A stretch of DNA of 64,000 nt, from the NCBI GenBank assembly GCA_902777005.1, contig CACYSB010000002.1, positions 1 to 64,000 on the forward strand, in the 5' to 3' direction. Under the pieces are notes generated by a model. The model ran no database searches and had not been told where the DNA came from. It saw only the letters and a list, made by a program, of their open reading frames with translations. The DNA comes from an uncultured Bacteroidota bacterium (GTDB taxonomy: Bacteria; Bacteroidota; Bacteroidia; Bacteroidales; P3). Shown piece after piece: positions 1-64,000 of this stretch. Numbering within the stretch: position 1 is the stretch's first letter; every line of letters begins with the position of its first letter. Both the position numbers and the translations under genes were made by a program.

Positions 1-54
1 ATAGGTGTTCCTCTATCCCCAGACTGCGAAAATCAGAGATTTTCTTGTCAGGGG

Positions 55-126
55 TTATTGAGATTGAGCCTCTCCGAGGCTTGTTTTGTTACCGTCACAA
101 GTCATGAATTTTTTTTCTTTTGCCAT
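55..126 (-). pseudogene. nifJ-like start fragment (23 codons)
   Basis: An ATG at 126 opens a 23-residue reading frame whose first 13 residues, MAKEKKFMTCDGN, closely match the N-terminus I know for Bacteroidales pyruvate:ferredoxin (flavodoxin) oxidoreductase NifJ, usually MAKEKKFITCDGN. After the Asn the similarity ends abruptly and the frame stops at 55-57. The full enzyme is about 1,180 residues, so this can only be a detached 5' end left by a rearrangement. A perfect 14-bp palindrome (132-145) lies 5 bp upstream of the ATG. Resemblance is from memory; a chance match over 13 residues cannot be fully excluded. Confidence 0.45.
67..81 (+). terminator. possible intrinsic terminator
   Basis: AGCCTC (67-72), loop TCC and GAGGCT (76-81) form a short stem followed on the + strand by TTGTTTTGTT. 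It could end a transcript entering from the left edge. The stem is only 6 bp, so the call is weak. Confidence 0.35.
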
Positions 127-131
127 AATTA

Positions 132-145
132 CTTAAACGTTTAAG
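132..145. promoter_or_regulatory. 14-bp perfect palindrome before nifJ fragment
   Basis: CTTAAACGTTTAAG is perfectly self-complementary. It lies directly upstream of the nifJ-like start on the minus strand and downstream of the WG-repeat gene. A similar AAACGTTTAAAC string follows the recQ promoter near 49400. It may be a regulator site that belonged to the lost nifJ gene; that is inference only. Confidence 0.3.
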
Positions 146-167
146 GATTAATTATTTTGGTGAATTA

Positions 168-842
168 TTATATACTATTCCAAAACTCTGGTGATTGTTG
201 GTCAATATCTAAGGCATCATTGTATAATCCACTGTTAAATACTCTGCATATTTCATTAACAAATTTACTATCTTCTTGTTTGTCATCAAAATTTGACAGC
301 CCAGCAGAAAAGAGGGCGTTCATTTTACTAGCATGCATAAGTTTTAGTGTTCCAGTATTGGCAGTTTTTTCAAGATTAATATAATAGTATTTTCCATCCT
401 TTTCAATTAGTGTATTATCGATGAATTGGGGTTTGAGAGGCCAGATGTTGTCATACACTACTGGAAGAATCATCCTTCCGTTCACGTCAATTATCCCCCA
501 TCTTTTTGTCCCATTGGTTTTTATGTTAACCCGAAGGAAACCTTTTGTAACCGTCTCGTCAATATATGAATAACACGCATAATTCATTCTTGGTAAAACA
601 ATATCACGAATGGATTGTGCTACACCATAAGTATAAGAGTCTTTCTTGAATATAGTCACATCGTTTCCAAATGTGGTGCTCAACCTATGAATTATCTTAA
701 AATCCTTTCCTCCTGTGCCGTCGTGTAGTGAACCTTGTTCATTAATTGTAACAGCCATTGACACATCTATTCCACATGATGGGCATACTGGAAGAACAGA
801 ATTGTATTCTTGTCCGCAACTAGAACATCTTAATATGGCCAT
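168..842 (-). CDS. zinc-ribbon and WG-repeat protein
   Basis: The product is 224 residues. Two CxxC pairs at residues 6-9 and 20-23 form an N-terminal zinc ribbon. A WG (KWG) repeat sits at about residues 114-150 (RWGIIDVNGRMILPVVYDNI), with a weaker one near 72-92 (YGV...IVLPRMNYA). WG-repeat proteins are common in Bacteroidetes and are usually of unknown role; zinc ribbons at the start often mediate protein or nucleic acid contact. No signal peptide is present, so it is probably cytoplasmic. It lies 31 bp downstream of the 874-1533 gene on the same strand and is probably co-transcribed with it. Function is not assigned. Confidence 0.75.
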   Translation of the reverse strand: MAILRCSSCGQEYNSVLPVCPSCGIDVSMAVTINEQGSLHDGTGGKDFKIIHRLSTTFGNDVTIFKKDSYTYGVAQSIRDIVLPRMNYACYSYIDETVTKGFLRVNIKTNGTKRWGIIDVNGRMILPVVYDNIWPLKPQFIDNTLIEKDGKYYYINLEKTANTGTLKLMHASKMNALFSAGLSNFDDKQEDSKFVNEICRVFNSGLYNDALDIDQQSPEFWNSI

Positions 843-873
843 GATTAATGAATTTGTATATTAGTTTAACCTC

Positions 874-1533
874 TTATCGCCTAAACATTTTTCCAATTTC
901 TTCATTTTTATAGTATAGAATCTTCCCCTCCTTATCAACCTCTGTAAAAAGAGATAAGTAAATTAGATTTGGGGGCTGTTGGTTGTATACTTTGACTATC
1001 TCGTTAATATTATTGTCTATTGATTTTGGATCAGACGACACTTCAAAAATCACAATGGTATCGGCATTTGTATTTAAAAAAGCAGTCGGTTCAAATGAAT
1101 TCATAATGTTAAATGCATCAAGCTTTTCTGAAAATGGTTGCAAGTGGAACGTTTTGTATTTTTTCCACCCATTTATTTGTTTTCTTGGGAAATATACAGC
1201 AACATTTGGATATGTATCCTTTATAGTATCAATTACAAATAATACTCTCAAATAATCAATTTTATCAATTCTACTCAAACATGCATTGAGTTCCTTGACC
1301 TGCATGTAATTGCTGAATAGTGGAAAAAATGCTGCCCTCCCCTTCCTCCGATTATATGGTTGCTGGTATAAAATACCTACTGAATAAAGTGCGGACATTA
1401 GCGCCCCTGAATTATCATGCTGGACAAGTTGGTTATTTACAAATCTATATCTCTCCCAATTCCCTTCTGGCAATTTTAAATTCATGCAGTAGGAATAAAA
1501 CAAATCCTGCTTTTTTATATAGTAAATATCCAT
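874..1533 (-). CDS. hypothetical protein, unknown family
   Basis: A 219-residue protein without signal peptide or membrane segment. It is rich in Asn, Tyr and Lys, like its AT-rich surroundings. I recognise no catalytic motif. The pattern of alternating hydrophobic segments (VLFVIDTIKDTYPNVAVYF, TIVIFEVSS, LIYLSLFTEV) suggests an alpha/beta fold. It probably forms a two-gene unit with the zinc-ribbon/WG-repeat gene downstream (31-bp gap). The AT bias compared with the core genes to the right marks this pair as accessory DNA. Confidence 0.65.
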   Translation of the reverse strand: MDIYYIKKQDLFYSYCMNLKLPEGNWERYRFVNNQLVQHDNSGALMSALYSVGILYQQPYNRRKGRAAFFPLFSNYMQVKELNACLSRIDKIDYLRVLFVIDTIKDTYPNVAVYFPRKQINGWKKYKTFHLQPFSEKLDAFNIMNSFEPTAFLNTNADTIVIFEVSSDPKSIDNNINEIVKVYNQQPPNLIYLSLFTEVDKEGKILYYKNEEIGKMFRR

Positions 1534-1592
1534 GACTGTCTTCCTACGTCATTAGTATTTATTAACTATATCCCAAATCTCTTTCAGCACAA

Positions 1593-2231
1593 TCATTTGT
1601 TCTCTTGTTTAAACCCTATACGTTTCCGGGGTGTTGATGGTTTCTCGCGCAGTTGGTCAAGGGCGTCGTTAAGGGCGTTTATCTGCACGGCCATCTCCAT
1701 GTTGTTCTCATTCTGCTCGTGGAGAATCTCGTCCACACGGGCATTGAGCGAATCCACCTTGTGCGACAGTTGTTCCACCTTGTAGTTTACAGACATCATA
1801 CCACTAAGGGCTTCACGCATCGCTATAAATGCGCGAGTGACCATCACACTCATTTGGATTGCAGAAGGACTTTTCAATACGGAAGCCAGCATCAGTGCTC
1901 CATGTTCGGTAAAAGCATACGGCAGGGCTACTTTAGGACGCTTGCTTGGTGATGTCATCACAATTTGTGACGACATATCGCCTTCTTGACCGTATGTCAT
2001 CACAATTTGTGATGACATACTATCCCTTTCTTCTGCTGTCAGTTGGAACATAAAGTCCTCGGGGAAACGTTCAATATTACGTTTCACAGCCTGATTTAGT
2101 ACACGCGTTTCAACACCATACAACTCTGCCAAGTCGCGGTCAAGCATCACACGCTGTCCCCGAACCTCGTATATGCGGTGTTTGATGACTTCAATGTCTG
2201 TATTTGCCTTTATGATTATTTCCTCATTCAT
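1593..2231 (-). CDS. ORF6N domain protein, copy 1
   Basis: A 212-residue protein. The ORF6N domain (phage antirepressor-type, predicted DNA binding) covers about residues 17-65, with the family-typical MLDRDLAELYGVET and NIERFPEDFMFQL. A linker then contains the peptide MSSQIVMT twice, and the conserved PYAFTEHGALMLASVL follows. The C-terminal part is coiled-coil-like (VEQLSHKVDSLNARVDEIL). The two MSSQIVMT units are encoded by DNA palindromes (1952-1976, 1992-2020). The last 190 bp are about 90 percent identical by eye to the end of the second ORF6N gene at 2578. It is the last gene of a three-gene minus-strand operon. Role in the host is unknown; phage relatives are antirepressors. Confidence 0.85.
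   Translation of the reverse strand: MNEEIIIKANTDIEVIKHRIYEVRGQRVMLDRDLAELYGVETRVLNQAVKRNIERFPEDFMFQLTAEERDSMSSQIVMTYGQEGDMSSQIVMTSPSKRPKVALPYAFTEHGALMLASVLKSPSAIQMSVMVTRAFIAMREALSGMMSVNYKVEQLSHKVDSLNARVDEILHEQNENNMEMAVQINALNDALDQLREKPSTPRKRIGFKQENK
1952..1976. repeat. coding palindrome P1 in ORF6N copy 1
   Basis: Twelve-bp arms around one central T (1964), with one mismatch. The core is CACAA-T-TTGTG. On the minus strand it encodes MSSQIVMT. Its centre lies 42 bp (14 codons) from that of P2. Confidence 0.85.
1992..2020. repeat. coding palindrome P2 in ORF6N copy 1
   Basis: Perfect inverted repeat: the 14-bp arm GTATGTCATCACAA (1992-2005), a single centre base T (2006), then the exact reverse complement (2007-2020). 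On the minus strand it encodes MSSQIVMTY. Confidence 0.9.
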
Positions 2232-2241
2232 TTCAATGTTT

Positions 2242-2574
2242 TTATTTCAGCAGTTTCCTATTCCCCACTTCTTCCAGCACGGTCATTTGCTGGATGGCTA
2301 TTTTGTTGAGTTTGTGCAGGCGGTCACGTTGATGGAAGCCCTCGTTAATAAACCCCTCGAATTCGATGGGGTTAAAATTGGGATTGTTCAAATATTCCCA
2401 AATGCCGAGATATTCAATGGTGTTCCTGTTTCGCATCCAATTACCTACAACAGCATTGGGTTCTAGCGAGTTTTTCTGTCGAGCAATATCGGTGATGCAG
2501 ATATAATCCGAGTCACCCACCTTCATTGTCCGGATGGTGGTATTCTTAACATTTATTTCCTGCACCTTGGTCAT
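2242..2574 (-). pseudogene. KilA-N domain protein, internally deleted
   Basis: The 110-residue product begins like Bacteroidetes KilA-N proteins: TTIRTMKVGDSDYICITDIA, then NTIEYLGIWEYLNNPNFNPIEF. Relatives normally run to about 270 residues, with a C-terminal tail of the form ERLxKLNxIAxxQM. Here that tail (HQRDRLHKLNKIAIQQMTVL) follows directly after residue 75, so about 150 central residues appear to be missing with the frame kept. It starts 3 bp after the stop of the upstream ORF6N gene and ends 10 bp before the next, so it is still in the operon. It may be a remnant or a functional minimal DNA-binding module. Confidence 0.7.
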
Positions 2575-2577
2575 AGG

Positions 2578-3267
2578 TTATTTCTCTTGTTTAAACCCTA
2601 TCCGTTTCCGGGGCGTTGATGGTTTCTCGCGCAGCTGGTCGAGGGCGTCGTTGAGGGCGCTTATCTGCACGGCCATCTCCATATTGTTCTCGTTTTGCTC
2701 GTGGAGAATCTCGTCCACACGGGCGTTGAGGTTGTCGACCTTGTGTGACAGTTGCTCCACCTTCAGGTTGACTCCTTGCCAGGCAGCTATTGCGTGACGA
2801 ATGGCCACAAACGCCCGCATAATATTGATGTTGACCTGTATGGCTGTCTCTGACCGCAACACCGAACTCAACATTGCAATACCCAGTTCAGTAAAAGCAT
2901 AAGGAAGATAACGTCCACCTCCCCAATTTGAAGTCGCTATTTGCGACTTCAAATGTTTATTACTCTCTGCATCAACATCTTCTGGACTTGAGGTCACAAT
3001 TTGTGACCTCAAGTCTACATTATGCTCATTCACAGTTATTTGCTGTGATTTCAAAAAGAATACATCTTTTCTATTAAGTTTAAACATAAAGTCTTCAGGG
3101 AAACGCTCAATATTGCGTTTGACCGCTTGGTTCAAGACTTTAGTCTCCACCCCATACAACTCCGCCAAGTCGCGGTCAAGCATAACTTGCATACCACGCA
3201 CCTCGTAGATGCGGTGCTTGATGACTTCGATGTCAGCTGTTTCCTTTATGGCAATATCTGCGGCCAT
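2578..3267 (-). CDS. ORF6N domain protein, copy 2
   Basis: A 229-residue paralogue of the 1593-2231 product and first gene of the operon. It has the same ORF6N domain (IYEVRGMQVMLDRDLAELYG, about residues 18-65) and the same C-terminal coiled coil and tail. The linker before LPYAFTELGIAML contains three related units, KSQQITVN, RSQIVTSS and KSQIATSN, where single-copy family members usually have one. Each unit is encoded by a DNA palindrome (3028-3050, 2985-3015, 2926-2954). A predicted promoter and operator-like palindrome lie just upstream (3315-3349). Likely a DNA-binding regulator of phage origin; the target is unknown. Confidence 0.85.
   Translation of the reverse strand: MAADIAIKETADIEVIKHRIYEVRGMQVMLDRDLAELYGVETKVLNQAVKRNIERFPEDFMFKLNRKDVFFLKSQQITVNEHNVDLRSQIVTSSPEDVDAESNKHLKSQIATSNWGGGRYLPYAFTELGIAMLSSVLRSETAIQVNINIMRAFVAIRHAIAAWQGVNLKVEQLSHKVDNLNARVDEILHEQNENNMEMAVQISALNDALDQLREKPSTPRKRIGFKQEK
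2926..2954. repeat. coding palindrome P3 in ORF6N copy 2
   Basis: Fourteen-bp arms around a central T (2940), with one mismatched pair near the centre. The outer arm is ATTTGAAGTCGC and its complement GCGACTTCAAAT. It encodes LKSQIATSN on the minus strand. Total length, 29 nt, equals that of P2 although the arm sequences differ. Confidence 0.85.
2985..3015. repeat. coding palindrome P4 in ORF6N copy 2
   Basis: Perfect 15-bp arms (GACTTGAGGTCACAA and its exact reverse complement) around a central T at 3000. It encodes DLRSQIVTSS on the minus strand. It is the longest perfect palindrome of the set. Confidence 0.9.
3028..3050. repeat. degenerate coding palindrome P5 in ORF6N copy 2
   Basis: Centre at 3039. 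Six consecutive pairs (TCACAG at 3030-3035 with CTGTGA at 3043-3048) plus one outer and one inner pair, the rest mismatched. It encodes KSQQITVN. Its centre lies 39 bp from that of P4, so it is in frame with the array. It looks like a decayed unit. Confidence 0.6.
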
Positions 3268-3314
3268 TTTGTTTGGCGTTCTTTCTCTAATAGTCTAATA
3301 ACGACAACAATACA

Positions 3315-3336
3315 TCACGTATAATACTATACGTGA
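3315..3336. promoter_or_regulatory. operator-like palindrome at ORF6N promoter
   Basis: TCACGTATA (3315-3323), spacer ATAC, TATACGTGA (3328-3336): nine perfect pairs. On the minus strand it begins about 6 nt downstream of the predicted -7 box and so covers the expected transcription start of the ORF6N operon. Its TCAC...GTGA ends recall the core of the coding palindromes. Autoregulation by the operon's own DNA-binding proteins is a plausible inference. Confidence 0.6.
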
Positions 3337-3341
3337 ATTTA

Positions 3342-3349
3342 CAAAGATA
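3342..3349 (-). promoter_or_regulatory. -7 box for ORF6N operon
   Basis: TATCTTTG on the minus strand, matching the Bacteroidetes TAnnTTTG consensus, about 75 bp upstream of the ATG at 3267. No clear TTTG -33 element is seen. Confidence 0.65.
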
Positions 3350-3509
3350 CTAAAATAAAATGGAATGAGGAAAAATTATTTTGCAGTTTATTGCAATTTG
3401 TATCTATCCCCGGAATGGCCTTTCATGGGCGTACATTGTGGTGGCAAGTTGGGTAATCCACTATTTTAACGATAATTTAACGTTAGTATTACAATATTTC
3501 AACGATATC

Positions 3510-3553
3510 TATCGTTGTATTATCGTTGAAGTATCGTTGAAATATCGTTTAAG
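3510..3553 (+). repeat. four tandem 11-bp repeats (iteron-like)
   Basis: Units TATCGTTGTAT, TATCGTTGAAG, TATCGTTGAAA and TATCGTTTAAG start at exactly 3510, 3521, 3532 and 3543. One unit is one helical turn. An inverted copy (ATTTCAACGATA) lies at 3496-3507 and a weaker one near 3466. The array is enclosed by the inverted repeat 3455-3464 / 3564-3573 and ends 65 bp before the gene at 3619. A regulator-binding array or a relic replication/partition site are possible. Confidence 0.75.
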
Positions 3554-3603
3554 ATACTTGCAGATAGTGGATTGCAGGTGTTGGTATAAGAAGTTAAACA
3601 AAT

Positions 3604-3610
3604 AAGGAGG
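3604..3610 (+). promoter_or_regulatory. perfect Shine-Dalgarno sequence
   Basis: AAGGAGG lies 8 nt before the ATG at 3619. Bacteroidetes genes rarely use such a site, and none of the core genes in this window that I checked has one this strong. Confidence 0.7.
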
Positions 3611-3618
3611 ATATATTT

Positions 3619-4347
3619 ATGGGTAAACAGAAGTCTATGGGACTGTTCTTGAACGGCAGTCTTAAGAAGAGCGGAGTGACATTCTACCTCCGTGGAGGAC
3701 AGACGATTATGCGGACAGCACACAGTGAACAGCCCAAGCGGCGCACGCGGGCGCAGTTCGTCGCGCGGCAGCAGCTGGCACACAGCTGTCGCCTGTGGAA
3801 GATGCTCTGCTGGGCCGGCGAGCCGCTGTTCGAGAAGACGCCCACGGCCTACGCCCGTTTCCGCACCCTGATGCGGCGTACGCCGGTGGTCTTCACACCG
3901 TGCCTCGGACCGATGTACGGCGCCAGCCTGCTGCTGCCCGGTATGCCGGTGAGCGACGGTGTGCTGCCTGTGGTGGAGCAGCGGCTGGGCGAGGTCGACG
4001 GCACTGCCGCCTTGCTCACCTCGCTTGCCGCCGCCGACCTGCGGCGTGGCGACAAGCTGCGGCTCTACACCCTGCGCCAGACCTTGGAGAGCCGGCGGCC
4101 GATGGTGCGCATCAGCGCAGAGGACCTACAGGTGGACGCTTTCCGGGAGGTCGACGGGCGACTGGCCTTGGTGGACGAGGGCTTCGCCGACGACATGACC
4201 GGTTGGGCGCTGGTGCATATCCGCGGGGAGAAGTGCAGCAGCCAGCAGGTGGTCACGCGGTGCACCTACTACGAGTCCTTCACTACCGAGGAGGCTTTCC
4301 TCGCCGCTGCCAAGAGCTATGGCGGCTTGACTCCCGAGGTGCGATAG
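3619..4347 (+). CDS. conserved Bacteroidales protein, unknown function
   Basis: A 242-residue protein without signal peptide or membrane segments. The start (MGKQKSMGLFLNGSLKKSGVTFYLRGGQTIMRTA, read to about residue 34) and the middle (VSDGVLPVVEQRLGEVDGTAALLTSL) match a family of uncharacterised Bacteroidales proteins I recall only as hypothetical. The basic N-terminal segment with repeated Lys/Arg resembles the DUF6266-type small proteins of this phylum, but I cannot confirm membership. The region is GC-rich, unlike the AT-rich DNA upstream. Start choice is supported by the strong Shine-Dalgarno. No neighbour suggests a role. Confidence 0.75.
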   Translation: MGKQKSMGLFLNGSLKKSGVTFYLRGGQTIMRTAHSEQPKRRTRAQFVARQQLAHSCRLWKMLCWAGEPLFEKTPTAYARFRTLMRRTPVVFTPCLGPMYGASLLLPGMPVSDGVLPVVEQRLGEVDGTAALLTSLAAADLRRGDKLRLYTLRQTLESRRPMVRISAEDLQVDAFREVDGRLALVDEGFADDMTGWALVHIRGEKCSSQQVVTRCTYYESFTTEEAFLAAAKSYGGLTPEVR

Positions 4348-4403
4348 GAGGGGCAAACGGTGTGTGTCGTGGTGATTTTTTTGGCAGTTCCAGCAATAAT
4401 GTG

Positions 4404-4411
4404 TATCTTTG
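4404..4411 (+). promoter_or_regulatory. promoter -7 box for flavin reductase-like gene
   Basis: TATCTTTG with TTTG at 4380-4383 and a 20-bp spacer, a good Bacteroidetes promoter, 16 bp before the ATG at 4427. Confidence 0.75.
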
Positions 4412-4426
4412 CAAAAAATATAACCT

Positions 4427-5041
4427 ATGAGAAAATCGATACACACATTGTTTGCCGCAGTGTTGACTCTGGCCATGATGGCCGGCTGCGGCGATAACCA
4501 GAAACAAAACGACAAACAGGAACCTATGAACAGCGAACTGAAAGCATTCGACGTGCAGAAGGATTTTACGGACAACGGATTCACCTTCTTCACCAAGAAC
4601 CTCATCCTATGCTGCGGCGACAGCACGGAGAGCAACGCCATGACCATCGGCTGGGGCGGCATTGGCAACTACCTGGGTCACGAGCGGGCGGCTGTGACGG
4701 TGTATGTGGCGCCGGCGCGCTACACCTACGAGTTCATGGAGCGCCATCCGCGCTTCACCATCATGGAGTTCGACGACCCGGAGGTGTGGAAGTATATGGG
4801 CAAGAACAGCGGCCGCGACGGCGACAAGGCTGCGGCGCTGGGCCTGCATGTGGCATATACCGAGCACGGCACGCCCTACTACGAGGAGGCCAAGACGGTC
4901 ATCGAGTGCGAGACGATGACCGCCTGGCACCAGACGGCGCAGGACTTCCGCAACGCGACGCCCAAGGAGTGGTATGACGGCTTCGAGGCCGGCATCCACG
5001 CCGTATACATCGGCGAGGTGATAGGTGCCTGGAGAAGGTAA
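4427..5041 (+). CDS. flavin reductase-like lipoprotein
   Basis: A 204-residue protein. A signal peptide ends in a lipobox (MMAGC, Cys 21), so the mature protein should be a periplasmic or surface lipoprotein. The remainder resembles the flavin reductase-like FMN-binding split-barrel family: FFTKNLILCCGDSTESNAMTIGWGGIGNYL, then AAVTVYVAPARYTYEFMERHPRFTIMEF. Such proteins bind FMN or reduce flavins; the Cys-rich LCCGD region matches family members in Bacteroidales. It has its own promoter and the methyltransferase gene follows 18 bp downstream. Exact substrate is unknown. Confidence 0.8.
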   Translation: MRKSIHTLFAAVLTLAMMAGCGDNQKQNDKQEPMNSELKAFDVQKDFTDNGFTFFTKNLILCCGDSTESNAMTIGWGGIGNYLGHERAAVTVYVAPARYTYEFMERHPRFTIMEFDDPEVWKYMGKNSGRDGDKAAALGLHVAYTEHGTPYYEEAKTVIECETMTAWHQTAQDFRNATPKEWYDGFEAGIHAVYIGEVIGAWRR

Positions 5042-5059
5042 TGGCAAAAGTACAGAAGT

Positions 5060-5539
5060 ATGAAACTGTTGAAAGAAATATTTGGATATCTGCTGGGTGC
5101 GGTGCTTTTCGTGATGCTGCTGCCTACGGTGATGTGGCTGGCGTCGGGAATGCCGCCTATAGTGCATATCGGAGCCTTGAGGGCCACGATAACGGGAGTA
5201 CTGATGATTGGCGGTTTGTCGCTGAGCATCTGGACAATCGTCTATATGAAACGTCGCGGCAAGGGCAACCCTATGGATGCCTTCGGCCACGAGGTGGCAC
5301 CACGCACGCAACACCTGATGACCGAAGGCCCCTACCGCATCAACCGCAACCCTATGCTCACCGGCACGCTAACCTTCTTGGCCGGATGCGTGGTGTGGCT
5401 TTGGACTTGGCAGGCAGCGCTGGTGTGGGTGGCTTTCTTCGCCATTATGCTGGTGCAAGTTGTCAGCGAGGAACGTCGTCTGCAACGCGATTTCGGCGAC
5501 GAATACAAAGATTATTGTCGTCGTACACGCAGGTTTTAA
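5060..5539 (+). CDS. isoprenylcysteine carboxyl methyltransferase-like membrane protein
   Basis: A 159-residue integral membrane protein with about four hydrophobic segments (8-25, 36-60, 107-140). The C-terminal half carries the ICMT/PEMT signature: GPYRINRNPMLTGTLTFLAG, then EERRLQRDFGDEYKDYCRRTRRF, the segments that bind S-adenosylmethionine in the family. Bacterial members methylate isoprenoid-like or unknown lipids; substrate cannot be inferred here. The start at 5060 is 18 bp after the previous stop, suggesting co-transcription. Confidence 0.85.
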   Translation: MKLLKEIFGYLLGAVLFVMLLPTVMWLASGMPPIVHIGALRATITGVLMIGGLSLSIWTIVYMKRRGKGNPMDAFGHEVAPRTQHLMTEGPYRINRNPMLTGTLTFLAGCVVWLWTWQAALVWVAFFAIMLVQVVSEERRLQRDFGDEYKDYCRRTRRF

Positions 5540-5556
5540 GTTGAGGAGAATCAGGT

Positions 5557-6387
5557 ATGGTCAAGGTCTACTATTTCAGTCCTACGGGAGGCACGTTGCA
5601 GGTGGCGCAGCACCTGGGCGACCGGCTGGGTGCGCTGCTGGGTGCTGAGGTGGAATACCATTCTTACACCTTGCCGCGTGAGCGCGAGGAGCTGCCACAG
5701 GTGGAGGCAGGGGATTTCGTCGTGTGGGCGACGCCTGTCTATGCGGGGCGCATACCCAACAAGACGCTTGACTATGTGCGGCGAGCCTTACGTGCCGACG
5801 GCAATCCGGCTATTGCGCTCGTCACTTTCGGCAACCGCGCCTACGACAACGCGCTGGCCGAGTTGGTGGGTCTGATGGTGGAAGGCGGTATGAAGCCTGT
5901 CGGCGCCGTCGCTATGGTGACGCGCCACGCTTTCAGCGATACCCTTGGTGCAGGTCGCCCCAACGAGGACGACCTCGCGGAGCTCGACCGTTTCACCGCG
6001 CAGGTGGCGGAGAAACTATCAATTGTCAATTATCAACTGTCAACTATTGACGTTCCCGGCGAGGCGCATCCCGATAAATACTATACCCCCTTGAAGACCA
6101 ACAACGCCCCTGCGGGGTTCCTCAAGGCCAAGCCCTCGTGCAATAGCGCGTTGTGCACGCGCTGCGGCGAGTGTCTGGAGGTATGCCCGATGGGGAGCAT
6201 CGGAGCGAAAGACGGTATGCCGACCTTCGACGGCATCTGTATCAAATGCCAGGCCTGCCGCCGTCATTGTCCGACTGGCGCCATAGCCTTCACCGACCCC
6301 GAGTACCTCTCGCATGTGGCTATGATTGAGCGCACCTTCGCCGCCCCGAAGCAGGCGGAGTTCTTTGTGGCAGAAACGATAAAATAG
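5557..6387 (+). CDS. EFR1-type flavodoxin/ferredoxin fusion
   Basis: A 276-residue protein. Residues 1-150 form a flavodoxin-like domain (VYYFSPTGGTLQVA near 5-17 is the phosphate-binding loop; VVWATPVYAGRIP near 55-67). Residues 196-240 carry two 4Fe-4S motifs, CTRCGECLEVCP and CIKCQACRRHCP. This is the EFR1 family, a likely cytoplasmic electron carrier linking flavin and Fe-S chemistry. Residues about 154-166 (LSIVNYQLSTID) are encoded by a 7-bp tandem array (6017-6051) and probably form a linker insert. The next gene follows after 4 bp. Confidence 0.9.
   Translation: MVKVYYFSPTGGTLQVAQHLGDRLGALLGAEVEYHSYTLPREREELPQVEAGDFVVWATPVYAGRIPNKTLDYVRRALRADGNPAIALVTFGNRAYDNALAELVGLMVEGGMKPVGAVAMVTRHAFSDTLGAGRPNEDDLAELDRFTAQVAEKLSIVNYQLSTIDVPGEAHPDKYYTPLKTNNAPAGFLKAKPSCNSALCTRCGECLEVCPMGSIGAKDGMPTFDGICIKCQACRRHCPTGAIAFTDPEYLSHVAMIERTFAAPKQAEFFVAETIK
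6017..6051 (+). repeat. heptamer array H1 inside EFR1 gene
   Basis: Five degenerate 7-bp units: TATCAAT, TGTCAAT, TATCAAC, TGTCAAC, TATTGAC. They lie in frame in the linker between flavodoxin and ferredoxin domains and add SIVNYQLSTID. Confidence 0.8.
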
Positions 6388-6391
6388 ATAG

Positions 6392-6742
6392 ATGGAGATT
6401 ACGACCCTCTTGGAAACGGACGACCGCAAGGCGTTGCGACGCTGGCTGATGAGGCATCACCAGAAGGAACGCGAGGTGTGGGTGGCTACATATAGGGGCA
6501 AACTGCCGATGGCCGACGCGCTACCGTATGTGGAGGTCGTTGAGGAGGCGCTCTGCTTTGGATGGATTGACTCCACCTGCAAGCGGCTGCCCGACGGACG
6601 ATTGGCTCAGCGTCTATCGCCGCGAAGGAAGAATAGCCACTGGACAGAGCGCAACAGGGAACGGTGCCAAGAGTTGGAGCAACGGGGTCTTATGACTGAG
6701 GCGGGGAGAAAGGCGTTGCCAATTGTGAATTACGAAAGTTGA
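6392..6742 (+). pseudogene. YdeI/OmpD-associated family protein, C-terminally truncated
   Basis: A 116-residue product with the clear N-terminal part of the YdeI/OmpD-associated family: RHHQKEREVWVATYRG, EEALCFGWIDSTCKRLPDGR, QRLSPRRKNSHWTERNRERC. Relatives are about 190 residues; the final 70-80 residues are missing. The reading frame enters a 7-bp repeat array (6721-6755) and ends there with IVNYES and a stop at 6740. The truncation therefore coincides with the repeat. Family members are linked to stress or antimicrobial peptide tolerance in some bacteria; whether this short form works is unknown. Confidence 0.8.
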
Positions 6743-6755
6743 ATTTTGAATTATG
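6721..6755 (+). repeat. heptamer array H2 at a gene junction
   Basis: Units AATTGTG, AATTACG, AAAGTTG, AATTTTG and AATTATG run in exact 7-bp register. The array supplies the stop codon of the YdeI-like gene (6740-6742) and the ATG (6753-6755) of the next frame. Confidence 0.8.
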
Positions 6756-7004
6756 ATTGATATCGATACAACAAACATGTGCTCGCACCTGCAGCGGAAG
6801 CTGTTCGACAAGAATGGCGAATACCACAGCCTCTGGCTGGCTATGCAGGATGATGCGGAGCTGACGGCTGTGGTGCGCTCGCGGCAGCTGCATATCTACC
6901 GTAACGGGAAGAAAGTGCTGGTGCTGGCCGGGAAGGCGGCGCCGAAGGTGATTCGAGAAGACAAACTATGTGAAATGGTTCAATCACAAACGACAGAACG
7001 ATGA
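6753..7004 (+). CDS. small hypothetical protein, possibly a fragment
   Basis: An 83-residue frame. The segment ELTAVVRSRQLHIYRNGKKVLVLAGKAAPKVIREDKL looks like a conserved block rather than random coding, and reads like the N-terminal part of a longer Bacteroidales protein, but I cannot name the family. It starts within the heptamer array H2, and its end overlaps the ThrE-like gene by 4 bp (ATGA), so it would be translationally coupled. It may be a shortened gene generated by the same event that truncated the YdeI-like gene. Confidence 0.5.
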   Translation: MIDIDTTNMCSHLQRKLFDKNGEYHSLWLAMQDDAELTAVVRSRQLHIYRNGKKVLVLAGKAAPKVIREDKLCEMVQSQTTER

Positions 7005-8254
7005 CAGAAGCGACAGAACAAGAGAAAGCCCTGCGGCTGGCCACCGAGGCGGGACATGTGCTGCTCGAGAACGGTGCGGAGATAAGCCGTGTGGAGCAGA
7101 CGATGGAGCACATAGCGACGGCCTATGGGGTGAGCGACGAGAGCTTCTTCGTGCTCAGCAACGGCATCATCACCACCGGGCGGCAATATGCCCGCGCCGA
7201 GTTTATACCCATACGCGGTACGCAGCTGAGCCGTGTGGTGGAGGTGAACCAGCTGAGCCGCGATGTGAGCGCGGGGCGAGTGCCCCTCGACGAGCTGGCG
7301 TCGCGCCTGCAGAAAATACGTACGGGCAAAGGAAAGCCCTGGTGGGAGGTCGTCGCAGGCATCGCTTTGGGCGTTGCCTCGTTCAGCATCCTCTTCGGCG
7401 GAAGCCTTGTGGACGCTGCGGCCACCTTCGCCTGCGGCTTGCTGCTGGGAGCCTTCATGACCTTCGTGGGAGCGCACCTGAGCCGCATCTTCGGCAACCT
7501 GCTGGGCGGCCTCGTGGGCGGCCTGCTCTGCGTGCTGGCGGTGACGCTGGGCTTCGGCGAGCACCTGCCCAACATGATTATCGGCACCATCATCGCCCTG
7601 GTGCCCGGCGTGCCTTTCACCAACGGCATGCGCGACTTGGCCAACGAAGACTATATAGCTGGCGCCACACGCCTGATGGACGCCTTTTTGGCATTCCTCT
7701 GCATAGCCCTCGGAGTGGTGCTGGCGTTCATCGTGGAGGGCCTGTTTGCCGGCGGATTGATGCAGCTGAGCACGCCGGCCATCGACCCTGTGGCGTCGGC
7801 GTGGTACATACAGCTGCCGGCGGCATTCATAGGTACCGTGGGCTTTTCGGCGCTCTTCGGCGCACCGCGCAAATACTATGTCGACTGCGGCATAGTGGGC
7901 ATGCTGGGATGGGCAGTGTATCTGCTTACTGCAACGGCTGCGCCGCAGCATGTGGTGGGAGCAGCTTTCCTGGGTGCCCTGACGGTGGCTGCGGTGAGCA
8001 GCGTGCTGGCTGTGGTGCGGAAATGCCCCACGACGGTGTTCCTCATCTGCGGCATCATACCGCTCGTACCTGGCGGCGGCATCTTCTGGACGGCCTACTA
8101 TCTGGTCAGCGACCAGCTGCGCTTGGCGGCCACCACCGGCTTTACCGCCCTCAAGGTCACCATAGCCATCGCCGGCGGCATCATATTGATGGGTGCCATA
8201 GCGGGTAGGGTGAAGAGAAAGAAGGTGAATGGTAAAAACAAAGCAGAATTATGA
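7001..8254 (+). CDS. threonine/serine exporter family protein (ThrE-like)
   Basis: A 417-residue membrane protein of the ThrE type, in which YjjP-like (DUF1212) and YjjB-like halves are fused. The soluble N-terminal portion (residues 1-115, ENGAEISRVEQTMEHIATAYG) is typical. About ten hydrophobic segments follow, including the motif PGVPFTNGMRDLANEDYIAG near residue 205 and VPGGGIFWTAYYL near 350. Relatives export threonine/serine or move dicarboxylates. The start overlaps the previous frame by 4 bp and the stop overlaps the next gene by 4 bp, so it lies in an operon. Confidence 0.9.
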   Translation: MTEATEQEKALRLATEAGHVLLENGAEISRVEQTMEHIATAYGVSDESFFVLSNGIITTGRQYARAEFIPIRGTQLSRVVEVNQLSRDVSAGRVPLDELASRLQKIRTGKGKPWWEVVAGIALGVASFSILFGGSLVDAAATFACGLLLGAFMTFVGAHLSRIFGNLLGGLVGGLLCVLAVTLGFGEHLPNMIIGTIIALVPGVPFTNGMRDLANEDYIAGATRLMDAFLAFLCIALGVVLAFIVEGLFAGGLMQLSTPAIDPVASAWYIQLPAAFIGTVGFSALFGAPRKYYVDCGIVGMLGWAVYLLTATAAPQHVVGAAFLGALTVAAVSSVLAVVRKCPTTVFLICGIIPLVPGGGIFWTAYYLVSDQLRLAATTGFTALKVTIAIAGGIILMGAIAGRVKRKKVNGKNKAEL

Positions 8255-8523
8255 AACACATACTGTATCAAACACAAGGCACATGCTCGGTGCTGATAGA
8301 CGTGACGGCCGACGACAACGACATCATACAGAATGTGGCGTTCCTCGGCGGCTGCGATGGCAACCTGCAGGGCATCTGCCGGCTGGTGAGGGGTCAGAAG
8401 ATTGACGATGTTATAGCCAAGCTCGACGGCATCAGCTGTGGAGGGAAGCCCACGTCGTGTCCTGACCAGCTCTGCCGGGCGCTGGAACAATTGAAGAACA
8501 AATATAATACTAATTTAGAATGA
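8251..8523 (+). CDS. TSCPD domain protein (TIGR03905 family)
   Basis: A 90-residue protein with the family pattern FLGGCDGNLQGICRLV and the eponymous TSCPDQL near the C-terminus. TIGR03905 proteins are small and of uncertain function; the TSCPD domain also occurs at the end of some B12-dependent ribonucleotide reductases, where its cysteines bind metal or nucleic acid. Start and stop overlap both neighbours by 4 bp. Confidence 0.9.
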   Translation: MKHILYQTQGTCSVLIDVTADDNDIIQNVAFLGGCDGNLQGICRLVRGQKIDDVIAKLDGISCGGKPTSCPDQLCRALEQLKNKYNTNLE

Positions 8524-9437
8524 GAAAGACACTATGGTTATTGGCTGCCGCCTTGCTGCTGACGGCTTGCGGAAACCAAGAAGAGCAGCTGAAGAAAAGG
8601 GCTGCGGAACTGTGCAAGTACATCCCCGACCATGAGTTGCGGGAGGAGTCGCGCGAGTATATGACCGAGGACTTCTACAACGTGCTCGACACGATGTTCA
8701 ACCACCTGCCTGAATTCGAGGCTATGGATCACGAGTGGCTATACTACTTCGTCACCGGCAATGGTGGGACTATAGCCGACTTCGACGTGGTCGGCGTGGA
8801 GCAGACGGACAAGAGCCACGCTACGGCCACCATCAGCGTGCGGCAGAAATGGGAGGACGGCTCCTTTGACCCCAGCAGCGATGTAGAGGAGCATAAACTT
8901 GCAATGGAGAAGGAGGGTGGCCGATGGCTGATTGCCGACTTTGACGGACACAAGGCCGACTGCATACGCCACATAGCCATCAACCGCGAGGAACAGGCCG
9001 TCCGTGTGGCCATAAGCGACTACCTGGTGAGCGAGATTGGCGAGCAATACCGGAAGGGCGAACTCTGCATCCCGACACTGCAGATGATACACGAGGAGGA
9101 CGGGCTCTTTATGGGCGACTTCTGGGTGATGTGGTACAACGTCGTGGGCGACACGCTGAAGTGCCTCTCCGGCGGTAACCACGCGGGCGCGATAACCATG
9201 AGCAAAGAGGATGGCAAATACAAAGTGACGGGCTTTGAGCAGACGGTGGACGGTGCCGGCAACGTGGCCAGCGCCAAGCGCATCTTCGGCAGTTACTACG
9301 ACATCTACGAGAACGTACACGCCAGTGAGCGGGTACGCGAAGCCGTCCGCAGGGAGCAGCTGAAGGAGTATGCGAAGCGCAACAACCTCAACGTCCGCTA
9401 CTATCAGGATTACGGCTGGCCGGCCGTCGAACTATGA
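8520..9437 (+). CDS. hypothetical lipoprotein
   Basis: A 305-residue protein with signal peptide and lipobox (LLLTACGN, Cys 17). The mature part is acidic and soluble, with a segment (ATATISVRQKWEDGSFDPSSDVEEHKLAMEKEGGRWLIADFDG) that resembles NTF2-like or DUF4348-type secreted domains; I cannot assign it firmly. It lies in a run of ATGA-coupled genes (ThrE, TSCPD, this, MutT), which suggests only shared expression. Confidence 0.75.
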   Translation: MRKTLWLLAAALLLTACGNQEEQLKKRAAELCKYIPDHELREESREYMTEDFYNVLDTMFNHLPEFEAMDHEWLYYFVTGNGGTIADFDVVGVEQTDKSHATATISVRQKWEDGSFDPSSDVEEHKLAMEKEGGRWLIADFDGHKADCIRHIAINREEQAVRVAISDYLVSEIGEQYRKGELCIPTLQMIHEEDGLFMGDFWVMWYNVVGDTLKCLSGGNHAGAITMSKEDGKYKVTGFEQTVDGAGNVASAKRIFGSYYDIYENVHASERVREAVRREQLKEYAKRNNLNVRYYQDYGWPAVEL

Positions 9438-9826
9438 AACAGATAGAGGTTGTAGCGGCTATCATCCGCAAGGGTGACAGGATATTCGCCACGCAGCGTG
9501 GATACGGCGAGTGGAAGGACTGGTGGGAGTTCCCGGGCGGCAAGATGGAAGCTGGTGAGACGCCGGAGGTGGCGCTGAAGCGCGAGATACGCGAGGAACT
9601 GTCGGCTGAGATAAGAGTGGATGAGCTGTTCAGTACCGTGGAGTACGACTATGCGGCTTTTCACCTCACCATGCATTGCTACCGCTGCTCGCTGTTGACG
9701 GAAGCCCTACATCTCAACGAGCACGAGGCTGCCCGCTGGCTTGCCAGAGAGGAGCTCGACAGCGTGCGGTGGCTGCCAGCGGATCTGCAACTGATAGAAC
9801 AAATGAAAAACATAGACCTATGGTAA
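9434..9826 (+). CDS. MutT-like NUDIX (deoxy)nucleoside triphosphate pyrophosphohydrolase
   Basis: A 130-residue NUDIX hydrolase. The Nudix box GGKMEAGETPEVALKREIREEL lies at residues 36-57 with the REIREEL catalytic core. The N-terminal MKQIEVVAAIIRKGDRIFATQRG and the WWEFPGGK motif are typical of MutT/CTP-diphosphatase-type enzymes that clean damaged nucleotides such as 8-oxo-dGTP. Length fits the family (about 130). The stop overlaps the next start. Confidence 0.9.
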   Translation: MKQIEVVAAIIRKGDRIFATQRGYGEWKDWWEFPGGKMEAGETPEVALKREIREELSAEIRVDELFSTVEYDYAAFHLTMHCYRCSLLTEALHLNEHEAARWLAREELDSVRWLPADLQLIEQMKNIDLW

Positions 9827-10161
9827 TAGACTTTAACAAAATAGAAGAGGTTGCCAACCCGCAGTTCAAAGGCGGAGAGGGCGACACGATGTTTCGCACC
9901 TTCAACGACGGACAGAACAAGATTATGCGTGGACGGCTCGATGTGGGGTGCTCTATCGGCTACCACAAGCATGAGACCAACAGTGAGATTATCTTCATCC
10001 TCAGCGGCGAGGCCCGATGCCTGTATGACGACGGTGAGGAGCGTCTTGTTCCCGGCCAGTGCCACTACTGCCCCGTGGGACACGCGCATGCGCTCATCAA
10101 CGCCAGTAGCAGCGAGCCTTTGATATTCTTCGCCATAGTACCTGAATTGAAAGCCGTATGA
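9820..10161 (+). CDS. cupin domain protein
   Basis: A 113-residue single-domain cupin: GCSIGYHKHETNSEIIFILSG gives the first metal-binding motif (two His and a Glu), and PGQCHYCPVGHAHALIN gives the second. The ATG at 9820 overlaps the MutT stop; longer upstream readings only run inside the MutT gene in another frame. The 3' end overlaps the mutarotase start (ATGA). Cupins of this size may be sugar isomerases, dioxygenases or ligand-binding proteins; the mutarotase neighbour mildly suggests a sugar ligand. Confidence 0.85.
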   Translation: MVIDFNKIEEVANPQFKGGEGDTMFRTFNDGQNKIMRGRLDVGCSIGYHKHETNSEIIFILSGEARCLYDDGEERLVPGQCHYCPVGHAHALINASSSEPLIFFAIVPELKAV

Positions 10162-11021
10162 AGCTAAGTAACGACATGATCACCATTGAGGTGAACGAGC
10201 ATGGCGCCGAGCTGCTGAGTCTTAAGAAGGGGGGCTACGAGTACCTGTGGAACGGTGACGCTGCCTACTGGAACCGCCATGCGCCGATACTCTTCCCCAC
10301 CGTTGGGAAGCCGTATAACAACGAGCTCCATGCTGACGGGAAGGTCTATCCCATGAAGCAGCACGGCTATGCGAGAGACAGCGAGTTTGTGATTATTAGT
10401 GATGGACAGCTGCGTATGCTGAAGAGTTCTCTCAGCGAAAGCTATCCTTATCAACTAGGATTGGAGGTCTGCTATCGGCTGCAGGACAGCGCTGTGGAAG
10501 TGATGTGGACGGTGGAGAACCTCGACGAGAGGGATGCTTACTTCCAGATAGGTGCCCATCCAGGATTTATGTTGCCCGATTATAAAGCCGAGGACGCTAT
10601 GCATGGATTTATACGCTATTACGACCATGAGGGAAAGCCAGTGTCGCCCGTCATCGTCTCAGCCCTTGAGGACGGCAACCGTGTGCCATTGCCGGAACCA
10701 CGACGTATTCCTGTCGAGATGCCGATAGAGGCCAACACCTTTGCCCATGATGCGCTGATGTTTGAGGATGGCCAAGTGACTAAGGCTGTGCTTTGCGACA
10801 AGGAAGGCCACGATGTTGTCGCTGTCAGTTGTCCGCAAGCTGAAGCTTACGGCATCTGGGCGCCGCACAAAGAAGGCTGCCCGTTCGTCTGCCTTGAGCC
10901 TTGGTGCGGCATTTGCGACACCAAAGGTTTCACAGGTGACATCGCCATGCGCCAGTATATCCACCGTTTGATGCCGAAAAAGAAGTTCACCTTCACCTAC
11001 ACCATCGAGGTGTACCGATAG
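10158..11021 (+). CDS. aldose 1-epimerase family protein
   Basis: A 287-residue protein of the galactose mutarotase-like fold (LacX-type). Recognisable are EVNEHGAELLSLKKGGYEYLWNGD near 12-35, FPTVGKPYNN, the HGYARDSEF segment with the catalytic His near residue 75, IGAHPGF around residue 132, and CLEPWCGICDTKG near 254. The enzyme interconverts anomers of a hexose or related sugar in the cytoplasm. It converges with the DUF1294 gene with a 25-bp 3' overlap. Confidence 0.88.
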   Translation: MKLSNDMITIEVNEHGAELLSLKKGGYEYLWNGDAAYWNRHAPILFPTVGKPYNNELHADGKVYPMKQHGYARDSEFVIISDGQLRMLKSSLSESYPYQLGLEVCYRLQDSAVEVMWTVENLDERDAYFQIGAHPGFMLPDYKAEDAMHGFIRYYDHEGKPVSPVIVSALEDGNRVPLPEPRRIPVEMPIEANTFAHDALMFEDGQVTKAVLCDKEGHDVVAVSCPQAEAYGIWAPHKEGCPFVCLEPWCGICDTKGFTGDIAMRQYIHRLMPKKKFTFTYTIEVYR

Positions 11022-11281
11022 TAACAAAACGCCGTAATAGCCAGCTGGATAATCAATATGGCCGGCACCCCGTAGCGGAACTTCTTGTGCTGCGTTTTGT
11101 GGTGGAATACTCTCATCGCCAGCAAGGCACCTATGCTGCCACCGAGGGCGGCAAGGAGCAGGAGCGTTGCCTCGGGAATGCGCCAACGGTTGTGGCGTGA
11201 TTTCCATTTGTCGATGCCATAGATGACAAAGGTCAGTAGGTTGGCGGCAAGAAGATAATATAGCAGTAGGCGGAGGGTCAT
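10997..11281 (-). CDS. DUF1294 membrane protein
   Basis: A 94-residue protein with three hydrophobic segments and the DUF1294 signature FVIYGIDKWKSRHNRWRIPE, then LLAALGGSIGALLAMRVFHHKT and FRYGVP. The family is small, membrane-bound and uncharacterised. I take the ATG at 11281, because it overlaps the upstream stop as ATGA; an ATG two codons earlier (11287) is possible. The 3' end overlaps the convergent mutarotase gene. Confidence 0.88.
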   Translation of the reverse strand: MTLRLLLYYLLAANLLTFVIYGIDKWKSRHNRWRIPEATLLLLAALGGSIGALLAMRVFHHKTQHKKFRYGVPAILIIQLAITAFCYYRYTSMV

Positions 11282-11946
11282 TGCCAATGGAAGTTCTCTT
11301 TGCCGGCGGCTACCTCGAAGTTATACATGACGATGCCGAGGTCGAGCTTTGCCCAACCGACCAATGAGAAACGTGCACGGGCGGCTACGGTGTGGTCGTC
11401 CAGCAACTCAAGCTCGAACTTCTGCTGGTGAACCGCTGTGGGTGCCAGCATGGCGGCTTCCATGCCGCGACGGAACCAGTCGGGCATCTCACCTTTTGTC
11501 CTGTAAAACTTCTCCATCGGCCGCATAGGGTGTTGCACGCCTTGTGTGGCACCGTAACCGATAGCTATGACGCAATGGAGCTTCTCGCCTGCATCAATGG
11601 TGTAGCGGTCGGGTTGCTTGCCTACCGACATGCCCACCCAGCAGCTGTTAAGACCCAGCGTCTGTGCCAACAGCACGATGCGCTCGCCGTAATATCCCAC
11701 CTTCTCGTCGGCACCTTTGGGGCCCACCATTGCCAGATAGTTGCGCACCCCCTTGAAGCTGCCGTACTTTACCATGCCGCCGGTGAAAGCCTGTGGCTCG
11801 TCGAGCACAAGTTGTATTTGCAGCCCTCCCTCCTTATTGCAAAGAGCAATCTCCTCGTTGAGGCGGTCGATAACGTTTGCCTCGATAGGCTTGTCGATAT
11901 ACTGCCGCACCGAATGGCGTGCGACTATGGCTTCCTGTAAGGTCAT
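11278..11946 (-). CDS. nitroreductase family protein
   Basis: A 222-residue FMN-dependent nitroreductase. The N-terminal MTLQEAIVARHSVRQYIDKP gives the FMN-contacting SVRxY motif, and LAQTLGLNSCWVGM near residue 115 is the second family block. A repeat of the fold continues (MEAAMLAPTAVHQQKFEL). Bacteroidales have several such cytoplasmic enzymes that reduce nitro compounds or quinones with NAD(P)H. ATG at 11946 chosen because it makes an ATGA overlap with the glycosylase gene; upstream extension would lie wholly within that gene. Confidence 0.88.
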   Translation of the reverse strand: MTLQEAIVARHSVRQYIDKPIEANVIDRLNEEIALCNKEGGLQIQLVLDEPQAFTGGMVKYGSFKGVRNYLAMVGPKGADEKVGYYGERIVLLAQTLGLNSCWVGMSVGKQPDRYTIDAGEKLHCVIAIGYGATQGVQHPMRPMEKFYRTKGEMPDWFRRGMEAAMLAPTAVHQQKFELELLDDHTVAARARFSLVGWAKLDLGIVMYNFEVAAGKENFHWQ

Positions 11947-12521
11947 AATATCTTTATTTTTATCATCATTTTGCGGTAGTAGGCGGCTTTCTCTTCCAGC
12001 TTCATGGGGTAGGCGCGCGACGAAGATGGCATGCGCCACAGGCGCATCGGGCGGGCGGCGATGGTAAATTCATTGTAAGAGCCCATCTGCGGCACCGGCA
12101 CGCCGTAGTCGTCAGTGAGCACCGAGAAGCTCTTCTGGCCGGTGCAGACGATGTCATGGCACTGTGGTATCTGCTCCAGCAGGGCCGGGATGTCTGTCTT
12201 TTCTACAATCTCCAGGTCCTTGTCCGAAGCGTTGCCGCTCAAGCGCCGCACGGCGCAGGCGGTGTCATAGATGGCTATCCCGCGCTCTTCAAGCAAGGCT
12301 TTGATGTCGCTTAAGAGGAACGTCTTGTGCCCGGCGTCCACCAGCCGCTGGCTGTCGCCGAAGAACACCAGCCCGAAAATCTCCCACATCATATTGGTGC
12401 GGTTGGGGTAGAAGAAATCCATGCACCAGCGCTTGCGCGGCGGCGGAAAGCTGCCGAGCATCAGCAGACGCGCGTTGGGCGGCAGGAAGGGTTGCAGTGG
12501 ATGCCGTTCTGTATCTGCCAT
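11943..12521 (-). CDS. uracil-DNA glycosylase family protein
   Basis: A 192-residue protein of the UDG-like fold. The first motif is LLMLGSFPPPRKRWCMDFFYP near residues 20-40, where GSFPP corresponds to the catalytic loop; ICTGQKS-like IVCTGQKSF is in the middle, and the closing loop is MPSSSRAY. Close relatives are annotated as DNA glycosylases that remove uracil or hypoxanthine. Start at 12521 (MADTERHPL) is 4 bp after the YbaK stop. Confidence 0.82.
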   Translation of the reverse strand: MADTERHPLQPFLPPNARLLMLGSFPPPRKRWCMDFFYPNRTNMMWEIFGLVFFGDSQRLVDAGHKTFLLSDIKALLEERGIAIYDTACAVRRLSGNASDKDLEIVEKTDIPALLEQIPQCHDIVCTGQKSFSVLTDDYGVPVPQMGSYNEFTIAARPMRLWRMPSSSRAYPMKLEEKAAYYRKMMIKIKIL

Positions 12522-12525
12522 AGTA

Positions 12526-13011
12526 TCAGACGGTGAGGTCGGCCAGTGTGCCGTGGGCGGCACGCAGAATGTCGGCGGGGGCGAGGTGGAACTGCAGGCC
12601 TCGTTGGCCTGCGCTGCAATAGATGCTCTCGTGGTCCATGAGGCTTTGGTGGAACCATGTCGGCAGCGGTTTCTTCATGCCTATGGGCGAGCACCCGCCG
12701 CGAATGTAGCCTGTCAGGGGCAGCAGCTCCTTGACGTGTATCATTTCCACCTTCTTATTGCCCGTAACCTTGGCGGCTTTCTTCAGGTCCACCTCCTCGG
12801 CTCCCGGAATGACGCATACGAAGTGCCCTGTCCGGTCGCCACGCAGCACCAACGTCTTGAATATCCTCTCTATGGGTTCTCCGAGCACTGCCGCCGTATG
12901 CTCGGCGCCCAGGTGCTCCTCGTCCACTTCGTAGGGTATGAGTTCGTAGGCAATCTTCAGCTGGTCGAGCAGCCGTGCCGCGTTGGTCTTCTTTATTCCC
13001 TTGTCTGCCAT
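12526..13011 (-). CDS. ybaK: Cys-tRNA(Pro)/Cys-tRNA(Cys) deacylase YbaK/EbsC
   Basis: A 161-residue protein with the YbaK/ProX editing domain: KKTNAARLLDQLKIAYELIPYEVDEEHLGAE, IFKTLVLRGD, the catalytic Lys in KVTGNKKVEM, and GYIRGGCSPIGMKK. These enzymes hydrolyse mis-charged Cys-tRNA(Pro). Start at 13011 (MADKGIKK) fits the family N-terminus. It lies 16 bp downstream of the glycosyltransferase gene. Confidence 0.92.
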   Translation of the reverse strand: MADKGIKKTNAARLLDQLKIAYELIPYEVDEEHLGAEHTAAVLGEPIERIFKTLVLRGDRTGHFVCVIPGAEEVDLKKAAKVTGNKKVEMIHVKELLPLTGYIRGGCSPIGMKKPLPTWFHQSLMDHESIYCSAGQRGLQFHLAPADILRAAHGTLADLTV

Positions 13012-13027
13012 AATCATAGTGCGTTGT

Positions 13028-13957
13028 TTACCACCGTTGGCCGTCGAGGACGGACTGGTACACGTCAAGATATGCTTTTGCCATAGGCTCGGCACCGAAG
13101 AGGTCGGCGGCATATTCGTGGCAGCGTTGCGGCGAATACTCATGCCCTTCGGCAATGTATCGCGCAAGCTCGTCCTCGTCGTTGGAGAGGAAGCCTACTT
13201 CCGGAGCGACAATCTCCGGCAGCGAGCCCCTCTGCGTGCCGAACACGGGGGCTCCATAGTAGAGCGACTCGGTGAGGCAGAGGCCGAACGGCTCGTCCCA
13301 CAGCACGGGGAACACCAACCCCTTGGAGTGGCTGATAAAGTGCTGTTTGGCGTCGTTGTCCACCATGCCGTGGAAGTGTATGCGGGGGCTCGGCGTGAAG
13401 CGGAAGCCCATCTTGAAGTTCAGACGTGTGCCGCCGAGCACATGCAGCTGTGCCCCAGGTATCTGGCGGATGATGCGTATGGCGCCGCGCACATTCTTGA
13501 CCCTCCATGCCGCCTTCCCCAGGAAGTGGTAGCTGTCGCGCGGCAGCGTGAGGTCGGCCTTGGGATAGTCGTCCCAGTCGAGGCCGTTATGCACATAGTG
13601 TTCCGACCCATGTCGTTGCGCGTGGTTACGCGACACGAACACCGCCATCGCTGGAGCCGAGGCGCCGTCGCCGAGGTTGCCGTTGATGGTCACAATGTAT
13701 GGCCGTTCGCCGATGTCCTCGGGCACCGCGTCGTTGAAATGTACAATGTCCACACCGGCAGGTATCTGTGCCGCTATGCTGCGCGAGGGGTCGATGGGCT
13801 GTATGTGTGCAAACGAGGCTTCGGAACCGGCGCGGCAGAGGAACGTCACCTCGTGGCCGAGACGGCTCAAGGCCCGCCCCAGCGAGTAAACTACCCGTTC
13901 AGTACCGCCGTACAACTTGGTGGGCAGCACGGCGTCTTTCACTATTGCTATATGCAT
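13028..13957 (-). CDS. family 4 glycosyltransferase
   Basis: A 309-residue GT-B fold glycosyltransferase. The N-terminal domain opens with MHIAIVKDAVLPTKLYGGTERVVYSLGRALSRLGHEV, the acceptor-side signature. The C-terminal domain has the E-x7-E element in LWDEPFGLCLTESLYYGAPV and GSLPEIV. It is slightly shorter than typical family members (about 350). ATG at 13957 was chosen because MHIAIV is the family start. The substrate is unknown, and there is no surface polysaccharide cluster around it. Confidence 0.88.
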   Translation of the reverse strand: MHIAIVKDAVLPTKLYGGTERVVYSLGRALSRLGHEVTFLCRAGSEASFAHIQPIDPSRSIAAQIPAGVDIVHFNDAVPEDIGERPYIVTINGNLGDGASAPAMAVFVSRNHAQRHGSEHYVHNGLDWDDYPKADLTLPRDSYHFLGKAAWRVKNVRGAIRIIRQIPGAQLHVLGGTRLNFKMGFRFTPSPRIHFHGMVDNDAKQHFISHSKGLVFPVLWDEPFGLCLTESLYYGAPVFGTQRGSLPEIVAPEVGFLSNDEDELARYIAEGHEYSPQRCHEYAADLFGAEPMAKAYLDVYQSVLDGQRW

Positions 13958-14051
13958 TTTTGCGGCGTTTTGTATCTCTAAACCAATAACGTAGATGGCC
14001 AAATATTATTGTGCCGGTCTCAAGCAGCTGATAACATGCCGTTTGTAGGTA

Positions 14052-14138
14052 ATCGCTCCGTACCCGCTCCGTAGTCGCTCCGACTGTTCTACGGTTGTTT
14101 AACGGTTTTTTGTCGGAGAGGGGACGGAGAGGATACGG
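14052..14138 (-). repeat. intergenic hairpin repeat R1
   Basis: Inverted-orientation member of the dispersed family (see R2-R5). Positions 14078-14118 form a 41-nt stretch bounded by CTCCGAC and GTCGGAG. It is the exact reverse complement of 43712-43752 in R4. CTCCGTACCCGCTCC lies on one side and GGACGGAGAGGATACGG on the other. It occupies the 217-bp gap upstream of the glycosyltransferase gene. Confidence 0.85.
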
Positions 14139-14174
14139 CCTGGATACGTAGAGGGGGCTGCCGGGCGGCAATAA

Positions 14175-14942
14175 TTAAAGGCTGAAAAGCATGCGTGCGT
14201 TGGTTGAGGTCTGCTCGGCGACGGCCTCGATGCTTATGCCGCGCAGGTCGGCTATCTTCTGCGCTATCAGGGGGATATAGCTGCTCTCGTTTCGCTCGCC
14301 GCGATGCGGTACGGGACTCAGGTATGGAGCGTCGGTCTCAAGCAGCAGGCGGTCGAGGGGTACTGCCTTGGCTACCTCGGCCATGGTGGCGTTCTTGAAG
14401 GTGACGACACCGCCGATGCCAAGCATAAAGCCCATATCGACAGCGCGCCAGGCTTCTTGCAGGCTGCCGCCGAAGCAATGCATCACACCTCGGTAGCTGC
14501 TGTGGTTGAGGTCGCGCAGCAGGCCGAAGACTTCGTTGTGAGCCTTGCGGATGTGCAATGCCACCGGCAGGCCAAACTCCGTGGCCCAAAGCATCTGGCG
14601 GCGAAGCACTTCGCGTTGCTGCTCCTCGAAAGTGCGGTTCCAGTAGAGGTCCATGCCAATTTCGCCGACGGCCACGAACGACCCCGTTTCGAGGCGCTTG
14701 CGCACATGGGCAAGCTCAACTTCGAAGTCCTCTTTCACCGAGGTAGGATGAAAGCCAGCCATGCGGTGGAAATGATTGGGATATAGGTTGTAAAGAGTAT
14801 CAAGACGTTCTGTCGACGTGCTGTCTATGTCGGGCAGCAGCATGGTTGTCACACCGGCGTCTAAAGCGCGTTGCACCGCCTGTTGGCGGTCGGCGTCGAA
14901 AGCCTCGTCGTAGAGGTGACAATGAGTGTCGATGAAAGTCAT
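14175..14942 (-). CDS. tatD: TatD family metal-dependent hydrolase
   Basis: A 255-residue TIM-barrel DNase/hydrolase. Metal ligands are visible: DTHCHLYD at 5-12, GEIGMDLYW near 93, HIRKAHNEVF near 131, the GVMHCFGG segment near 151, and LETDAPYLSP near 205. TatD enzymes are 3'-5' exonucleases/DNases with a two-metal site, cytoplasmic. ATG at 14942 overlaps the upstream stop as ATGA. Confidence 0.93.
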   Translation of the reverse strand: MTFIDTHCHLYDEAFDADRQQAVQRALDAGVTTMLLPDIDSTSTERLDTLYNLYPNHFHRMAGFHPTSVKEDFEVELAHVRKRLETGSFVAVGEIGMDLYWNRTFEEQQREVLRRQMLWATEFGLPVALHIRKAHNEVFGLLRDLNHSSYRGVMHCFGGSLQEAWRAVDMGFMLGIGGVVTFKNATMAEVAKAVPLDRLLLETDAPYLSPVPHRGERNESSYIPLIAQKIADLRGISIEAVAEQTSTNARMLFSL

Positions 14943-15745
14943 TTAGCCTGTATTATCTCAGTCATCAGGTCGTAGAGACGTAGCATTTCCGGCTTGTCGG
15001 CCAGCAACTTGCGCTGTGTCGCTATGGTCTTTTCGTCGCGGCGTGCGGCGGGTCCTGTCATCTGGGTCCATAGATTGCCGTAGTCCCACTTGCGGAGGGT
15101 TTGCTCTGCGAGAGGGCGCAGCATCTCAAAATCAAGGTTGTGGCTCTGCATGTAGTCCTGTGCGGTGGCGTTGATGGCGCAAACGAAGTTGCTGACCATC
15201 ACGGCGGCCAGGTGGGCATGGAGGCGCTGCTCACCGTCGAGGTGGTGGATGCAGGGGCTCACGAGACGCATAAGTTCCTCGATATCCTTTTCCACGCTGG
15301 GCGAGCTGCCTTCTATGCAAAGTGGAAGGCGGCTGTAGTCCATGGCGATGTCGCGCACAAAGGTCTGGGGCGACCAAACCACGCCGTAGCGCGGACTGAT
15401 GTGTTTAAGGATGGATGCCGGAGTGGTGCCGGAGGTGTGTAGTACGATGGAGTCGCGAAGTCGGAGATCGAGTGCCAAATCATAGAGAGCATCGTCGCCC
15501 ACGCAGAGCAGGCACACGTCTATGTCTTCGTCGAGCCGTAGCGGGTTGTCAATGGGAACGGCGTCGACGCGCATGGCGAGACGCTGCGCATGGTCGTATG
15601 AGCGAGAAAGAACTTGCCGCACTGTGCAGCCGGCGTTGTGAAGAGCTATGGCGAGGTGGGTGGCTACGTTTCCGGAGCCGACGACGGATATGGTTCGCGG
15701 CCTTGTCGCGGGAACCGTGTGCTCATTAGTACTCGTCTTCCTCAA
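14939..15745 (-). CDS. Rossmann-like/DUF2520 oxidoreductase
   Basis: A 268-residue protein. GSGNVATHLAIALHNAG at about 23-39 is the dinucleotide-binding loop. The DUF2520 C-terminal domain begins around residue 150 (HLAAVMVSNFVCAINATAQDYM). These proteins resemble ProC/F420-dependent oxidoreductases; their substrate is not established. The best start is a TTG at 15745; no in-frame ATG lies closer. It overlaps the upstream DUF2795 gene by 20 bp and TatD downstream by 4 bp. Confidence 0.85.
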   Translation of the reverse strand: MRKTSTNEHTVPATRPRTISVVGSGNVATHLAIALHNAGCTVRQVLSRSYDHAQRLAMRVDAVPIDNPLRLDEDIDVCLLCVGDDALYDLALDLRLRDSIVLHTSGTTPASILKHISPRYGVVWSPQTFVRDIAMDYSRLPLCIEGSSPSVEKDIEELMRLVSPCIHHLDGEQRLHAHLAAVMVSNFVCAINATAQDYMQSHNLDFEMLRPLAEQTLRKWDYGNLWTQMTGPAARRDEKTIATQRKLLADKPEMLRLYDLMTEIIQAK

Positions 15746-15947
15746 AGAAAAAGTCCTCCTTGGTGGGGTAGTCGGGCCAGATATCCTCTATGCTTTCATA
15801 CTGGTCTCCCTCATCTTCAATCTCTTGCAGGTTTTCTATAACCTCCATAGGGGCACCCGTACGTTGTGCATAGTCAATAAGTTCTTCTTTAGTGGCGGGC
15901 CAGGGTGCGTCCTCCAGTTTCGATGCTAATTCAAGTGTCCAATACAT
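15726..15947 (-). CDS. DUF2795 small acidic protein
   Basis: A 73-residue protein. MYWTLELASKLEDAPWPATKEELIDYAQRTGAP is the DUF2795 pattern; the C-terminus is very acidic (DYPTKEDFFFEEDEY). Members are conserved in Bacteroidetes and have no known function. A TACTTTTG promoter box lies 24 bp upstream. It is the first gene of the DUF2795-DUF2520-TatD operon. Confidence 0.88.
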   Translation of the reverse strand: MYWTLELASKLEDAPWPATKEELIDYAQRTGAPMEVIENLQEIEDEGDQYESIEDIWPDYPTKEDFFFEEDEY

Positions 15948-15970
15948 ACTCTGTTACTCAAAAATTTTTG

Positions 15971-15978
15971 CAAAAGTA
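15971..15978 (-). promoter_or_regulatory. promoter -7 box for DUF2795 operon
   Basis: TACTTTTG on the minus strand fits TAnnTTTG and lies 24 bp before the ATG at 15947. Confidence 0.6.
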
Positions 15979-16013
15979 CATCTTTTTCCAATACTGACAA
16001 ATATTTTTTACAA

Positions 16014-16559
16014 TCAGTTGGTATACAAATCTTCTGCCATTCCGTCGGCCACCACGGCGAGGCGCGCCAACACAAACAGGTAGTCGGAAAGGCGGTTCAG
16101 ATAACGCATGATAGTGTCGTCAATATCGGTGTGCTGTGAGAGAGTCACCACGCGGCGCTCGGCACGGCGACAGACGGTGCGGCAAACGTGCGCTTGGGCG
16201 CCTGCTGCGTTGCCGCCTGCGATTACGAAGCTGTGCAATTGTGGCAAGTGTGAGGTGATGGCATCAATCTGGCGCTCAAGGGTCTCCACCTCTTTGTCTC
16301 CCAACTGTGGCAGACGGGCGTAGATGTCGGCGTCCTCGGTAGCCAGAAGGGTCTGTATGTCAAACAGCTTGTTTTGTATTACCTTGAGCTCTGCATAGTG
16401 AGATTCATGCTTTGTGCGCAGCATTTCGGCCAGCAGGCCTATGTGCGAGTTGAGCTCGTCGACGGTGCCGTAGGCTTCCACGCGCATATCGTCTTTGCGC
16501 ACGCGCGTGCCGCCCACGAGCGAGGTGGTGCCTTTGTCGCCTGTCTTTGTGTATATCAT
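16014..16559 (-). CDS. ATP:cob(I)alamin adenosyltransferase (PduO type)
   Basis: A 181-residue protein. The N-terminal IYTKTGDKGTTSLVGG is the ATP-binding signature of PduO-type enzymes, and RYLNRLSDYLFVLAR near the C-terminus is the second family motif. It converts cob(I)alamin and ATP to adenosylcobalamin, used by enzymes such as methylmalonyl-CoA mutase. Start at 16559 gives an ATGA overlap with the NifU-like gene. It is the last gene of a five-gene operon (20510 to 16014). Confidence 0.93.
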   Translation of the reverse strand: MIYTKTGDKGTTSLVGGTRVRKDDMRVEAYGTVDELNSHIGLLAEMLRTKHESHYAELKVIQNKLFDIQTLLATEDADIYARLPQLGDKEVETLERQIDAITSHLPQLHSFVIAGGNAAGAQAHVCRTVCRRAERRVVTLSQHTDIDDTIMRYLNRLSDYLFVLARLAVVADGMAEDLYTN

Positions 16560-16801
16560 ATCTTCTCCACTGATTTTACTTCGGGGATGACGCGCTTCAG
16601 CGCCTGCTCGATACCCTGCTTGAGGGTCTGCATGGCGTGAGGGCAACTGCCGCAGTGGCCTTTCAGGCGCACTATGACGACGCCTTCTGCGGTCATGTCG
16701 ACATATTCCACATCGCCGCCGTCCTGCTGCAGGTAGGGGCGTATCTGTGCCAGAGCGTTCTTTACTTTTTGCTCGACGGCCGGTTTCTCTTGATCGGTCA
16801 T
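16556..16801 (-). CDS. NifU-like Fe-S scaffold protein (Nfu)
   Basis: An 81-residue protein consisting of the NifU C-terminal domain alone: IRPYLQQDGGDVEYVDM and the cluster-binding CGSCP near residues 49-53. Nfu proteins carry and deliver 4Fe-4S clusters. Its place next to the Mrp-type ATPase, another Fe-S carrier, supports a joint role in cluster delivery. Confidence 0.93.
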   Translation of the reverse strand: MTDQEKPAVEQKVKNALAQIRPYLQQDGGDVEYVDMTAEGVVIVRLKGHCGSCPHAMQTLKQGIEQALKRVIPEVKSVEKI

Positions 16802-16804
16802 GGC

Positions 16805-17884
16805 TTATTTGATATTAAGTTTGCAAATCTCTTTGATGGTGTTCTGCGCCAGTGCGTCAAAGGCGTCGCGCACGGGGTCTTCCGTCTTGTCGGGCGCGAA
16901 GAGAGCCGCAGGTTTGCCGCTGTCGCCGCTTTCGGCAATGCTCTGCACCAGCGGAATCTCGCCAAGCAGCGGGATGTTCATCTCCTCGGCCAGCTTGCGG
17001 CAGCCGCCGTGGCCGAAGATATAGTACTTGTTCTGCGGTAGCTCGGCTGGGGTAAAGTAGGCCATGTTCTCTACAAAGCCAAGCACTGGTATGTTGACGG
17101 CCTCGTTGCGGAATAGCTCTACGCCGCGTATCACGTCGGCCAGCGCCACCTGCTGTGGAGTACTGACGATGATGGCGCCGCTGACGGGGATGCTCTGTGC
17201 CAGAGTGAGCTGGATATCGCCCGTTCCCGGGGGCATGTCGACCACCAGGTAGTCTATCTCGTCCCACCATGTCTCGCCGAGCAGTTGCTTCAAGGCGCCA
17301 CTGGCCATCGGGCCTCGCCAAGCCAGCGCTTTGTTGGCGTCCACGAAGAAACCCACGCTCATCAGTTTGATGCCGTATTTCTCTATCGGCAGCATGTAGG
17401 TCTTGTCGCCAACGTGATGGCCATAAATCTCTTCGCCTTCCACGCCGAGCATGATGGGGATGGAGGGGCCGTAGATGTCGGCGTCAACAAGACCTACTTT
17501 GGCGCCCGTTTTTGCCAGCGATATGGCCAGATTGACGGCCACGGTGCTCTTGCCCACTCCGCCCTTGCCAGAGGCCACCACGATGGTGTTATGTATGTTC
17601 TTGAAGACTTCCTTGAACTCCTCTTTAGGGTCGGGCTGCGGACGGCTGGTGAGGTTTATCTCCACCTCGGCTTCACGGTCCACCATCTCATGGATGGCGT
17701 TGATGCAGTCGTCGCTCATCTTTTTCTTCATGGGGCAGGCAGGGGTGGTGAGCACAAGGTCGAAGCTCACTTTCTTACCCTCGACCTTGATGTTTTCTAT
17801 CATTCCCAACTCTGTCAGGCTGCGTCCGAGGTCGGGGTCGTTCACATGGCCCAAGGCCATCTCTATCTGTGTTGTTGTTATCAT
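16805..17884 (-). CDS. Mrp/NBP35 family Fe-S carrier ATPase
   Basis: A 359-residue protein. Residues 1-85 are a MIP18/DUF59 domain (MALGHVNDPDLGRSLTELGMI). The P-loop GKGGVGKSTVAVNLA with the deviant Walker A Lys lies near 100-115, and DADIYGPSIPIMLG follows near 133. It binds ATP and transfers Fe-S clusters in the cytoplasm. ATGA overlap with the TlpA-like gene upstream, and 3 bp to the Nfu gene downstream. Confidence 0.95.
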   Translation of the reverse strand: MITTTQIEMALGHVNDPDLGRSLTELGMIENIKVEGKKVSFDLVLTTPACPMKKKMSDDCINAIHEMVDREAEVEINLTSRPQPDPKEEFKEVFKNIHNTIVVASGKGGVGKSTVAVNLAISLAKTGAKVGLVDADIYGPSIPIMLGVEGEEIYGHHVGDKTYMLPIEKYGIKLMSVGFFVDANKALAWRGPMASGALKQLLGETWWDEIDYLVVDMPPGTGDIQLTLAQSIPVSGAIIVSTPQQVALADVIRGVELFRNEAVNIPVLGFVENMAYFTPAELPQNKYYIFGHGGCRKLAEEMNIPLLGEIPLVQSIAESGDSGKPAALFAPDKTEDPVRDAFDALAQNTIKEICKLNIK

Positions 17885-18924
17885 TGTCCGAATATTTCGA
17901 TTAGTTTCTGTTCCAATTGGGGTCCGCGCAAGTTGCGTGCCAAAACTTTACCGTCGCGGTCCACAAGTACTGTGGCCGGTATTGAGCTGATGCCGTATAG
18001 GCGTCCGCCTGCCGAACTCCAGCCACGTAGGTCGCTCACGTGGTTAGGCCATACCAGCCCGTCGGCATCTATGGCTTTGAGCCATGCTTCGCGGTTGTTG
18101 TCGAGCGACACGCTGAACACTTCGAAGCCCTTGTCGTGGAAGCGGTGGTAGAGGCGCACCACATTGGGGTTCTCGGCTCTGCAGGGGCGGCACCACGATG
18201 CCCAGAAGTCTATCAGCACCACCTTGCCGCGCAGGTCGCTCAGGCGACGCAACTGTCCGTCTCGGTCGGCCATCACAATATCGGGAGCCTCGGTGCCGGT
18301 GGCTATCACCGACCGCACCTTTGAGTCCAAATGTTTCACGAAATCATTGTTGCCGTAGTTGGCTATGGTGCTGTCGCGTACGGTCTTGTATAGGTCATAG
18401 TATTCGTCGAAGGCACTCTCGAAGTAGGTCACCAGGAAAGCACTCATCAGCTGGCGGCTATTGTTGCGTATCAGGGCCTCCATAGCCTGTGGCATAGCGT
18501 TCTGCAGGCTTGGGTCGGCGGCGACACCTGCCATTATGTCAGTGTAACGTCTGTACATCTCCATGTTCTCCGAGCCTCTTACTTTGGTTATCTGCATAAC
18601 GTTAAGTGCTTCATCGTAGCTAATGTTCATGTTTACCTTCTCTTTTGGCAACAGTATCACGTGCAATATGGGACTCTGAGCCTTTGTGAGCGCCAGCGCA
18701 AAGAACTGTGCGTCGCCGTTAGTGCTATAGCGCTCTATCTTCACACGGCCTTTTGCGTCTATCGTCAGCGTATCGCTTGGTACCAAGCGGTTGCCTTGCG
18801 GCTCGCATACCAGCACCTTGGTACTGTTGTCAAGACCTGTGAACGTGCAGTTCAGCGTGCTTTTCTGTGCTACAATTCCTGTTATCGGCAGTAACGCCAC
18901 AAAAAATGTCAAAAGCTTTCTCAT
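17881..18924 (-). CDS. TlpA-like thiol-disulfide oxidoreductase with DUF4369 N-domain
   Basis: A 347-residue secreted protein. A signal peptide occupies residues 1-19 (LTFFVALLPITGIVAQ). A DUF4369-like beta domain fills the N-terminal half. A thioredoxin/AhpC-TSA domain follows with VLIDFWASWCRPCRAENPNV near 236-255; the redox pair is CRPC. Such proteins reduce periplasmic disulfides or mature c-type cytochromes in Bacteroidetes. Coupled by ATGA overlaps to the S41 protease gene and to mrp. Confidence 0.9.
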   Translation of the reverse strand: MRKLLTFFVALLPITGIVAQKSTLNCTFTGLDNSTKVLVCEPQGNRLVPSDTLTIDAKGRVKIERYSTNGDAQFFALALTKAQSPILHVILLPKEKVNMNISYDEALNVMQITKVRGSENMEMYRRYTDIMAGVAADPSLQNAMPQAMEALIRNNSRQLMSAFLVTYFESAFDEYYDLYKTVRDSTIANYGNNDFVKHLDSKVRSVIATGTEAPDIVMADRDGQLRRLSDLRGKVVLIDFWASWCRPCRAENPNVVRLYHRFHDKGFEVFSVSLDNNREAWLKAIDADGLVWPNHVSDLRGWSSAGGRLYGISSIPATVLVDRDGKVLARNLRGPQLEQKLIEIFGQ

Positions 18925-20510
18925 AGTTTCAGTTTTATTACTTCTCTCAGGTCGTCGTCCATCGGTAGGTAGGCGTCGTAGAAGGCGTCGTTGCCAAACA
19001 GTGCCAGACCTATGTATGCTTTAAGCATTGTCATCATCAGCTGGCGCTGTGCAACTATGCTCTTATTGTTCCTTTCCACACCATTGCTTTCGCCTTCTTT
19101 TATAAGCTCATCCAACATAGTATCACTGACCTTAAAGCCTTTGACAAAACTCTTGCTGTCGGTAAAGCGTTTCTGAAGTTCTTCGGCATGTTCTTTTACG
19201 TAGCGAAATGCCACCTTGTTTATCAGCCCTTTGTTGGCCAGTGCGTTATAGTACACGAAAGACTCGTCCTTGTGGTAGGCCAGCAGTCGGTCGGGCACTA
19301 TGCCACCGCCGCCGTACACTACACGGCCACTGTTGGTGTAGTAGGGTGTCGAGTCGTTTATGTGCACTGTCATGCTGTCAGCGTAAGACTCGTCCAGTAG
19401 CTGCTCAAGGTAGGAACGGTAATATTCGTCTGTGCCGTCGGTGTACGGCCTTTGTATTGAGCGCCCCGATGGGGTATAGTAGCGTGCTGTGGTGAGAAGC
19501 ACTGACGAGCCGTCGCTCAATGAGAAGTCTGTCTGCACCAGACCTTTGCCGAAGGTACGGCGACCCACTATCGTGGCGCGGTCGTTGTCCTGCAGTGCAC
19601 CGCTGACCACCTCGCTCGCCGAAGCCGAGTTCTCGTCGACCATCACTACCACTAAGCCTTTGGTGAAGAGACCTCCGCGTGGCGCCTTCACGTCGCGCCG
19701 GTGGCTGTGGGCCCCTTGGGTGTACACTATCAGACTTCCGGCAGGAAGCAGCTCTCCTGCTATGCCTACGGCACTCGTCAGCGAGCCGCCGCCGTTGCCG
19801 CGCAGGTCTAACACGAGTTTCTTCATCCCCTTGTTCTTCAGTGTTACGAGGGCGTTGTGAAACTCATCATAGCTCGTCGATGAGAACGACGATAGCATTA
19901 TGTAGCCTGTGGTGTCGTTAAGCATCGTGGCGCAGGTCACTGTCTCATGCCTAACAACACCGCGGTGTATCTTGTATGCATACTCTTTATCCAAACGCTG
20001 CACATGCACCTCCACCTTTGTTCCGCGAGGGCCACGCAGGCGCGCCACTACGCTGTCGCGGGCCATGCCCACTCCGCTCACAGTGTCGCCGTCAACGGTC
20101 ACAATCATGTCGCCCGGCATCAGCCCCACATTGGCCGAAGGACCGTCGGCCAATACCTGCCCAACGTAAGCTGTGTCGCCTTCGTAGTGCAACACAATGC
20201 CTACACCCTCGAAGTTGCCGCGCATCATCTCGTCGGTGCGTTCGGTCTCACGGGCCGACAGGTAGGTGCTGTGAGGGTCAAGTTCGCTGAGTATTGCCGC
20301 CAGTATGCGCTCACTCACCGAGTCGGCATTCATTTTGTCGACATATTCGCTCTCTACCAGCTTCATCACCTCGCTCACTTTCTTCTCCAGCGCTCCTTCC
20401 GATTGGCGCTTGTCGTGCGATGCAAACATCAAGCCAATCAGCACCCCCAGCACCATGGCTATGAGTACCAAAACAAAATTGCCTGACTGTTTTGCCTTGT
20501 CCGGATCCAT
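18921..20510 (-). CDS. S41 family C-terminal processing peptidase
   Basis: A 529-residue protein anchored by one N-terminal membrane segment (residues 11-30). It has a PDZ domain near 95-170 (EGVGIVLHYEGDTAYVGQVL, GLMPGDMIVTVDGD). The S41 protease core carries LRGNGGGSL near 240, the catalytic Ser in VDENSASASEVVSGALQD near 292 and Lys in RRTFGKGLVQ near 318. It cleaves periplasmic proteins from their C-termini. First gene of the operon; C-terminal extension of about 120 residues is typical of Bacteroidetes members. Confidence 0.93.
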   Translation of the reverse strand: MDPDKAKQSGNFVLVLIAMVLGVLIGLMFASHDKRQSEGALEKKVSEVMKLVESEYVDKMNADSVSERILAAILSELDPHSTYLSARETERTDEMMRGNFEGVGIVLHYEGDTAYVGQVLADGPSANVGLMPGDMIVTVDGDTVSGVGMARDSVVARLRGPRGTKVEVHVQRLDKEYAYKIHRGVVRHETVTCATMLNDTTGYIMLSSFSSTSYDEFHNALVTLKNKGMKKLVLDLRGNGGGSLTSAVGIAGELLPAGSLIVYTQGAHSHRRDVKAPRGGLFTKGLVVVMVDENSASASEVVSGALQDNDRATIVGRRTFGKGLVQTDFSLSDGSSVLLTTARYYTPSGRSIQRPYTDGTDEYYRSYLEQLLDESYADSMTVHINDSTPYYTNSGRVVYGGGGIVPDRLLAYHKDESFVYYNALANKGLINKVAFRYVKEHAEELQKRFTDSKSFVKGFKVSDTMLDELIKEGESNGVERNNKSIVAQRQLMMTMLKAYIGLALFGNDAFYDAYLPMDDDLREVIKLKL

Positions 20511-20560
20511 ACTTTTTATAACGGCGAAGCGCCTTTTATATTATTGAGGCAAATAAAAAA

Positions 20561-20598
20561 AATTACCGCAGCCTTAAACCCTTTTGGCTGCGGTAATT
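20561..20598 (-). terminator. terminator overlapping NUDIX stop codon
   Basis: AATTACCGCAGCC (20561-20573) pairs perfectly with GGCTGCGGTAATT (20586-20598) around a 12-nt loop. On the minus strand the 3' arm runs into TTTTTTTATTTG. The last codons of the NUDIX gene form the 5' arm and its stop lies in the loop. Confidence 0.85.
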
Positions 20599-20999
20599 AT
20601 CTCGTCGTGGTCGAAAGCCAGCGGTGGCAGAGCCTCCAATGGCCACCACCGCACCTCGGCGGCATCGTCGCCGGCTGCTGCTTTTACATCGTCGCTGATG
20701 TCAATCCGGTAGGCCGCCGTCACCGTGCGTCCGCGAGGGTCGCGTCCCGGAGCGCTGTATACGCCTATCAGCTTTAGACTTTCTTCACCCACAGTTAGGT
20801 CCGTCTCCTCCTGCAGCTCGCGTACGGCGCAGTGCTCTATGGTTTCGTCCATCTCCATGAAGCCGCCCGGCAGGGCCCAACAGCCCTTGTACGGCTCATT
20901 GCCGCGCCTCACCAAAAGCACCTCCGCCCGATGGCGGACGACTACACAGTCGGCCGTAAGCATCGGGCGGGGGTATTCGTAGGTGTATATACCTTTCAT
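20574..20999 (-). CDS. NUDIX hydrolase
   Basis: A 141-residue NUDIX protein. The Nudix box GGFMEMDETIEHCAVRELQEETDL lies at 46-69 with catalytic RELQEET. The N-terminus (MKGIYTYEYPRPMLTADCVV) matches the Bacteroidetes group annotated as ADP-ribose or general NUDIX hydrolases. Substrate cannot be told from sequence. It follows the Ser/Arg-rich gene with no gap, so the two may be co-transcribed, and a terminator overlaps its 3' end. Confidence 0.9.
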   Translation of the reverse strand: MKGIYTYEYPRPMLTADCVVVRHRAEVLLVRRGNEPYKGCWALPGGFMEMDETIEHCAVRELQEETDLTVGEESLKLIGVYSAPGRDPRGRTVTAAYRIDISDDVKAAAGDDAAEVRWWPLEALPPLAFDHDEIITAAKRV

Positions 21000-21992
21000 T
21001 TAGTCTTCTTCGTATATCAGCAGTTTGCCATCGGCCCAGATGAAGAGCAACGGGTCTTTGTCGCCTTTCTTGCTAATCCAGCAGCCGCCGTTCTCGGCAT
21101 CGATGACCATGTTGCAATACTTCTTGTTTATCTTCTGCTCGGCCAGCAGGTGGTCATCCTTGTCGTAGACCTGCAGGTAGGTGTCGCCACCGTCCTTGAC
21201 TATGGCGTACATTATGTCGCCGCTGATGCCGTAGGTCACTATGTCGACCTTGTAGGTGTCTTTCACGTACTCGCGCACCACAACTACGTCGGTCACATGG
21301 TAGTCATACCAGTAGCTGTTGCAGTACACCCAGAAACCGGGCCAGTACCAGTGGCGGGGGGGTAGCGGATCCCAGTAGATGGGATGGCAGTGCACATAGT
21401 GGTGATGCCACGGGTGGTGGAAGTAGGGAGCCGGATGTATCGGACGTGCTGCCGGAGGCATATAGCCACCCGGACGGCCGGGACGTGCATAGTCGTGATG
21501 GTGTCCGCCACCGGCGGGAGAGGCCACTCGCGAGGGGTTGGCACCGTTGCCGCTGGGGGCTCCGGTGGTGCCGGCGGGTTTGGCACCTATCGTGGAGGCC
21601 GGACGGCCCATACCGCTACGCGTGGGGGCTACCGCACCGCTGCGTGAGGGGGTACCTACGTTGCGGCTCGAGGCGCTGCTGCCACTGCGGCTGGAGGCAC
21701 TTGCGTTGCTGCTGTGGCTCGGAGCACTGTAGCTGCGGCTGGGGGTGCTGCTATTGCTGCTGCGGCTCGGTGCCGAGTAGTTGCTACGACTGCTTGAGCT
21801 CGGTGCACTGTAGCTACGCGAGGGAGCGCTGCTGCGGCTCGACGAGCTGTAGCTCGAACCACTGCGCGAAGGGGCGCTCGAATGACTACGGCTGCCACCA
21901 CCGCCACCGCCGCTGCGCGAGGGTTGCGCCACCACGGGCATGGCCAACGCCAGGGCCGTCACTGCGAGGATTATTGCTTTTGCGGTTTTCAT
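21000..21992 (-). CDS. secreted Ser/Arg-rich low-complexity protein
   Basis: A 330-residue protein. A signal peptide (MKTAKAIILAVTALALAMPVVA) is followed by about 120 residues of low-complexity sequence built on APSRSYSAPSxSS and SSSRS. Next comes a His/Trp/Tyr-rich stretch (YFHHPWHHHYVHCHPIYW, then HWYWPGFWVYCNSYWYDYH). A C-terminal globular domain of about 115 residues ends the protein (MYAIVKDGGDTYLQVYDKDD). The start at 21992 is used because the -7 box (22032-22039) would place transcription start near 22025, ruling out an upstream ATG at 22034. It may be surface-exposed; function is unknown. Confidence 0.75.
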   Translation of the reverse strand: MKTAKAIILAVTALALAMPVVAQPSRSGGGGGGSRSHSSAPSRSGSSYSSSSRSSAPSRSYSAPSSSSRSNYSAPSRSSNSSTPSRSYSAPSHSSNASASSRSGSSASSRNVGTPSRSGAVAPTRSGMGRPASTIGAKPAGTTGAPSGNGANPSRVASPAGGGHHHDYARPGRPGGYMPPAARPIHPAPYFHHPWHHHYVHCHPIYWDPLPPRHWYWPGFWVYCNSYWYDYHVTDVVVVREYVKDTYKVDIVTYGISGDIMYAIVKDGGDTYLQVYDKDDHLLAEQKINKKYCNMVIDAENGGCWISKKGDKDPLLFIWADGKLLIYEED

Positions 21993-22031
21993 GATGTTAC
22001 TCCTTTCTTTTTTGGTTTCGTTTTCTGGTTG

Positions 22032-22039
22032 CAAAATTA
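22032..22039 (-). promoter_or_regulatory. promoter -7 box for Ser/Arg-rich gene
   Basis: TAATTTTG on the minus strand, about 40 bp before the ATG at 21992; it decides the start choice for that gene. Confidence 0.6.
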
Positions 22040-22088
22040 CAGCCTTTCCATGAGGGAAATTCCGAAACCGTCACCTATTTTTCCCGAC

Positions 22089-24149
22089 TCAACCTATCGA
22101 GCAGCCGGGAGTAACTATGTCAGAGGGTGTTAGCAGTACCAGACGGCCGTCCTTGTCTTCGGCACTGAGTATCATTCCCTGGCTCTCCACACCCTTCAGT
22201 TTGCGAGGCGGGAAGTTGGCGATGAAGCAGACCTGACGACCTACCAACGCCTGCGGGTCGGGATAGTATTTGGCTATGCCGCTCACTATGGTGCGCGTGC
22301 CCATACCGTCCTCGATCTTGAACTGCAGCAGCTTGTCGGCCTTCGGCACCTTCTGGCATTCCAATATGGTACCCACGCGTATGTCCATCTTGCCGAAGTC
22401 GTCGATGGTCACCGGGGCCTTCACTTCGGCGGGCTTCCATGCGTTGAGCTCGTTCTGCGCCTTGGTGGCCTGTAGCTTGTCGACCTGGGCCTGGATGGTC
22501 TCGTCGCTAATCTGTTCAAACAGTAGCTCGGGCTGGTCTATCTGATGGCCTTCCATCAGTATGTCGGCGCGGCCTGCGTCTTTCCACCCAAGGGCCTGCA
22601 GGTTCATGATGCGGTGCATCTTGTCGGCCGTGAAGGGCAGGAAGGGAGCGCAGAGGACCGCCAGGTTGGCGCATATCTGCAGCGATAGGTTCATCACCGT
22701 GGCGGTGCGCTCGGGGTCAGTCTTGACGAGCTTCCACGGCTCGGTGTCCGTCAGGTATTTGTTGCCCAGGCGGGCCAGGTTCATCATCTCGGCGAGAGCC
22801 TCGCGGAAGCGGTAGGTCTCAATGCTACGGCCTATGCGCTCGGGGAAGGTGGCTATCTCCTTGACAAGCTCCTGCTCGGTTTGTCCGAGGGACCCACAGG
22901 CGGGCACTTTCCCGCCGTAGAACTTGTGCGTCAGCACCAGCGTGCGGTTGACGAAGTTGCCGAGGATGGCCACCAGCTCGCTGTTGTTCTTCAGCTGGAA
23001 ATCTTTCCAGGTGAAGTCGTTGTCTTTGGTCTCCGGCGCATTGCTGCACAGCGTGTAGCGCAGCACATCCTGCTTGCCGGGGAACTCCTGCAGGTACTCG
23101 TGCAGCCACACTGCCCAGTTGCGCGAGGTCGAAATCTTATCGCCCTCAAGGTTAAGGAACTCATTGGCCGGCACGTTGGCGGGCAGTATGTAGCTGCCGT
23201 CGGCGTGGAGCATTGAGGGGAAGATGATGCAGTGGAAGACTATGTTGTCCTTGCCGATGAAGTGCACCAGCTTGGTGTCCTGGTCTTTCCACCACTTCTC
23301 CCAGTCGTCGCCCTTGAGCTGCTTGGTGAAGCTGATGTAGCCGATGGGGGCGTCGAACCAGACGTAGAGCACCTTGCCCTCGGCGCCTTCGAGGGGCACC
23401 TTCACACCCCAGTCGAGGTCGCGCGTGACGGCACGGGGCTGCAGTCCGGCGTCAATCCACGACTTGCACTGGCCGTATACGTTGGTCTTCCAGTCGCCTT
23501 TGTGACTCTCTAGAATCCATTCGCGCAGCCAGGGTTCGTCCTGGTCGAGCGGGAGGAACCAGTGTTTGGTTTCCTTCAGCACGGGTTTCGAGCCGCTGAG
23601 GGCGCTCTTGGGGTTGATGAGGTCGGTGGCATTGAGTGACGTGCCGCAGGCTTCGCACTGGTCGCCGTAGGCGCGCTCGTTGCCGCAGTGGGGGCAGGTG
23701 CCGGTGATGTAGCGGTCGGCCAGGAAGCATCCCGCCTCCTCGTCGTAGTACTGCTGCGACACTTTCTCCACGAACTTGCCTTCCTCGTAGAGCTTCTTGA
23801 AGTATGCCGCTGCGGTCTCGTGGTGCTCCTTGCTGGAGGTGCGGCTGTAGATGTCAAACGAAATGCCTAACTCGGCGAAGCTGTCCTTGATAATCTTATG
23901 GTATCGGTCGACGATGTCCTGCGGCGTGACGCCCTCCTTGCGGGCCTTGATGGTTATGGGCACGCCGTGCTCGTCTGAGCCGCCTATGAACATCACCTCC
24001 TCGCCCTGTGCGCGCAGGTAGCGCACATAGACGTCGGCGGGCACATAGACGCCCGCCAGGTGGCCGATATGCACGGGGCCGTTGGCGTAGGGCAGCGCCG
24101 AGGTTACAGTATAGCGCTTGTATTTCTTGTCTTTCTCAGTGTAGGTCAT
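22089..24149 (-). CDS. metG: methionyl-tRNA synthetase
   Basis: A 686-residue class I synthetase. The HIGH motif is PVHIGHLAG at about 25-33. The zinc-binding knuckles [18 protein letters not shown] lie near 156-173. The KMSKS loop is the variant DKISTSRNW near 340. A C-terminal tRNA-binding (EMAP/Trbp111-like) domain starts near 580 ([19 protein letters not shown]). The length and the C-terminal domain match the Bacteroidetes enzyme. It attaches Met to initiator and elongator tRNA-Met. It lies 2 bp downstream of the lipoprotein gene. Confidence 0.97.
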
Positions 24150-24151
24150 TG

Positions 24152-25261
24152 CTATTTTGCTTGGTATATGTATGTCTTGATGCTTGCGCCGTCGTCGACG
24201 GTCTCGGGATAGCCGTCGGCACGCGTTGAGGTGTAGGTGTAGCTTGTCTCGTCGGAGGCCAGCGGCAGCGACTGCTCATAGACACTCGTCGGATTGTTGC
24301 CATAGAGCTGTATGAGGATTTCGGCGTTGGCCGAACTGTTGTGCTGCTCGTGTGCCAGCGGGTCTTGTGTCATCGTTATCACCTCGAAGCTCGGCATGTA
24401 GCCGTCAAGGCTGATGGCAGCGCCGAGGTTGCGGCGCATGGGGTTCTTGATGTTGCTGTTGTAGGAGTAGTTGGCGGTGTCTTTCATCGAGGCTTTGATG
24501 TAGACTTCCCTGTCGGGGTATATGCTGGCGAGGGTTTGTATGACTGTGCCGTAACTGCCAAAGACACTCATGTCGGGTATCATCTCCACGATTTTGCCCA
24601 GCGTGGTCTTAAGACGGGCGCTGATACTTAGGAAGGATTCGCTCACATTGTCGCCGTTCCAGTTGAAGCTGACGCTACCCATCACCTCGTCTATGCCAGT
24701 CACCATATCCTCTGCGTCGGAACCGCCGAGAAACTGTGCTACCATGGTGTTGAAGAGCTCCAGTATCATGTTGTCGCTCACGTCGAGCTCTCCGCCGCTA
24801 ATCTTGTCACCGCTGTAGCTCAGTGTGGCGCTAAGCATCTCTTCGGTGCCGTTCATCAGCGACAGACTGCTAATCTTGTCGCCGTTGTAGTTCACGTTCA
24901 CCGTGCCGCTCGCCATGCTTTCGCTGTTGACAGTCATGGTCTTCACGCGGCCCTGGTTGTCGTGCGTGAAGCGCACCTTCTCATTGCCGTTGGCGTCGCT
25001 GACGGCTGTCAGCAAATCGTTTTCCCAGGTCCACGTCTCGGTCAGGATGCCCTCTTCCAGCACCGAGTCAATCTTGGCCGAGGGACTATAGACACCCGGT
25101 TTATCAGCCCAACCCGTTTGCGGCGGGTCGTTCTGGCCGCCTTGTCCGCCCTGGTTACCGCTGCCCTGATAGGTGGGTTCGTCGGGGGCTACCTTGTCTT
25201 TCTTGCAGGCCGTAAAGCCCACAAGTGCCACAGCGCACAGCGCCAGGATTATCTTTTTCAT
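24152..25261 (-). CDS. hypothetical lipoprotein (DUF4595-like)
   Basis: A 369-residue protein with signal peptide and lipobox (LVGFTACKK, Cys 19). The linker is Gly/Gln/Asp-rich. The mature part contains YD/RHS-like strands ([30 protein letters not shown]), which resemble the DUF4595 group of Bacteroidetes lipoproteins. Probably exported to the outer membrane or surface. Role unknown. It is 21 bp downstream of the DUF5606 gene and immediately upstream of metG. Confidence 0.78.
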
Positions 25262-25282
25262 AGCTTTGTATTTATGTGTTGG

Positions 25283-25705
25283 TTATTCTGCGTTCTCCTC
25301 GGCGGCCTCGGGCTCGTCGAAGGTTATCTTCTCGGCGCCCAGCAGCACGTTGTACCAGGCGAAAAGCTTCTTGGCGTCCGACGTATGCACGCGCTCGCGG
25401 TCGTAGTCGGGCAGTGCTTTCTCCAGCAGTCCGAAGAGCTCCTTGCCCTCGGCCTTCTTGGGCTCGAAGGGTGTCGGCTTGCCCTCCAGCACCTTGTGGA
25501 TGGACTGCATCACCTCCTCCAGCGGGCGCTCGTCGGTCTCCGTGAAGAGACGTATCTCGCCCAGCGAGCTGATTCTGTCGTTCTTGAACACAGGGTATTT
25601 CTGTCCTGTAACGAGGTTCTTCACTACAGCGCCGCCCTTGGTCTGCGACACCAGTTCACTCAAATCCGGCTTGCCGGCAATCACGAGAATGTTAGATAAA
25701 TCCAT
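25283..25705 (-). CDS. DUF5606 domain protein
   Basis: A 140-residue cytoplasmic protein. MDLSNILVIAGKPDLSELVSQTKGGAVVKNL is the conserved start of the DUF5606 family, which is broadly conserved in Bacteroidetes and has no established function. The C-terminal tail is acidic (FDEPEAAEENAE). Confidence 0.9.
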   Translation of the reverse strand: MDLSNILVIAGKPDLSELVSQTKGGAVVKNLVTGQKYPVFKNDRISSLGEIRLFTETDERPLEEVMQSIHKVLEGKPTPFEPKKAEGKELFGLLEKALPDYDRERVHTSDAKKLFAWYNVLLGAEKITFDEPEAAEENAE

Positions 25706-25813
25706 TTTTAGTTTCTCTTTTTATAGTTATTATACAATTTAAACGCGATATTGTGTTCTTTATTGTATTCCGGGTGCAAAAAAACTCGAAATGGAACCGG
25801 CTTCCCGCCCAAT

Positions 25814-25944
25814 CCTCCCCGTCATTGCTCCGTATAAATAACGGTTGTTCTACGGTTGTTTAACGGATTCAAACCGTGGAACAACCGGTAAACAACCGTA
25901 GAACAGTCGGAGCGGGTACGGAGAGGCACCGTAGGGGTGCCGTA
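25814..25944 (+). repeat. intergenic hairpin repeat R2
   Basis: Long-form member. Arms 25842-25866 and 25874-25898 (25 nt each, about five mismatches) close on loop ATTCAAA. The shared tail ACAACCGTAGAACAGTCGG then GCGGGTACGGAG follows, and then a small hairpin GGCACC-GTAG-GGTGCC (25926-25942). It fills the gap between the DUF5606 gene start and the kinase gene end; the rest of that gap shows nothing recognisable. Confidence 0.85.
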
Positions 25945-25966
25945 GAAATAAAACACCTATGGGATA

Positions 25967-26800
25967 TTAACTGCGGTGAAAGCTGCGGAGGCCGTCGATG
26001 GGGTCGGCGGCGACGCTTATGATTTCGAAGCCTTTGTCTTTGGCGACGATGTCGAGCAAAGGTCTGATGTGCGCGGCAAAACCTCCCACAAGACTCAACC
26101 TATCGCAGTGGGACAGCTTCTGCAAGTCCTCCAGTTGGTAGCTGTACCACTCGTAAAGGCTGACAAGTATTTCCGATGAACAATAGTCGTACGCTATGTG
26201 TTCCACCGCGAATTTTGCCAGCGATGCCAGGAAACGGTTGGCATTGGGCTGGTGGTAGACAGCCTCCATGAATTCATCCTTAGTCAAGGGATAAGCCTCA
26301 TGGAACCTGCTGATTAGGTTTCTCGGCATTTTTCTCGTCAGGTAGTCTTGCAGCATCCTGCGGCCCACGTGGTTGGCCGAGCCATGGTCGCCGAGGATAT
26401 AGCCGGTGCTGACGGCCTGTAGGGTGATGTCGCGGCCGTCGTAGTAGCAGGCGTTGCTGCCGGTTCCGAGGATGCCCACGAGGCCGGCCTCGTGGCCGCA
26501 GGCGGCGCGGCAGGCGCCCAGCATGTCGGTCTCGACATGTACGTCACTTGTGCCAAAGGCTTTGGTGAGCAGCCTGGCCACGCGCTCGCGTTGTGTGGCG
26601 TTGCCGCAGCCGGCACCATAGAAGAAAATTGAGAATTGAGAATTGAGAATTGAAAACTTTTGGCGTACAGCCGAGCAGGCGGCATGGAAGTGCTCGTCGC
26701 TGGTGAAGTGGGGGTTGAGGCCTTCGGTAACTACGGTGTTACCGGATTCTATCTCCATCCAGGTGGTCTTGGTGCTGCCGCTGTCGGCTATGAGTATCAT
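25967..26800 (-). CDS. BadF/BadG/BcrA/BcrD-type kinase (N-acetylglucosamine kinase-like)
   Basis: A 277-residue ASKHA-fold protein. [14 protein letters not shown] at 4-17 is the first phosphate motif, [14 protein letters not shown] near 113 the second, and [15 protein letters not shown] near 135 follows. Relatives phosphorylate N-acetylglucosamine or similar amino sugars. Residues about 49-58 ([10 protein letters not shown]) are encoded by a 7-bp tandem array (26626-26653) and look like an insert in a surface loop. It overlaps pyrD by 4 bp and ends the long operon. Confidence 0.87.
26626..26653 (-). repeat. heptamer array H3 inside kinase gene
   Basis: Four units of AATTGAG (last one AATTGAA). 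On the coding strand it reads CAATTCT repeated and encodes [10 protein letters not shown]. The same unit occurs in rsgA (40116-40143). Confidence 0.9.
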
Positions 26801-27696
26801 ATTATGCCGATAATCTCATTGATGTCGTTGACGCCGTGGCGCTGGCACCAGGCCTTCATGCCGTCGATGATCTTGACGGTGACGGCAGGGTCGATGAAGT
26901 TGGCGGTGCCAACCTCGATGGCTGTGGCACCGGCCATGAGGAACTCTATGGCGTCCTCGGCGGTGCAGATGCCTCCCAGGCCCACGACGGGAATCTTGAC
27001 GGCATGGGCCACCTGCCACACCATGCGCACGGCCACGGGCTTGACGGCGGGGCCGCTGAGGCCGCCGGTGACGTTGGCCATGAAGGGGCGGCGACGTTCG
27101 ATGTCGATGGCCATGCCCAGCAGGGTGTTGATGAGGCTCACGCTGTCGGCACCGGCGCCTTCGACAGCCTTGGCAATCTCGGCGATGTTGGTGACGTTGG
27201 GCGAGAGCTTCACTATCAGTGTCTTGTGGTATACCTTGCGCACGGCGGAGACGACCTGTGCCGCCATGTCGGGGCTGGTGCCGAAGCCCATGCCGCCGCA
27301 CTTGACGTTGGGGCAGCTGATGTTGAGCTCGATGGCGGGGATGCGGTCGAGGGCGTCGACCTGCGAGGCCACGTCGCAGTACTCTTCGATGGAGGAGCCG
27401 CTGACGTTGACTATGATGTTGGTGTCGAGGTGCTTGATGCGCGGATAAACCTCTGTGCAGAACTTCTCCACGCCGCCGTTCTGGAGGCCCACGGAGTTGA
27501 GCATGCCCGAGGGGGTCTCCACCATGCGGGGGTAGGGGTTGCCCTCGCGGTGGGTGCCGGTGGTGCCCTTGACGATGAAGCCGCCGAGGCGGTTGAGGTC
27601 TATGAAGTCGGCGAACTCTTCGCCGTAGCCGAAGGTGCCGCTGGCGGTCATCACGGGGTTCTTCAGCGTGAGGTTATGGACTTTGACTGCTAACAT
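26797..27696 (-). CDS. pyrD: dihydroorotate dehydrogenase B, catalytic subunit
   Basis: A 299-residue FMN enzyme of class 1B. Motifs: [14 protein letters not shown] near 14-27, [24 protein letters not shown] near 123-136 containing the class 1 catalytic Cys region, and [17 protein letters not shown] near 242. It oxidises dihydroorotate in pyrimidine synthesis, passing electrons to the PyrK subunit encoded just upstream. ATG at 27696 was chosen to match the family start ([14 protein letters not shown]); the two reading frames overlap by 7 bp. Confidence 0.96.
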
Positions 27697-28463
27697 TGCT
27701 CGAACCATTTATGCATTGTACTTATGTCGAACACGGGGCCGTCCTTGCAGACGCAGCGGTGGCCCTGGTCGGTGTCGGTGACGCAGCAGAGACAGGCGCC
27801 TACGCCGCAGGCCATCATGTTCTCGAGGCTCACCTCGCAGCGTATGCCGCGCTGGGCGGCACTGCGGGCCACGGCCTTCATCATGGGCGTGGGGCCGCAG
27901 GTGTATATCATGTCGTAGGCGTTGGCAAAGGCTGGGTGCGTGGTGACGATGCCGTGGTGGCCGAGGGAGCCGTCGTCGGTGGCCAGGAGCAGGTCGCCGT
28001 AGGGGCGGAAGTCGTCCTGCACGGGGATGAGGCTGGCAGTGCGGCCGCCGAGGAGTATGGTGCAATCTATGCCTTGTGCCTTGAGTACCTTGCTGAGGTG
28101 CAGTAGTGGCGCTGTGCCTGCGCCGCCGCCCACGAGGAGGGCTTTGCTGCCCGAGGGAAGGGCGGTGGTGAAGCCGTGACCGAGGGGGTAGACGACGTTG
28201 AGGCGGTCGCCGACGGCGAGCTCGGCGAGACGGCGTGTGCCGTTGCCGACAATCTGGATGAGGAGGGTCAGCGTGCTGTCGCTGACGTCGTGCACCGATA
28301 TGGGGCGGCGCAGCATGACGTCGCGCGAGCCCTCGACGAGCACCTCGACGAACTGACCCGGGAGGACGGGCTGCATCGTGCTGTCGTGCTTAAGCACCAG
28401 GCGGAAGTACTGGTCGCCCAGCTGCTGTCGCTCCGCTATGCGGAAATCATGTATCTCTTTCAT
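27690..28463 (-). CDS. pyrK: dihydroorotate dehydrogenase B, electron transfer subunit
   Basis: A 257-residue ferredoxin-reductase-like protein. FAD site RRPISVHDV near 50-58; NAD site [19 protein letters not shown] near 110; 2Fe-2S ligands near the C-terminus, [12 protein letters not shown] and CKDGPVF. It transfers electrons from PyrD to NAD. ATG at 28463 overlaps the lptF stop by 4 bp and gives a standard N-terminus. Confidence 0.95.
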
Positions 28464-29881
28464 ATATGCTTTGGCTTGAAGATTCGCCTGAATTGTTTCT
28501 TCCATGTCGCGCCGTCGAAGAGCGACGAGTCGGTGGTGGCCTGGAGGGTGAGGAAGAGGCCTATGGGCAGCATGACGAAGGATGATACCCACATGCCTTC
28601 TGGACCCATGACGGATTCGCGCACCGATTTCTCGGCAATCATGCCCACGACGTAGTAGAGTACGAAGAAGCCCACCGATGCCACAAGCGGTAGTCCGAGG
28701 CCTCCCTTGCGCACTATGGAGCCAAATGGGGCGCCGATGAGGAAGAGCAGCAGGCAGGCTATGGAGAGGGTGAATTTGCGCTGGCGCTCAATCTCGTGGC
28801 GGTTGATGTATTCGCGTTCGGAATAGATCATCTCGCCATAATTGTGGCTGTCGGTGCGTGCTGTGTTGGCTACATAGCGTGCGCGTGCTATTATTTTCGT
28901 GCGGGTCTCTGCGTCGAGGGTGTCGATGCATGTCCGTAGGTCGATGATCTCGGCGGGTCGTTCTTTCTGGCTCCTGGCCAGATAGCGATGCCAGGTGCGA
29001 AGGTTGATTTCCGCATCGCGGCGGTAGGCTTCGTGGCGTTGCTCCTGGATGCGCATCAGCGAGTCGATGGCTATGCCCAGCTCCGCTACATTGAGTGTCT
29101 GATAACTGCCCTTGAAGAGGTCTTCGGCGCTCTTGTTATAGGCAAAGGAGGAGATGTCGAAGGAGATGGTCTGGTGGCTGAAATGCAGCGATGTCATGGG
29201 GCGCGAGCTAAGATTGGTGCCGGTGGTGGATTCGGTGTAGGTGTAGCCATCGTCGAGCGAGAAGATGAGGTAGCGGTTGTCGATGGTGGATTGCATGGTG
29301 CCTCGCTTGGCCACGATGACGGCGGTCTCGCAGCTGCCTTTGGTGTGGTCGTAGATGACCACGTCTTCAAGGGTTCGGCCGTCGGGTGACTTGCTGCCGA
29401 TGCGTATCACGTAGCCCTCGATGTCTTTGTAGTATTCGCCTGGGCGTATATTGATGGCGGGCTTCTTGCGCGTGACGTCGTAGAGGGTCTTGCGGTAGCT
29501 GACCATGGCTTCGGGCATCACGTTGTTGGCGAAGTAAAAAGCCACGCCTGTGAGCAGCAGCACCACGACGGTCATGGGCAGCATGACTCGGCTGACGCTG
29601 ACGCCGCCGGCTTTCATGGCCACCAGCTCGTACTTCTCGCCGAAGTTGCCCATGGTCATGATGGAGGCGAAGAGTATCGCTATAGGTAGCGCCATGGGTA
29701 CAAAGGTGGCGGAAGCATAGAGCAGCAGTTCGGCGATGACGCCGAAGTCGAGGCCCTTGCCAACCATGTCGTCGATGTACTTCCACACGAACTGCATCAG
29801 CAACACGAAGACCGATAGCGTGAAAGTCAGCGCCAACGGGCCGAGGAATGAGCGTAGTATGAGCCAGTCGAGTTTCTTCAT
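28460..29881 (-). CDS. LptF/LptG family permease
   Basis: A 473-residue inner-membrane protein with six predicted membrane segments: three in residues 1-120 and three near the C-terminus (FTLSIACLLLFLIGAPFGSIVRKGG). A large periplasmic beta-jellyroll lies between them. This is the LPS export permease family (YjgP/YjgQ). It pairs with LptB, which is encoded elsewhere in this window (47572-48396). MKKLDWLILRSFLGPL is the typical start. It overlaps rseP by 1 bp and pyrK by 4 bp. Confidence 0.93.
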   Translation of the reverse strand: MKKLDWLILRSFLGPLALTFTLSVFVLLMQFVWKYIDDMVGKGLDFGVIAELLLYASATFVPMALPIAILFASIMTMGNFGEKYELVAMKAGGVSVSRVMLPMTVVVLLLTGVAFYFANNVMPEAMVSYRKTLYDVTRKKPAINIRPGEYYKDIEGYVIRIGSKSPDGRTLEDVVIYDHTKGSCETAVIVAKRGTMQSTIDNRYLIFSLDDGYTYTESTTGTNLSSRPMTSLHFSHQTISFDISSFAYNKSAEDLFKGSYQTLNVAELGIAIDSLMRIQEQRHEAYRRDAEINLRTWHRYLARSQKERPAEIIDLRTCIDTLDAETRTKIIARARYVANTARTDSHNYGEMIYSEREYINRHEIERQRKFTLSIACLLLFLIGAPFGSIVRKGGLGLPLVASVGFFVLYYVVGMIAEKSVRESVMGPEGMWVSSFVMLPIGLFLTLQATTDSSLFDGATWKKQFRRIFKPKHI

Positions 29882-31281
29882 CACATAAAGCCTAACCAGC
29901 GTAGTATGTCGTTGCCGTTGGCCAGGATCATCAGCGCCAGCAGGAGGAACATGCCGACGTTCTGCGCCACGGTGAGGAATTTGTCCGAGGGTTTGCGGCG
30001 TGTGACAATTTCCCACAGGGTGAAGAGGATATGCCCGCCGTCAAGGCCAGGTATTGGTATGATGTTCATGAAGGCCAGCACCAGTGCCAGCAGAGCGGTG
30101 AGCTCCCAGAAGGCTTGCCACACCCATTGGTCGGGGAAGAGGTCGGCCATGGCCTTGAAGCCGCCGAGCTGCTTTGCGCCGCCGGGCGAGAAGAGCACTT
30201 TGAGCGAGGAGACATAGGTGGTGAGGGTCTCCCAGCCATGGCTGATGCCTGCCGGTATGGCGGCGAAAAATGTGTAGTCCACATGACGGTAGCCGCTGAA
30301 GAGTCGTGCAATGTTGGTCTCGGCTTGTACGCCTATCTTGCCTGCGTCATTGACGGCCACAGGCAACGCCATCAGCTCGCCGTTACGGTAGAATCCGATA
30401 CTTACAGTGTCGTCGGCATGCTGGCCCAGCACCGACGTGATGTCTGTGAAGCTGGCGAGCAGGCTGTCATTGACGCTGACTATGCTGTCGCCGGCCATCA
30501 AGCCTGCTTTGGCAGCATTGCCGCCGTCCACTACGTTGTGCACTACAAAGGGGATGCGATAGCCCATCAGTTGCTTGGCGCCCATATTGTTTACATGTTC
30601 AAGCAGGTGTCCGCTGAGGCTGATGTCGACAAGCGAGTCGCCGCGCAGCACGGTGACACTCTTCGGATTGTCGAGCAGCAGGGCGCTGGTGGCATCGGTG
30701 AACTCGTAGCAGTCTTTGCCGTCTATGGCGTAAATAATGTCACCGTTCTGGAAGCCTTCGTCGAGCATCACCTCATGGTAGTCATAGCCCAATGTGGCGG
30801 CGCGTAGCGGCAGCTCGTCCTTTCCCCAGTGGGCGAACATCATACCATAGATTAGCAGGGCAGAGATGAAGTTTACCAACACGCCGCCACTGATGATGAG
30901 CAGGCGCTGCCATGCGGGTTTGGTGCGGTACTCCCACGGCTGGGGTTCTGCCTCAAGGTCATCGGCACTCTTAGTCTCATCAATCATGCCGGCAATGTCG
31001 CAGTAGCCCCCCAGCGGCACCCAGCCGAGTCCCCACAGGGTGTTGTCCTGGTCTTCTGGGGCGAGGTTCTTCTCGTCCCAGCTGTCGGGGGTCTTGCTGT
31101 TGAAGAACAGGAAGTGCCATTTGCCGCCGAATTTCTTGGCCTTGATGATGGAGAAGTATGGGTTGAAGAATATGTAATACCGGCGCACGCGCGTATGGAA
31201 CAGCTTGGCGAACAGCAGGTGTCCCATCTCATGTGTGGCAACGAGCAGCGTGAGGCTCAGTATCAGTGCTAACCAGTTCAT
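29881..31281 (-). CDS. rseP: RIP metalloprotease RseP (site-2 protease)
   Basis: A 466-residue membrane zinc protease. HEMGH at 17-21 in the first membrane helix is the HExxH site; PGLDGGHI near 417 supplies the third ligand. Two PDZ-like regions lie between (VVDGGNAAKAGLMAGDSIVSV). It cleaves transmembrane regulators within the membrane, in envelope stress signalling. The order dxr-rseP is conserved in many bacteria, and overlap with dxr is 4 bp. Confidence 0.95.
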   Translation of the reverse strand: MNWLALILSLTLLVATHEMGHLLFAKLFHTRVRRYYIFFNPYFSIIKAKKFGGKWHFLFFNSKTPDSWDEKNLAPEDQDNTLWGLGWVPLGGYCDIAGMIDETKSADDLEAEPQPWEYRTKPAWQRLLIISGGVLVNFISALLIYGMMFAHWGKDELPLRAATLGYDYHEVMLDEGFQNGDIIYAIDGKDCYEFTDATSALLLDNPKSVTVLRGDSLVDISLSGHLLEHVNNMGAKQLMGYRIPFVVHNVVDGGNAAKAGLMAGDSIVSVNDSLLASFTDITSVLGQHADDTVSIGFYRNGELMALPVAVNDAGKIGVQAETNIARLFSGYRHVDYTFFAAIPAGISHGWETLTTYVSSLKVLFSPGGAKQLGGFKAMADLFPDQWVWQAFWELTALLALVLAFMNIIPIPGLDGGHILFTLWEIVTRRKPSDKFLTVAQNVGMFLLLALMILANGNDILRWLGFM

Positions 31282-32405
31282 TGTTGTCTAACGATTTTGT
31301 CTGTTGCTATAAGGTCGTCTAATGTTGGATTTGCTATGTAATGTGCCTCCTGCATGGAGCGCTCAACGCGGTCGGCTATGTCGAGGAAGCCTATCCGGCC
31401 ATCGAGAAACTGCTGCACTGCCACCTCGTTGGCTGCATTCATAACGCATGGCATGTTGCCACCTCGTTCTATGGCCTTGTAGGCAAGTGCAAGGCAACGG
31501 AATGTCTCTGTATCGGGACGCTCGAAGGTCAGCGTGTGCTGGTTGAATAGGTCAAGGCGCGGCAGGAAGCTCTCTATGCGCTCGGGGAAACTGAAGGCGT
31601 ACTGTATTGGCGTCTCCATGGTTGGGATGCCGAGCTGTGCCTTCACGCTGCCGTCTGCGAACTGCACCATGGAGTGAACCACCGACTGCGGATGCACATG
31701 CACCTCTATGTCTTTGGCGTCGACGCCGAAGAGCCATTTGGCCTCAATCACTTCGAGGCCCTTGTTCATCAGCGTCGCGCTGTCTATGGTCACCTTGCGC
31801 CCCATGCTCCAGTTGGGGTGCTTCAAGGCCTGCTCCAGCGTCACTGTGGCCAGTTCCTCGCGCGTCTTGCCGCGGAAGGGGCCGCCGCTGGCGGTAAGCA
31901 GTATCTTGTCTACGGGACTCACCTCACCCACAAGGCATTGGAATATGGCCGAGTGTTCGCTGTCCACGGGCAGTATCGGCACACGGTGGCGTCGCGCAGC
32001 TTCGGTGACGATGGATCCGGCCACCACCATGGTTTCCTTGTTGGCCAATGCAATGGGCTTTCCGTGCTCTATGGCGTGCAGCGTGGGTCTCAGTCCCGCC
32101 ACACCCACTATGGCCGCCAGCACCATGTCGATGCTCTCCATCTCCATGAGGCTTACGATGGCGTCGGTGCCGGCATACACCTTGATGTCGGTGTCGTTCA
32201 GCGCGTCGCGCACCTGCCCGTAGCGGCTCTCGTCGGCGATGGCCACGGCGTTGGGCTCGAACTCACGTGCCTGCGATATCAGCAGGTCGGCATTGCTGCC
32301 GGCACACAGCACCTCGGCGCAGAATAGGTCGCGGTGACGACGGATGACGTTGAGCGCCTGTGTGCCTATCGAGCCGGTGGAACCTAATATCGCTATGCGT
32401 TTCAA
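31278..32405 (-). CDS. dxr: 1-deoxy-D-xylulose 5-phosphate reductoisomerase
   Basis: A 375-residue enzyme. IAILGSTGSIGTQALNVIRRH at 4-24 is the NADPH site. ALANKETMVVAG near 119, LPVDSEHSAIFQCL near 145 and TASGGPFRGK near 170 provide metal and substrate contacts. VTIDSATLMNKGLEVIEAKWLF is the second block. It makes methylerythritol phosphate, the committed step of the non-mevalonate isoprenoid route. Length is normal (about 385). Confidence 0.97.
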   Translation of the reverse strand: MKRIAILGSTGSIGTQALNVIRRHRDLFCAEVLCAGSNADLLISQAREFEPNAVAIADESRYGQVRDALNDTDIKVYAGTDAIVSLMEMESIDMVLAAIVGVAGLRPTLHAIEHGKPIALANKETMVVAGSIVTEAARRHRVPILPVDSEHSAIFQCLVGEVSPVDKILLTASGGPFRGKTREELATVTLEQALKHPNWSMGRKVTIDSATLMNKGLEVIEAKWLFGVDAKDIEVHVHPQSVVHSMVQFADGSVKAQLGIPTMETPIQYAFSFPERIESFLPRLDLFNQHTLTFERPDTETFRCLALAYKAIERGGNMPCVMNAANEVAVQQFLDGRIGFLDIADRVERSMQEAHYIANPTLDDLIATDKIVRQQ

Positions 32406-32417
32406 TGCTGTCGGCTG

Positions 32418-33335
32418 TTAAAATGAAATATAATCTTCTGGATTAACCGGCGTGCCGTTGACCCACACCTCAAGATGCAGATGCGGCCCCAGCTCTGTCG
32501 TGGTGCCGGTGCCCACAAAGGCTATGGGTTCGCCGGCGCGCACCGCGTCGCCCTGATGCTTGAGCAGAGCGCTGTTGTTGCGGTATATGGTGATGACTCC
32601 TGCGGGATGCTGCAGGGCTATCACATGGCCGTCCTCGGCAGTGAAGCCTGCCGAGATCACCGTGCCGCTGTAGGCGGCGTTGACGGGGCTCTCGCTGGCG
32701 GCGGCTATATCCACGCCATAGTGCCGCATGGCGCTGCTGTATGGCTTCACAATATTGCCTTTCACAGGGGCGAAGAAGAGGTGCGTCACCGTGGGCTGCA
32801 TATCGGCAGTGGTGGCTGCACCTGTCGCTTGTCTGACAGAACTTTTCACCTGGTAGCGGTTGTCCTCGCTCTCCACCTCAAGGCGTAGCAGGCTGTCCTC
32901 GCGCGAGCGGCGGTAGGCGCCCGCCACTACGGCCAGCTTCGACGTGCTGTCGGCCAATATGCTGTCGGCCTGTGCCCCGAGGGGCTCGCCGCGCATAAGT
33001 GCCTGCATTGTGGCCAACACCCACTCTTGGTCGGCTACGGCGCGCTCCAGCGAGTCTATCTTCTTGGCGTTGGCGTAGGTCTGCTCTATCATCTCGGTGT
33101 CAGTGTAGCCCGGTATGTATTCGCGCAGTGGTGTGAAGGCTATGAGCACTGTGGTGAGCACTATGAGAACTATCATCGTGATGCCCACGGTGACGAACAG
33201 GTTGATGCCCGACAACTGGAAGGAGAACTTCTCCTTGAAGGTATCGGTGTCCATCACCACAAAGCGATGCTTGTGCTTGATGACGTCGCTTACCTGCGAG
33301 TTCTTAATCTTCAGCCACCAGTCCTTGATGCCCAT
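32418..33335 (-). CDS. M23 family metallopeptidase
   Basis: A 305-residue protein with one N-terminal membrane anchor (residues 40-70). Residues 75-180 are coiled-coil-like. The C-terminal M23 domain has HYGVDIAAASESPVNAAYSG and GPHLHLEVWVNGTPVNPEDYI, the His and Asp zinc ligands of LytM-type endopeptidases. It should act on peptidoglycan cross-links in the periplasm or serve as an activator of another enzyme. It is the first gene of the seven-gene operon ending at 25967. Confidence 0.9.
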   Translation of the reverse strand: MGIKDWWLKIKNSQVSDVIKHKHRFVVMDTDTFKEKFSFQLSGINLFVTVGITMIVLIVLTTVLIAFTPLREYIPGYTDTEMIEQTYANAKKIDSLERAVADQEWVLATMQALMRGEPLGAQADSILADSTSKLAVVAGAYRRSREDSLLRLEVESEDNRYQVKSSVRQATGAATTADMQPTVTHLFFAPVKGNIVKPYSSAMRHYGVDIAAASESPVNAAYSGTVISAGFTAEDGHVIALQHPAGVITIYRNNSALLKHQGDAVRAGEPIAFVGTGTTTELGPHLHLEVWVNGTPVNPEDYISF

Positions 33336-33360
33336 GTCTTTTACCGAGTCTTTGAGTGAC

Positions 33361-33424
33361 TAAGCGACTGAGTGGCTGAGCAACCGGATTTATTCTTCCT
33401 TTCAGTCACTCAGCCACTCAGTTA
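33361..33424. repeat. octamer repeats forming an inverted repeat
   Basis: Two sets of 8-bp units in opposite orientation: GACTAAGC/GACTGAGT/GGCTGAGC on the left and TCAGTCAC/TCAGCCAC/TCAGTTAC on the right. ACTGAGTGGCTGAG (33367-33380) pairs perfectly with 33409-33422. The array sits between the M23 and foldase genes and could act as a transcript hairpin. Confidence 0.75.
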
Positions 33425-33439
33425 CCTTTTACTCTTATC

Positions 33440-35548
33440 TTAGAAGAACTTGTTGCGCTGGTCTTCTATCTTGGCCTTGTCGCGGAGCACCTGCGAGGTC
33501 ATGCGGGCCTTGCTGCGGTAGCCCTGCTCCATGCGCATCTTCACGCCCATCTCGTCGATGGCGGCGGGGGCTTTGCTGTCCACCTGCACCATGTACACGC
33601 CGCTGGCGCCCTTCACGGGCCCCACCATACCGCCCTTGCTGGCGGCGATGGCGGCCTGCACCTTGGGCTCCATGCCGTAACGGTCGAGGTAGTAGTCGTT
33701 GAACGACACGCTGTCGATGGTGTCGACGGCGGCGTTGAGCTTCATGGCTATCGAGTTGATATCCTGGGCGGCCTTGACGGCTTCGCTGGCGCGGGCCATG
33801 AGCACTTCGGCTTTCTTCTCGATGCGCACGGGCTGCTCAATCATCGGTCGCACCTGCTCCATAGTGGCATAGCCTTTCTTGAAGACATCCTTCAAGGCTA
33901 CAACCACGAACATGCCGTCGCACTCGTACACCTGGTCGGCCACGTCGCCAATCTTGGTGTCCTCGTTGAAGGCCCATTGCACTATGCTGCGGGCGTTCTT
34001 GATACCGGCCATGTTGTCCATCATCATGGTCACACGGGCGCTGCGCACCTGCATGTTGTCCTGCTGGGCGGCGGCGCTGAAGTCGGTGTAGTTGCGGTTT
34101 TGGCCTGCGAAGCGGTTGGCCTCGTTGTATATAGCACGGTTGGTGGCGTTGGAGGCGGCAATCTCGCGGGTGATGAGGGCCACGCGGTACTTCTTGGCGG
34201 CGGGGGTCTTGTCGGTAACCTTCACCACGAAGTAACCGACGCCCTGCGGGTGCTCAAAGACAAAGCAACTGCCCACGGCGCGGTTTACGAGTTCCTCGTT
34301 GAGGAAGCCGTAGCCACCGTCGAGCTGCCAGTTCATGTCGCCCTTGGTCTCAGCCTTCTGCGGGTCGTCGCTGTACTGCTCCACGGCCTGCTCGAAGGTC
34401 ATCTTGTTGCCGTTGAGCAGCGTCAGCACGCTGTCGGCAAGGCTTTTGGCCTGGGCGTCGCTGCGCATGATGTTGCCACCGGCGTTCTGGTTGAGTATGT
34501 ACACCACGGAGGCGCGCAGCGAGTCGGGACGCACGGCGCTGCTGATGACCTTGGCCATCATCCACTCGTTGCCAATCAGCATGGGAGCCAGGAAGTCGCC
34601 TTCCTTGGCGGCGGCAATCTGCTCGTCGAAGGGGGCTTTGAACTCGCTGGCACGCTTGTAGGTCGAGTCATAGCTGCGGTCGCTCTCGGCGTTCACAAAG
34701 AAAGCCACCTCGTCGGCAGGCACAGTCTGGAACTCGTCCCAGGTCTTGTTCACCTGGTTCTGTATGTCGGCCAGGTCCTGCGGAGTGGGGTTCACCGGGA
34801 AGGTGATGAACTCCAGGTCGCGCATCTCCTCGCGCACACGGAACTCGGCCTTGTGCTCGTTGTAGTAGGCCTGGTAGTCGGCATCGTTGATGGCGGCCTC
34901 TTCGTCGTTGACCGACGAGAAGGGCAGCACCACGGCACGCACGTTGGACACAGTGTTGCCGTATTCGGCCACCTTGGCGACAAGGGCCTTGGGCATGTAG
35001 AAACCGGCGCTGATCAGCGTGTTGTACTTCTGCTGCTCACGGTCGGCCTTCACATATTTCTCCAGTTCGACCCACTGCATGCGGCGGGTGGTGTCAAGCT
35101 GGTCGAAGTTCTCGATGAACTGGTTGACGTAGCGCACGTCGAACTGGCCCGTCTGCGGGTCGGTGAAGCTCTGGCGCACATAGGGGTGGATGAACGTGCC
35201 GGTGAACATGTCGTTGACCTCGGCGGGGCTCACGCGAAGGCCCAGCTTGGCGGTCTGCTCCTCCATGAGGGTCTCGTCCACAAACTGCTGCCACACCTGC
35301 TCGCGGATCTGCTGCTCCATCTCGGCGGGCACCTGGGTGGTCTGCTGCTGCATCTTGTAGTTGTTCTCCATCTCGGCAACCTTCTCGTTGAAACGCTGCG
35401 AGGTCATAGTCTCGCCGTTCACCTTGCCAACGTCGGGGATGCCGCCGTTGTTTTTCGTCAGGTCGCCCAGAATGAACGCCAGAATGGCAATACCGACTAT
35501 GGCAACGGCCCAGCCGGAATGCTTCCTAATAGTTCCAATAATTCCCAT
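33440..35548 (-). CDS. SurA N-domain/PpiD-type peptidyl-prolyl isomerase
   Basis: A 702-residue periplasmic foldase anchored by one N-terminal helix (WAVAIVGIAILAFILGDL, residues 13-30). A SurA-N chaperone domain follows (DVGKVNGETMTSQRFNEKV). A parvulin-type PPIase domain lies at about 340-450 (YSDDPQKAETKGDMNWQLDGGYGF, GYFVVKVTDKTPA). The C-terminal third is a second helper domain. This layout matches PpiD/SurA-like proteins of Bacteroidetes that help outer-membrane proteins fold. Confidence 0.92.
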   Translation of the reverse strand: MGIIGTIRKHSGWAVAIVGIAILAFILGDLTKNNGGIPDVGKVNGETMTSQRFNEKVAEMENNYKMQQQTTQVPAEMEQQIREQVWQQFVDETLMEEQTAKLGLRVSPAEVNDMFTGTFIHPYVRQSFTDPQTGQFDVRYVNQFIENFDQLDTTRRMQWVELEKYVKADREQQKYNTLISAGFYMPKALVAKVAEYGNTVSNVRAVVLPFSSVNDEEAAINDADYQAYYNEHKAEFRVREEMRDLEFITFPVNPTPQDLADIQNQVNKTWDEFQTVPADEVAFFVNAESDRSYDSTYKRASEFKAPFDEQIAAAKEGDFLAPMLIGNEWMMAKVISSAVRPDSLRASVVYILNQNAGGNIMRSDAQAKSLADSVLTLLNGNKMTFEQAVEQYSDDPQKAETKGDMNWQLDGGYGFLNEELVNRAVGSCFVFEHPQGVGYFVVKVTDKTPAAKKYRVALITREIAASNATNRAIYNEANRFAGQNRNYTDFSAAAQQDNMQVRSARVTMMMDNMAGIKNARSIVQWAFNEDTKIGDVADQVYECDGMFVVVALKDVFKKGYATMEQVRPMIEQPVRIEKKAEVLMARASEAVKAAQDINSIAMKLNAAVDTIDSVSFNDYYLDRYGMEPKVQAAIAASKGGMVGPVKGASGVYMVQVDSKAPAAIDEMGVKMRMEQGYRSKARMTSQVLRDKAKIEDQRNKFF

Positions 35549-35647
35549 TTTGTTAGTTATTTGTTATTTATTATTATTATCTATTACTTTGACGTTTAGT
35601 GCGTTGCAAGCCCTGTGGGGGGTGGGGTGCACTCCTCGTCAAAGATG

Positions 35648-35655
35648 CAAAGATA
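35648..35655 (-). promoter_or_regulatory. promoter -7 box for foldase gene
   Basis: TATCTTTG on the minus strand, 99 bp before the ATG at 35548, implying a leader of about 90 nt. Confidence 0.6.
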
Positions 35656-35707
35656 CAAAGTTTTTTATAATTAGCGCAATTTTTTTAATCTCACCTGTAT
35701 AGGTACA

Positions 35708-35835
35708 CCGTATTCTCTCCGTCCTCTCTCCGTCATATTGCCGCCTGTTCACCGGTTGTTTACCGATTTAAATCGTCGAACAACCGGTGAACAACCGTAG
35801 AACAGTCGGAGGGGATACGGAGAGGGTACGCACAG
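35708..35835 (+). repeat. intergenic hairpin repeat R3
   Basis: Long-form member. Arms 35746-35768 and 35771-35793 (23 nt, about three mismatches) meet at a GATTTAAATC turn. The family tail CAACCGTAGAACAGTCGGA and GGATACGGAGAGG follow. It lies in the 351-bp gap 35549-35899. The rest of that gap holds the foldase promoter and a CCCCGCAGGGCGGGG hairpin (35852-35868) near the end of the C69 gene. Confidence 0.85.
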
Positions 35836-35899
35836 GGTGCATACAAAAAAAGCCCCCGCAGGGCGGGGGCTGTGTCTGTGGTGGCGCCCGGTGTGGCGC

Positions 35900-37660
35900 T
35901 TAGTTCTCGCGAATGACGTCGCCGTGGTCTTTGACAATCATCTCGAGCCACTCTTTGCGGTAGTTGGGCTGGCTGGGGAAGACGGCGTTGCCGGTGGCGG
36001 TGCGCTCGAACTTGCCGTCCTTCTCTTTCTTGATGTTGCCATCCATGTATTTGACGAGGAGGAACTTGTCGAGGCGGTTCCACTCCTTCATCATGCGGCC
36101 GGCGGCGCGACCCGAGAAGTCGTTGAGCTGCTTGGTGAGAGCCTCGCCCTCGCTCTGGGCGGCGCGCTTGTCGAATTTCTCAACGTCTTTGATGAAGCTC
36201 ATTTCAAGGTTCTCCTGCACTTTCTGCACGTCGACAATCATATCGCTGTAACGGCTGTAGAGGAAATTGGTGACGCGGTTGAAGAGCCAGAAGGCGGCGG
36301 TCTCGCTGTAGGTCAGCATGTCGCCGTTGCCCTGCTTGAAGCACTCGGGGATTTCGGTGATGCCGCAGTACATGGGGCAGTAGACTGTCGAGTAGGTGTC
36401 GTCGACGCCGAACCAGAGGATGCCGCCGACCTTGGCGGGCAGCCAGCCGCGGCACTGTGCCACGAACGAGAAACCGGTCTGCTGGGTGCTGGTGGCGCGC
36501 TCGTGGATGTAGGTGCGGCCGTCGAACTCGAAGCCCATGGGACGCCAGCGGTAGGGGCAGTTGAAGGGGCCGCTGCCGAGGTCCTTGCTCATGTCCATGG
36601 AGGTGCCCTCGTAGTGGTCGCGCATCAGGTTCATGGCCTCGTGCACGTCAATCTTGTGGTCGGGCTTGATCCAGAGGGGCAGGCGCTCGGCTTTGGCGTC
36701 GCCCATGGCGTATTTCTCATAGCGCTGCATGCCTTTGGCTACGCGGTTGAACATGGCATAGACGCGTGCGTCGCAGCCGCGCATGCCGCTGAAGGTCAGC
36801 GGGGCGTAGGTGTCGGCGAATGAGAAGTCCTCGTCCTTGCCGTCGTACCAGCCGCAGGCGCGGGCGTAGGTGATGACCTCGCTGCTGTATACGCATTCCA
36901 CCTCAGGCTCGAAGAGGTAGTCGAGATGGGCACTGCTGATGACAGTGTGGAGGCCTTTGCCCTTGGCTTTGTTGAACTTCTTGGGCTCCTGGGGGAATTG
37001 GGTGATGCGGGCCTGGTTGGCGTGGCCGCTCACGTAGCCGTCGGGGATGCGGCGGGCAACCCACACGGCGCCGTCAGTGTATTTGTACTTAAGTTTCTTG
37101 GCGAGGTCGGGCTTCACGGTGCCCTGACGCTTGCCGATGAGCTCGAGAATCCACACCTCGTTGGGGTCGGCGATGCTGAAGCTCTCGCCCTCGCTGTGGT
37201 AGGGGTAGTCCTTCATGAAGCCGGCGAGCACCTGGATGGCCTCGCGGGCATTCTTGGCACGCTGGAGGGTGAGGTAGATATAGCTGCCGTAGTCTATGCC
37301 GCCCTCAATCTCCTTGGCCAGCTCCTCGCGGCCGCCGTAGGTGGTCTCGCCGATGGCCAGCTGGTGCTCGTTCATGTTGCCCACGACGCTGTAGGTCTGC
37401 GCCACCTGGGGAATCATGATGAGGGGCGTGCCGCTGTCCCAGTCGACGACTTGGAACATGGTGCCGGCGGGGTAGGAGGCTGCCTTGCGGTAGTACAGCT
37501 CGCCGTAGAGCGTGTGGCTGTCGGCGGCGTAGGTGATCATGGTGCTGCCGTCAGTGGTGGCACCCTTGGTGAACAGGAAATTGGTGCAGGCGTCGGCGGT
37601 GCTGGCCGCGAAGAGGGCTAAGCCCAGAAAGCCTGCTGTTAAAATACGGTTGAGTTTCAT
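35900..37660 (-). CDS. C69 family dipeptidase
   Basis: A 586-residue secreted protein. After a signal peptide (ILTAGFLGLALFAASTADA) the mature N-terminus begins with Cys (CTNFLFTKGATTDGSTMITYAAD); this Cys is the nucleophile of the N-terminal-nucleophile hydrolases of family C69. Bacteroidales members are about 550-600 residues and cleave dipeptides or act as putative secreted amidohydrolases. ATG at 37660 is required because the -7 box covers 37697-37704, making a start at 37699 impossible. Confidence 0.92.
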   Translation of the reverse strand: MKLNRILTAGFLGLALFAASTADACTNFLFTKGATTDGSTMITYAADSHTLYGELYYRKAASYPAGTMFQVVDWDSGTPLIMIPQVAQTYSVVGNMNEHQLAIGETTYGGREELAKEIEGGIDYGSYIYLTLQRAKNAREAIQVLAGFMKDYPYHSEGESFSIADPNEVWILELIGKRQGTVKPDLAKKLKYKYTDGAVWVARRIPDGYVSGHANQARITQFPQEPKKFNKAKGKGLHTVISSAHLDYLFEPEVECVYSSEVITYARACGWYDGKDEDFSFADTYAPLTFSGMRGCDARVYAMFNRVAKGMQRYEKYAMGDAKAERLPLWIKPDHKIDVHEAMNLMRDHYEGTSMDMSKDLGSGPFNCPYRWRPMGFEFDGRTYIHERATSTQQTGFSFVAQCRGWLPAKVGGILWFGVDDTYSTVYCPMYCGITEIPECFKQGNGDMLTYSETAAFWLFNRVTNFLYSRYSDMIVDVQKVQENLEMSFIKDVEKFDKRAAQSEGEALTKQLNDFSGRAAGRMMKEWNRLDKFLLVKYMDGNIKKEKDGKFERTATGNAVFPSQPNYRKEWLEMIVKDHGDVIREN

Positions 37661-37696
37661 GTTATTTATGATTTGATTGTTTTCAATATCAAAGTG

Positions 37697-37704
37697 CAAA
37701 GATA
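37697..37704 (-). promoter_or_regulatory. promoter -7 box for C69 dipeptidase
   Basis: TATCTTTG on the minus strand, 36 bp before the ATG at 37660. Confidence 0.65.
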
Positions 37705-37737
37705 CGAATTTTTTGTGATATGCAAGAAAGAAAAAAA

Positions 37738-37767
37738 AGTACCTGCAATCGATGGGTTACAGGTACT
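37738..37767 (-). terminator. terminator after threonine dehydrogenase gene
   Basis: AGTACCTG (37738-37745) pairs with CAGGTACT (37760-37767). On the minus strand the stem runs into TTTTTTTTTC, a good intrinsic terminator 26 bp beyond the stop at 37794. Confidence 0.8.
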
Positions 37768-37793
37768 CTCATAAATGCTATTGAGCCTTGCGG

Positions 37794-38741
37794 TTACAGC
37801 AGCTTCTTCTTCAGGTTGAGAATCATGTCGTCGGTCATGCGCTCCAGGTCGTACTGCGGGTTCCATCCCCACTCGTTGCGGGCGCAGCTGTCGTCCATGT
37901 TGTCGGGCCAGCTGTCGGCGATGGCCTGCTTGATGGGCTCGGGCTCGTAGACCATCTCGAACTGCGGGTAGCGCTTCTTGATGACCTCATAAATGGTTTC
38001 AGGGCCAAAGCTCATGGCTGTGACGTTGAAGCTGTTGCGGTGCACCAGCTTGGTGGGGTCGGCCTCCATGATGTCAATCATGGCTTTCTGGGCGTCGGGC
38101 ATGTACATCATGTCCATGAGGGTGCCTTTCTTCAGTGGGCAGACGAACTTCTCGCCCTTGACGGCGGCGTAGTAGATCTCCACGGCGTAGTCGGTGGTGC
38201 CGCCGCCGGGGAGGGTCTGGTAGCTGATGAGGCCGGGGAAGCGGACCGAGCGGGTGTCGACGCCGAAGCGCGTGAAGTAGTAGTCGCTCAGCAGTTCGCC
38301 GGTGACCTTGGTGACGCCGTAGATGGTGTTGGGGCGCTGGATGGTGTCCTGCGGGGTGTTGACATGCGGCGTTGAGGGGCCGAAAGCACCGATACTGGAG
38401 GGAGTGAAGACGGCGCAGCCGAAGAGGCGGGCCACCTCGAGGCAGTTGACCAGCGAGCCGATGCCGACGTTCCAGCCCAGCATGGGGTTGAGCTCAGCGG
38501 TGGCGCTGAGGATGGCCGCAAGGTTGTAGATGGTGTCGATGTTGTACTGCTTCACCGCAGTGGCAATCTGCATAATCTGTGTGCTGTCGATGCGCTCCAC
38601 TGGACCGCGCTCATAGGGGTCGCCCTTCAGGGGTCGCAGGTCGCTGCACACAACGTTAGTGTCGCCATAGATGTCTCTCAAATTACGTGTCAGCTCACTG
38701 CCAATCTGGCCGCCGGCACCGACAATAAGAATCTTTTTCAT
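37794..38741 (-). CDS. L-threonine 3-dehydrogenase, epimerase-type
   Basis: A 315-residue short-chain dehydrogenase/reductase. ILIVGAGGQIGSELTRNL at 4-21 is the NAD loop; YNLAAILSATAELNP near 71; FTPSSIGAFGPSTP near 112; YGVTKVTGELLSDYYF near 137 contains the catalytic Tyr-x3-Lys. The sequence matches the UDP-galactose epimerase-like threonine dehydrogenases that oxidise Thr to 2-amino-3-ketobutyrate. A strong hairpin lies in its leader (38781-38810). Confidence 0.9.
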   Translation of the reverse strand: MKKILIVGAGGQIGSELTRNLRDIYGDTNVVCSDLRPLKGDPYERGPVERIDSTQIMQIATAVKQYNIDTIYNLAAILSATAELNPMLGWNVGIGSLVNCLEVARLFGCAVFTPSSIGAFGPSTPHVNTPQDTIQRPNTIYGVTKVTGELLSDYYFTRFGVDTRSVRFPGLISYQTLPGGGTTDYAVEIYYAAVKGEKFVCPLKKGTLMDMMYMPDAQKAMIDIMEADPTKLVHRNSFNVTAMSFGPETIYEVIKKRYPQFEMVYEPEPIKQAIADSWPDNMDDSCARNEWGWNPQYDLERMTDDMILNLKKKLL

Positions 38742-38780
38742 CGTTATTTTAATTTTATTTTATCTGTCATTCGTATTTTT

Positions 38781-38810
38781 AATGCACAATGACATAAGTC
38801 GTTGTGCATT
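38781..38810 (-). promoter_or_regulatory. leader hairpin before threonine dehydrogenase gene
   Basis: AATGCACAA (38781-38789) pairs with TTGTGCATT (38802-38810) and continues through one G-T and three more pairs to an ATAA loop: 13 pairs in all. It lies between the predicted -7 box (38834-38841) and the ATG at 38741, so it should be in the transcript leader. There is no following T-run, so it is not a simple terminator. Confidence 0.6.
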
Positions 38811-38833
38811 GTTGCCAATGCTTTTGACGCTCA

Positions 38834-38841
38834 CAAAAATA
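38834..38841 (-). promoter_or_regulatory. promoter -7 box for threonine dehydrogenase gene
   Basis: TATTTTTG on the minus strand about 93 bp before the ATG. Confidence 0.5.
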
Positions 38842-38889
38842 CAAAATATTTTTTATTTTGCGCCTAATATTTTACTTTTTACACGCTAA

Positions 38890-39363
38890 TCACATGCTGA
38901 AACAGAACGGCATCAGGTCGGCTATGCTGCTCACTTCGCGCACCGCTCCACCTTGCAGCAGACAGAGCACACGCAGAGGGTGTCCTTGTTGTTGCTCGTA
39001 CTCCAACAATGCCTGGCGGCAGGCACCGCAAGGAGACGCCTCGCAGAGCTCTCCGGCGGCGTTGCGGCCTGCAATGGCGAGCGCCTCGTAGTCACGCATC
39101 GCGGGCCGTTGGGCCGATGCGGCGAATATGGCCGTGCGCTCTGCGCAGAGGCCAGAAGGGTAGGCGGCATTCTCCTGGTTGTTGCCCACCACCACGCTGC
39201 CGTCGGCCAGCCGCAGCGCGGCACCTACATGGAATCCAGAGTAGGGGGCGTAGGCTCCGTCGGTTGCGGCTATCGCACGTAGCATCAACTCCTTGTCGGT
39301 TTCACTCAGGGAGTCGATAGAGCTATGCTCCTTATATTTGATTGTCAGTGTTTTCTCGGCCAT
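38890..39363 (-). CDS. cdd: cytidine deaminase
   Basis: A 157-residue zinc deaminase. YAPYSGFHVGAALRLADGSVVVG lies near 37-59, the active site CAERTAIF with the catalytic Glu near 73, and SPCGACRQALLEY near 109 gives the other two zinc cysteines. It converts cytidine and deoxycytidine to uridine forms in pyrimidine salvage. Diverges from rsgA with an 80-bp intergenic region holding a promoter for each. Confidence 0.95.
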   Translation of the reverse strand: MAEKTLTIKYKEHSSIDSLSETDKELMLRAIAATDGAYAPYSGFHVGAALRLADGSVVVGNNQENAAYPSGLCAERTAIFAASAQRPAMRDYEALAIAGRNAAGELCEASPCGACRQALLEYEQQQGHPLRVLCLLQGGAVREVSSIADLMPFCFSM

Positions 39364-39384
39364 TATAACTTGAGTTTAATACTG

Positions 39385-39392
39385 CAAATATA
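39385..39392 (-). promoter_or_regulatory. promoter -7 box for cdd
   Basis: TATATTTG on the minus strand, 21 bp before the ATG at 39363. Confidence 0.55.
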
Positions 39393-39422
39393 GCAAAAAT
39401 AATCCATGTGAAAAAAAAGTCG

Positions 39423-39430
39423 TATTTTTG
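39423..39430 (+). promoter_or_regulatory. promoter -7 box for rsgA
   Basis: TATTTTTG, 13 bp before the ATG at 39444; it excludes an in-frame ATG at 39408 as start. Confidence 0.65.
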
Positions 39431-39443
39431 CACTCCGAAAACA

Positions 39444-40385
39444 ATGCAGGAAGGTTTGGTAATAAGGACTACCGGTAATTGGTACCGGGTATTAGTGGCG
39501 AGCGATATTGTAGAGTGTCGTCTGCGTGGCAACTATCGTCTGCGCGGCAACAAGCAGACCAACCCCGTGGCCGTGGGCGACCGTGTGCTCTTTGAGATGG
39601 AGGCTGACGGTACCGGCGTGATACACGAGGTGCGCGACCGCAACAACTACATTGTGCGCCGTGCCACCAAGCTCAGCAAGCAGACCCATGTCATTGCCGC
39701 CAATATTGATCTGCTCTGCATCGTCGCCACCCTCGGCTTGCCACGTACCTCTACGGGCTTTATCGACCGTCTGCTGGTGACTGCAGAGGCTTACCACATC
39801 CCTGCCTGTATAGTCTTCAATAAGTGCGACCTGCTGACTGACGACGAGCTACGTGCCATGCAGGATGATCTCTCAGCGCTCTACCGCAATGTAGGCTACC
39901 CTGTGCTTGAAGTGTCGGCCCTCAAGGGCGAAGGTATTGACAATCTCAAGGCTCTCATCGCCGGCAAGACAGTTCTCTTCAGTGGCCATAGTGGCGTTGG
40001 CAAGAGTGCGCTGCTCAACGCCATCAGCCCTGGACTATCCCTCAAGGTGGGTGCCATCTCCGACTGGAGCCTCAAGGGCAGGCACACAACGACTTTCGCA
40101 GAAATACACCCCGTCCAATTCTCAATTCTCAATTCTCAATTCTCAACTCTTTTAATAGATACTCCGGGCATCAAGGAGTTCGGCATGGTGGACTTCACGC
40201 CGCAGGAACTCAGCCATTTCTTCCCCGAGATGCGCGCTGTGCTGCACGGTTGCTACTTCGCCAACTGCACCCATCGACACGAGCCGCGCTGCGCCGTGAA
40301 GGAGGCTGTGGACGAGGGGCGCATCAGCGCCGAGCGCTACCGCAACTATCTGTCTATCATTGAAGATACAGTAAAACCGCAATAG
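39444..40385 (+). CDS. rsgA: ribosome small subunit-dependent GTPase A
   Basis: A 313-residue circularly permuted GTPase. An OB-fold domain comes first (MQEGLVIRTTGNWYRVL). G4 (FNKCDLL) near 127 precedes G1 (FSGHSGVGKSALLN near 183) and G3 (DTPG near 245). The C-terminal zinc motif is CYFANCTHRHEPRCAVK. It helps mature the 30S subunit. A 7-bp tandem array (40116-40143) encodes [10 protein letters not shown] just before the DTPG motif, an insert not expected in the family. Confidence 0.95.
   Translation: MQEGLVIRTTGNWYRVLVASDIVECRLRGNYRLRGNKQTNPVAVGDRVLFEMEADGTGVIHEVRDRNNYIVRRATKLSKQTHVIAANIDLLCIVATLGLPRTSTGFIDRLLVTAEAYHIPACIVFNKCDLLTDDELRAMQDDLSALYRNVGYPVLEVSALKGEGIDNLKALIAGKTVLFSGHSGVGKSALLNAISPGLSLKVGAISDWSLKGRHTTTFAEIHPVQFSILNSQFSTLLIDTPGIKEFGMVDFTPQELSHFFPEMRAVLHGCYFANCTHRHEPRCAVKEAVDEGRISAERYRNYLSIIEDTVKPQ
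40116..40143 (+). repeat. heptamer array H4 inside rsgA
   Basis: Four exact CAATTCT units followed by a partial CAACTCT. Encodes [10 protein letters not shown]. Same unit and same peptide as H3 in the unrelated kinase gene. Confidence 0.9.
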
Positions 40386-40388
40386 TAT

Positions 40389-40976
40389 ATGTTACAAGTA
40401 TTAAGCTTTAAGGAAATCTTCAGCTCATTCTTGGTGATGTTCGCCATCATCGACATCACGGGATCGATACCCATCTTTGTGTCTATGCGCGACAAGGGTA
40501 CGAAAATCAAGCCGTTCCAGGCCACTGGCGCCGCACTGCTGCTCTTCGTCGGCTTCTTCATCGTCGGCGACCAGTTGCTCAAGCTCTTTGGCATCGATAT
40601 GCCGTCGTTCGCCGTCGCCGGTTCCGTGGTGCTCTTCATCCTTGCTTTCGAGATGATACTTGGGCGCGACATCATCAAGAACGAACCTGCCTCGTCCGGC
40701 GCCAGCATTGTGCCTATTGCCTTCCCGCTCATTGCGGGCCCCGGCGCCATCACCGCTTTCATCTCGCTGCATGCCGAGTACCAGACAGCCAACATCATGA
40801 TTGGTCTTGCCGCCAACATCATCATCGACTACTTCGTGCTGCGCTACCTCGACAAGATAACCCACTGGCTCGGCGCCGACATCATCTACGTGCTGCGCAA
40901 GTTCTTCGGTGTTATCCTCCTTGCTATGGCTGTCAAGCTCTTTGTAGGCAACATCATGGCGGTCTTCCATGGATAA
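40389..40976 (+). CDS. MarC family membrane protein
   Basis: A 195-residue protein with six hydrophobic segments. FKEIFSSFLVMFAIIDITGSIPIFVSM is the family N-terminus, and PIAFPLIAGPGAITAFISL near 104 is its best-conserved block. MarC/YchE proteins are integral membrane proteins of unclear transport role; the old link to antibiotic resistance has not held up. It starts 3 bp after rsgA, so is co-transcribed. Confidence 0.93.
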   Translation: MLQVLSFKEIFSSFLVMFAIIDITGSIPIFVSMRDKGTKIKPFQATGAALLLFVGFFIVGDQLLKLFGIDMPSFAVAGSVVLFILAFEMILGRDIIKNEPASSGASIVPIAFPLIAGPGAITAFISLHAEYQTANIMIGLAANIIIDYFVLRYLDKITHWLGADIIYVLRKFFGVILLAMAVKLFVGNIMAVFHG

Positions 40977-40985
40977 ACAAAAAAA

Positions 40986-41003
40986 GGCAGGCGAAAGCCT
41001 GCC
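40986..41003. terminator. bidirectional terminator between marC and eno
   Basis: GGCAGGC-GAAA-GCCTGCC with a GNRA-type loop, flanked by AAAAAA on the left and CTTCCTTTTATTATTT on the right, so it can serve both converging genes. Confidence 0.85.
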
Positions 41004-41027
41004 CTTCCTTTTATTATTTACTTTCCT

Positions 41028-42696
<1,669 letters not shown>

Positions 42697-42737
42697 AAAT
42701 TCTTGTTGTTCTTATTCTTATTATTCTTGTTCTCTCG

Positions 42738-42812
42738 TACCGCGTGCGGGATTCGAACCCGCGATTTTGAGAATGAAAATCTCACGTCCTGGGCCTACTA
42801 GACGAACGCGGC
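42738..42812 (-). tRNA. tRNA-Glu (UUC)
   Basis: A 75-nt cloverleaf on the minus strand: acceptor GCCGCGT / ACGCGGT (first pair G-U), anticodon stem TGAGA/TCTCA with loop TTTTCAT giving anticodon TTC, and T-arm GCGGG-TTCGAAT-CCCGC. CCA is not encoded. It precedes rpsT. Confidence 0.95.
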
Positions 42813-42864
42813 GCAGTGTTTTTGGGGCTACCCTAAAGGGTACTTTTTCCGCAAAAAGCGGGTG

Positions 42865-42895
42865 CAAAATTACTAACTATTTTCGACATGGCAAA
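42865..42895 (-). promoter_or_regulatory. strong stable-RNA promoter for tRNA-Glu
   Basis: TAATTTTG (-7, 42865-42872) and TTTG (-33, 42892-42895) with a 19-bp spacer, followed by GC-rich CACCCGC. It resembles the tRNA-Ala promoter at 62039-62069. Confidence 0.8.
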
Positions 42896-42932
42896 ATTTT
42901 TTTCAACCGGTTCAGTTGAAAACGCCTGCCGC

Positions 42933-43607
42933 CTACTCGTTATCTGCTTGAAACCTAAAGCCTAAACGCTTACCGGTGACCAGCATTTTTTTCTCGAAAT
43001 TGTTCTTCATCTCACCCACCGAAACTACCTTGACTTCATCGAACGGTGGGGTCAAAAGGTCAAAATTGGTGGTGTACTCGATGGCCGATTCCACTATACC
43101 TTGCACAGTGTCCTGATTTACAACGGATGTGTTGAAATTGGTGTACAGCATGCCGAGCTCGCGTTTGCCCTCGATAAAGTAGTGTTTCTCCTTGTTAACG
43201 AACACGCGACCAATCATATAGCCGAGGTCGTTGTCACGCTGGTAGACGAACGAGTCGGCGAGGAAGTTGTAGATGTGTATCGCACCGCAGTAGGAACGCG
43301 TCGTGTCCTCGCGTATGTAGGGCGATTTCATCACCTGGTGGTCACGCGGAATCTCGAAGACGTTGGTGTGCATCATAAACAGCAGTACATCGCCCGCGAA
43401 CTTCACCTCGAACTCGAAGTCTCCGCGGTCGGTGAACTCGAAGACCACGTTCTTGCCCTCCTTGATGCACTGCTCGTGGAAGAGGCCTATGAGCTCGCGT
43501 GTCGTCGAGCGGAAAAGCTCGAAGGTCTCCTTGGTGATGTCGAAGACAGTCTTCTTCAATTCGCTCTTGCTGAATACCAAATCTTTAAGGGTTTCTCTCA
43601 GTTCCAT
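42933..43607 (-). CDS. conserved Bacteroidetes protein, unknown function
   Basis: A 224-residue cytoplasmic protein. The sequence is well-formed and regular (FEFTDRGDFEFEVKFAGDVLLFMMHTNVFEIP, YIREDTTRSYCGAIHIYNFLADSFVYQRDNDLGYMIGRVFVN); I recall it as a conserved but unnamed family in Bacteroidetes. No catalytic motif is obvious. Start MELRETLKDL at 43607 preferred over an upstream ATG (43631), because it gives a well-formed N-terminus. Confidence 0.75.
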   Translation of the reverse strand: MELRETLKDLVFSKSELKKTVFDITKETFELFRSTTRELIGLFHEQCIKEGKNVVFEFTDRGDFEFEVKFAGDVLLFMMHTNVFEIPRDHQVMKSPYIREDTTRSYCGAIHIYNFLADSFVYQRDNDLGYMIGRVFVNKEKHYFIEGKRELGMLYTNFNTSVVNQDTVQGIVESAIEYTTNFDLLTPPFDEVKVVSVGEMKNNFEKKMLVTGKRLGFRFQADNE

Positions 43608-43677
43608 GATGTGATTGATTGTTTTCCTCAAATAACGCCACCCCTGCCGAAAAAGTATGCTGCTGCCAAAATAATTC

Positions 43678-43812
43678 CCTCCGTTCCCCCTCCGACTCCC
43701 CTCCGTCCCCTCTCCGACAAAAAACCGTTAAACAACCGTAGAACAGTCGGAGCGGGTACGGAGCGGATACGGAGCGGATACGGAGCGATGGCGTAGCGCC
43801 GCTGGCGCTGGA
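43678..43812 (+). repeat. intergenic hairpin repeat R4
   Basis: Short-form member. Positions 43712-43752 are the exact reverse complement of 41 nt in R1. The family tail is followed by three copies of an 11-bp unit, (A/T)ACGGAGCGG(A/G), and then by a GGCG-TAG-CGCC hairpin and GGCGCTGGAGTGGAGCGG. It lies between the divergent genes 42933 and 43901. Confidence 0.85.
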
Positions 43813-43870
43813 GTGGAGCGGTTACGCAGGCGTGTGGATGAAAAAATATTTCTATTTATAAAAAAAAGTG

Positions 43871-43878
43871 TATTTTTG
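43871..43878 (+). promoter_or_regulatory. promoter -7 box for 43901-efp unit
   Basis: TATTTTTG, 22 bp before the ATG at 43901. An ATG at 43868 would lie upstream of the transcription start and is rejected. Confidence 0.65.
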
Positions 43879-43900
43879 CATTTTCAAATCTAATGTGAAA

Positions 43901-44170
43901 ATGAGCCACAAGACTGTTATAAAGGTTTATGAAATAGCATCATACGTGCTGATTTTGGTTGCCACGGCGATATTCTTCTTGATGAAGGATAACCCGATGC
44001 GCCTGTCGCTGACGATGATACTTGTGGCGTTGGCCATAGCCATGCGCTGGCTTATGGAGCGTCGCCGCTTCAAGGCTGCCGAGGAGGAGATTGACCAGCT
44101 GCACGACGACTTGCGGCGCCTGACGCTGCTTCTGGCCGAAGAGAAAAAGAAAAACAATAATAACAAATAA
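43901..44170 (+). CDS. small membrane protein with coiled-coil tail
   Basis: An 89-residue protein with two hydrophobic helices (residues 9-27 and 33-48) and a charged coiled-coil tail ([36 protein letters not shown]). The family is unnamed to me. It is 14 bp upstream of efp and shares its promoter, an arrangement that may be conserved; no function follows from that. Confidence 0.75.
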
Positions 44171-44184
44171 ACATTCAGTATTTT

Positions 44185-44748
44185 ATGGCAACAACCACCG
44201 ACATCAAGAACGGACTCTGCATCAATTTCAACAACGACATCTACACCATCGTTGAGTTTCTCCATGTGAAACCCGGCAAGGGCGCCGCCTTTGTGCGCAC
44301 CAAGATGCGCAACGTGAAGACCGGCCGCATGCTGGAGAACACCTTCCCCAGCGGTGCCAAGATTGACATCGTGCGCGTCGAACGCCGTCCCTACACCTAC
44401 CTCTACAAGGAGGGCGACATGCACGTGTTCATGCACACAGAGACTTACGAGCAGATTTATATCCCCGAGACCATCATCAACGCCCCGCAGTTCCTGAAGG
44501 ACGGCCAGTATGTTGAGATTACTGTCGAGGCCGACACCGAGACCCCGCTGACATGCGAGCTGCCTCCGTTCATCGAGACCGTGGTGACCTATACCGAGCC
44601 TGGCTTTGCCGGCAACACCGCCACCAACGCCATGAAGGACGCCACTGTGGAGCCCGGCGTGCAGGTCCGTGTGCCCCTCTTCATCAAGGAAGGCGAGCGC
44701 ATCAAGGTCGACACCCGCACCTGCGAGTATGCAGAGCGTCTGAAATAG
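44185..44748 (+). CDS. efp: translation elongation factor P
   Basis: A 187-residue, three-domain protein. The N-terminal KOW-like domain bears the modification loop [14 protein letters not shown] near 31-44, with a Lys at its tip. The OB domains follow ([40 protein letters not shown]). It relieves ribosome stalling at proline runs. Full length. Confidence 0.97.
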
Positions 44749-44769
44749 TCAAGAATTAAAACTTAAGAG

Positions 44770-45762
44770 TTGAAAAGACTTGCAATCATTGCAGCCTGCT
44801 TGCTTGTGCTGGCAGGCTGCAAGCATAAACCGACAGAGCGTCCGTCGGCACCGTCGACGGACTACACTCAGGTTGCCGTGCCTGAGTTTAATGCTGACTC
44901 GGCCTACAGCTATGCTGCCGCACAGCTTGCTTTCGGCAACCGCATACCGGGCTCCAAGGCTTGGGGGCAGTGTGCTGAATTTATAGAGGCGCAGATGGCG
45001 CGTTGGTGCGACACCGTCGTGGTGCAGCCCTTCAAGGCCACCCTTTGGGACGGCAGTACGGTGCCGGGCCGCAACATCATAGCGTCGCTCAATCCGCAGG
45101 CCGCCAAGCGTGTGCTGTTGGCGGCGCACTGGGACAGCCGCATGTGGGCTGACCACGACCCCGACGAGGGCAACCACAGCAAGCCGGTGCCAGGCGCCAA
45201 CGACGGCGCTTCGGGAGCGGCTGTGCTTATGGAGATGGCGCGCACGATGAGCCAGATGCCGCCAAGCGTGGGCGTGGATTTCATCTTCTTCGACGTGGAG
45301 GACCAGGGGCAGCCCGAGTGGGCCGACACCTACGAGGACAACACATGGTGCAAGGGCTCGCAGCATTGGGCACAGAACCGCCATGTGCCGGCCTATTCGG
45401 CTGTGTACGGCGTGCTGTTCGACATGGTGGGTACCATGCAGCCGCGCTACACCAAGGAGCAGGTGAGCCGCCATTATGCCCCGGGACTCACGGACAAGAT
45501 ATGGGGTGTGGCCGCTGCGCTGGGTTACGGCAACATCTTCGTGGCGCAGAACACCGATCCCATACTCGACGACCACATGTATGTGAACCAGATTGCCGGC
45601 ATACCGATGGTGGACATCGTGCAGAACAGCGGTACCACCAGCTTCTTCTCGCACTGGCACACCACCACCGACAACCTGGACAACCTCAGCGCAGAGACCA
45701 TGCGCACGGTGGCCACGGTGGTGATGAAGACCATATATGGCGACTATCCTCACGGGAAGTAA
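44770..45762 (+). CDS. M28 family peptidase / glutaminyl cyclase-like lipoprotein
   Basis: A 330-residue lipoprotein; lipobox LVLAGCKHK (Cys 17). The M28 fold shows HWDSRMWADHDPD near 117, PGANDGASGAAVLMEMA near 139, FFDVEDQGQPEW near 173 and the final His near SFFSHWHTTTDNLDNL. These zinc ligands and the length match bacterial glutaminyl-peptide cyclotransferases, which form N-terminal pyroglutamate in the periplasm. The start is TTG; no ATG gives the signal peptide. It begins 21 bp after efp. Confidence 0.88.
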   Translation: MKRLAIIAACLLVLAGCKHKPTERPSAPSTDYTQVAVPEFNADSAYSYAAAQLAFGNRIPGSKAWGQCAEFIEAQMARWCDTVVVQPFKATLWDGSTVPGRNIIASLNPQAAKRVLLAAHWDSRMWADHDPDEGNHSKPVPGANDGASGAAVLMEMARTMSQMPPSVGVDFIFFDVEDQGQPEWADTYEDNTWCKGSQHWAQNRHVPAYSAVYGVLFDMVGTMQPRYTKEQVSRHYAPGLTDKIWGVAAALGYGNIFVAQNTDPILDDHMYVNQIAGIPMVDIVQNSGTTSFFSHWHTTTDNLDNLSAETMRTVATVVMKTIYGDYPHGK

Positions 45763-45765
45763 AAC

Positions 45766-46179
45766 ATGAAATTATCGAGGTACATAGTGGTTGCGTTGGC
45801 ATTGTTGCTGCTTGCCGGATGCAAGCGTGACCGCTGCAATGTGCCAATAGGGGAGACGGGGGCGATATACCTGCCCGACTATCCTGATATCTACAACAAC
45901 GTTGGCGGCACCGTGGTGCTCAACAAAGGGCATCGCGGCATATTGGTGCGCTGCTCAGGCTTCGGCGAGTACATGGCTTTTGAGTGTGCCTGTCCGCAGG
46001 ACCACGATGTGCGCATGCTGCCTGACGACGACCACAACGCTGTGACGCTGACCTGTCCCTCGTGTGGCTCACGCTTCGAGGTTATATCCAGCGGCACGCC
46101 GCTCGAGGGCTCCTCGACGGTGTGCACCCTGCACCAGTACCGTGCCGACAAGGATGGGACAACATTGTACATATACTGA
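45766..46179 (+). CDS. Rieske-like Cys-rich lipoprotein
   Basis: A 137-residue lipoprotein (LLLAGCKRD, Cys 19). The beta-rich domain has FECACPQDHDVRML and, 25 residues later, TCPSCGSRFEVISSGTP. This recalls the Rieske 2Fe-2S fold (CxH and CxxH), but the second pair is CPSC without the usual His, so cluster binding is uncertain. It starts 3 bp after the cyclase-like gene and probably shares its transcript. Confidence 0.7.
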   Translation: MKLSRYIVVALALLLLAGCKRDRCNVPIGETGAIYLPDYPDIYNNVGGTVVLNKGHRGILVRCSGFGEYMAFECACPQDHDVRMLPDDDHNAVTLTCPSCGSRFEVISSGTPLEGSSTVCTLHQYRADKDGTTLYIY

Positions 46180-46286
46180 TTGAGCCTCCGGAGGGAGGGA
46201 TATGTTAAATTTTTATTCCTGCACAATAAAAGTGCAACAAGGGAGTTATTATTGGTGAATTTAATAATAACCAAAATACGGCGCGT

Positions 46287-46445
46287 ATGATGCAGGAATA
46301 CGATTTTACAAGCATTGACACATTTTCGCCTGCAAGCACAGACATACGCCCCTCGGAACAAGTGGTGCAGAACATCATGAGTTTCGCCCGCAGCTACAGG
46401 ACTGTGGAAATAGAGGGCATGCCGGTTGACCTCTTTTTAAACTAA
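46287..46445 (+). CDS. small 52-residue protein
   Basis: Sequence begins MMQEYDFTSIDTF and ends MPVDLFLN. It resembles short Bacteroidales proteins that I recall with the pattern YDFTxIDTF...FARSYR, all uncharacterised. Codon use is coding-like, and a strong terminator (46460-46486) follows 14 bp after its stop. No clear promoter box lies in the 107-bp gap upstream. Function unknown. Confidence 0.6.
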   Translation: MMQEYDFTSIDTFSPASTDIRPSEQVVQNIMSFARSYRTVEIEGMPVDLFLN

Positions 46446-46459
46446 GAGGTAGAAAAGAA

Positions 46460-46486
46460 GGCGGGCCGCTCATTGAGCGGCCCGCC
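46460..46486. terminator. bidirectional terminator
   Basis: GGCGGGCCGCTC-ATT-GAGCGGCCCGCC: 12 perfect GC-rich pairs, followed by TTTG on + and preceded by CTT on the minus side. It separates the 52-residue gene from manC. Confidence 0.8.
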
Positions 46487-46495
46487 TTTGTGTTG

Positions 46496-47575
46496 TCAGA
46501 GTTTCTCAACCCAGTGTTTTATCTGCTGCTCGTCGTCGAGACGGCATACCAGCAGCGAGTGGTCGCGCAGGGCCACAAGGCAGTGGTCGAGGCCCTGGAC
46601 GATGGCCTCGTAGCCATTCTCTATGTTGACTACGCTGTCTTGTGTGTCAACAATGACGGCATGGCCGCTGACGGCGTTCTGCGCCTCGTCGTGGGCGGCA
46701 TGGGTGTAGAGCGAGCCCCAGGTGCCGATGTCGCTCCAACCGAAGTCGGCGGCGACAGTGTGCATGGATAAACGTTCGCTCTCTTCGGTCGCGTTCACGT
46801 TTACCACGCGTTCCATGACACCGTAGTCGATGCTTATGTTCTCGCAGTGCTCGAACTGGGCGTTGATGAAAGCCTGCTCCTGCGGGGTGCCGAACTTGGC
46901 TTTGCCCTCATCGAAGAGGCGCACAAGGTCGGGCAGGTACTGGCGGAAGGCATCCATTATGGCGTTGGTGCTCCATAGGAAGATGCCAGAGTTCCAGAAG
47001 AAGTTGCCTGCAGCGAGGAACTGCTTGGCAGTCTCGAGGTCGGGCTTTTCCTTGAAGGAGGCCACAGGGACGATGTCGTCGCCAGGCTTGGATGATACTT
47101 CTATATATCCGTAGCCTGTCTCGGGGCGCGAAGGCTTGATGCCGATGGTCATGAGAGCCTCACGGTTGTGCTCCACAAAGTCGAGTCCGCGGCCTATGAT
47201 GCGCTGGAACTCCACCTCATTGGTGACGAGGTGGTCGGCTGGTGTTACGGCAATGGAGGCTTCGGGGCACTGGCTAAGGATGTGGTATACAGCGTAGGCT
47301 ATGCAGGGTGCTGTGTTGCGGCGCATGGGCTCGCATAGCACGTTCTCCTCTTTGATTTCTGGGAGTTGCTGCATGACTAGGTCTTTGTAGGCGGCGTTTG
47401 TGACGACGATGAAGTTCTCCGACGGCACAAGGGGCAGGAATCGCTCGTATGTGGCACGTATGAAGCTCTTGCCGGTGCCGAGTATGTCGAGGAACTGTTT
47501 AGGATAGTTGTTCTTGCTGAGAGGCCAAAAGCGGCTGCCTATGCCGCCGGCCATGATGACACAATAGCGGTTCAT
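46496..47575 (-). CDS. manC: mannose-1-phosphate guanylyltransferase
   Basis: A 359-residue nucleotidyltransferase. MAGGIGSRFWPLSKNNYPKQFLDIL at 8-32 is the GTP/sugar-phosphate signature; VTPADHLV near 118 and GYIEV near 154 follow, with FFWNSGIFLW near 190. It makes GDP-mannose for glycan synthesis. There is no isomerase domain, so it is the short form. It overlaps lptB by 4 bp. Confidence 0.94.
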   Translation of the reverse strand: MNRYCVIMAGGIGSRFWPLSKNNYPKQFLDILGTGKSFIRATYERFLPLVPSENFIVVTNAAYKDLVMQQLPEIKEENVLCEPMRRNTAPCIAYAVYHILSQCPEASIAVTPADHLVTNEVEFQRIIGRGLDFVEHNREALMTIGIKPSRPETGYGYIEVSSKPGDDIVPVASFKEKPDLETAKQFLAAGNFFWNSGIFLWSTNAIMDAFRQYLPDLVRLFDEGKAKFGTPQEQAFINAQFEHCENISIDYGVMERVVNVNATEESERLSMHTVAADFGWSDIGTWGSLYTHAAHDEAQNAVSGHAVIVDTQDSVVNIENGYEAIVQGLDHCLVALRDHSLLVCRLDDEQQIKHWVEKL

Positions 47576-48396
47576 ATCTGTTGGGTTTTGGCTCGGCGCA
47601 GCTCGAAGTCGCGGCCGAGGTATTTCTCTCTCACGTCAGGGTCATTGGCCATTTCTTCGGGGGTGCCATGGTGCAGCACGTTGCCCTCATAGAGGAGGTA
47701 GGCGCGGTCTGTGATGGCGAGGGTCTCGCGCACGTTGTGGTCGGTGATGAGGATGCCGATGTTACGCTCTTTGAGGTGCGCCACGATGTCCTGGATGTCC
47801 TGCACGGCTATGGGGTCGACACCGGCGAAGGGCTCGTCGAGCAGCAGGAACATTGGGTCGTTGGCCAGAGCGCGGGCAATTTCAGTACGGCGTCGTTCGC
47901 CACCGCTGAGCTGGATGCCCTTGCTCTTGCGTATGTGCTGAAGGCGGAACTCGTCGAGGAGCGACTCCAACTTCTCCTGCTGCTGCTCCTTGTTGAGGTC
48001 CTTGCGGAATTCAAGGATGGATGCTATATTGTCCTCTACCGACATCTGGCGGAAGACAGAGGCTTCCTGGGCTAAATAGCCCACGCCCATCTGTGAGCGG
48101 CGGTACATTGGTAAGTCGGTAATCTCGAGGCGCCACGGTGCATTGCCTTCGGGGCGTTCGGCATGCTTGTGTTCGAACATAGGATTGTTCTTATCGGCCT
48201 CGCAGGTGCTCTCGAAGAACACCCTGCCACTGTTAGCCTTTATGATGCCCACGACCATGTAGAAAGTGGTGGTCTTACCGGCGCCGTTGGGGCCGAGCAG
48301 ACCAACAATCTCACCTTGGCTTACGCTTACTGACACCTCTTTCACGACAGTGCGCGAGCGGTATATTTTTACGACTTTGTCGGTGTAGAGCTTCAT
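47572..48396 (-). CDS. lptB: LPS export ABC transporter ATPase LptB
   Basis: A 274-residue ATPase. Walker A GPNGAGKTT at 35-43; YLAQEASVFRQMSVEDNI is the LptB-specific Q-loop region; signature LSGGERRRTEIARAL; Walker B LLLDEPFAG; ITDHNVRETLAI. It powers LPS transport with LptF/G. It is longer than usual (about 240-250): roughly 28 residues between 60 and 90 (from FESTCEADKNN to APWRLEI) look like an insertion. Confidence 0.95.
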   Translation of the reverse strand: MKLYTDKVVKIYRSRTVVKEVSVSVSQGEIVGLLGPNGAGKTTTFYMVVGIIKANSGRVFFESTCEADKNNPMFEHKHAERPEGNAPWRLEITDLPMYRRSQMGVGYLAQEASVFRQMSVEDNIASILEFRKDLNKEQQQEKLESLLDEFRLQHIRKSKGIQLSGGERRRTEIARALANDPMFLLLDEPFAGVDPIAVQDIQDIVAHLKERNIGILITDHNVRETLAITDRAYLLYEGNVLHHGTPEEMANDPDVREKYLGRDFELRRAKTQQI

Positions 48397-49355
48397 ATTA
48401 TGCCTTCTCTTAATATATCATGTATGTGGATGATGCCGAGGTAGTGGTTGTCGGCATCGACGACGATGAGTTGCGTGATGGAATTGTTGCGCATAAGCTG
48501 CAGTGCATTGACAGCATATTCGCTGTCGAGGATGGTACGTGGATTAGGATGCATGATGTCGGCAGCGGTCTGCGGTGAATGGAATGTTTGCATCATGCGG
48601 CGCAGGTCGCCGTCGGTTATTATGCCGCGTATGGTGTCGTTCTCCATGACCACGGTGCATCCGAGGCGTTTGGAGGTCATCTCTAGGATAGTCTCATCGA
48701 TGGTTGCCGTTGGCGGTACTGCCGGGCGCTCGTTTTGTATGTATAGGTCGGCTACACGCAGATAGAGCTGCTTGCCGAGGGCTCCGCCGGGGTGGAAGCG
48801 AGCAAAGTCGCGTGCCGAGAAGTTGCGGCACTCAATGAGTGCCACAGCGAGTGCATCGCCCATGACCAGCTGGGCCGTGGTACTGCTGGTAGGTGCCAGA
48901 TTGTTGGGGCATGCCTCGTGCTCCACGGTTGTGTCGAGCACTATGTCTGCCTCGTGGGCGAGGAACGAATCTCGGTTGCCGACAATGGCGATAATGCGGT
49001 TGCCGAAGTTCTTGATAAGGGGCACGAGTACCTTTATCTCTGGTGTGTTGCCGCTTTTGGAGATACATATCACCACGTCGTCGGGGCGTACCATGCCCAG
49101 GTCGCCGTGGATGGCATCGGCGGCATGCAGGAACAGTGCCGGTGTGCCAGTGGAATTCATGGTTGAGACAATCTTTGTGGCGATGTTGGCACTCTTGCCA
49201 ATACCGGTTACAACAACGCGTCCGGAGGTTGAAAACAGGGTTTCGACAGCTTCGGCAAAGGCATCATCTATGTGGTTAAGCAGGTTTTCTACTGCTTTTT
49301 TTTCGTCAGTAATTACCTGAGCGGCAATTTGTTTTATTTCTTCACGGCTCTTCAC
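48393..49355 (-). CDS. kdsD: arabinose-5-phosphate isomerase, KpsF/GutQ family
   Basis: A 320-residue protein. An N-terminal SIS domain has VVTGIGKSANIATKIVSTMNSTG near 47-69 and CISKSGNTPEI near 95. Two CBS domains follow after residue 205. It converts ribulose 5-phosphate to arabinose 5-phosphate for Kdo synthesis. With lptB and manC it forms an LPS-related unit, all overlapping by 4 bp. The start is GTG at 49355; the nearby ATG is out of frame. Confidence 0.94.
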   Translation of the reverse strand: MKSREEIKQIAAQVITDEKKAVENLLNHIDDAFAEAVETLFSTSGRVVVTGIGKSANIATKIVSTMNSTGTPALFLHAADAIHGDLGMVRPDDVVICISKSGNTPEIKVLVPLIKNFGNRIIAIVGNRDSFLAHEADIVLDTTVEHEACPNNLAPTSSTTAQLVMGDALAVALIECRNFSARDFARFHPGGALGKQLYLRVADLYIQNERPAVPPTATIDETILEMTSKRLGCTVVMENDTIRGIITDGDLRRMMQTFHSPQTAADIMHPNPRTILDSEYAVNALQLMRNNSITQLIVVDADNHYLGIIHIHDILREGII

Positions 49356-49390
49356 TGCATTTTTTATTTGGTCAGTTCAACGTTTTTTTG

Positions 49391-49398
49391 TATCTTTG
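49391..49398 (+). promoter_or_regulatory. promoter -7 box for recQ
   Basis: TATCTTTG with TTTG at 49367-49370 and a 20-bp spacer. The ATG at 49471 is 72 bp downstream; the leader contains AAACGTTTAAAC. Confidence 0.75.
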
Positions 49399-49470
49399 TA
49401 AACGTTTAAACACACTGTTCGTTAAAGTACTTTGAATAACGCAGCTTTGTGTCAAATATTGTTGTAAGAG

Positions 49471-51675
49471 ATGAAAGATTTACATACATATCTTAAAGAA
49501 ATCTTTGGCTTTGACAAGTTCAAAGGCGACCAGGAGGCTATCATACAAAGCCTGCTGGACGGCAATGACACTTTTGTTATAATGCCAACCGGTGGTGGCA
49601 AGAGCCTGTGCTACCAGTTGCCAGCCATGATTCTCAAGGGTACTGCCGTGGTTGTGTCGCCGTTGATAGCACTGATGAAAAACCAGGTGGATGCTGTGCG
49701 CTACACATCGGGCAGCGACTGTGTAGCACACTTCCTTAACTCTTCGCTTTCTCGACAGCAAGTGACTGAAGTTAAAGAGGATCTGCTTAAGGGAGACACA
49801 AAACTCCTGTATGTCGCACCCGAAACCCTCTCTAAGGATGACACCATTGAGCTACTAAAACAGATAAAGATTACTTTCTTCGCTATTGACGAAGCACATT
49901 GCATATCTGAATGGGGACATGATTTCCGCCCCGAATACCGCCGTCTGCGCGAAGCCATCAAGGCTATACAGCCCAATGTGCCTATACTCACCCTCACCGC
50001 TTCGGCTACGCCCAAGGTGCAGCAGGATATCATCAAGAACCTTGGCATGGAAAAAGCCAAGACCTTTGTGTCGTCGTTCAACCGTCCCAACCTGTACTAC
50101 GAAGTGCGTCCCAAGCCCTCCGATCCCATGCTGCTCCATAAGGAGATTATCCGTTTTATCAAGGAAAACCCCAACAAGAGTGGTATTATATACTGCCTGA
50201 CACGCAAAAAGGTAGAAGACCTTGCCGAGTTGCTTGTGATCAATGGTATCAAGGCGTTGCCATACCACGCAGGTCTTGACAACAAGGTGCGCGCCGAGAA
50301 TCAGGACAAGTTTCTCATGGAGGAAGTTGACGTCATCGTGGCTACCATTGCATTTGGTATGGGAATCGACAAGCCCGACGTGCGTTTTGTCATCCACTAT
50401 GATATACCCAAGAGTATTGAGGGTTACTACCAGGAGACAGGCCGCGCCGGCCGTGATGGTGGTGAGGGACGATGCATAGCTTTCTATAGCGAGCAGGACG
50501 TTGAGAAGCTATACAAGTTCTTTACTGAGAAGAACGTCACTGAGCAGGAGATGGCCCGCCAGCTAGTGCAGGAAATGGTCTCTTATGCCGAGAGCTCTGC
50601 CTGCCGTCGCCTGAATATATTGCGTTACTTTGGTGAGGATTACTCCGAGCCATATTGCGGCAATTGTGATAACTGTCTGCATCCAAAGCCTCAGGAGGAG
50701 GCCAAGGAAGAGGTTGCTATGGCAATAGAAACAATAATTGCCATGAAGCAGGCATTCAAGCCTAAAGAGATCGTGGATGTACTCATGGGACGCCGCAACG
50801 CCAGCACCAAGAATTATCACTTAGACGAGCTGGAACAGTTCGGCGCCGGTACAGACAAGAATAATCTCTTCTGGAAAGCAGTGCTGCGCCAGGCACAGTT
50901 TGAGGGCTTGCTGCAGAAGGAGATTGAGCAGTACGGTGTACTTAAAGTTACTCCTGCAGGCGCTAAATTCCTCAAAAAGCCGTATAGCATACTCGTTACA
51001 TGCGACCATGACTATTCTGCTGCTGCCGAAGAGGACGAGGAGGAGCTGGCAGCCAACGCCGGTGGTGCTTCCGCTGCGGGTGACGAGGCCTTATATGTAC
51101 AACTCAAGAGTCTGCGTCGAAGCATTGCCACTCGTGAGAAGTTGCCTGCGTATGTTATCTTTGAGGATACTTCGTTGAAAGATATGACGCTACAGTATCC
51201 CTGTACCATTGAAGAGCTGGCGCATTGCTCCGGCGTAGGTATCGCAAAGGCGCAGAAACATGGTGCACCATTCATTGAGCTCATCAAACAGTACGTCGAC
51301 GATAACGACATAGAGCGTCCACAGGACATCGTTGTGCGCTCTGCTGTCAACAAATCGGGCCTCAAGGTATACATCATACAGTCTATAGACCGCCGCAAGA
51401 GTCTCGAGGATATCGCTGCTGGCAAGGGCATCAACATGTCGGAACTGCTGACGGAGATGGAGCACATCATTGCCAGCGGGGCCAAGCTCAACATAGACTA
51501 TTATATCAACGATAATATCGAGGAGGATCATCAAGAGGTTCTGCTTGACTACTGGCGCAACTCCGAAAGCGACTCCCTTGAGGAGGCTTACGAGGAGTTC
51601 AGCGACGATCCAGATTACACAGAAGAGGAGATACGCCTCATGCGCATCAAGTTTATGTCCGATTACGGACACTAA
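49471..51675 (+). CDS. recQ: ATP-dependent DNA helicase RecQ
   Basis: A 734-residue SF2 helicase. Motif I MPTGGGKSLCYQLP near 38-51; motif II DEAHCISEWGHDFRPEY near 138; motif VI QETGRAGRDGG near 325. The RQC zinc cluster is CRRLNILRYFGEDYSEPYCGNCDNC near 378-402. A winged helix and an HRDC domain (near 535-615) follow, then a helicase-specific acidic tail. It unwinds DNA in recombination and fork repair. Longer than E. coli RecQ (about 610) because of the tail, as is usual in Bacteroidetes. Confidence 0.97.
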   Translation: MKDLHTYLKEIFGFDKFKGDQEAIIQSLLDGNDTFVIMPTGGGKSLCYQLPAMILKGTAVVVSPLIALMKNQVDAVRYTSGSDCVAHFLNSSLSRQQVTEVKEDLLKGDTKLLYVAPETLSKDDTIELLKQIKITFFAIDEAHCISEWGHDFRPEYRRLREAIKAIQPNVPILTLTASATPKVQQDIIKNLGMEKAKTFVSSFNRPNLYYEVRPKPSDPMLLHKEIIRFIKENPNKSGIIYCLTRKKVEDLAELLVINGIKALPYHAGLDNKVRAENQDKFLMEEVDVIVATIAFGMGIDKPDVRFVIHYDIPKSIEGYYQETGRAGRDGGEGRCIAFYSEQDVEKLYKFFTEKNVTEQEMARQLVQEMVSYAESSACRRLNILRYFGEDYSEPYCGNCDNCLHPKPQEEAKEEVAMAIETIIAMKQAFKPKEIVDVLMGRRNASTKNYHLDELEQFGAGTDKNNLFWKAVLRQAQFEGLLQKEIEQYGVLKVTPAGAKFLKKPYSILVTCDHDYSAAAEEDEEELAANAGGASAAGDEALYVQLKSLRRSIATREKLPAYVIFEDTSLKDMTLQYPCTIEELAHCSGVGIAKAQKHGAPFIELIKQYVDDNDIERPQDIVVRSAVNKSGLKVYIIQSIDRRKSLEDIAAGKGINMSELLTEMEHIIASGAKLNIDYYINDNIEEDHQEVLLDYWRNSESDSLEEAYEEFSDDPDYTEEEIRLMRIKFMSDYGH

Positions 51676-51680
51676 AAAAC

Positions 51681-51710
51681 AAAGGTGTCATCCGTGAGGG
51701 TGACACCTTT
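51681..51710. terminator. terminator after recQ
   Basis: AAAGGTGTCA (51681-51690), 10-nt loop, TGACACCTTT (51701-51710), then TCTTTTTCC. It also faces the converging nitroreductase gene. Confidence 0.85.
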
Positions 51711-51728
51711 TCTTTTTCCTTTGTTTGC

Positions 51729-52364
51729 TTACCAGCGGCCGTAATGTATGCGGCTGATGTCCCATTTGTCCTTGGGTGTGTTCTCGGTGGCGGGATAGCC
51801 GATGGGCACCACAGCATACGGTATCACCGTTTCTGGCAGGCCAAGAGCGGCTTTAACAGGAGCCATAGTGTTGGGGAAGGGATAGCAGGCCGTCCAACAG
51901 GCACCGAGGCCATATGCTTCAACCGCCAGCAGGAGGTTCTCGGTAGCGGCTGCAACGTCATCACGCCACATGGGGTTTGGACGTGTTACAGCTGGCCCAT
52001 CGGGGTCCTCGCGAGTGGGACGCGTGACGGTGGTGTCAGCACATACCACGATGATAGCACCACTCTCCATGAATTTCTTCATATTGCCGTTGCCATCGAA
52101 TATGGTCTCATACTCACTCTTGTCAGTGAGCACCACGAAGCACCAGGGACGGATGTCCATACCCGTAGGGGCAGCCATTGCGGCTCTGAGCAGATCTTCC
52201 ATCACCGCAGCGGGAATGGTGTCGCCGTTGTAGGAGCGCACGCTCTTGCGGGCGAGGATGTTCTCCATAACCACTCCCGAAACGCTGGGGGTGTCACACT
52301 GTTTCGTGCAGCAGGCGCTGAACAGCATGGCGGCGGCTGCCATCATAACGATTACTTTCTTCAT
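51729..52364 (-). CDS. nitroreductase family lipoprotein
   Basis: A 211-residue protein with signal peptide and lipobox (AMLFSACCT, Cys 18). The mature part is a complete nitroreductase: ENILARKSVRSYNGDTIP near 34-51 (FMN contacts), AAMAAPTGMDIRPWCFVVL near 67, and AYGLGACWTACYP near 152. Exported lipoprotein nitroreductases are common in Bacteroidales. Substrate unknown. The upstream DUF1343 gene ends 1 bp away. Confidence 0.9.
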   Translation of the reverse strand: MKKVIVMMAAAAMLFSACCTKQCDTPSVSGVVMENILARKSVRSYNGDTIPAAVMEDLLRAAMAAPTGMDIRPWCFVVLTDKSEYETIFDGNGNMKKFMESGAIIVVCADTTVTRPTREDPDGPAVTRPNPMWRDDVAAATENLLLAVEAYGLGACWTACYPFPNTMAPVKAALGLPETVIPYAVVPIGYPATENTPKDKWDISRIHYGRW

Positions 52365-52365
52365 G

Positions 52366-53505
52366 TTATTTGTATATTAAATATTTTTCTCTGATTTCCT
52401 TGAATTGGTCGAGGGCGGGTTGCCAAGTGGCGCGGATTTCCTCTTCGCTCATGCCCCGCTCAATCTGCCTGCGCAGGTCGCCGTTCCCGGCCAGCTTCTC
52501 GAAGAAGTTGTTCTTGAGGAAGAACTTTCCTTTCGGCACACGGCGGTACATCTCCATCAAGTATTGTAAACTAAAGGCCTGCGGGGCCTGTTCCTGCCGC
52601 AGGTCGAGGGTGTCTTTCTCGTAGGTGACCCACTCAAAGGGGTAGTCTGTGCCACGACCAACGCCGCAGTTGGTGCCCTCGAAGAGGCAGAGGCTCGGAT
52701 AGAGGGCCACAGCATGCGCCGTGCGCAGGTTTGGTGACGGGGCGACTGGCAACTCGTAGCCTACCGAGTCGCGCTTATATCCCCGCATCGGCACAACATT
52801 GAGACCGCACCTCAAGCCTTCACGCAGGTCCAGCCACCCTTCGCCGTTAATCATTTGGGCGTACTCCCCTATCGTCATGCCGTAGACCACCGGTACAGGG
52901 TGCATGCCCACGAAGGAACGGTAGTGCGCGGTGTCGAGCACCGGGCCGTCGACGTAGTGACCGTTGGGGTTGGGGCGGTCGAGCACTATGACATAGATGC
53001 CGCGCTCTGCACAGGCCTCCATCACATAGTGCAGCGTGGAGATATAGGTATAAAAGCGGCATCCCACATCCTGCAGGTCGAAGACCACCACACCGACGTC
53101 AGCAAGCTGTTCCAATGTTGGTTTCTTGTTCTTGCCATAGAGTGAGATGATGGGGAGTCCTGTCTTTGCATCGATGCTGTTGTCGACATGTGCTCCAGCC
53201 GCTGCGGTGCCACGGAAGCCATGCTCAGGACAGAATATCTTCACCACGTTGACACCCATGGCCAACAGGGTATCTACGAGGTGGCTGCTGCCCACCATGG
53301 AGGTCTGGTTAGCCACCACGGCGACATGGCTGTTCTTTAGAGGGTAAAAATACTCTGATGAAGAAAGCAACACTTCGGCACCTACAGAAAGTCTCGTTGT
53401 CTGCGCATGGCAGGAGACAAGCAGTTGCGACATCATCGCAAAAAGGAAGACGATACGATGCGTCAGCCTACTAACCACTAACCACTGACCACTAACCACT
53501 CTCAT
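52366..53505 (-). CDS. DUF1343 protein, exo-beta-N-acetylmuramidase NamZ-like
   Basis: A 379-residue secreted protein. [73 protein letters not shown] and [17 protein letters not shown] are characteristic DUF1343 blocks. NamZ enzymes (GH171) release terminal MurNAc from peptidoglycan fragments. The first 13 residues come from a 7-bp tandem array (53469-53500). ATG at 53505 gives an ATGA overlap with dut; the true signal peptide may start nearer residue 14-24. Confidence 0.9.
53469..53500 (-). repeat. heptamer array H5 at start of namZ-like gene
   Basis: About four and a half units of ACTAACC/ACTGACC in 7-bp register. On the coding strand they encode [11 protein letters not shown], which sits before the hydrophobic signal core. 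Confidence 0.8.
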
Positions 53506-53939
53506 TGCTTCCCCGTATGTCCGAAGCCGCCGGCGCCACGCTCGGTGTCGGTGAGTTCTTCCACCTGGATGATTTCAGCCTGCTCGTGGCGGGCGATAAC
53601 CATCTGGGCAATGCGCTCGCCGTCGTTGATTACGAAGTCCTCTTGCGAGAGGTTTATCAATATCACGCATATCTCGCCGCGGTAGTCGGCGTCAATGGTG
53701 CCGGGCGAGTTGAGCACGGTGATGCCCTTCTTCAGCGCCAGGCCACTACGCGGGCGCACCTGCGCCTCATAGCCCGCCGGCAGTTCCATGAAGAGCCCCG
53801 TCTTCACCAAGCCGCGTTCCATAGGCTTCAGCGTCACCGGCCCTTCCGGCAAGTACGCCCTCAAATCCATCCCCGCCGACTGCGCCGTTTCATACTTCGG
53901 CAGCGGGTGGTGGCTCGTATTCTTGATCTTTATATTCAT
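53502..53939 (-). CDS. dut: dUTP diphosphatase
   Basis: A 145-residue trimeric dUTPase. The five motifs are present: [45 protein letters not shown] and [10 protein letters not shown]. It hydrolyses dUTP to dUMP, keeping uracil out of DNA. Overlaps clpP and the namZ-like gene by 4 bp each. Confidence 0.97.
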
Positions 53940-54598
53940 TTCTTCGTCAGCACTTCGTCAATCATACCGTAGGCGAGGGCCTCTTCGGCGGTGAACCAGT
54001 GGTCGCGGTCGCTGTCTTTCTCCACCTGCTCGAAGGGCTGGCCGCTGTGCTTGGCGATGATCTCGTAGAGCTCTTTCTTGAGCTTCAGTATCTCGCGCAC
54101 GGTAATCTCCATGTCGGTGGCCTGTCCGTCGGCGCCGCCCATGGGCTGGTGTATCATCACGCGTGCATGCGGCAGGGCGCAGCGGCGGCCTTTCTCACCG
54201 GCGCAGAGCAGCACGCTGGCCATCGAGGCGGCCAGGCCCGTGCAGATGGTGCTCACCTTCGGCTGGATGTACTGCATGGTGTCATATATGCCGAGGCCGG
54301 CATACACCGAGCCTCCGGGCGAGTTGAGGTATATCTGTATGTCCTTGGTGGGGTCCACGCTCTCGAGGAAGAGCAGCTGGGCCTGGATGACGTTGGCGGT
54401 GTAGTCGTCGATGGCGGTGCCGAGGAAGATGATGCGGTCCATCATCAGGCGGCTGAAGACATCCATCTGGGCCACGTTCAGCTGGCGCTCCTCAACTATA
54501 TACGGGGTCAGCGAGTTATTGATGGCCGACGTGTACTTGGCGTAGGTCGTGCTGCTTATACCACGGTGCTTGGTGGCGTATTTCTCAAATTCTGTCAT
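53936..54598 (-). CDS. clpP: ATP-dependent Clp protease proteolytic subunit
   Basis: A 220-residue serine protease. Catalytic Ser in [21 protein letters not shown] near 117-137; His in [13 protein letters not shown] near 140-152; Asp about 50 residues later ([11 protein letters not shown]). It forms the two-ring degradation chamber with ClpX or ClpA. No ClpX gene is adjacent; instead it is placed between trmD and dut. Confidence 0.96.
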
Positions 54599-55281
54599 AT
54601 CTTGGTGTTTTTTAGTAATTCTGGTCTACGTTCTTTGGTGCGCTGTATTGCCTGTTCCATGCGCCATTGCTCTATCTTGGCGTGGTTGCCGCTGAGGAGC
54701 ACGTCTGGCACTTTCCATCCGCGAAACTCCGGCGGCCGCGTGTATTCGGGCGGAGCTACAAGGCCGTCCTGGAACGAGTCGCCAAGGGCCGATTGCTCGT
54801 CGCCTATCACTCCCGGCACCAGCCTTATCACCGCGTCGCATATCACCGCCGTGGCCAGCTCGCCGCCCGTGAGCACATAGTCGCCGATGCTTATCTCTTT
54901 GGTGATGAAATGCTCCCTCACGCGCTCGTCCACTCCCTTGTAGTGCCCACATAGCACCATCAAATTCTGTGCCAACGACAGCTGGTTGGCCATCGGCTGC
55001 GTAAGCATCTCGCCGTCAGGCGCCGTGTATATGATGTCGTCGTATGTGCGTTCTTTCTGCAGCCCTTCGATGCAGTTGGCCAGCGGCTCCACCGCCATCA
55101 CCATGCCTGCAGCGCCGCCGTAGGGGTAGTCGTCGACAGAGCCATACTTGGTGAGCGAATAGTCGTGCAAGTCGTGGAACACAACCTCCACAAGGCCCTT
55201 CTTCTGGGCCCGCTTGAGGATGCTCTCCTCGAAGAACATGGTCATCATGTTCGGGAACAGTGTCAGTATGTCTATTCTCAT
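54595..55281 (-). CDS. trmD: tRNA (guanine-N1)-methyltransferase
   Basis: A 228-residue SPOUT methyltransferase. [13 protein letters not shown] at the start, [17 protein letters not shown] near 55, [15 protein letters not shown] near 107 and [20 protein letters not shown] near 130 (the knotted SAM site) are present. It methylates G37 next to the anticodon, preventing frameshifts. Overlaps both neighbours by 4 bp. Confidence 0.97.
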
Positions 55282-56504
55282 TTCACTCGCAGTTTCTGTC
55301 CCACACGCAGCTTGGCGTTCTCGCCGATGCCGTTCAGTTGGCAGAGCTTCTTCACCGTGGTGCCGTTGCGCTTGGCAATGCTGTAGAGGGTGTCGCCGCT
55401 TTTGACGGTGTAGGTGCCTGCGCCGCCCGAGGTTTTGCTGTCCTTGCCCGATTTCGCGGATGCGCTTGACTTCCCTGCCGCGGAAGCGCTGCCGCTCACC
55501 TTAAGCTTCTGCCCCACGCGCAGCGTCGAGGTGGCGCTGATGCCGTTGAGCTGGCACAGCCGCTTCACGGTGGTGCCGTTGCGGCGTGCTATCTTCTCCA
55601 AGGTGTCGCCGCTGCGCACGCGGTACCAACCGCTCGACGATGCGGCACCGCTGCTGCCACCAGAGGCCTTGCCGCCCACGCGGCTGTTGCCCACCTTGCG
55701 GAACGAGTCGGACGTCAGCGTCAGCTGCTTGTTTATCAAGTCGTGCGTGCTGCAGTCCACCACGTCCTCGGGGTTCATGGCGTTGCCCATGTAGCGTATC
55801 TCGAAGTGCAGGTGGCTGCCAAACGAACGGCCTGTGTTGCCGCAGAGGCCTATCAGGTCGCCACTCTTCACGTGGTCGCCCACAGCCACTTCGCGCTTCG
55901 ACATGTGGGCGTAGTAGGTCTCAAGACCGTTGGCATGGTGTATGATGACCAGGTTGCCGTAGCTGCGGTTGCGCTTCGAGATGCGCACCACGCCGTCGAA
56001 CGCGGCATATATGGGCTCACCCGTAGGCTGCGCCAGGTCGAGGCCGTAGTGCCAGCGGCGGCGACGGCGGCCGAAATGGCTCGACACACGCGCCGTGGTC
56101 GGTGTGGGCCAGCTGAACTTAGGCAGGTCGAGCACTATGGGCTCGGTGATGCTTGCGGGGTTCAGCTTCGGCAGGTGGATGGCCATCGTGTCGAAAGCCT
56201 CCCAGATGATATCCTCCTCGCTGTCCACGCCCTCGTCGTCGAGGGTGAAGGGCTGCAGCGTCCCCTCGTCGTCGTCATCGTCTTCGGGCTTCACCAGGTA
56301 GGGCGCCTGGTAAATGTAGTCGTCAGTTTCCTCGTCTTCTTGCTGGTCTATCTGCAGACCCTTGAACTCTTCCTCCTCGTAAATGACATCCAGCTTGCCT
56401 ACCCTGATTTCCGATTTCTTCTGTGGGTCGTCGTTCTGCGCCACCACCATGGCCGGCACAGCCAACAGCCCAAGTATCACAATGATATGTTTTATGTTAC
56501 GCAT
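55278..56504 (-). CDS. M23 peptidase with two LysM domains
   Basis: A 408-residue secreted protein. Signal peptide ([16 protein letters not shown]) and an acidic low-complexity stretch come first. The M23 domain follows ([40 protein letters not shown]). Two LysM repeats ([46 protein letters not shown]) are joined by a Ser/Ala/Gly/Lys-rich linker. It should bind and cleave, or regulate cleavage of, peptidoglycan. Start at 56504 because the -7 box lies at 56540-56547. Confidence 0.93.
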
Positions 56505-56539
56505 CAAGTTGATTCGTGTTTTAGTTAAAAAAAGCGTTG

Positions 56540-56547
56540 CAAAGATA
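56540..56547 (-). promoter_or_regulatory. promoter -7 box for LysM-M23 operon
   Basis: TATCTTTG on the minus strand, 35 bp before the ATG at 56504. It should drive the LysM-M23/trmD/clpP/dut/namZ operon. Confidence 0.7.
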
Positions 56548-56628
56548 ATAAAAAGAATCGACATGGCAAAGTTATTTTCTGTTAATAGCCGGCAACCCCT
56601 TGTTGCATAGTGTTTTGCCTGCTGCCTC

Positions 56629-56775
56629 GCTGTCTCCCCTCCGTCCTCTCTCCGTCACTTCCCCGTTTGTTCTACCATTGTTCTACGGTTTAAATCATAG
56701 AACAACCGGTAAACAACCGTAGAACAGTCGGACCGGATACGGAGCGGTGGCTGAGCGCCACCGGCGCTCCAGTGG
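56629..56775 (+). repeat. intergenic hairpin repeat R5
   Basis: Long-form member. Arms around 56667-56692 and 56693-56719 are imperfectly complementary, meeting at a TTTAAA turn. The family tail CAACCGTAGAACAGTCGGA and CGGATACGGAGCGG follow, then a GGTGGC-TGAGC-GCCACC hairpin and GGCGCTCCAGTGGAG. It lies in the 460-bp divergent gap 56505-56964, which otherwise holds two promoters and the TPP riboswitch. Confidence 0.85.
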
Positions 56776-56832
56776 AGTGGCTTCGTTGCAAAATAAAATC
56801 TATTTCCTAATCACTTATTTCCAATTTTTTTG

Positions 56833-56840
56833 TATCTTTG
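56833..56840 (+). promoter_or_regulatory. promoter -7 box for thiamine operon
   Basis: TATCTTTG, about 12 bp before the riboswitch. The TTTG-like -33 region lies in the AT-rich stretch upstream. Confidence 0.7.
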
Positions 56841-56851
56841 CGGCGTGAAGA

Positions 56852-56958
56852 GTTCACAAAGGGGTGCGTTTATGATGCACGTCTACAGCACGGTAGATGC
56901 ATAAACTGCTGAGAATACACCCTCAAAACTTGATCGGGATAATGCCCGCGTAAGGAAA
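56852..56958 (+). promoter_or_regulatory. TPP riboswitch (THI element)
   Basis: The conserved THI-box elements are present in order: GGGGTG (56861-56866), an extended P3 hairpin (56870-56905), CTGAGA (56909-56914), ACACCC (56917-56922), ACTTGATC (56928-56935), GGGATAATGCCCGCG (56936-56950) and TAAGGA. The aptamer ends only 8 nt before the ATG at 56965 and no terminator hairpin follows. This suggests that TPP binding blocks translation rather than transcription. Confidence 0.95.
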
Positions 56959-56964
56959 AAGACT

Positions 56965-59265
56965 ATGGTAAAACACAACATCAGCTGTGGCCGCTATCGC
57001 TTTTTTGAGGCCACCAGTATCAGCCGCCGGCAGATGATAGCCTGCCTGGTTTTAGGCACCTCCCTTTTTACATTTAATACTAACTCTTTGAAGGCGCAGG
57101 ACACTGTGCGTCGCCTCGATGAGGTTATTATCCAGGATGCGCGCGTGAGCAACAAGACGCCGCTGACTACCAGCGACCTCGACCGCAGGGAGCTCGATGA
57201 GGCCCGCGCCAGCATCAGCCTGCCGTTTATGATCGAGACACAGCCTTCGGTGGTGGCAAGCGGCGAGAATGGCGGTGTGGGCTCTACCGCACTGCGCATC
57301 CGTGGTGTCGACGGCAGCCGTATCAACGTCAATATCAACGGCATCACTCTCAATGACCCCGAGAGCCAGGAGGTTTTCTGGTACAATATCCCCAACCTCG
57401 GTGGTATGGCGCAGAGCATCCAGATACAGCGCGGCGTGGGTGCCTCGAACGGCGGCAGCCCTGCTTTCGGCGCGGCCATCAACATGCAGACCCTCAATGC
57501 CCAGAACAAAGCCTACGGTGAGGCTGACCTTGGTTTAGGCAGCTGGAACACACGCCAGTACAGCATCTGTGCCGGTACGGGCATCATGAAGAGCGGCCTG
57601 AGCTTCGACTTCGCCTACAGCGGCCTGACCAGCGACGGATACATCCGCAGCTGGGGCACCGACCAGCAGAGTTTCTTCGGCAGCCTCAGCTGGTATGGCA
57701 AGCGCACGCTCATCAAGCTGCTCACCATCATTGGCAGCCAGACTACCGGTATCACATGGGACGGCGCCTCTGCCGACGAGCTGGACAAGGACCCGACCTA
57801 TAACCCCTCTGGCAAGTACGATATGGACGGCAACACCATGTACTACCCCAACGAGACCGACAACTACTGGCAGCGCCACTACCAGCTTTACATATCGCAC
57901 CTGCTAACCGACAAGTGGAGCATCAACGCCGCCTTTGACTTTACCCACGGCGACGGCTACTACGAGCAGATGAAACGCAAGAAGTACAAGGATGTGGGAC
58001 TCAAGAGCATCGACGATGGCAAGAAGCATAATTTCGTCACCCGCAAGCAGATGTACAACAGCGCCTACACCGCCAATCTGTCGGCTCATTACAATGGGGA
58101 GAAGCTCGGACTCTCTTTCGGAGACAACTTCCTGTACTATCGTGGCGAACATTTCGGCAACGTCATCTGGTTCCGCGATACGGCGGTACACGTCGAGACC
58201 CCCTATGAGTGGTATCGCAACTACGGCGACAAGATAGACAACACGGTGTATGCCAAGGCAAACTATGACTTCAGCGACAACTTCAACGCCTATGCCGATG
58301 TGCAGTTGCGCACTGTTAATTATAAGGTGTATGGCTGGGCCGACGATATGTTCGACATGGACTTCAAGGCCAACTACCTCTTCTTCAACCCCAAGGCCGG
58401 TATAAACCTGCGCCTGAACGACCAGCAGCGCGCCTATCTGGTGGCCGGCATCAGCAATCGTGAGCCGCGCCGCAGCGACATAAAGGATGCCATCGGTCGT
58501 GGCGACACCATCCTGCCCGAGACCCTGCTCGATATCGAGCTGGGCTACCAGATTGCCCAAAGACGTTGGAATACCAGCGCCAACCTTTACGCCATGCTCT
58601 ATAAGAACCAGATGACGCCCAACGGCGACGTGAGCAGCAGCGGCTACGCTCTGATGGAGAATGTGGAGAAGAGCTACCGCCTCGGCATTGAATTGCAGGC
58701 CGGATACAAGGTGACCGACTGGTTCCGCATGGACGCCAATGTGACGCTGAGCATGAACAAGGCGGTTGACTATAGCTTCTATGACTTCGCCGTCGATGGC
58801 GACTCGACCAACCGCATCATCGTCGGCACCGACACATCGTGGACGGACGTTGCCAGTGGCGCTTACCACAAGGAAACCACCGACCTCTCGTTGTCGCCCT
58901 CGGTGATAGGCTCCGCTATCGCCACCTTTACTCCGGTCAAGAATGCCAAGTTGCAGGTTATCGGCAAGTATGTGGGCAAACAATATGCCGACAATACCGG
59001 CCGCGAGGTCTACGCCATAGACCCCTATTTCTTGCTCAACCTGAAGGCCTCCTACACGTGGCAGCTTAAGGGCACCAACGAGATAGAGGCCCAGTTGGTG
59101 GTCAACAATGTGCTGAACCACCAGTACCGCCTCAATGCATGGGTGGGTGACTGGACCGATGCCGACGACTGGAGTGACCCGTCGGTGATCTATTACGGAC
59201 ACGACCGTGCCTACTTGCAGCAGCCCGGCATCAACTTCATGGGCCGCGTGATATACCGCTTCTAA
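56965..59265 (+). CDS. TonB-dependent outer-membrane receptor, likely for thiamine
   Basis: A 766-residue outer-membrane receptor. Signal peptide ends near NSLKA-Q44. The plug domain follows (DEVIIQDARVSNKTPLTTSDL; STALRIRGVDGSRINVNINGI; IQIQRGVGASNGGSPAFGAAINMQ). A 22-strand beta-barrel ends in the aromatic residue expected for outer-membrane proteins (GRVIYRF). The TPP riboswitch in its leader and the pnuT and thiamine kinase genes downstream indicate uptake of thiamine or its phosphates. Overlaps pnuT by 1 bp (TAATG). Confidence 0.92.
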   Translation: MVKHNISCGRYRFFEATSISRRQMIACLVLGTSLFTFNTNSLKAQDTVRRLDEVIIQDARVSNKTPLTTSDLDRRELDEARASISLPFMIETQPSVVASGENGGVGSTALRIRGVDGSRINVNINGITLNDPESQEVFWYNIPNLGGMAQSIQIQRGVGASNGGSPAFGAAINMQTLNAQNKAYGEADLGLGSWNTRQYSICAGTGIMKSGLSFDFAYSGLTSDGYIRSWGTDQQSFFGSLSWYGKRTLIKLLTIIGSQTTGITWDGASADELDKDPTYNPSGKYDMDGNTMYYPNETDNYWQRHYQLYISHLLTDKWSINAAFDFTHGDGYYEQMKRKKYKDVGLKSIDDGKKHNFVTRKQMYNSAYTANLSAHYNGEKLGLSFGDNFLYYRGEHFGNVIWFRDTAVHVETPYEWYRNYGDKIDNTVYAKANYDFSDNFNAYADVQLRTVNYKVYGWADDMFDMDFKANYLFFNPKAGINLRLNDQQRAYLVAGISNREPRRSDIKDAIGRGDTILPETLLDIELGYQIAQRRWNTSANLYAMLYKNQMTPNGDVSSSGYALMENVEKSYRLGIELQAGYKVTDWFRMDANVTLSMNKAVDYSFYDFAVDGDSTNRIIVGTDTSWTDVASGAYHKETTDLSLSPSVIGSAIATFTPVKNAKLQVIGKYVGKQYADNTGREVYAIDPYFLLNLKASYTWQLKGTNEIEAQLVVNNVLNHQYRLNAWVGDWTDADDWSDPSVIYYGHDRAYLQQPGINFMGRVIYRF

Positions 59266-59867
59266 TGGATGTTTTTGAAATAATCGGCGCAACCATCGGT
59301 CTGTTCTATATCGTCAGCGAATATAGGGCGGACCGCTGGTTTTGGCCGCTCAGCCTGCTTATGTCGGCGTTCTACGCTGTGATTGACTTCAGTAGCGCTA
59401 TCTACGCCAACGGCGCCATCTGCGTCTATAATTTCGTGATGTCGGTCTATGGCATCCTTGTGTGGCGCGGTGTGATACAGAAACGCAAGGAGGACCACGG
59501 CGGCGAACGCCATATCTCCTCGTGCCCGCGCAACTATTGGTGGCAGATAGTCACCCTCACGGTGGTGCTCAGCGTGGTGCTGACATGGCTGCTGGGTTAC
59601 TTCAACCAGAGCACTTACACTCTGCCCAGCGGGCGCATCATCCATCTCTCGGTGCTCGATGGCGTGTCGTCGGCGCTGACAATAGTGGGCATGCTCATGT
59701 TGGCCCACAAATGGTGGCAGCAGTGGTTCTGCTGGATGATTGTCGAGCCGATGATGATAGTGATATTCGTCCTCACCGGAAATTATGCCTCGGCGGTGCT
59801 ATACGCTGTGTTCGAGGTGTTCTGCATACTGGGACTGATCAGATGGAGGAAAGAAAGCATATCGTGA
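59265..59867 (+). CDS. pnuT: PnuT thiamine transporter (PnuC family)
   Basis: A 200-residue inner-membrane protein with about seven hydrophobic segments. FEIIGATIGLFYIVSEYRADRWFWPLS and YNFVMSVYGILVWRG are PnuC-family blocks; the C-terminal YAVFEVFCILGLIRWRK is typical. PnuC proteins facilitate vitamin diffusion; in Bacteroidetes those under TPP control next to thiamine pyrophosphokinase are called PnuT. Trapping of thiamine by phosphorylation downstream would make uptake effectively one-way. Confidence 0.93.
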   Translation: MDVFEIIGATIGLFYIVSEYRADRWFWPLSLLMSAFYAVIDFSSAIYANGAICVYNFVMSVYGILVWRGVIQKRKEDHGGERHISSCPRNYWWQIVTLTVVLSVVLTWLLGYFNQSTYTLPSGRIIHLSVLDGVSSALTIVGMLMLAHKWWQQWFCWMIVEPMMIVIFVLTGNYASAVLYAVFEVFCILGLIRWRKESIS

Positions 59868-60496
59868 TACTGGCGGCGGGCGACTTCCCCACGCACCATG
59901 TGCCCTTGCAGGCTCTACGCGAGGCGGACTTTGTCGTGTGCTGCGACAGTGCCTATGAGCAGTGGTCGGTGTGTTCTATGGAGGTCCCTTATGTTGTGGT
60001 TGGTGATGGGGATTCATTGACCGAAAGCGACAGGCAACAGCTTGGCGACCGCTGGCTTGAGGTCGACGAGCAGGACTACAACGACCTTCACAAGGCCATG
60101 GTGTATGCAACAGCGCATTTCCCTCTTACCGATACTCGCTTCACGATTGTGGGCGCCACCGGTAAGCGCGAGGACCATACGATGGGTAACATCAGTTATT
60201 TGGTGACGTTCGCCGAGGAGTATCCCGGTGCCGACATTGAAATGCTCACCGATTACGGCCGTTTTGTGGCTATCAAGGGCGAGCGCACTTTCTCCAGTTT
60301 TCCGCGCCAGCAGGTGAGTGTGTTTACGATGACGCCGGATGTGCCAATCGCCAGTAAAGGATTGAAATGGGAGCTTGACGGCTTCCACGCCCGCCGTTGG
60401 TGGCAGGCTACATTAAACGAAGCCCTCGGCACCGAGTTTTCACTCAGTACCGAGGGCTGGCTCGTGATCTTCCAGACCTACGAGGCTAAATCATAA
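59843..60496 (+). CDS. thiamine pyrophosphokinase
   Basis: A 217-residue enzyme. ILAAGDFPTHHVPLQAL near 8-24, VVCCDSAYEQW near 31, VVGDGDSL near 53, the DQNDND-like motif DEQDYNDLHKA near 74, and IVGATGKREDHTMGNISYL near 100 are family blocks. It uses ATP to make TPP from thiamine. ATG at 59843 lies within the pnuT 3' end (25-bp overlap). It converges with purD with an 11-bp overlap. Confidence 0.94.
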   Translation: MEERKHIVILAAGDFPTHHVPLQALREADFVVCCDSAYEQWSVCSMEVPYVVVGDGDSLTESDRQQLGDRWLEVDEQDYNDLHKAMVYATAHFPLTDTRFTIVGATGKREDHTMGNISYLVTFAEEYPGADIEMLTDYGRFVAIKGERTFSSFPRQQVSVFTMTPDVPIASKGLKWELDGFHARRWWQATLNEALGTEFSLSTEGWLVIFQTYEAKS

Positions 60497-61772
60497 GCTT
60501 AAGTAAATCTTGGCCGATATCGCGGCGGTAATATTTGCCGTCCCACTGGATGGTAGTGGCGCGATTATAGCTCTTCATGAGAGCCTCTGGCAATGTGGCG
60601 GCGAGGGCAGTGGTGCAGATGACGCGGCCGCCGTTGGTGAGCAGCTGGCCGTCGTTGCCTCGCTTGGTGCCGCAGTGGAATACCAGCACGTCATCGGCAT
60701 CCTCGCCAAGAGATATGGTTTTGCCTTTCTCGTAGCTGCCGGGATAGCCGCCGGCAACCATCATGACGCATGCTGCGGTGCGGCTGTCGACCGTCAGTGT
60801 GCAGTGGTCAAGCGAACCTTTGGCGGTGTTCTCAAAGAGTTCTACTACGTCGCTTTTGATTCGTGGGAATACACTTTCGGTCTCGGGGTCTCCCATGCGT
60901 ACATTATACTCTATAACATAGGGGTCGCCGTTGACATTCATCAGGCCTATAAATATGAAACCACGGTAGTCTATCTTCTCGTCGCGCAGTCCGCGGACGG
61001 TGGGTTTTACGATGCGGTCTTCGACCTTCTTCATGAAGTCTTTGTCGGCGAACGGTACGGGGCTGATAGAGCCCATGCCGCCGGTGTTGAGACCGGTGTC
61101 GCCTTCGCCGATACGCTTATAGTCTTTGGCTGATGGCAACATCAAGTAGTGGTTGCCGTCGGTGAGAATGAAGACGCTGAGCTCGATACCGCTGAGGTAC
61201 TCCTCTATTACCACACTTGCGCTGGCGGCACCGAACTGGCCGGCGAGCATGTCGCGTAGGTGGGCCTTGGCGGTAGCCAGGTCTTCCTCGATGAGGACAC
61301 CCTTGCCAGCGGCAAGACCGTCGGCTTTTAGGACGTAAGGGGCCTTGAGAGTGTCGAGGAAAGCCTCTCCCTCTTTCAGTGTGTCGGCGGTGAAGGTGCG
61401 GTACTGTGCCGTGGGAATCTTGTGGCGCGTCATGAAGGCCTTGGCATAGTCTTTGCTGCCTTCGAGCATGGCGCCCTGACGGCTGGGACCAACGACCATG
61501 ACGTCCTTGAGGACCGGGGTGTTGGCGAAATGGTCGGCTATGCCGGCCACAAGGGGTGCCTCGGGACCCACGACGAGCATCTCAACGCGGTTGTCTAACA
61601 CAAAGTGTTCTACCTCTGCGAAGTCTTCTGGGTTGATTTTGACGTTCTCCCCAACTTCTGCGGTACCTGCGTTGCCTGTGGCAATGAATAACTTACTGCA
61701 GCGCTTGCTTTGCACTATTTTTGTGGCTATAGCGTGTTCGCGGCCGCCTCCACCAAGTAGAAGAATGTTCAC
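60486..61772 (-). CDS. purD: phosphoribosylamine-glycine ligase
   Basis: A 428-residue ATP-grasp enzyme. MNILLLGGGGREHAIATKI at the start, VGPEAPLVAGIAD near 68, PYVLKADGLAAGKGVLIEED near 140, TGGMGSISP near 226, and MGDPETESVFPR near 287 are all present. It catalyses the second step of purine synthesis, making GAR. Full length. It is downstream of the tRNA-Ala pair on the same strand. Confidence 0.98.
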   Translation of the reverse strand: MNILLLGGGGREHAIATKIVQSKRCSKLFIATGNAGTAEVGENVKINPEDFAEVEHFVLDNRVEMLVVGPEAPLVAGIADHFANTPVLKDVMVVGPSRQGAMLEGSKDYAKAFMTRHKIPTAQYRTFTADTLKEGEAFLDTLKAPYVLKADGLAAGKGVLIEEDLATAKAHLRDMLAGQFGAASASVVIEEYLSGIELSVFILTDGNHYLMLPSAKDYKRIGEGDTGLNTGGMGSISPVPFADKDFMKKVEDRIVKPTVRGLRDEKIDYRGFIFIGLMNVNGDPYVIEYNVRMGDPETESVFPRIKSDVVELFENTAKGSLDHCTLTVDSRTAACVMMVAGGYPGSYEKGKTISLGEDADDVLVFHCGTKRGNDGQLLTNGGRVICTTALAATLPEALMKSYNRATTIQWDGKYYRRDIGQDLLKLMI

Positions 61773-61793
61773 AGTTAAAAGTGTTTTGGGTTG

Positions 61794-61866
61794 TGGAGTA
61801 TACGGGAGTCGAACCCGTTGCCTTCAGATTGCGAACCTGACGCTCTACCAAATGAGCTAATACCCC
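61794..61866 (-). tRNA. tRNA-Ala (CGC)
   Basis: A 73-nt cloverleaf on the minus strand: acceptor GGGGTAT / ATACTCC with the G3-U70 pair that marks alanine tRNAs, D-arm GCTC/GAGC, anticodon stem TCAGG/TCTGA with loop TTCGCAA giving CGC, T-arm ACGGG-TTCGACT-CCCGT. CCA is not encoded. Confidence 0.88.
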
Positions 61867-61940
61867 GTATTTGGTGTTGGTGAGTCACCTGTTAGCTTTT
61901 TACTAAAAAAGGGCCGTTATGTCGACCCTTCTTTGTTTTG

Positions 61941-62014
<74 letters not shown>

Positions 62015-62038
62015 GTTTGTCTCTCTCGAAATCGGGTG

Positions 62039-62069
62039 CAAAAGTACAACCTTTTTCCAATATGGCAAA
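62039..62069 (-). promoter_or_regulatory. strong stable-RNA promoter for tRNA-Ala genes
   Basis: TACTTTTG (-7, 62039-62046) and TTTG (-33, 62066-62069) with a 19-bp spacer, then GC-rich CACCCG. Closely resembles the tRNA-Glu promoter at 42865-42895. It may also read into purD. Confidence 0.8.
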
Positions 62070-62170
62070 ATTTTTTTTGTCCTAGTATGTTCTGGTATAG
62101 TATTAACTGTTGTTATACAGAGAATTGGCTGTAATAAAAATTTAGAATTGCATGGTTGTAGGACCATTAT

Positions 62171-62205
62171 AAAACGCCCTGCCACAACCTGTGGCAGGGC
62201 GTTTT
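62171..62205. terminator. strong terminator after gtrA-like gene
   Basis: AAAACGCCCTGCCACA-ACC-TGTGGCAGGGCGTTTT: 16 perfect pairs and a 3-nt loop, 16 bp beyond the minus-strand stop at 62221. A-T-rich ends let it work on both strands. Confidence 0.9.
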
Positions 62206-62220
62206 AGGGGGTCGAACTAT

Positions 62221-62631
62221 TCACTGTTTTTTGCGGAAAGTGAAGAGCATGTTGCCAAAGAAATTCCACAGTGTGGTGACACCGACGGCGAACACCCATA
62301 TAAGGTAGAAACGCCAGTCGTCGAACCAGTCGGGCAGCAGATTTCCTGTAATCCACATGGTGCCGTTGTTCACGCCCAGACCTATGACGGATACGAGTAT
62401 GAACTTCAGGTACTCAACGGCAACTTGTTTCTCTTGGCTGTGGAATGTCCAGATGCGGTTGAGGATGTAGTTTGTGGTGGCGGCGGTGACAAAGCCGATG
62501 GTGTTGGCTAAAAAAGGGTTTAGCCCAACAACCTCCTTGAAGAGGTAGAGCACACTGAAATGCACCAGCATACCGCTGGCGCCCACAATGCCGAACTTGA
62601 TGAACTTGGTGATGAGGGGGCGGAGCTCCAT
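62221..62631 (-). CDS. GtrA family membrane protein
   Basis: A 136-residue protein with four membrane helices. KFIKFGIVGASGMLVHFSVLYLF at the start and NTIGFVTAATTNYILNRIWTF near 43 are the GtrA signature. GtrA-like proteins are thought to flip or hold polyprenol-linked sugars for cell-surface glycan modification. It overlaps the upstream secreted-protein gene by 1 bp (TAATG). No glycosyltransferase lies beside it. Confidence 0.92.
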   Translation of the reverse strand: MELRPLITKFIKFGIVGASGMLVHFSVLYLFKEVVGLNPFLANTIGFVTAATTNYILNRIWTFHSQEKQVAVEYLKFILVSVIGLGVNNGTMWITGNLLPDWFDDWRFYLIWVFAVGVTTLWNFFGNMLFTFRKKQ

Positions 62632-63266
62632 TAGTTGAAGATCTTTTCTTCAGGGCTGTGAATGATACCGGTCTTGCGCACTTTGATTTTCTTGTTGCTT
62701 TTCGATTTACTGATGCGTGGTGCAGGTTTTTTGACACGCGGTAGATATTGGATGTCTCCGTCTTCGTTAATCTCAAGGCCGTAGACCTTACGAGTGGCGA
62801 GGTTGCATTTTACGTGCCAGAAATGGCCACAACCACCTTTAGTTAGAAGGATGTCACTTGCAAGTTTTTCGTCTGTAAGATTCTCATCCCACAGAAAGTT
62901 GACCCATATGATATGGTCTCCACGGTCGTTAGTGAAGCCGACATATTGGCGGCGGTACATGCGCATGTGTTCATCGACTACAGGACACATGCCGCCTTGA
63001 TTGTAGTGCTCACGGTTTAGGTAAGCGATACGTTTTTGGATGAGTTTCTCAGTCTCGGCAATTTCTTCGTCGGTGGGCGTGAAACGTCCGTCTTGGTTCT
63101 CCACGGTGAAGTCAACCTCCCAATCCTGATGATAGCTCCAACCGTGGTAATTGTTGCCCCACACCTCGGCATTTTTCCATTTTTCGGTGGGTTCTATGTA
63201 TTCCTGTGCGTTGGCGAAAGAGGCCATCAACAGTAGGCCAAGCGTCAAAAACAGCGATTTCTTCAT
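62631..63266 (-). CDS. hypothetical secreted protein
   Basis: A 211-residue protein with a signal peptide (MKKSLFLTLGLLLMASFANAQ). The mature domain is unlike anything I can name; GGMCPVVDEHMRMYRRQYVGF and LLTKGGCGHFWHVKCNLATRKVYGLEINEDGDIQYLPRV look like a compact fold with three Cys and several His. The C-terminal 40 residues are basic and likely disordered (RISKSKSNKKIKVRK). Coupled to gtrA downstream. Confidence 0.7.
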   Translation of the reverse strand: MKKSLFLTLGLLLMASFANAQEYIEPTEKWKNAEVWGNNYHGWSYHQDWEVDFTVENQDGRFTPTDEEIAETEKLIQKRIAYLNREHYNQGGMCPVVDEHMRMYRRQYVGFTNDRGDHIIWVNFLWDENLTDEKLASDILLTKGGCGHFWHVKCNLATRKVYGLEINEDGDIQYLPRVKKPAPRISKSKSNKKIKVRKTGIIHSPEEKIFN

Positions 63267-63291
63267 GTTTTTATTCCTTAGTTTTCAAATG

Positions 63292-63299
63292 CAAAGATA
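63292..63299 (-). promoter_or_regulatory. promoter -7 box for secreted protein-gtrA unit
   Basis: TATCTTTG on the minus strand, 25 bp before the ATG at 63266. Confidence 0.65.
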
Positions 63300-63350
63300 C
63301 TCATATTTCGGCATCTGCACAAATTTTTTTTCTAATTTACAAAAAAGTAG

Positions 63351-63358
63351 TATATTTG
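63351..63358 (+). promoter_or_regulatory. promoter -7 box for CoA-transferase gene
   Basis: TATATTTG, 44 bp before the ATG at 63403. Confidence 0.6.
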
Positions 63359-63402
63359 CAATTTGAAATAGTAACGGAAAATAGATAAAAAAAGTATACG
63401 TT

Positions 63403-64000
63403 ATGAACAAATTTGTCACAGTAAAAGAGGCCGCCGACAAGATTCACGACGGCATGACCGTTATGGTCGGAGGTTTCCTTGGCGTTGGCAACCCCATCGC
63501 TCTCATTGATGAGCTCGTAGCCCGCAATGTTAAAGACCTTACCATTATTTGCAACGACACCGCCTATCCTGAGGTGGGTGTTGGCAAACTCATTACCAAC
63601 CATCAGGTGAAGGCTCTCATCGCCACCCATATCGGCACCAACAACAACACGATAGACCAGATGAACGCCGGGGAACTGAAGGTCACACTCCAGCCTCAGG
63701 GCACCCTCGCCGAGCAAATTCGTGCTGCCGGAGCCGGTCTCGGTGGTGTGTTGACTCAGACTGGTCTCGGTACCGTCGTTGAGAATGGCAAGCAGAAGGT
63801 CACCGTTGATGGCAAGGAGTATCTCCTTGAGAAACCCGTCCATGCCGACGTCGCCATCATTGGTGCCAACATCTCCGATGAGGAAGGCAACCTCGTGTAC
63901 AAGGGCACTAGCCAGAACTTTAGCCCCATGATGGCTACCGCCGCTGACACCGTCATCGTCGAGCCGCAGGAGATTGTGGCCACCGGCAGCATCGCCCCTG
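63403..64000 (+). CDS. CoA-transferase subunit A, cut by window edge
   Basis: The first 199 codons of a family I CoA-transferase alpha subunit (3-oxoacid or acetate CoA-transferase, AtoD/ScoA type, about 215-220 residues). MNKFVTVKEAADKIHDGMTVMVGGFLGVGNPIALIDELV gives the start and glycine-rich CoA loop; TQTGLGTVVENGKQKVTVDGKEYLLEKP and ADVAIIGANISDEEGNLVYKG are family blocks. It moves CoA between acyl groups, for example in butyrate or acetate metabolism. The beta subunit should follow beyond the edge. Confidence 0.93.
   Translation, partial: MNKFVTVKEAADKIHDGMTVMVGGFLGVGNPIALIDELVARNVKDLTIICNDTAYPEVGVGKLITNHQVKALIATHIGTNNNTIDQMNAGELKVTLQPQGTLAEQIRAAGAGLGGVLTQTGLGTVVENGKQKVTVDGKEYLLEKPVHADVAIIGANISDEEGNLVYKGTSQNFSPMMATAADTVIVEPQEIVATGSIAP

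Follow-up and report, generated by a model that had tools for sequence, protein, structure and literature searches.

A palindrome at the predicted start of por-linked ORF6N cassette arrays stays palindromic while its letters change: a candidate 5′-terminal mRNA hairpin

The window, the whole stretch of 64,000 nucleotides analysed here, is the start of a contig from an uncultured rumen Bacteroidales bacterium, and its first positions carry a minus-strand operon led by an ORF6N gene. In the direction of transcription, the operon comprises the following features:

3342–3349, minus strand: −7 box TATCTTTG (TAnnTTTG consensus), with the promoter block CCATTTTATTTTnGTATnTTTGTAAATT that is common to promoters directly before por in relatives
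3337 ± 2 nt, minus strand: predicted transcription start (+1), placed from a box position of −12 to −5 (PMC9723704)
3315–3336, minus strand: palindrome, a 9+9 bp inverted repeat with a 4-nt centre, sense strand TCACGTATA-GTAT-TATACGTGA; predicted RNA hairpin of −10.2 kcal/mol
3268–3314, minus strand: 5′ leader from palindrome to start codon, the first part of which, TGTATTGTTGTCGTTATTAG, is conserved with type A palindromes
2578–3267, minus strand: ORF6N-domain protein, 229 aa, first gene of the array; PADLOC candidate PDC-S05
2242–2574, minus strand: KilA-N-domain protein, 110 aa; PADLOC candidate PDC-S22
1593–2231, minus strand: second ORF6N-domain protein, 212 aa
874–1533, minus strand: 219-aa cargo gene without a Pfam match; found again in the arrays of G009 (L229) and G106 (L250)
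168–842, minus strand: cargo gene, 224 aa, weak WG-repeat match; also in the G009 and G106 arrays
86–151, minus strand: por leader repeat, TTAATCCTTAAACGTTTAAG...ATGGCAAAAGAAAAAAAATTCATGACTTGTGACGGTAAC, the right end of the array in the window

The initial annotation had credited the operon with three predicted DNA-binding proteins, and Pfam supports this assignment, with two matches to PF10543 (ORF6N) and one to PF04383 (KilA-N) in the order ORF6N, KilA-N, ORF6N. By PADLOC, operon proteins match the phage-defence candidates PDC-S05 and PDC-S22. The AlphaFold model of the ORF6N protein (mean pLDDT 70.8) comprises a small alpha-beta domain, a disordered stretch at 80–117 and a long helix; no solved relative was found by sequence, and Foldseek gave no significant fold match. 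Between the operon promoter and a divergent gene at 3619, dense TATCGTT / AACGATA repeats occupy 3465–3552, and similar repeats occur upstream in locus L002.

In genus genomes that carry both on one contig, ORF6N genes lie upstream of por, the pyruvate:ferredoxin oxidoreductase gene (Pfam POR_N), on the same strand and with exchangeable genes between them, including Bro-N, RhuM, DNA methylase, HNH, AAA ATPase and Schlafen-AlbA genes. Neighbouring cassettes are set apart by a repeat that consists of the por leader with its first codons (TTAATCCTTAAACGTTTAAG...ATGGCAAAAGAAAAAAA); in the loci examined, the search for it gave 55 rows, of which one or two are doubtful. Arrays of this kind, bounded by a por-type promoter and por, were seen at 86–3349 in the window and at L188, L192, L227–L246 and L274–L288. 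At positions 1–86 of the window, beyond the por leader repeat, the match to por stops after codon 13 and the contig edge follows; the missing por may reflect an assembly break. Because no intact por was found in the source genome's assembly and the window is a contig start, its link to por rests on the 86–151 repeat and on relatives. The cargo of the arrays resembles anti-phage defence genes, and no recombinase was seen among the array genes examined. A hypervariable por-linked cassette locus in rumen Bacteroidales is apparently undescribed, and we found no report of por-linked cassette arrays or of ORF6N autoregulation in the open-access literature.

The promoters of the arrays resemble those of por itself. 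A near-identical promoter block (CCATTTTATTTTTGTATTTTTGTAAATTCAC...) stands directly before por in G105, G065, G095 and G028, and a second form (TATATTTGTACCCTC...) does so in G009 and G007. In some TATATTTGTACCC promoters (L256, L229, L228) the −7 box is preceded by another dyad, AATTTTGCCATATCGGCAAAATT, which may serve as the promoter's own operator. Elsewhere in the window, at 43871 on the plus strand, a promoter-like box, TATTTTTG, is directly followed by an imperfect inverted repeat, CATTTTCAAATCTAATGTGAAAATG.

Read in the operon direction, the start region is TATCTTTG-TAAAT-TCACGTATA-GTAT-TATACGTGA, with TCACGTATA-ATAC-TATACGTGA on the plus strand at 3315–3336. The perfect 9+9 bp repeat described by the initial annotation is thus present at these positions, and its distance from the box, given there as about 6 nt, is exactly 5 nt. 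In mapped Bacteroidota promoters the '−7' box occupies −12 to −5 (PMC9723704), which would put +1 near 3337 and let the palindrome span roughly +2 to +23, in keeping with the earlier proposal of a dyad over the predicted start point. The predicted distance of the stem-loop from the 5′ end, with its start at about +2, follows from this box rule; the −33 element of the promoter is weak by eye.

Several kinds of element were considered and rejected for this repeat. An intrinsic terminator does not fit the AT-rich inner stem and the lack of a T run after the stem on either strand; an invertible promoter does not fit a single-copy repeat of 22 bp whose orientation towards por is constant in all genomes examined; and no Rfam family matched 3315–3336, even at E up to 1. 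With up to 3 mismatches allowed, the window contains no further match to the repeat, and 100 shuffles gave none.

Within a 464-kb sample of the same genome, 7 of 242 TAnnTTTG boxes are followed at 2–12 nt by a perfect inverted repeat of at least 7 bp, and only the palindrome at 3315–3336 reaches 9 bp. Repeats of 9 bp occurred at 26 of 20,000 random positions, which translates to about 0.3 expected behind the 242 boxes, so that a single such palindrome is only mildly unusual. A chance palindrome without function would account for this count, yet it is scarcely credible in view of conservation in 18 genomes and of five sequence types at the same position.

That conservation emerged when 120 genomes of the genus, all of them metagenome assemblies, were searched for the palindrome pattern with up to 2 mismatches; many contigs break at the palindrome locus, and relatives are not independent. 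The pattern was matched in 19 genomes, once per genome, and in 18 of these at the same place behind the promoter box (one cut by Ns), followed by an ORF6N gene, by a relative or remnant of one, or by unreadable sequence; the lone match in an unrelated place is L046. The reversed pattern matched in one genome of the 120. Conservation upstream of homologous operons, a point raised by the initial annotation, is therefore borne out, and the recurrence at one place in 18 genomes indicates that the palindrome is real. In other genera of the family, no such palindrome was present in the five por regions compared. A phage or plasmid origin of the leader was rejected, as neither 50,697 phage records nor 72,556 plasmid records contain a match; in viral contigs, four exact matches to the palindrome occur in unrelated contexts that lack the −7 box.

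The palindrome at the operon start is conserved as a palindrome while its letters change. Five sequence types share the one position, most of them fully complementary, with loops of 3–8 nt:

Type A: TCACGTATA-N4-TATACGTGA, in 19 distinct leaders
Type B: GCGCTATAT..ATATAGCGC, in L227, L228, L229, L243 and L256
Type C: TGGCATT..AATGCCA, in full TGGCATTATATATAAAATGCCA, in L193
Type D: CACTATAT-GCGAA-ATATAGTG, in L244 and L245
Type E: CGCTATA-CTATT-TATAGCG, in L283

Types A, B, D and E have inner TATA/TATA half-sites in common (CTATA or GTATA), and half-site spacing shifts by 2 bp. The type C promoter is identical to the type A promoter up to TTTTTGTAAATT.

To quantify the pairing, we aligned the 19 type A leaders with the one type C leader. 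In this alignment 93.3% of stem cells pair, compared with 89.1 in shuffles, and 5 of 9 stem pairs have changed on both sides, compared with 1.0 in shuffles. The covariation score is 0.204, against 0.114 for shuffled and at most 0.152 for slid alignments, and neither the pairing nor the covariation values were reached by any of 500 shuffles or by a slid control. Since most of the double-sided changes come from the single type C sequence and one from L192 (pair 7), they amount to few independent events, the counts of which are approximate. Pairing is kept through compensatory change, both in these pairs and across the five types, a pattern that by itself cannot tell RNA from DNA. One-sided changes within type A are mostly G·U-compatible (A to G), with A·C at pair 3 as the main exception and with events too few for significance; the A·C mismatch occurs in six relatives, and in L190 three pairs are broken. 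Part of the conservation is due to recent common descent, since within type A loop and stem are conserved to the same degree (pairwise difference 0.10 and 0.11, respectively).

The palindrome distinguishes promoters that lead arrays from those that stand before por. By an approximate hand tally, 28 of 38 array-leading promoters carry the hairpin, compared with 0 of 17 por-adjacent ones (Fisher p = 1e-7, kinship ignored); collapsed to sequence types, the counts are 5 of 13 and 0 of 15 (p = 0.013). It follows that the palindrome belongs to the array head and not to the promoter as such, with ten array-leading promoters devoid of it. Predicted stem energies are −7 to −14.5 kcal/mol in most hairpin leaders versus 0 to −2.9 kcal/mol in por-adjacent leaders, and folding scores are modest (z about −2 to −3, not significant for L227 and L192).

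Confinement to array heads could also mark a junction scar, left when an array was joined to a por-type promoter by fold-back copying of the first transcribed bases, or a recombination site, in either case with no function in expression. In type A the left arm, TTCACGTRTA, is similar to the first bases of the plain por leader (TTCACGTGTAGTGT...), which would leave the right arm alone as new. The type B left arm is, however, absent from the plain por leader, the change at pair 7 of L192 on both sides is what selection on pairing would produce, and the differences between arrays of close relatives lie behind the first gene or at the end next to por, not at the palindrome; we accordingly find a scar or recombination site hard to credit. 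The window and L250 differ by an extra cassette before the por repeat. An attI-like recombination site at the array head was rejected, as the cassette exchanges between close relatives lie downstream or at the por repeat and leave the palindrome unaffected.

The initial annotation called the palindrome operator-like; on such a view the operon's own ORF6N or KilA-N protein would bind the start-point dyad and block RNA polymerase. A two-fold symmetric site does lie over the promoter of an operon that encodes its own candidate regulators, the classic position for autorepression; ORF6N and KilA-N are predicted DNA-binding domains; an ORF6N-family gene comes first in 20 of 21 palindrome-bearing loci; one pattern per genome is what a private operator would show; and a coiled coil in the ORF6N model could mediate dimerisation. 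The operator sequence, however, does not change with the DNA-binding domain. Types A, B and C precede near-identical ORF6N domains: a few residues distinguish that of L002 (type A) from that of L009 (type B), and the ORF6N of L193 (type C) closely resembles that of L188 (type A). Type B and D heads also occur where the first gene is not a full ORF6N and KilA-N genes are found instead (L228 and L244, respectively). Together with the variable half-site spacing, the lack of any coupling to the palindromes inside ORF6N genes and the lack of a significant solved relative of ORF6N by Foldseek, this makes autorepression rather improbable.

Those in-gene palindromes are a separate oddity, and a stronger one than the palindrome at the promoter. 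Perfect in-frame inverted repeats with arms of at least 10 nt occur in 19 of 46 non-redundant ORF6N genes, compared with 1 of 230 synonymous-codon shuffles, nearly all of them near codons 70–75 (or about 87–100), with sequences and encoded residues that differ. In the window ORF6N genes they lie at 1992–2020, 2926–2954 and 2985–3015, and others were seen in L050–L131, with the sequences TCACAAWTTGTGA, GGTCGCAAWTTGCGACC, GGTGCCAAAATGGCACC and GGTCGAAAATTTCGACC; in the AlphaFold model of the window ORF6N protein, its repeats map in or beside the disordered stretch. In L036, L039, L047 and L233, about 25 N-terminal codons of ORF6N are left and joined to the SQIVTS or SHIVTS palindrome region, a form that would fit breakpoints at the in-gene palindromes. 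In other ORF6N genes (L018–L025, L075, L105, L106, L117), a coding-type palindrome (TCACAAWTTGTGA) lies in the leader shortly upstream of the start codon.

It had been proposed that one protein reads both the promoter palindrome and the coding palindromes, with their TCAC...GTGA ends as the link. These ends are confined to type A, as type B ends in GCGC and type C in TGGC. The genes behind type B promoters carry GGTGCCAAAATGGCACC, TCACAATTTGTGA or GGTCGCAATTTGCGACC, and GGTCGAAAATTTCGACC genes are among those behind type A promoters. A common reader is disfavoured because palindrome type, which switches among A–E under near-identical ORF6N domains, follows neither the downstream protein nor the in-gene palindromes. 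Alternatively, ORF6N proteins might recognise palindromic or hairpin structure and not a fixed sequence, which would explain both leader palindromes that stay paired as their letters change and in-frame palindromes at one fixed place in the domain. We regard this as very improbable; if true, ORF6N would use shape to regulate its own message or to tag its own array.

A DNA operator could also serve a different regulator, encoded by the host or by another part of the array, with the inner TATA/TATA half-sites as its main target. The recurrence of CTATA or GTATA in four of the types and the location over +1 would suit such a site; type C, by contrast, has no TATA core, core spacing varies (4, 5 or 7 nt), each genome has one site with none on por-adjacent promoter copies, and ORF6N is the one protein family that the palindrome-bearing arrays have in common. 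We therefore give this regulator little credence. Taken together, operator readings are possible but unlikely, the points in their favour being the common inner half-sites, the position over +1 and the loop conserved within type A.

Because the palindrome changes its letters and yet stays palindromic, it is probably the tip of a folded mRNA and not a landing site of the operon's own ORF6N protein. We propose that it is the DNA of a 5′-terminal hairpin, from about +2, that sets the stability or output of the array transcript, a reading that may well be correct. Transcription would begin about 5 nt behind the TATCTTTG box; one or two nucleotides would stay unpaired at the 5′ end, and the stretch from +2 to +23 would form a stem of 9 bp closed by a GUAU loop. 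The hairpin would cap the leader of a long polycistronic mRNA, with ORF6N first, followed by the cassette genes and leading towards por, and its likely job would be to shield the 5′ end. Should the array be transcribed into por, a central metabolic gene would depend on a hairpin-headed message. The free loop length (3–8 nt), the one-sided changes that leave G·U pairs and the predicted position of the stem near the 5′ end all speak for RNA. Identical type B half-sites have a 3-nt centre in L243 and a 5-nt centre in L229, a rotation that would not be expected for a rigid DNA-binding dimer. Against the hairpin, DNA palindromes read by dimers covary alike, and the inner TATA/TATA of types A, B, D and E might be an operator core. 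The five natural types offer a ready set with which to test RNA structure against DNA operator at one position.

Elements of this locus resemble several known systems. Integron cassette arrays are laid out as promoter, attI and cassettes, and the por-linked arrays likewise have one head promoter, exchangeable cassettes and a repeated palindromic boundary element between cassettes; they differ in that the arrays examined showed no recombinase, the boundary repeat is the por leader with first codons, and the observed cassette exchanges are not at the hairpin. Start-point operators are found in autoregulated phage repressor, antirepressor and toxin-antitoxin operons, which share with this locus a dyad over +1 and an operon of predicted DNA-binding proteins; here, unlike in those systems, palindrome sequence and spacing change while the candidate binding domain does not. 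Stem-loops at the 5′ end stabilise bacterial mRNAs, as in the ompA leader of E. coli. As there, the stem-loop of the cassette arrays would lie a few nucleotides from the predicted 5′ end, and it keeps its pairing as its sequence drifts; in contrast to ompA, it is a single short predicted hairpin in uncultured rumen Bacteroidales and is tied to the head of a cassette array.
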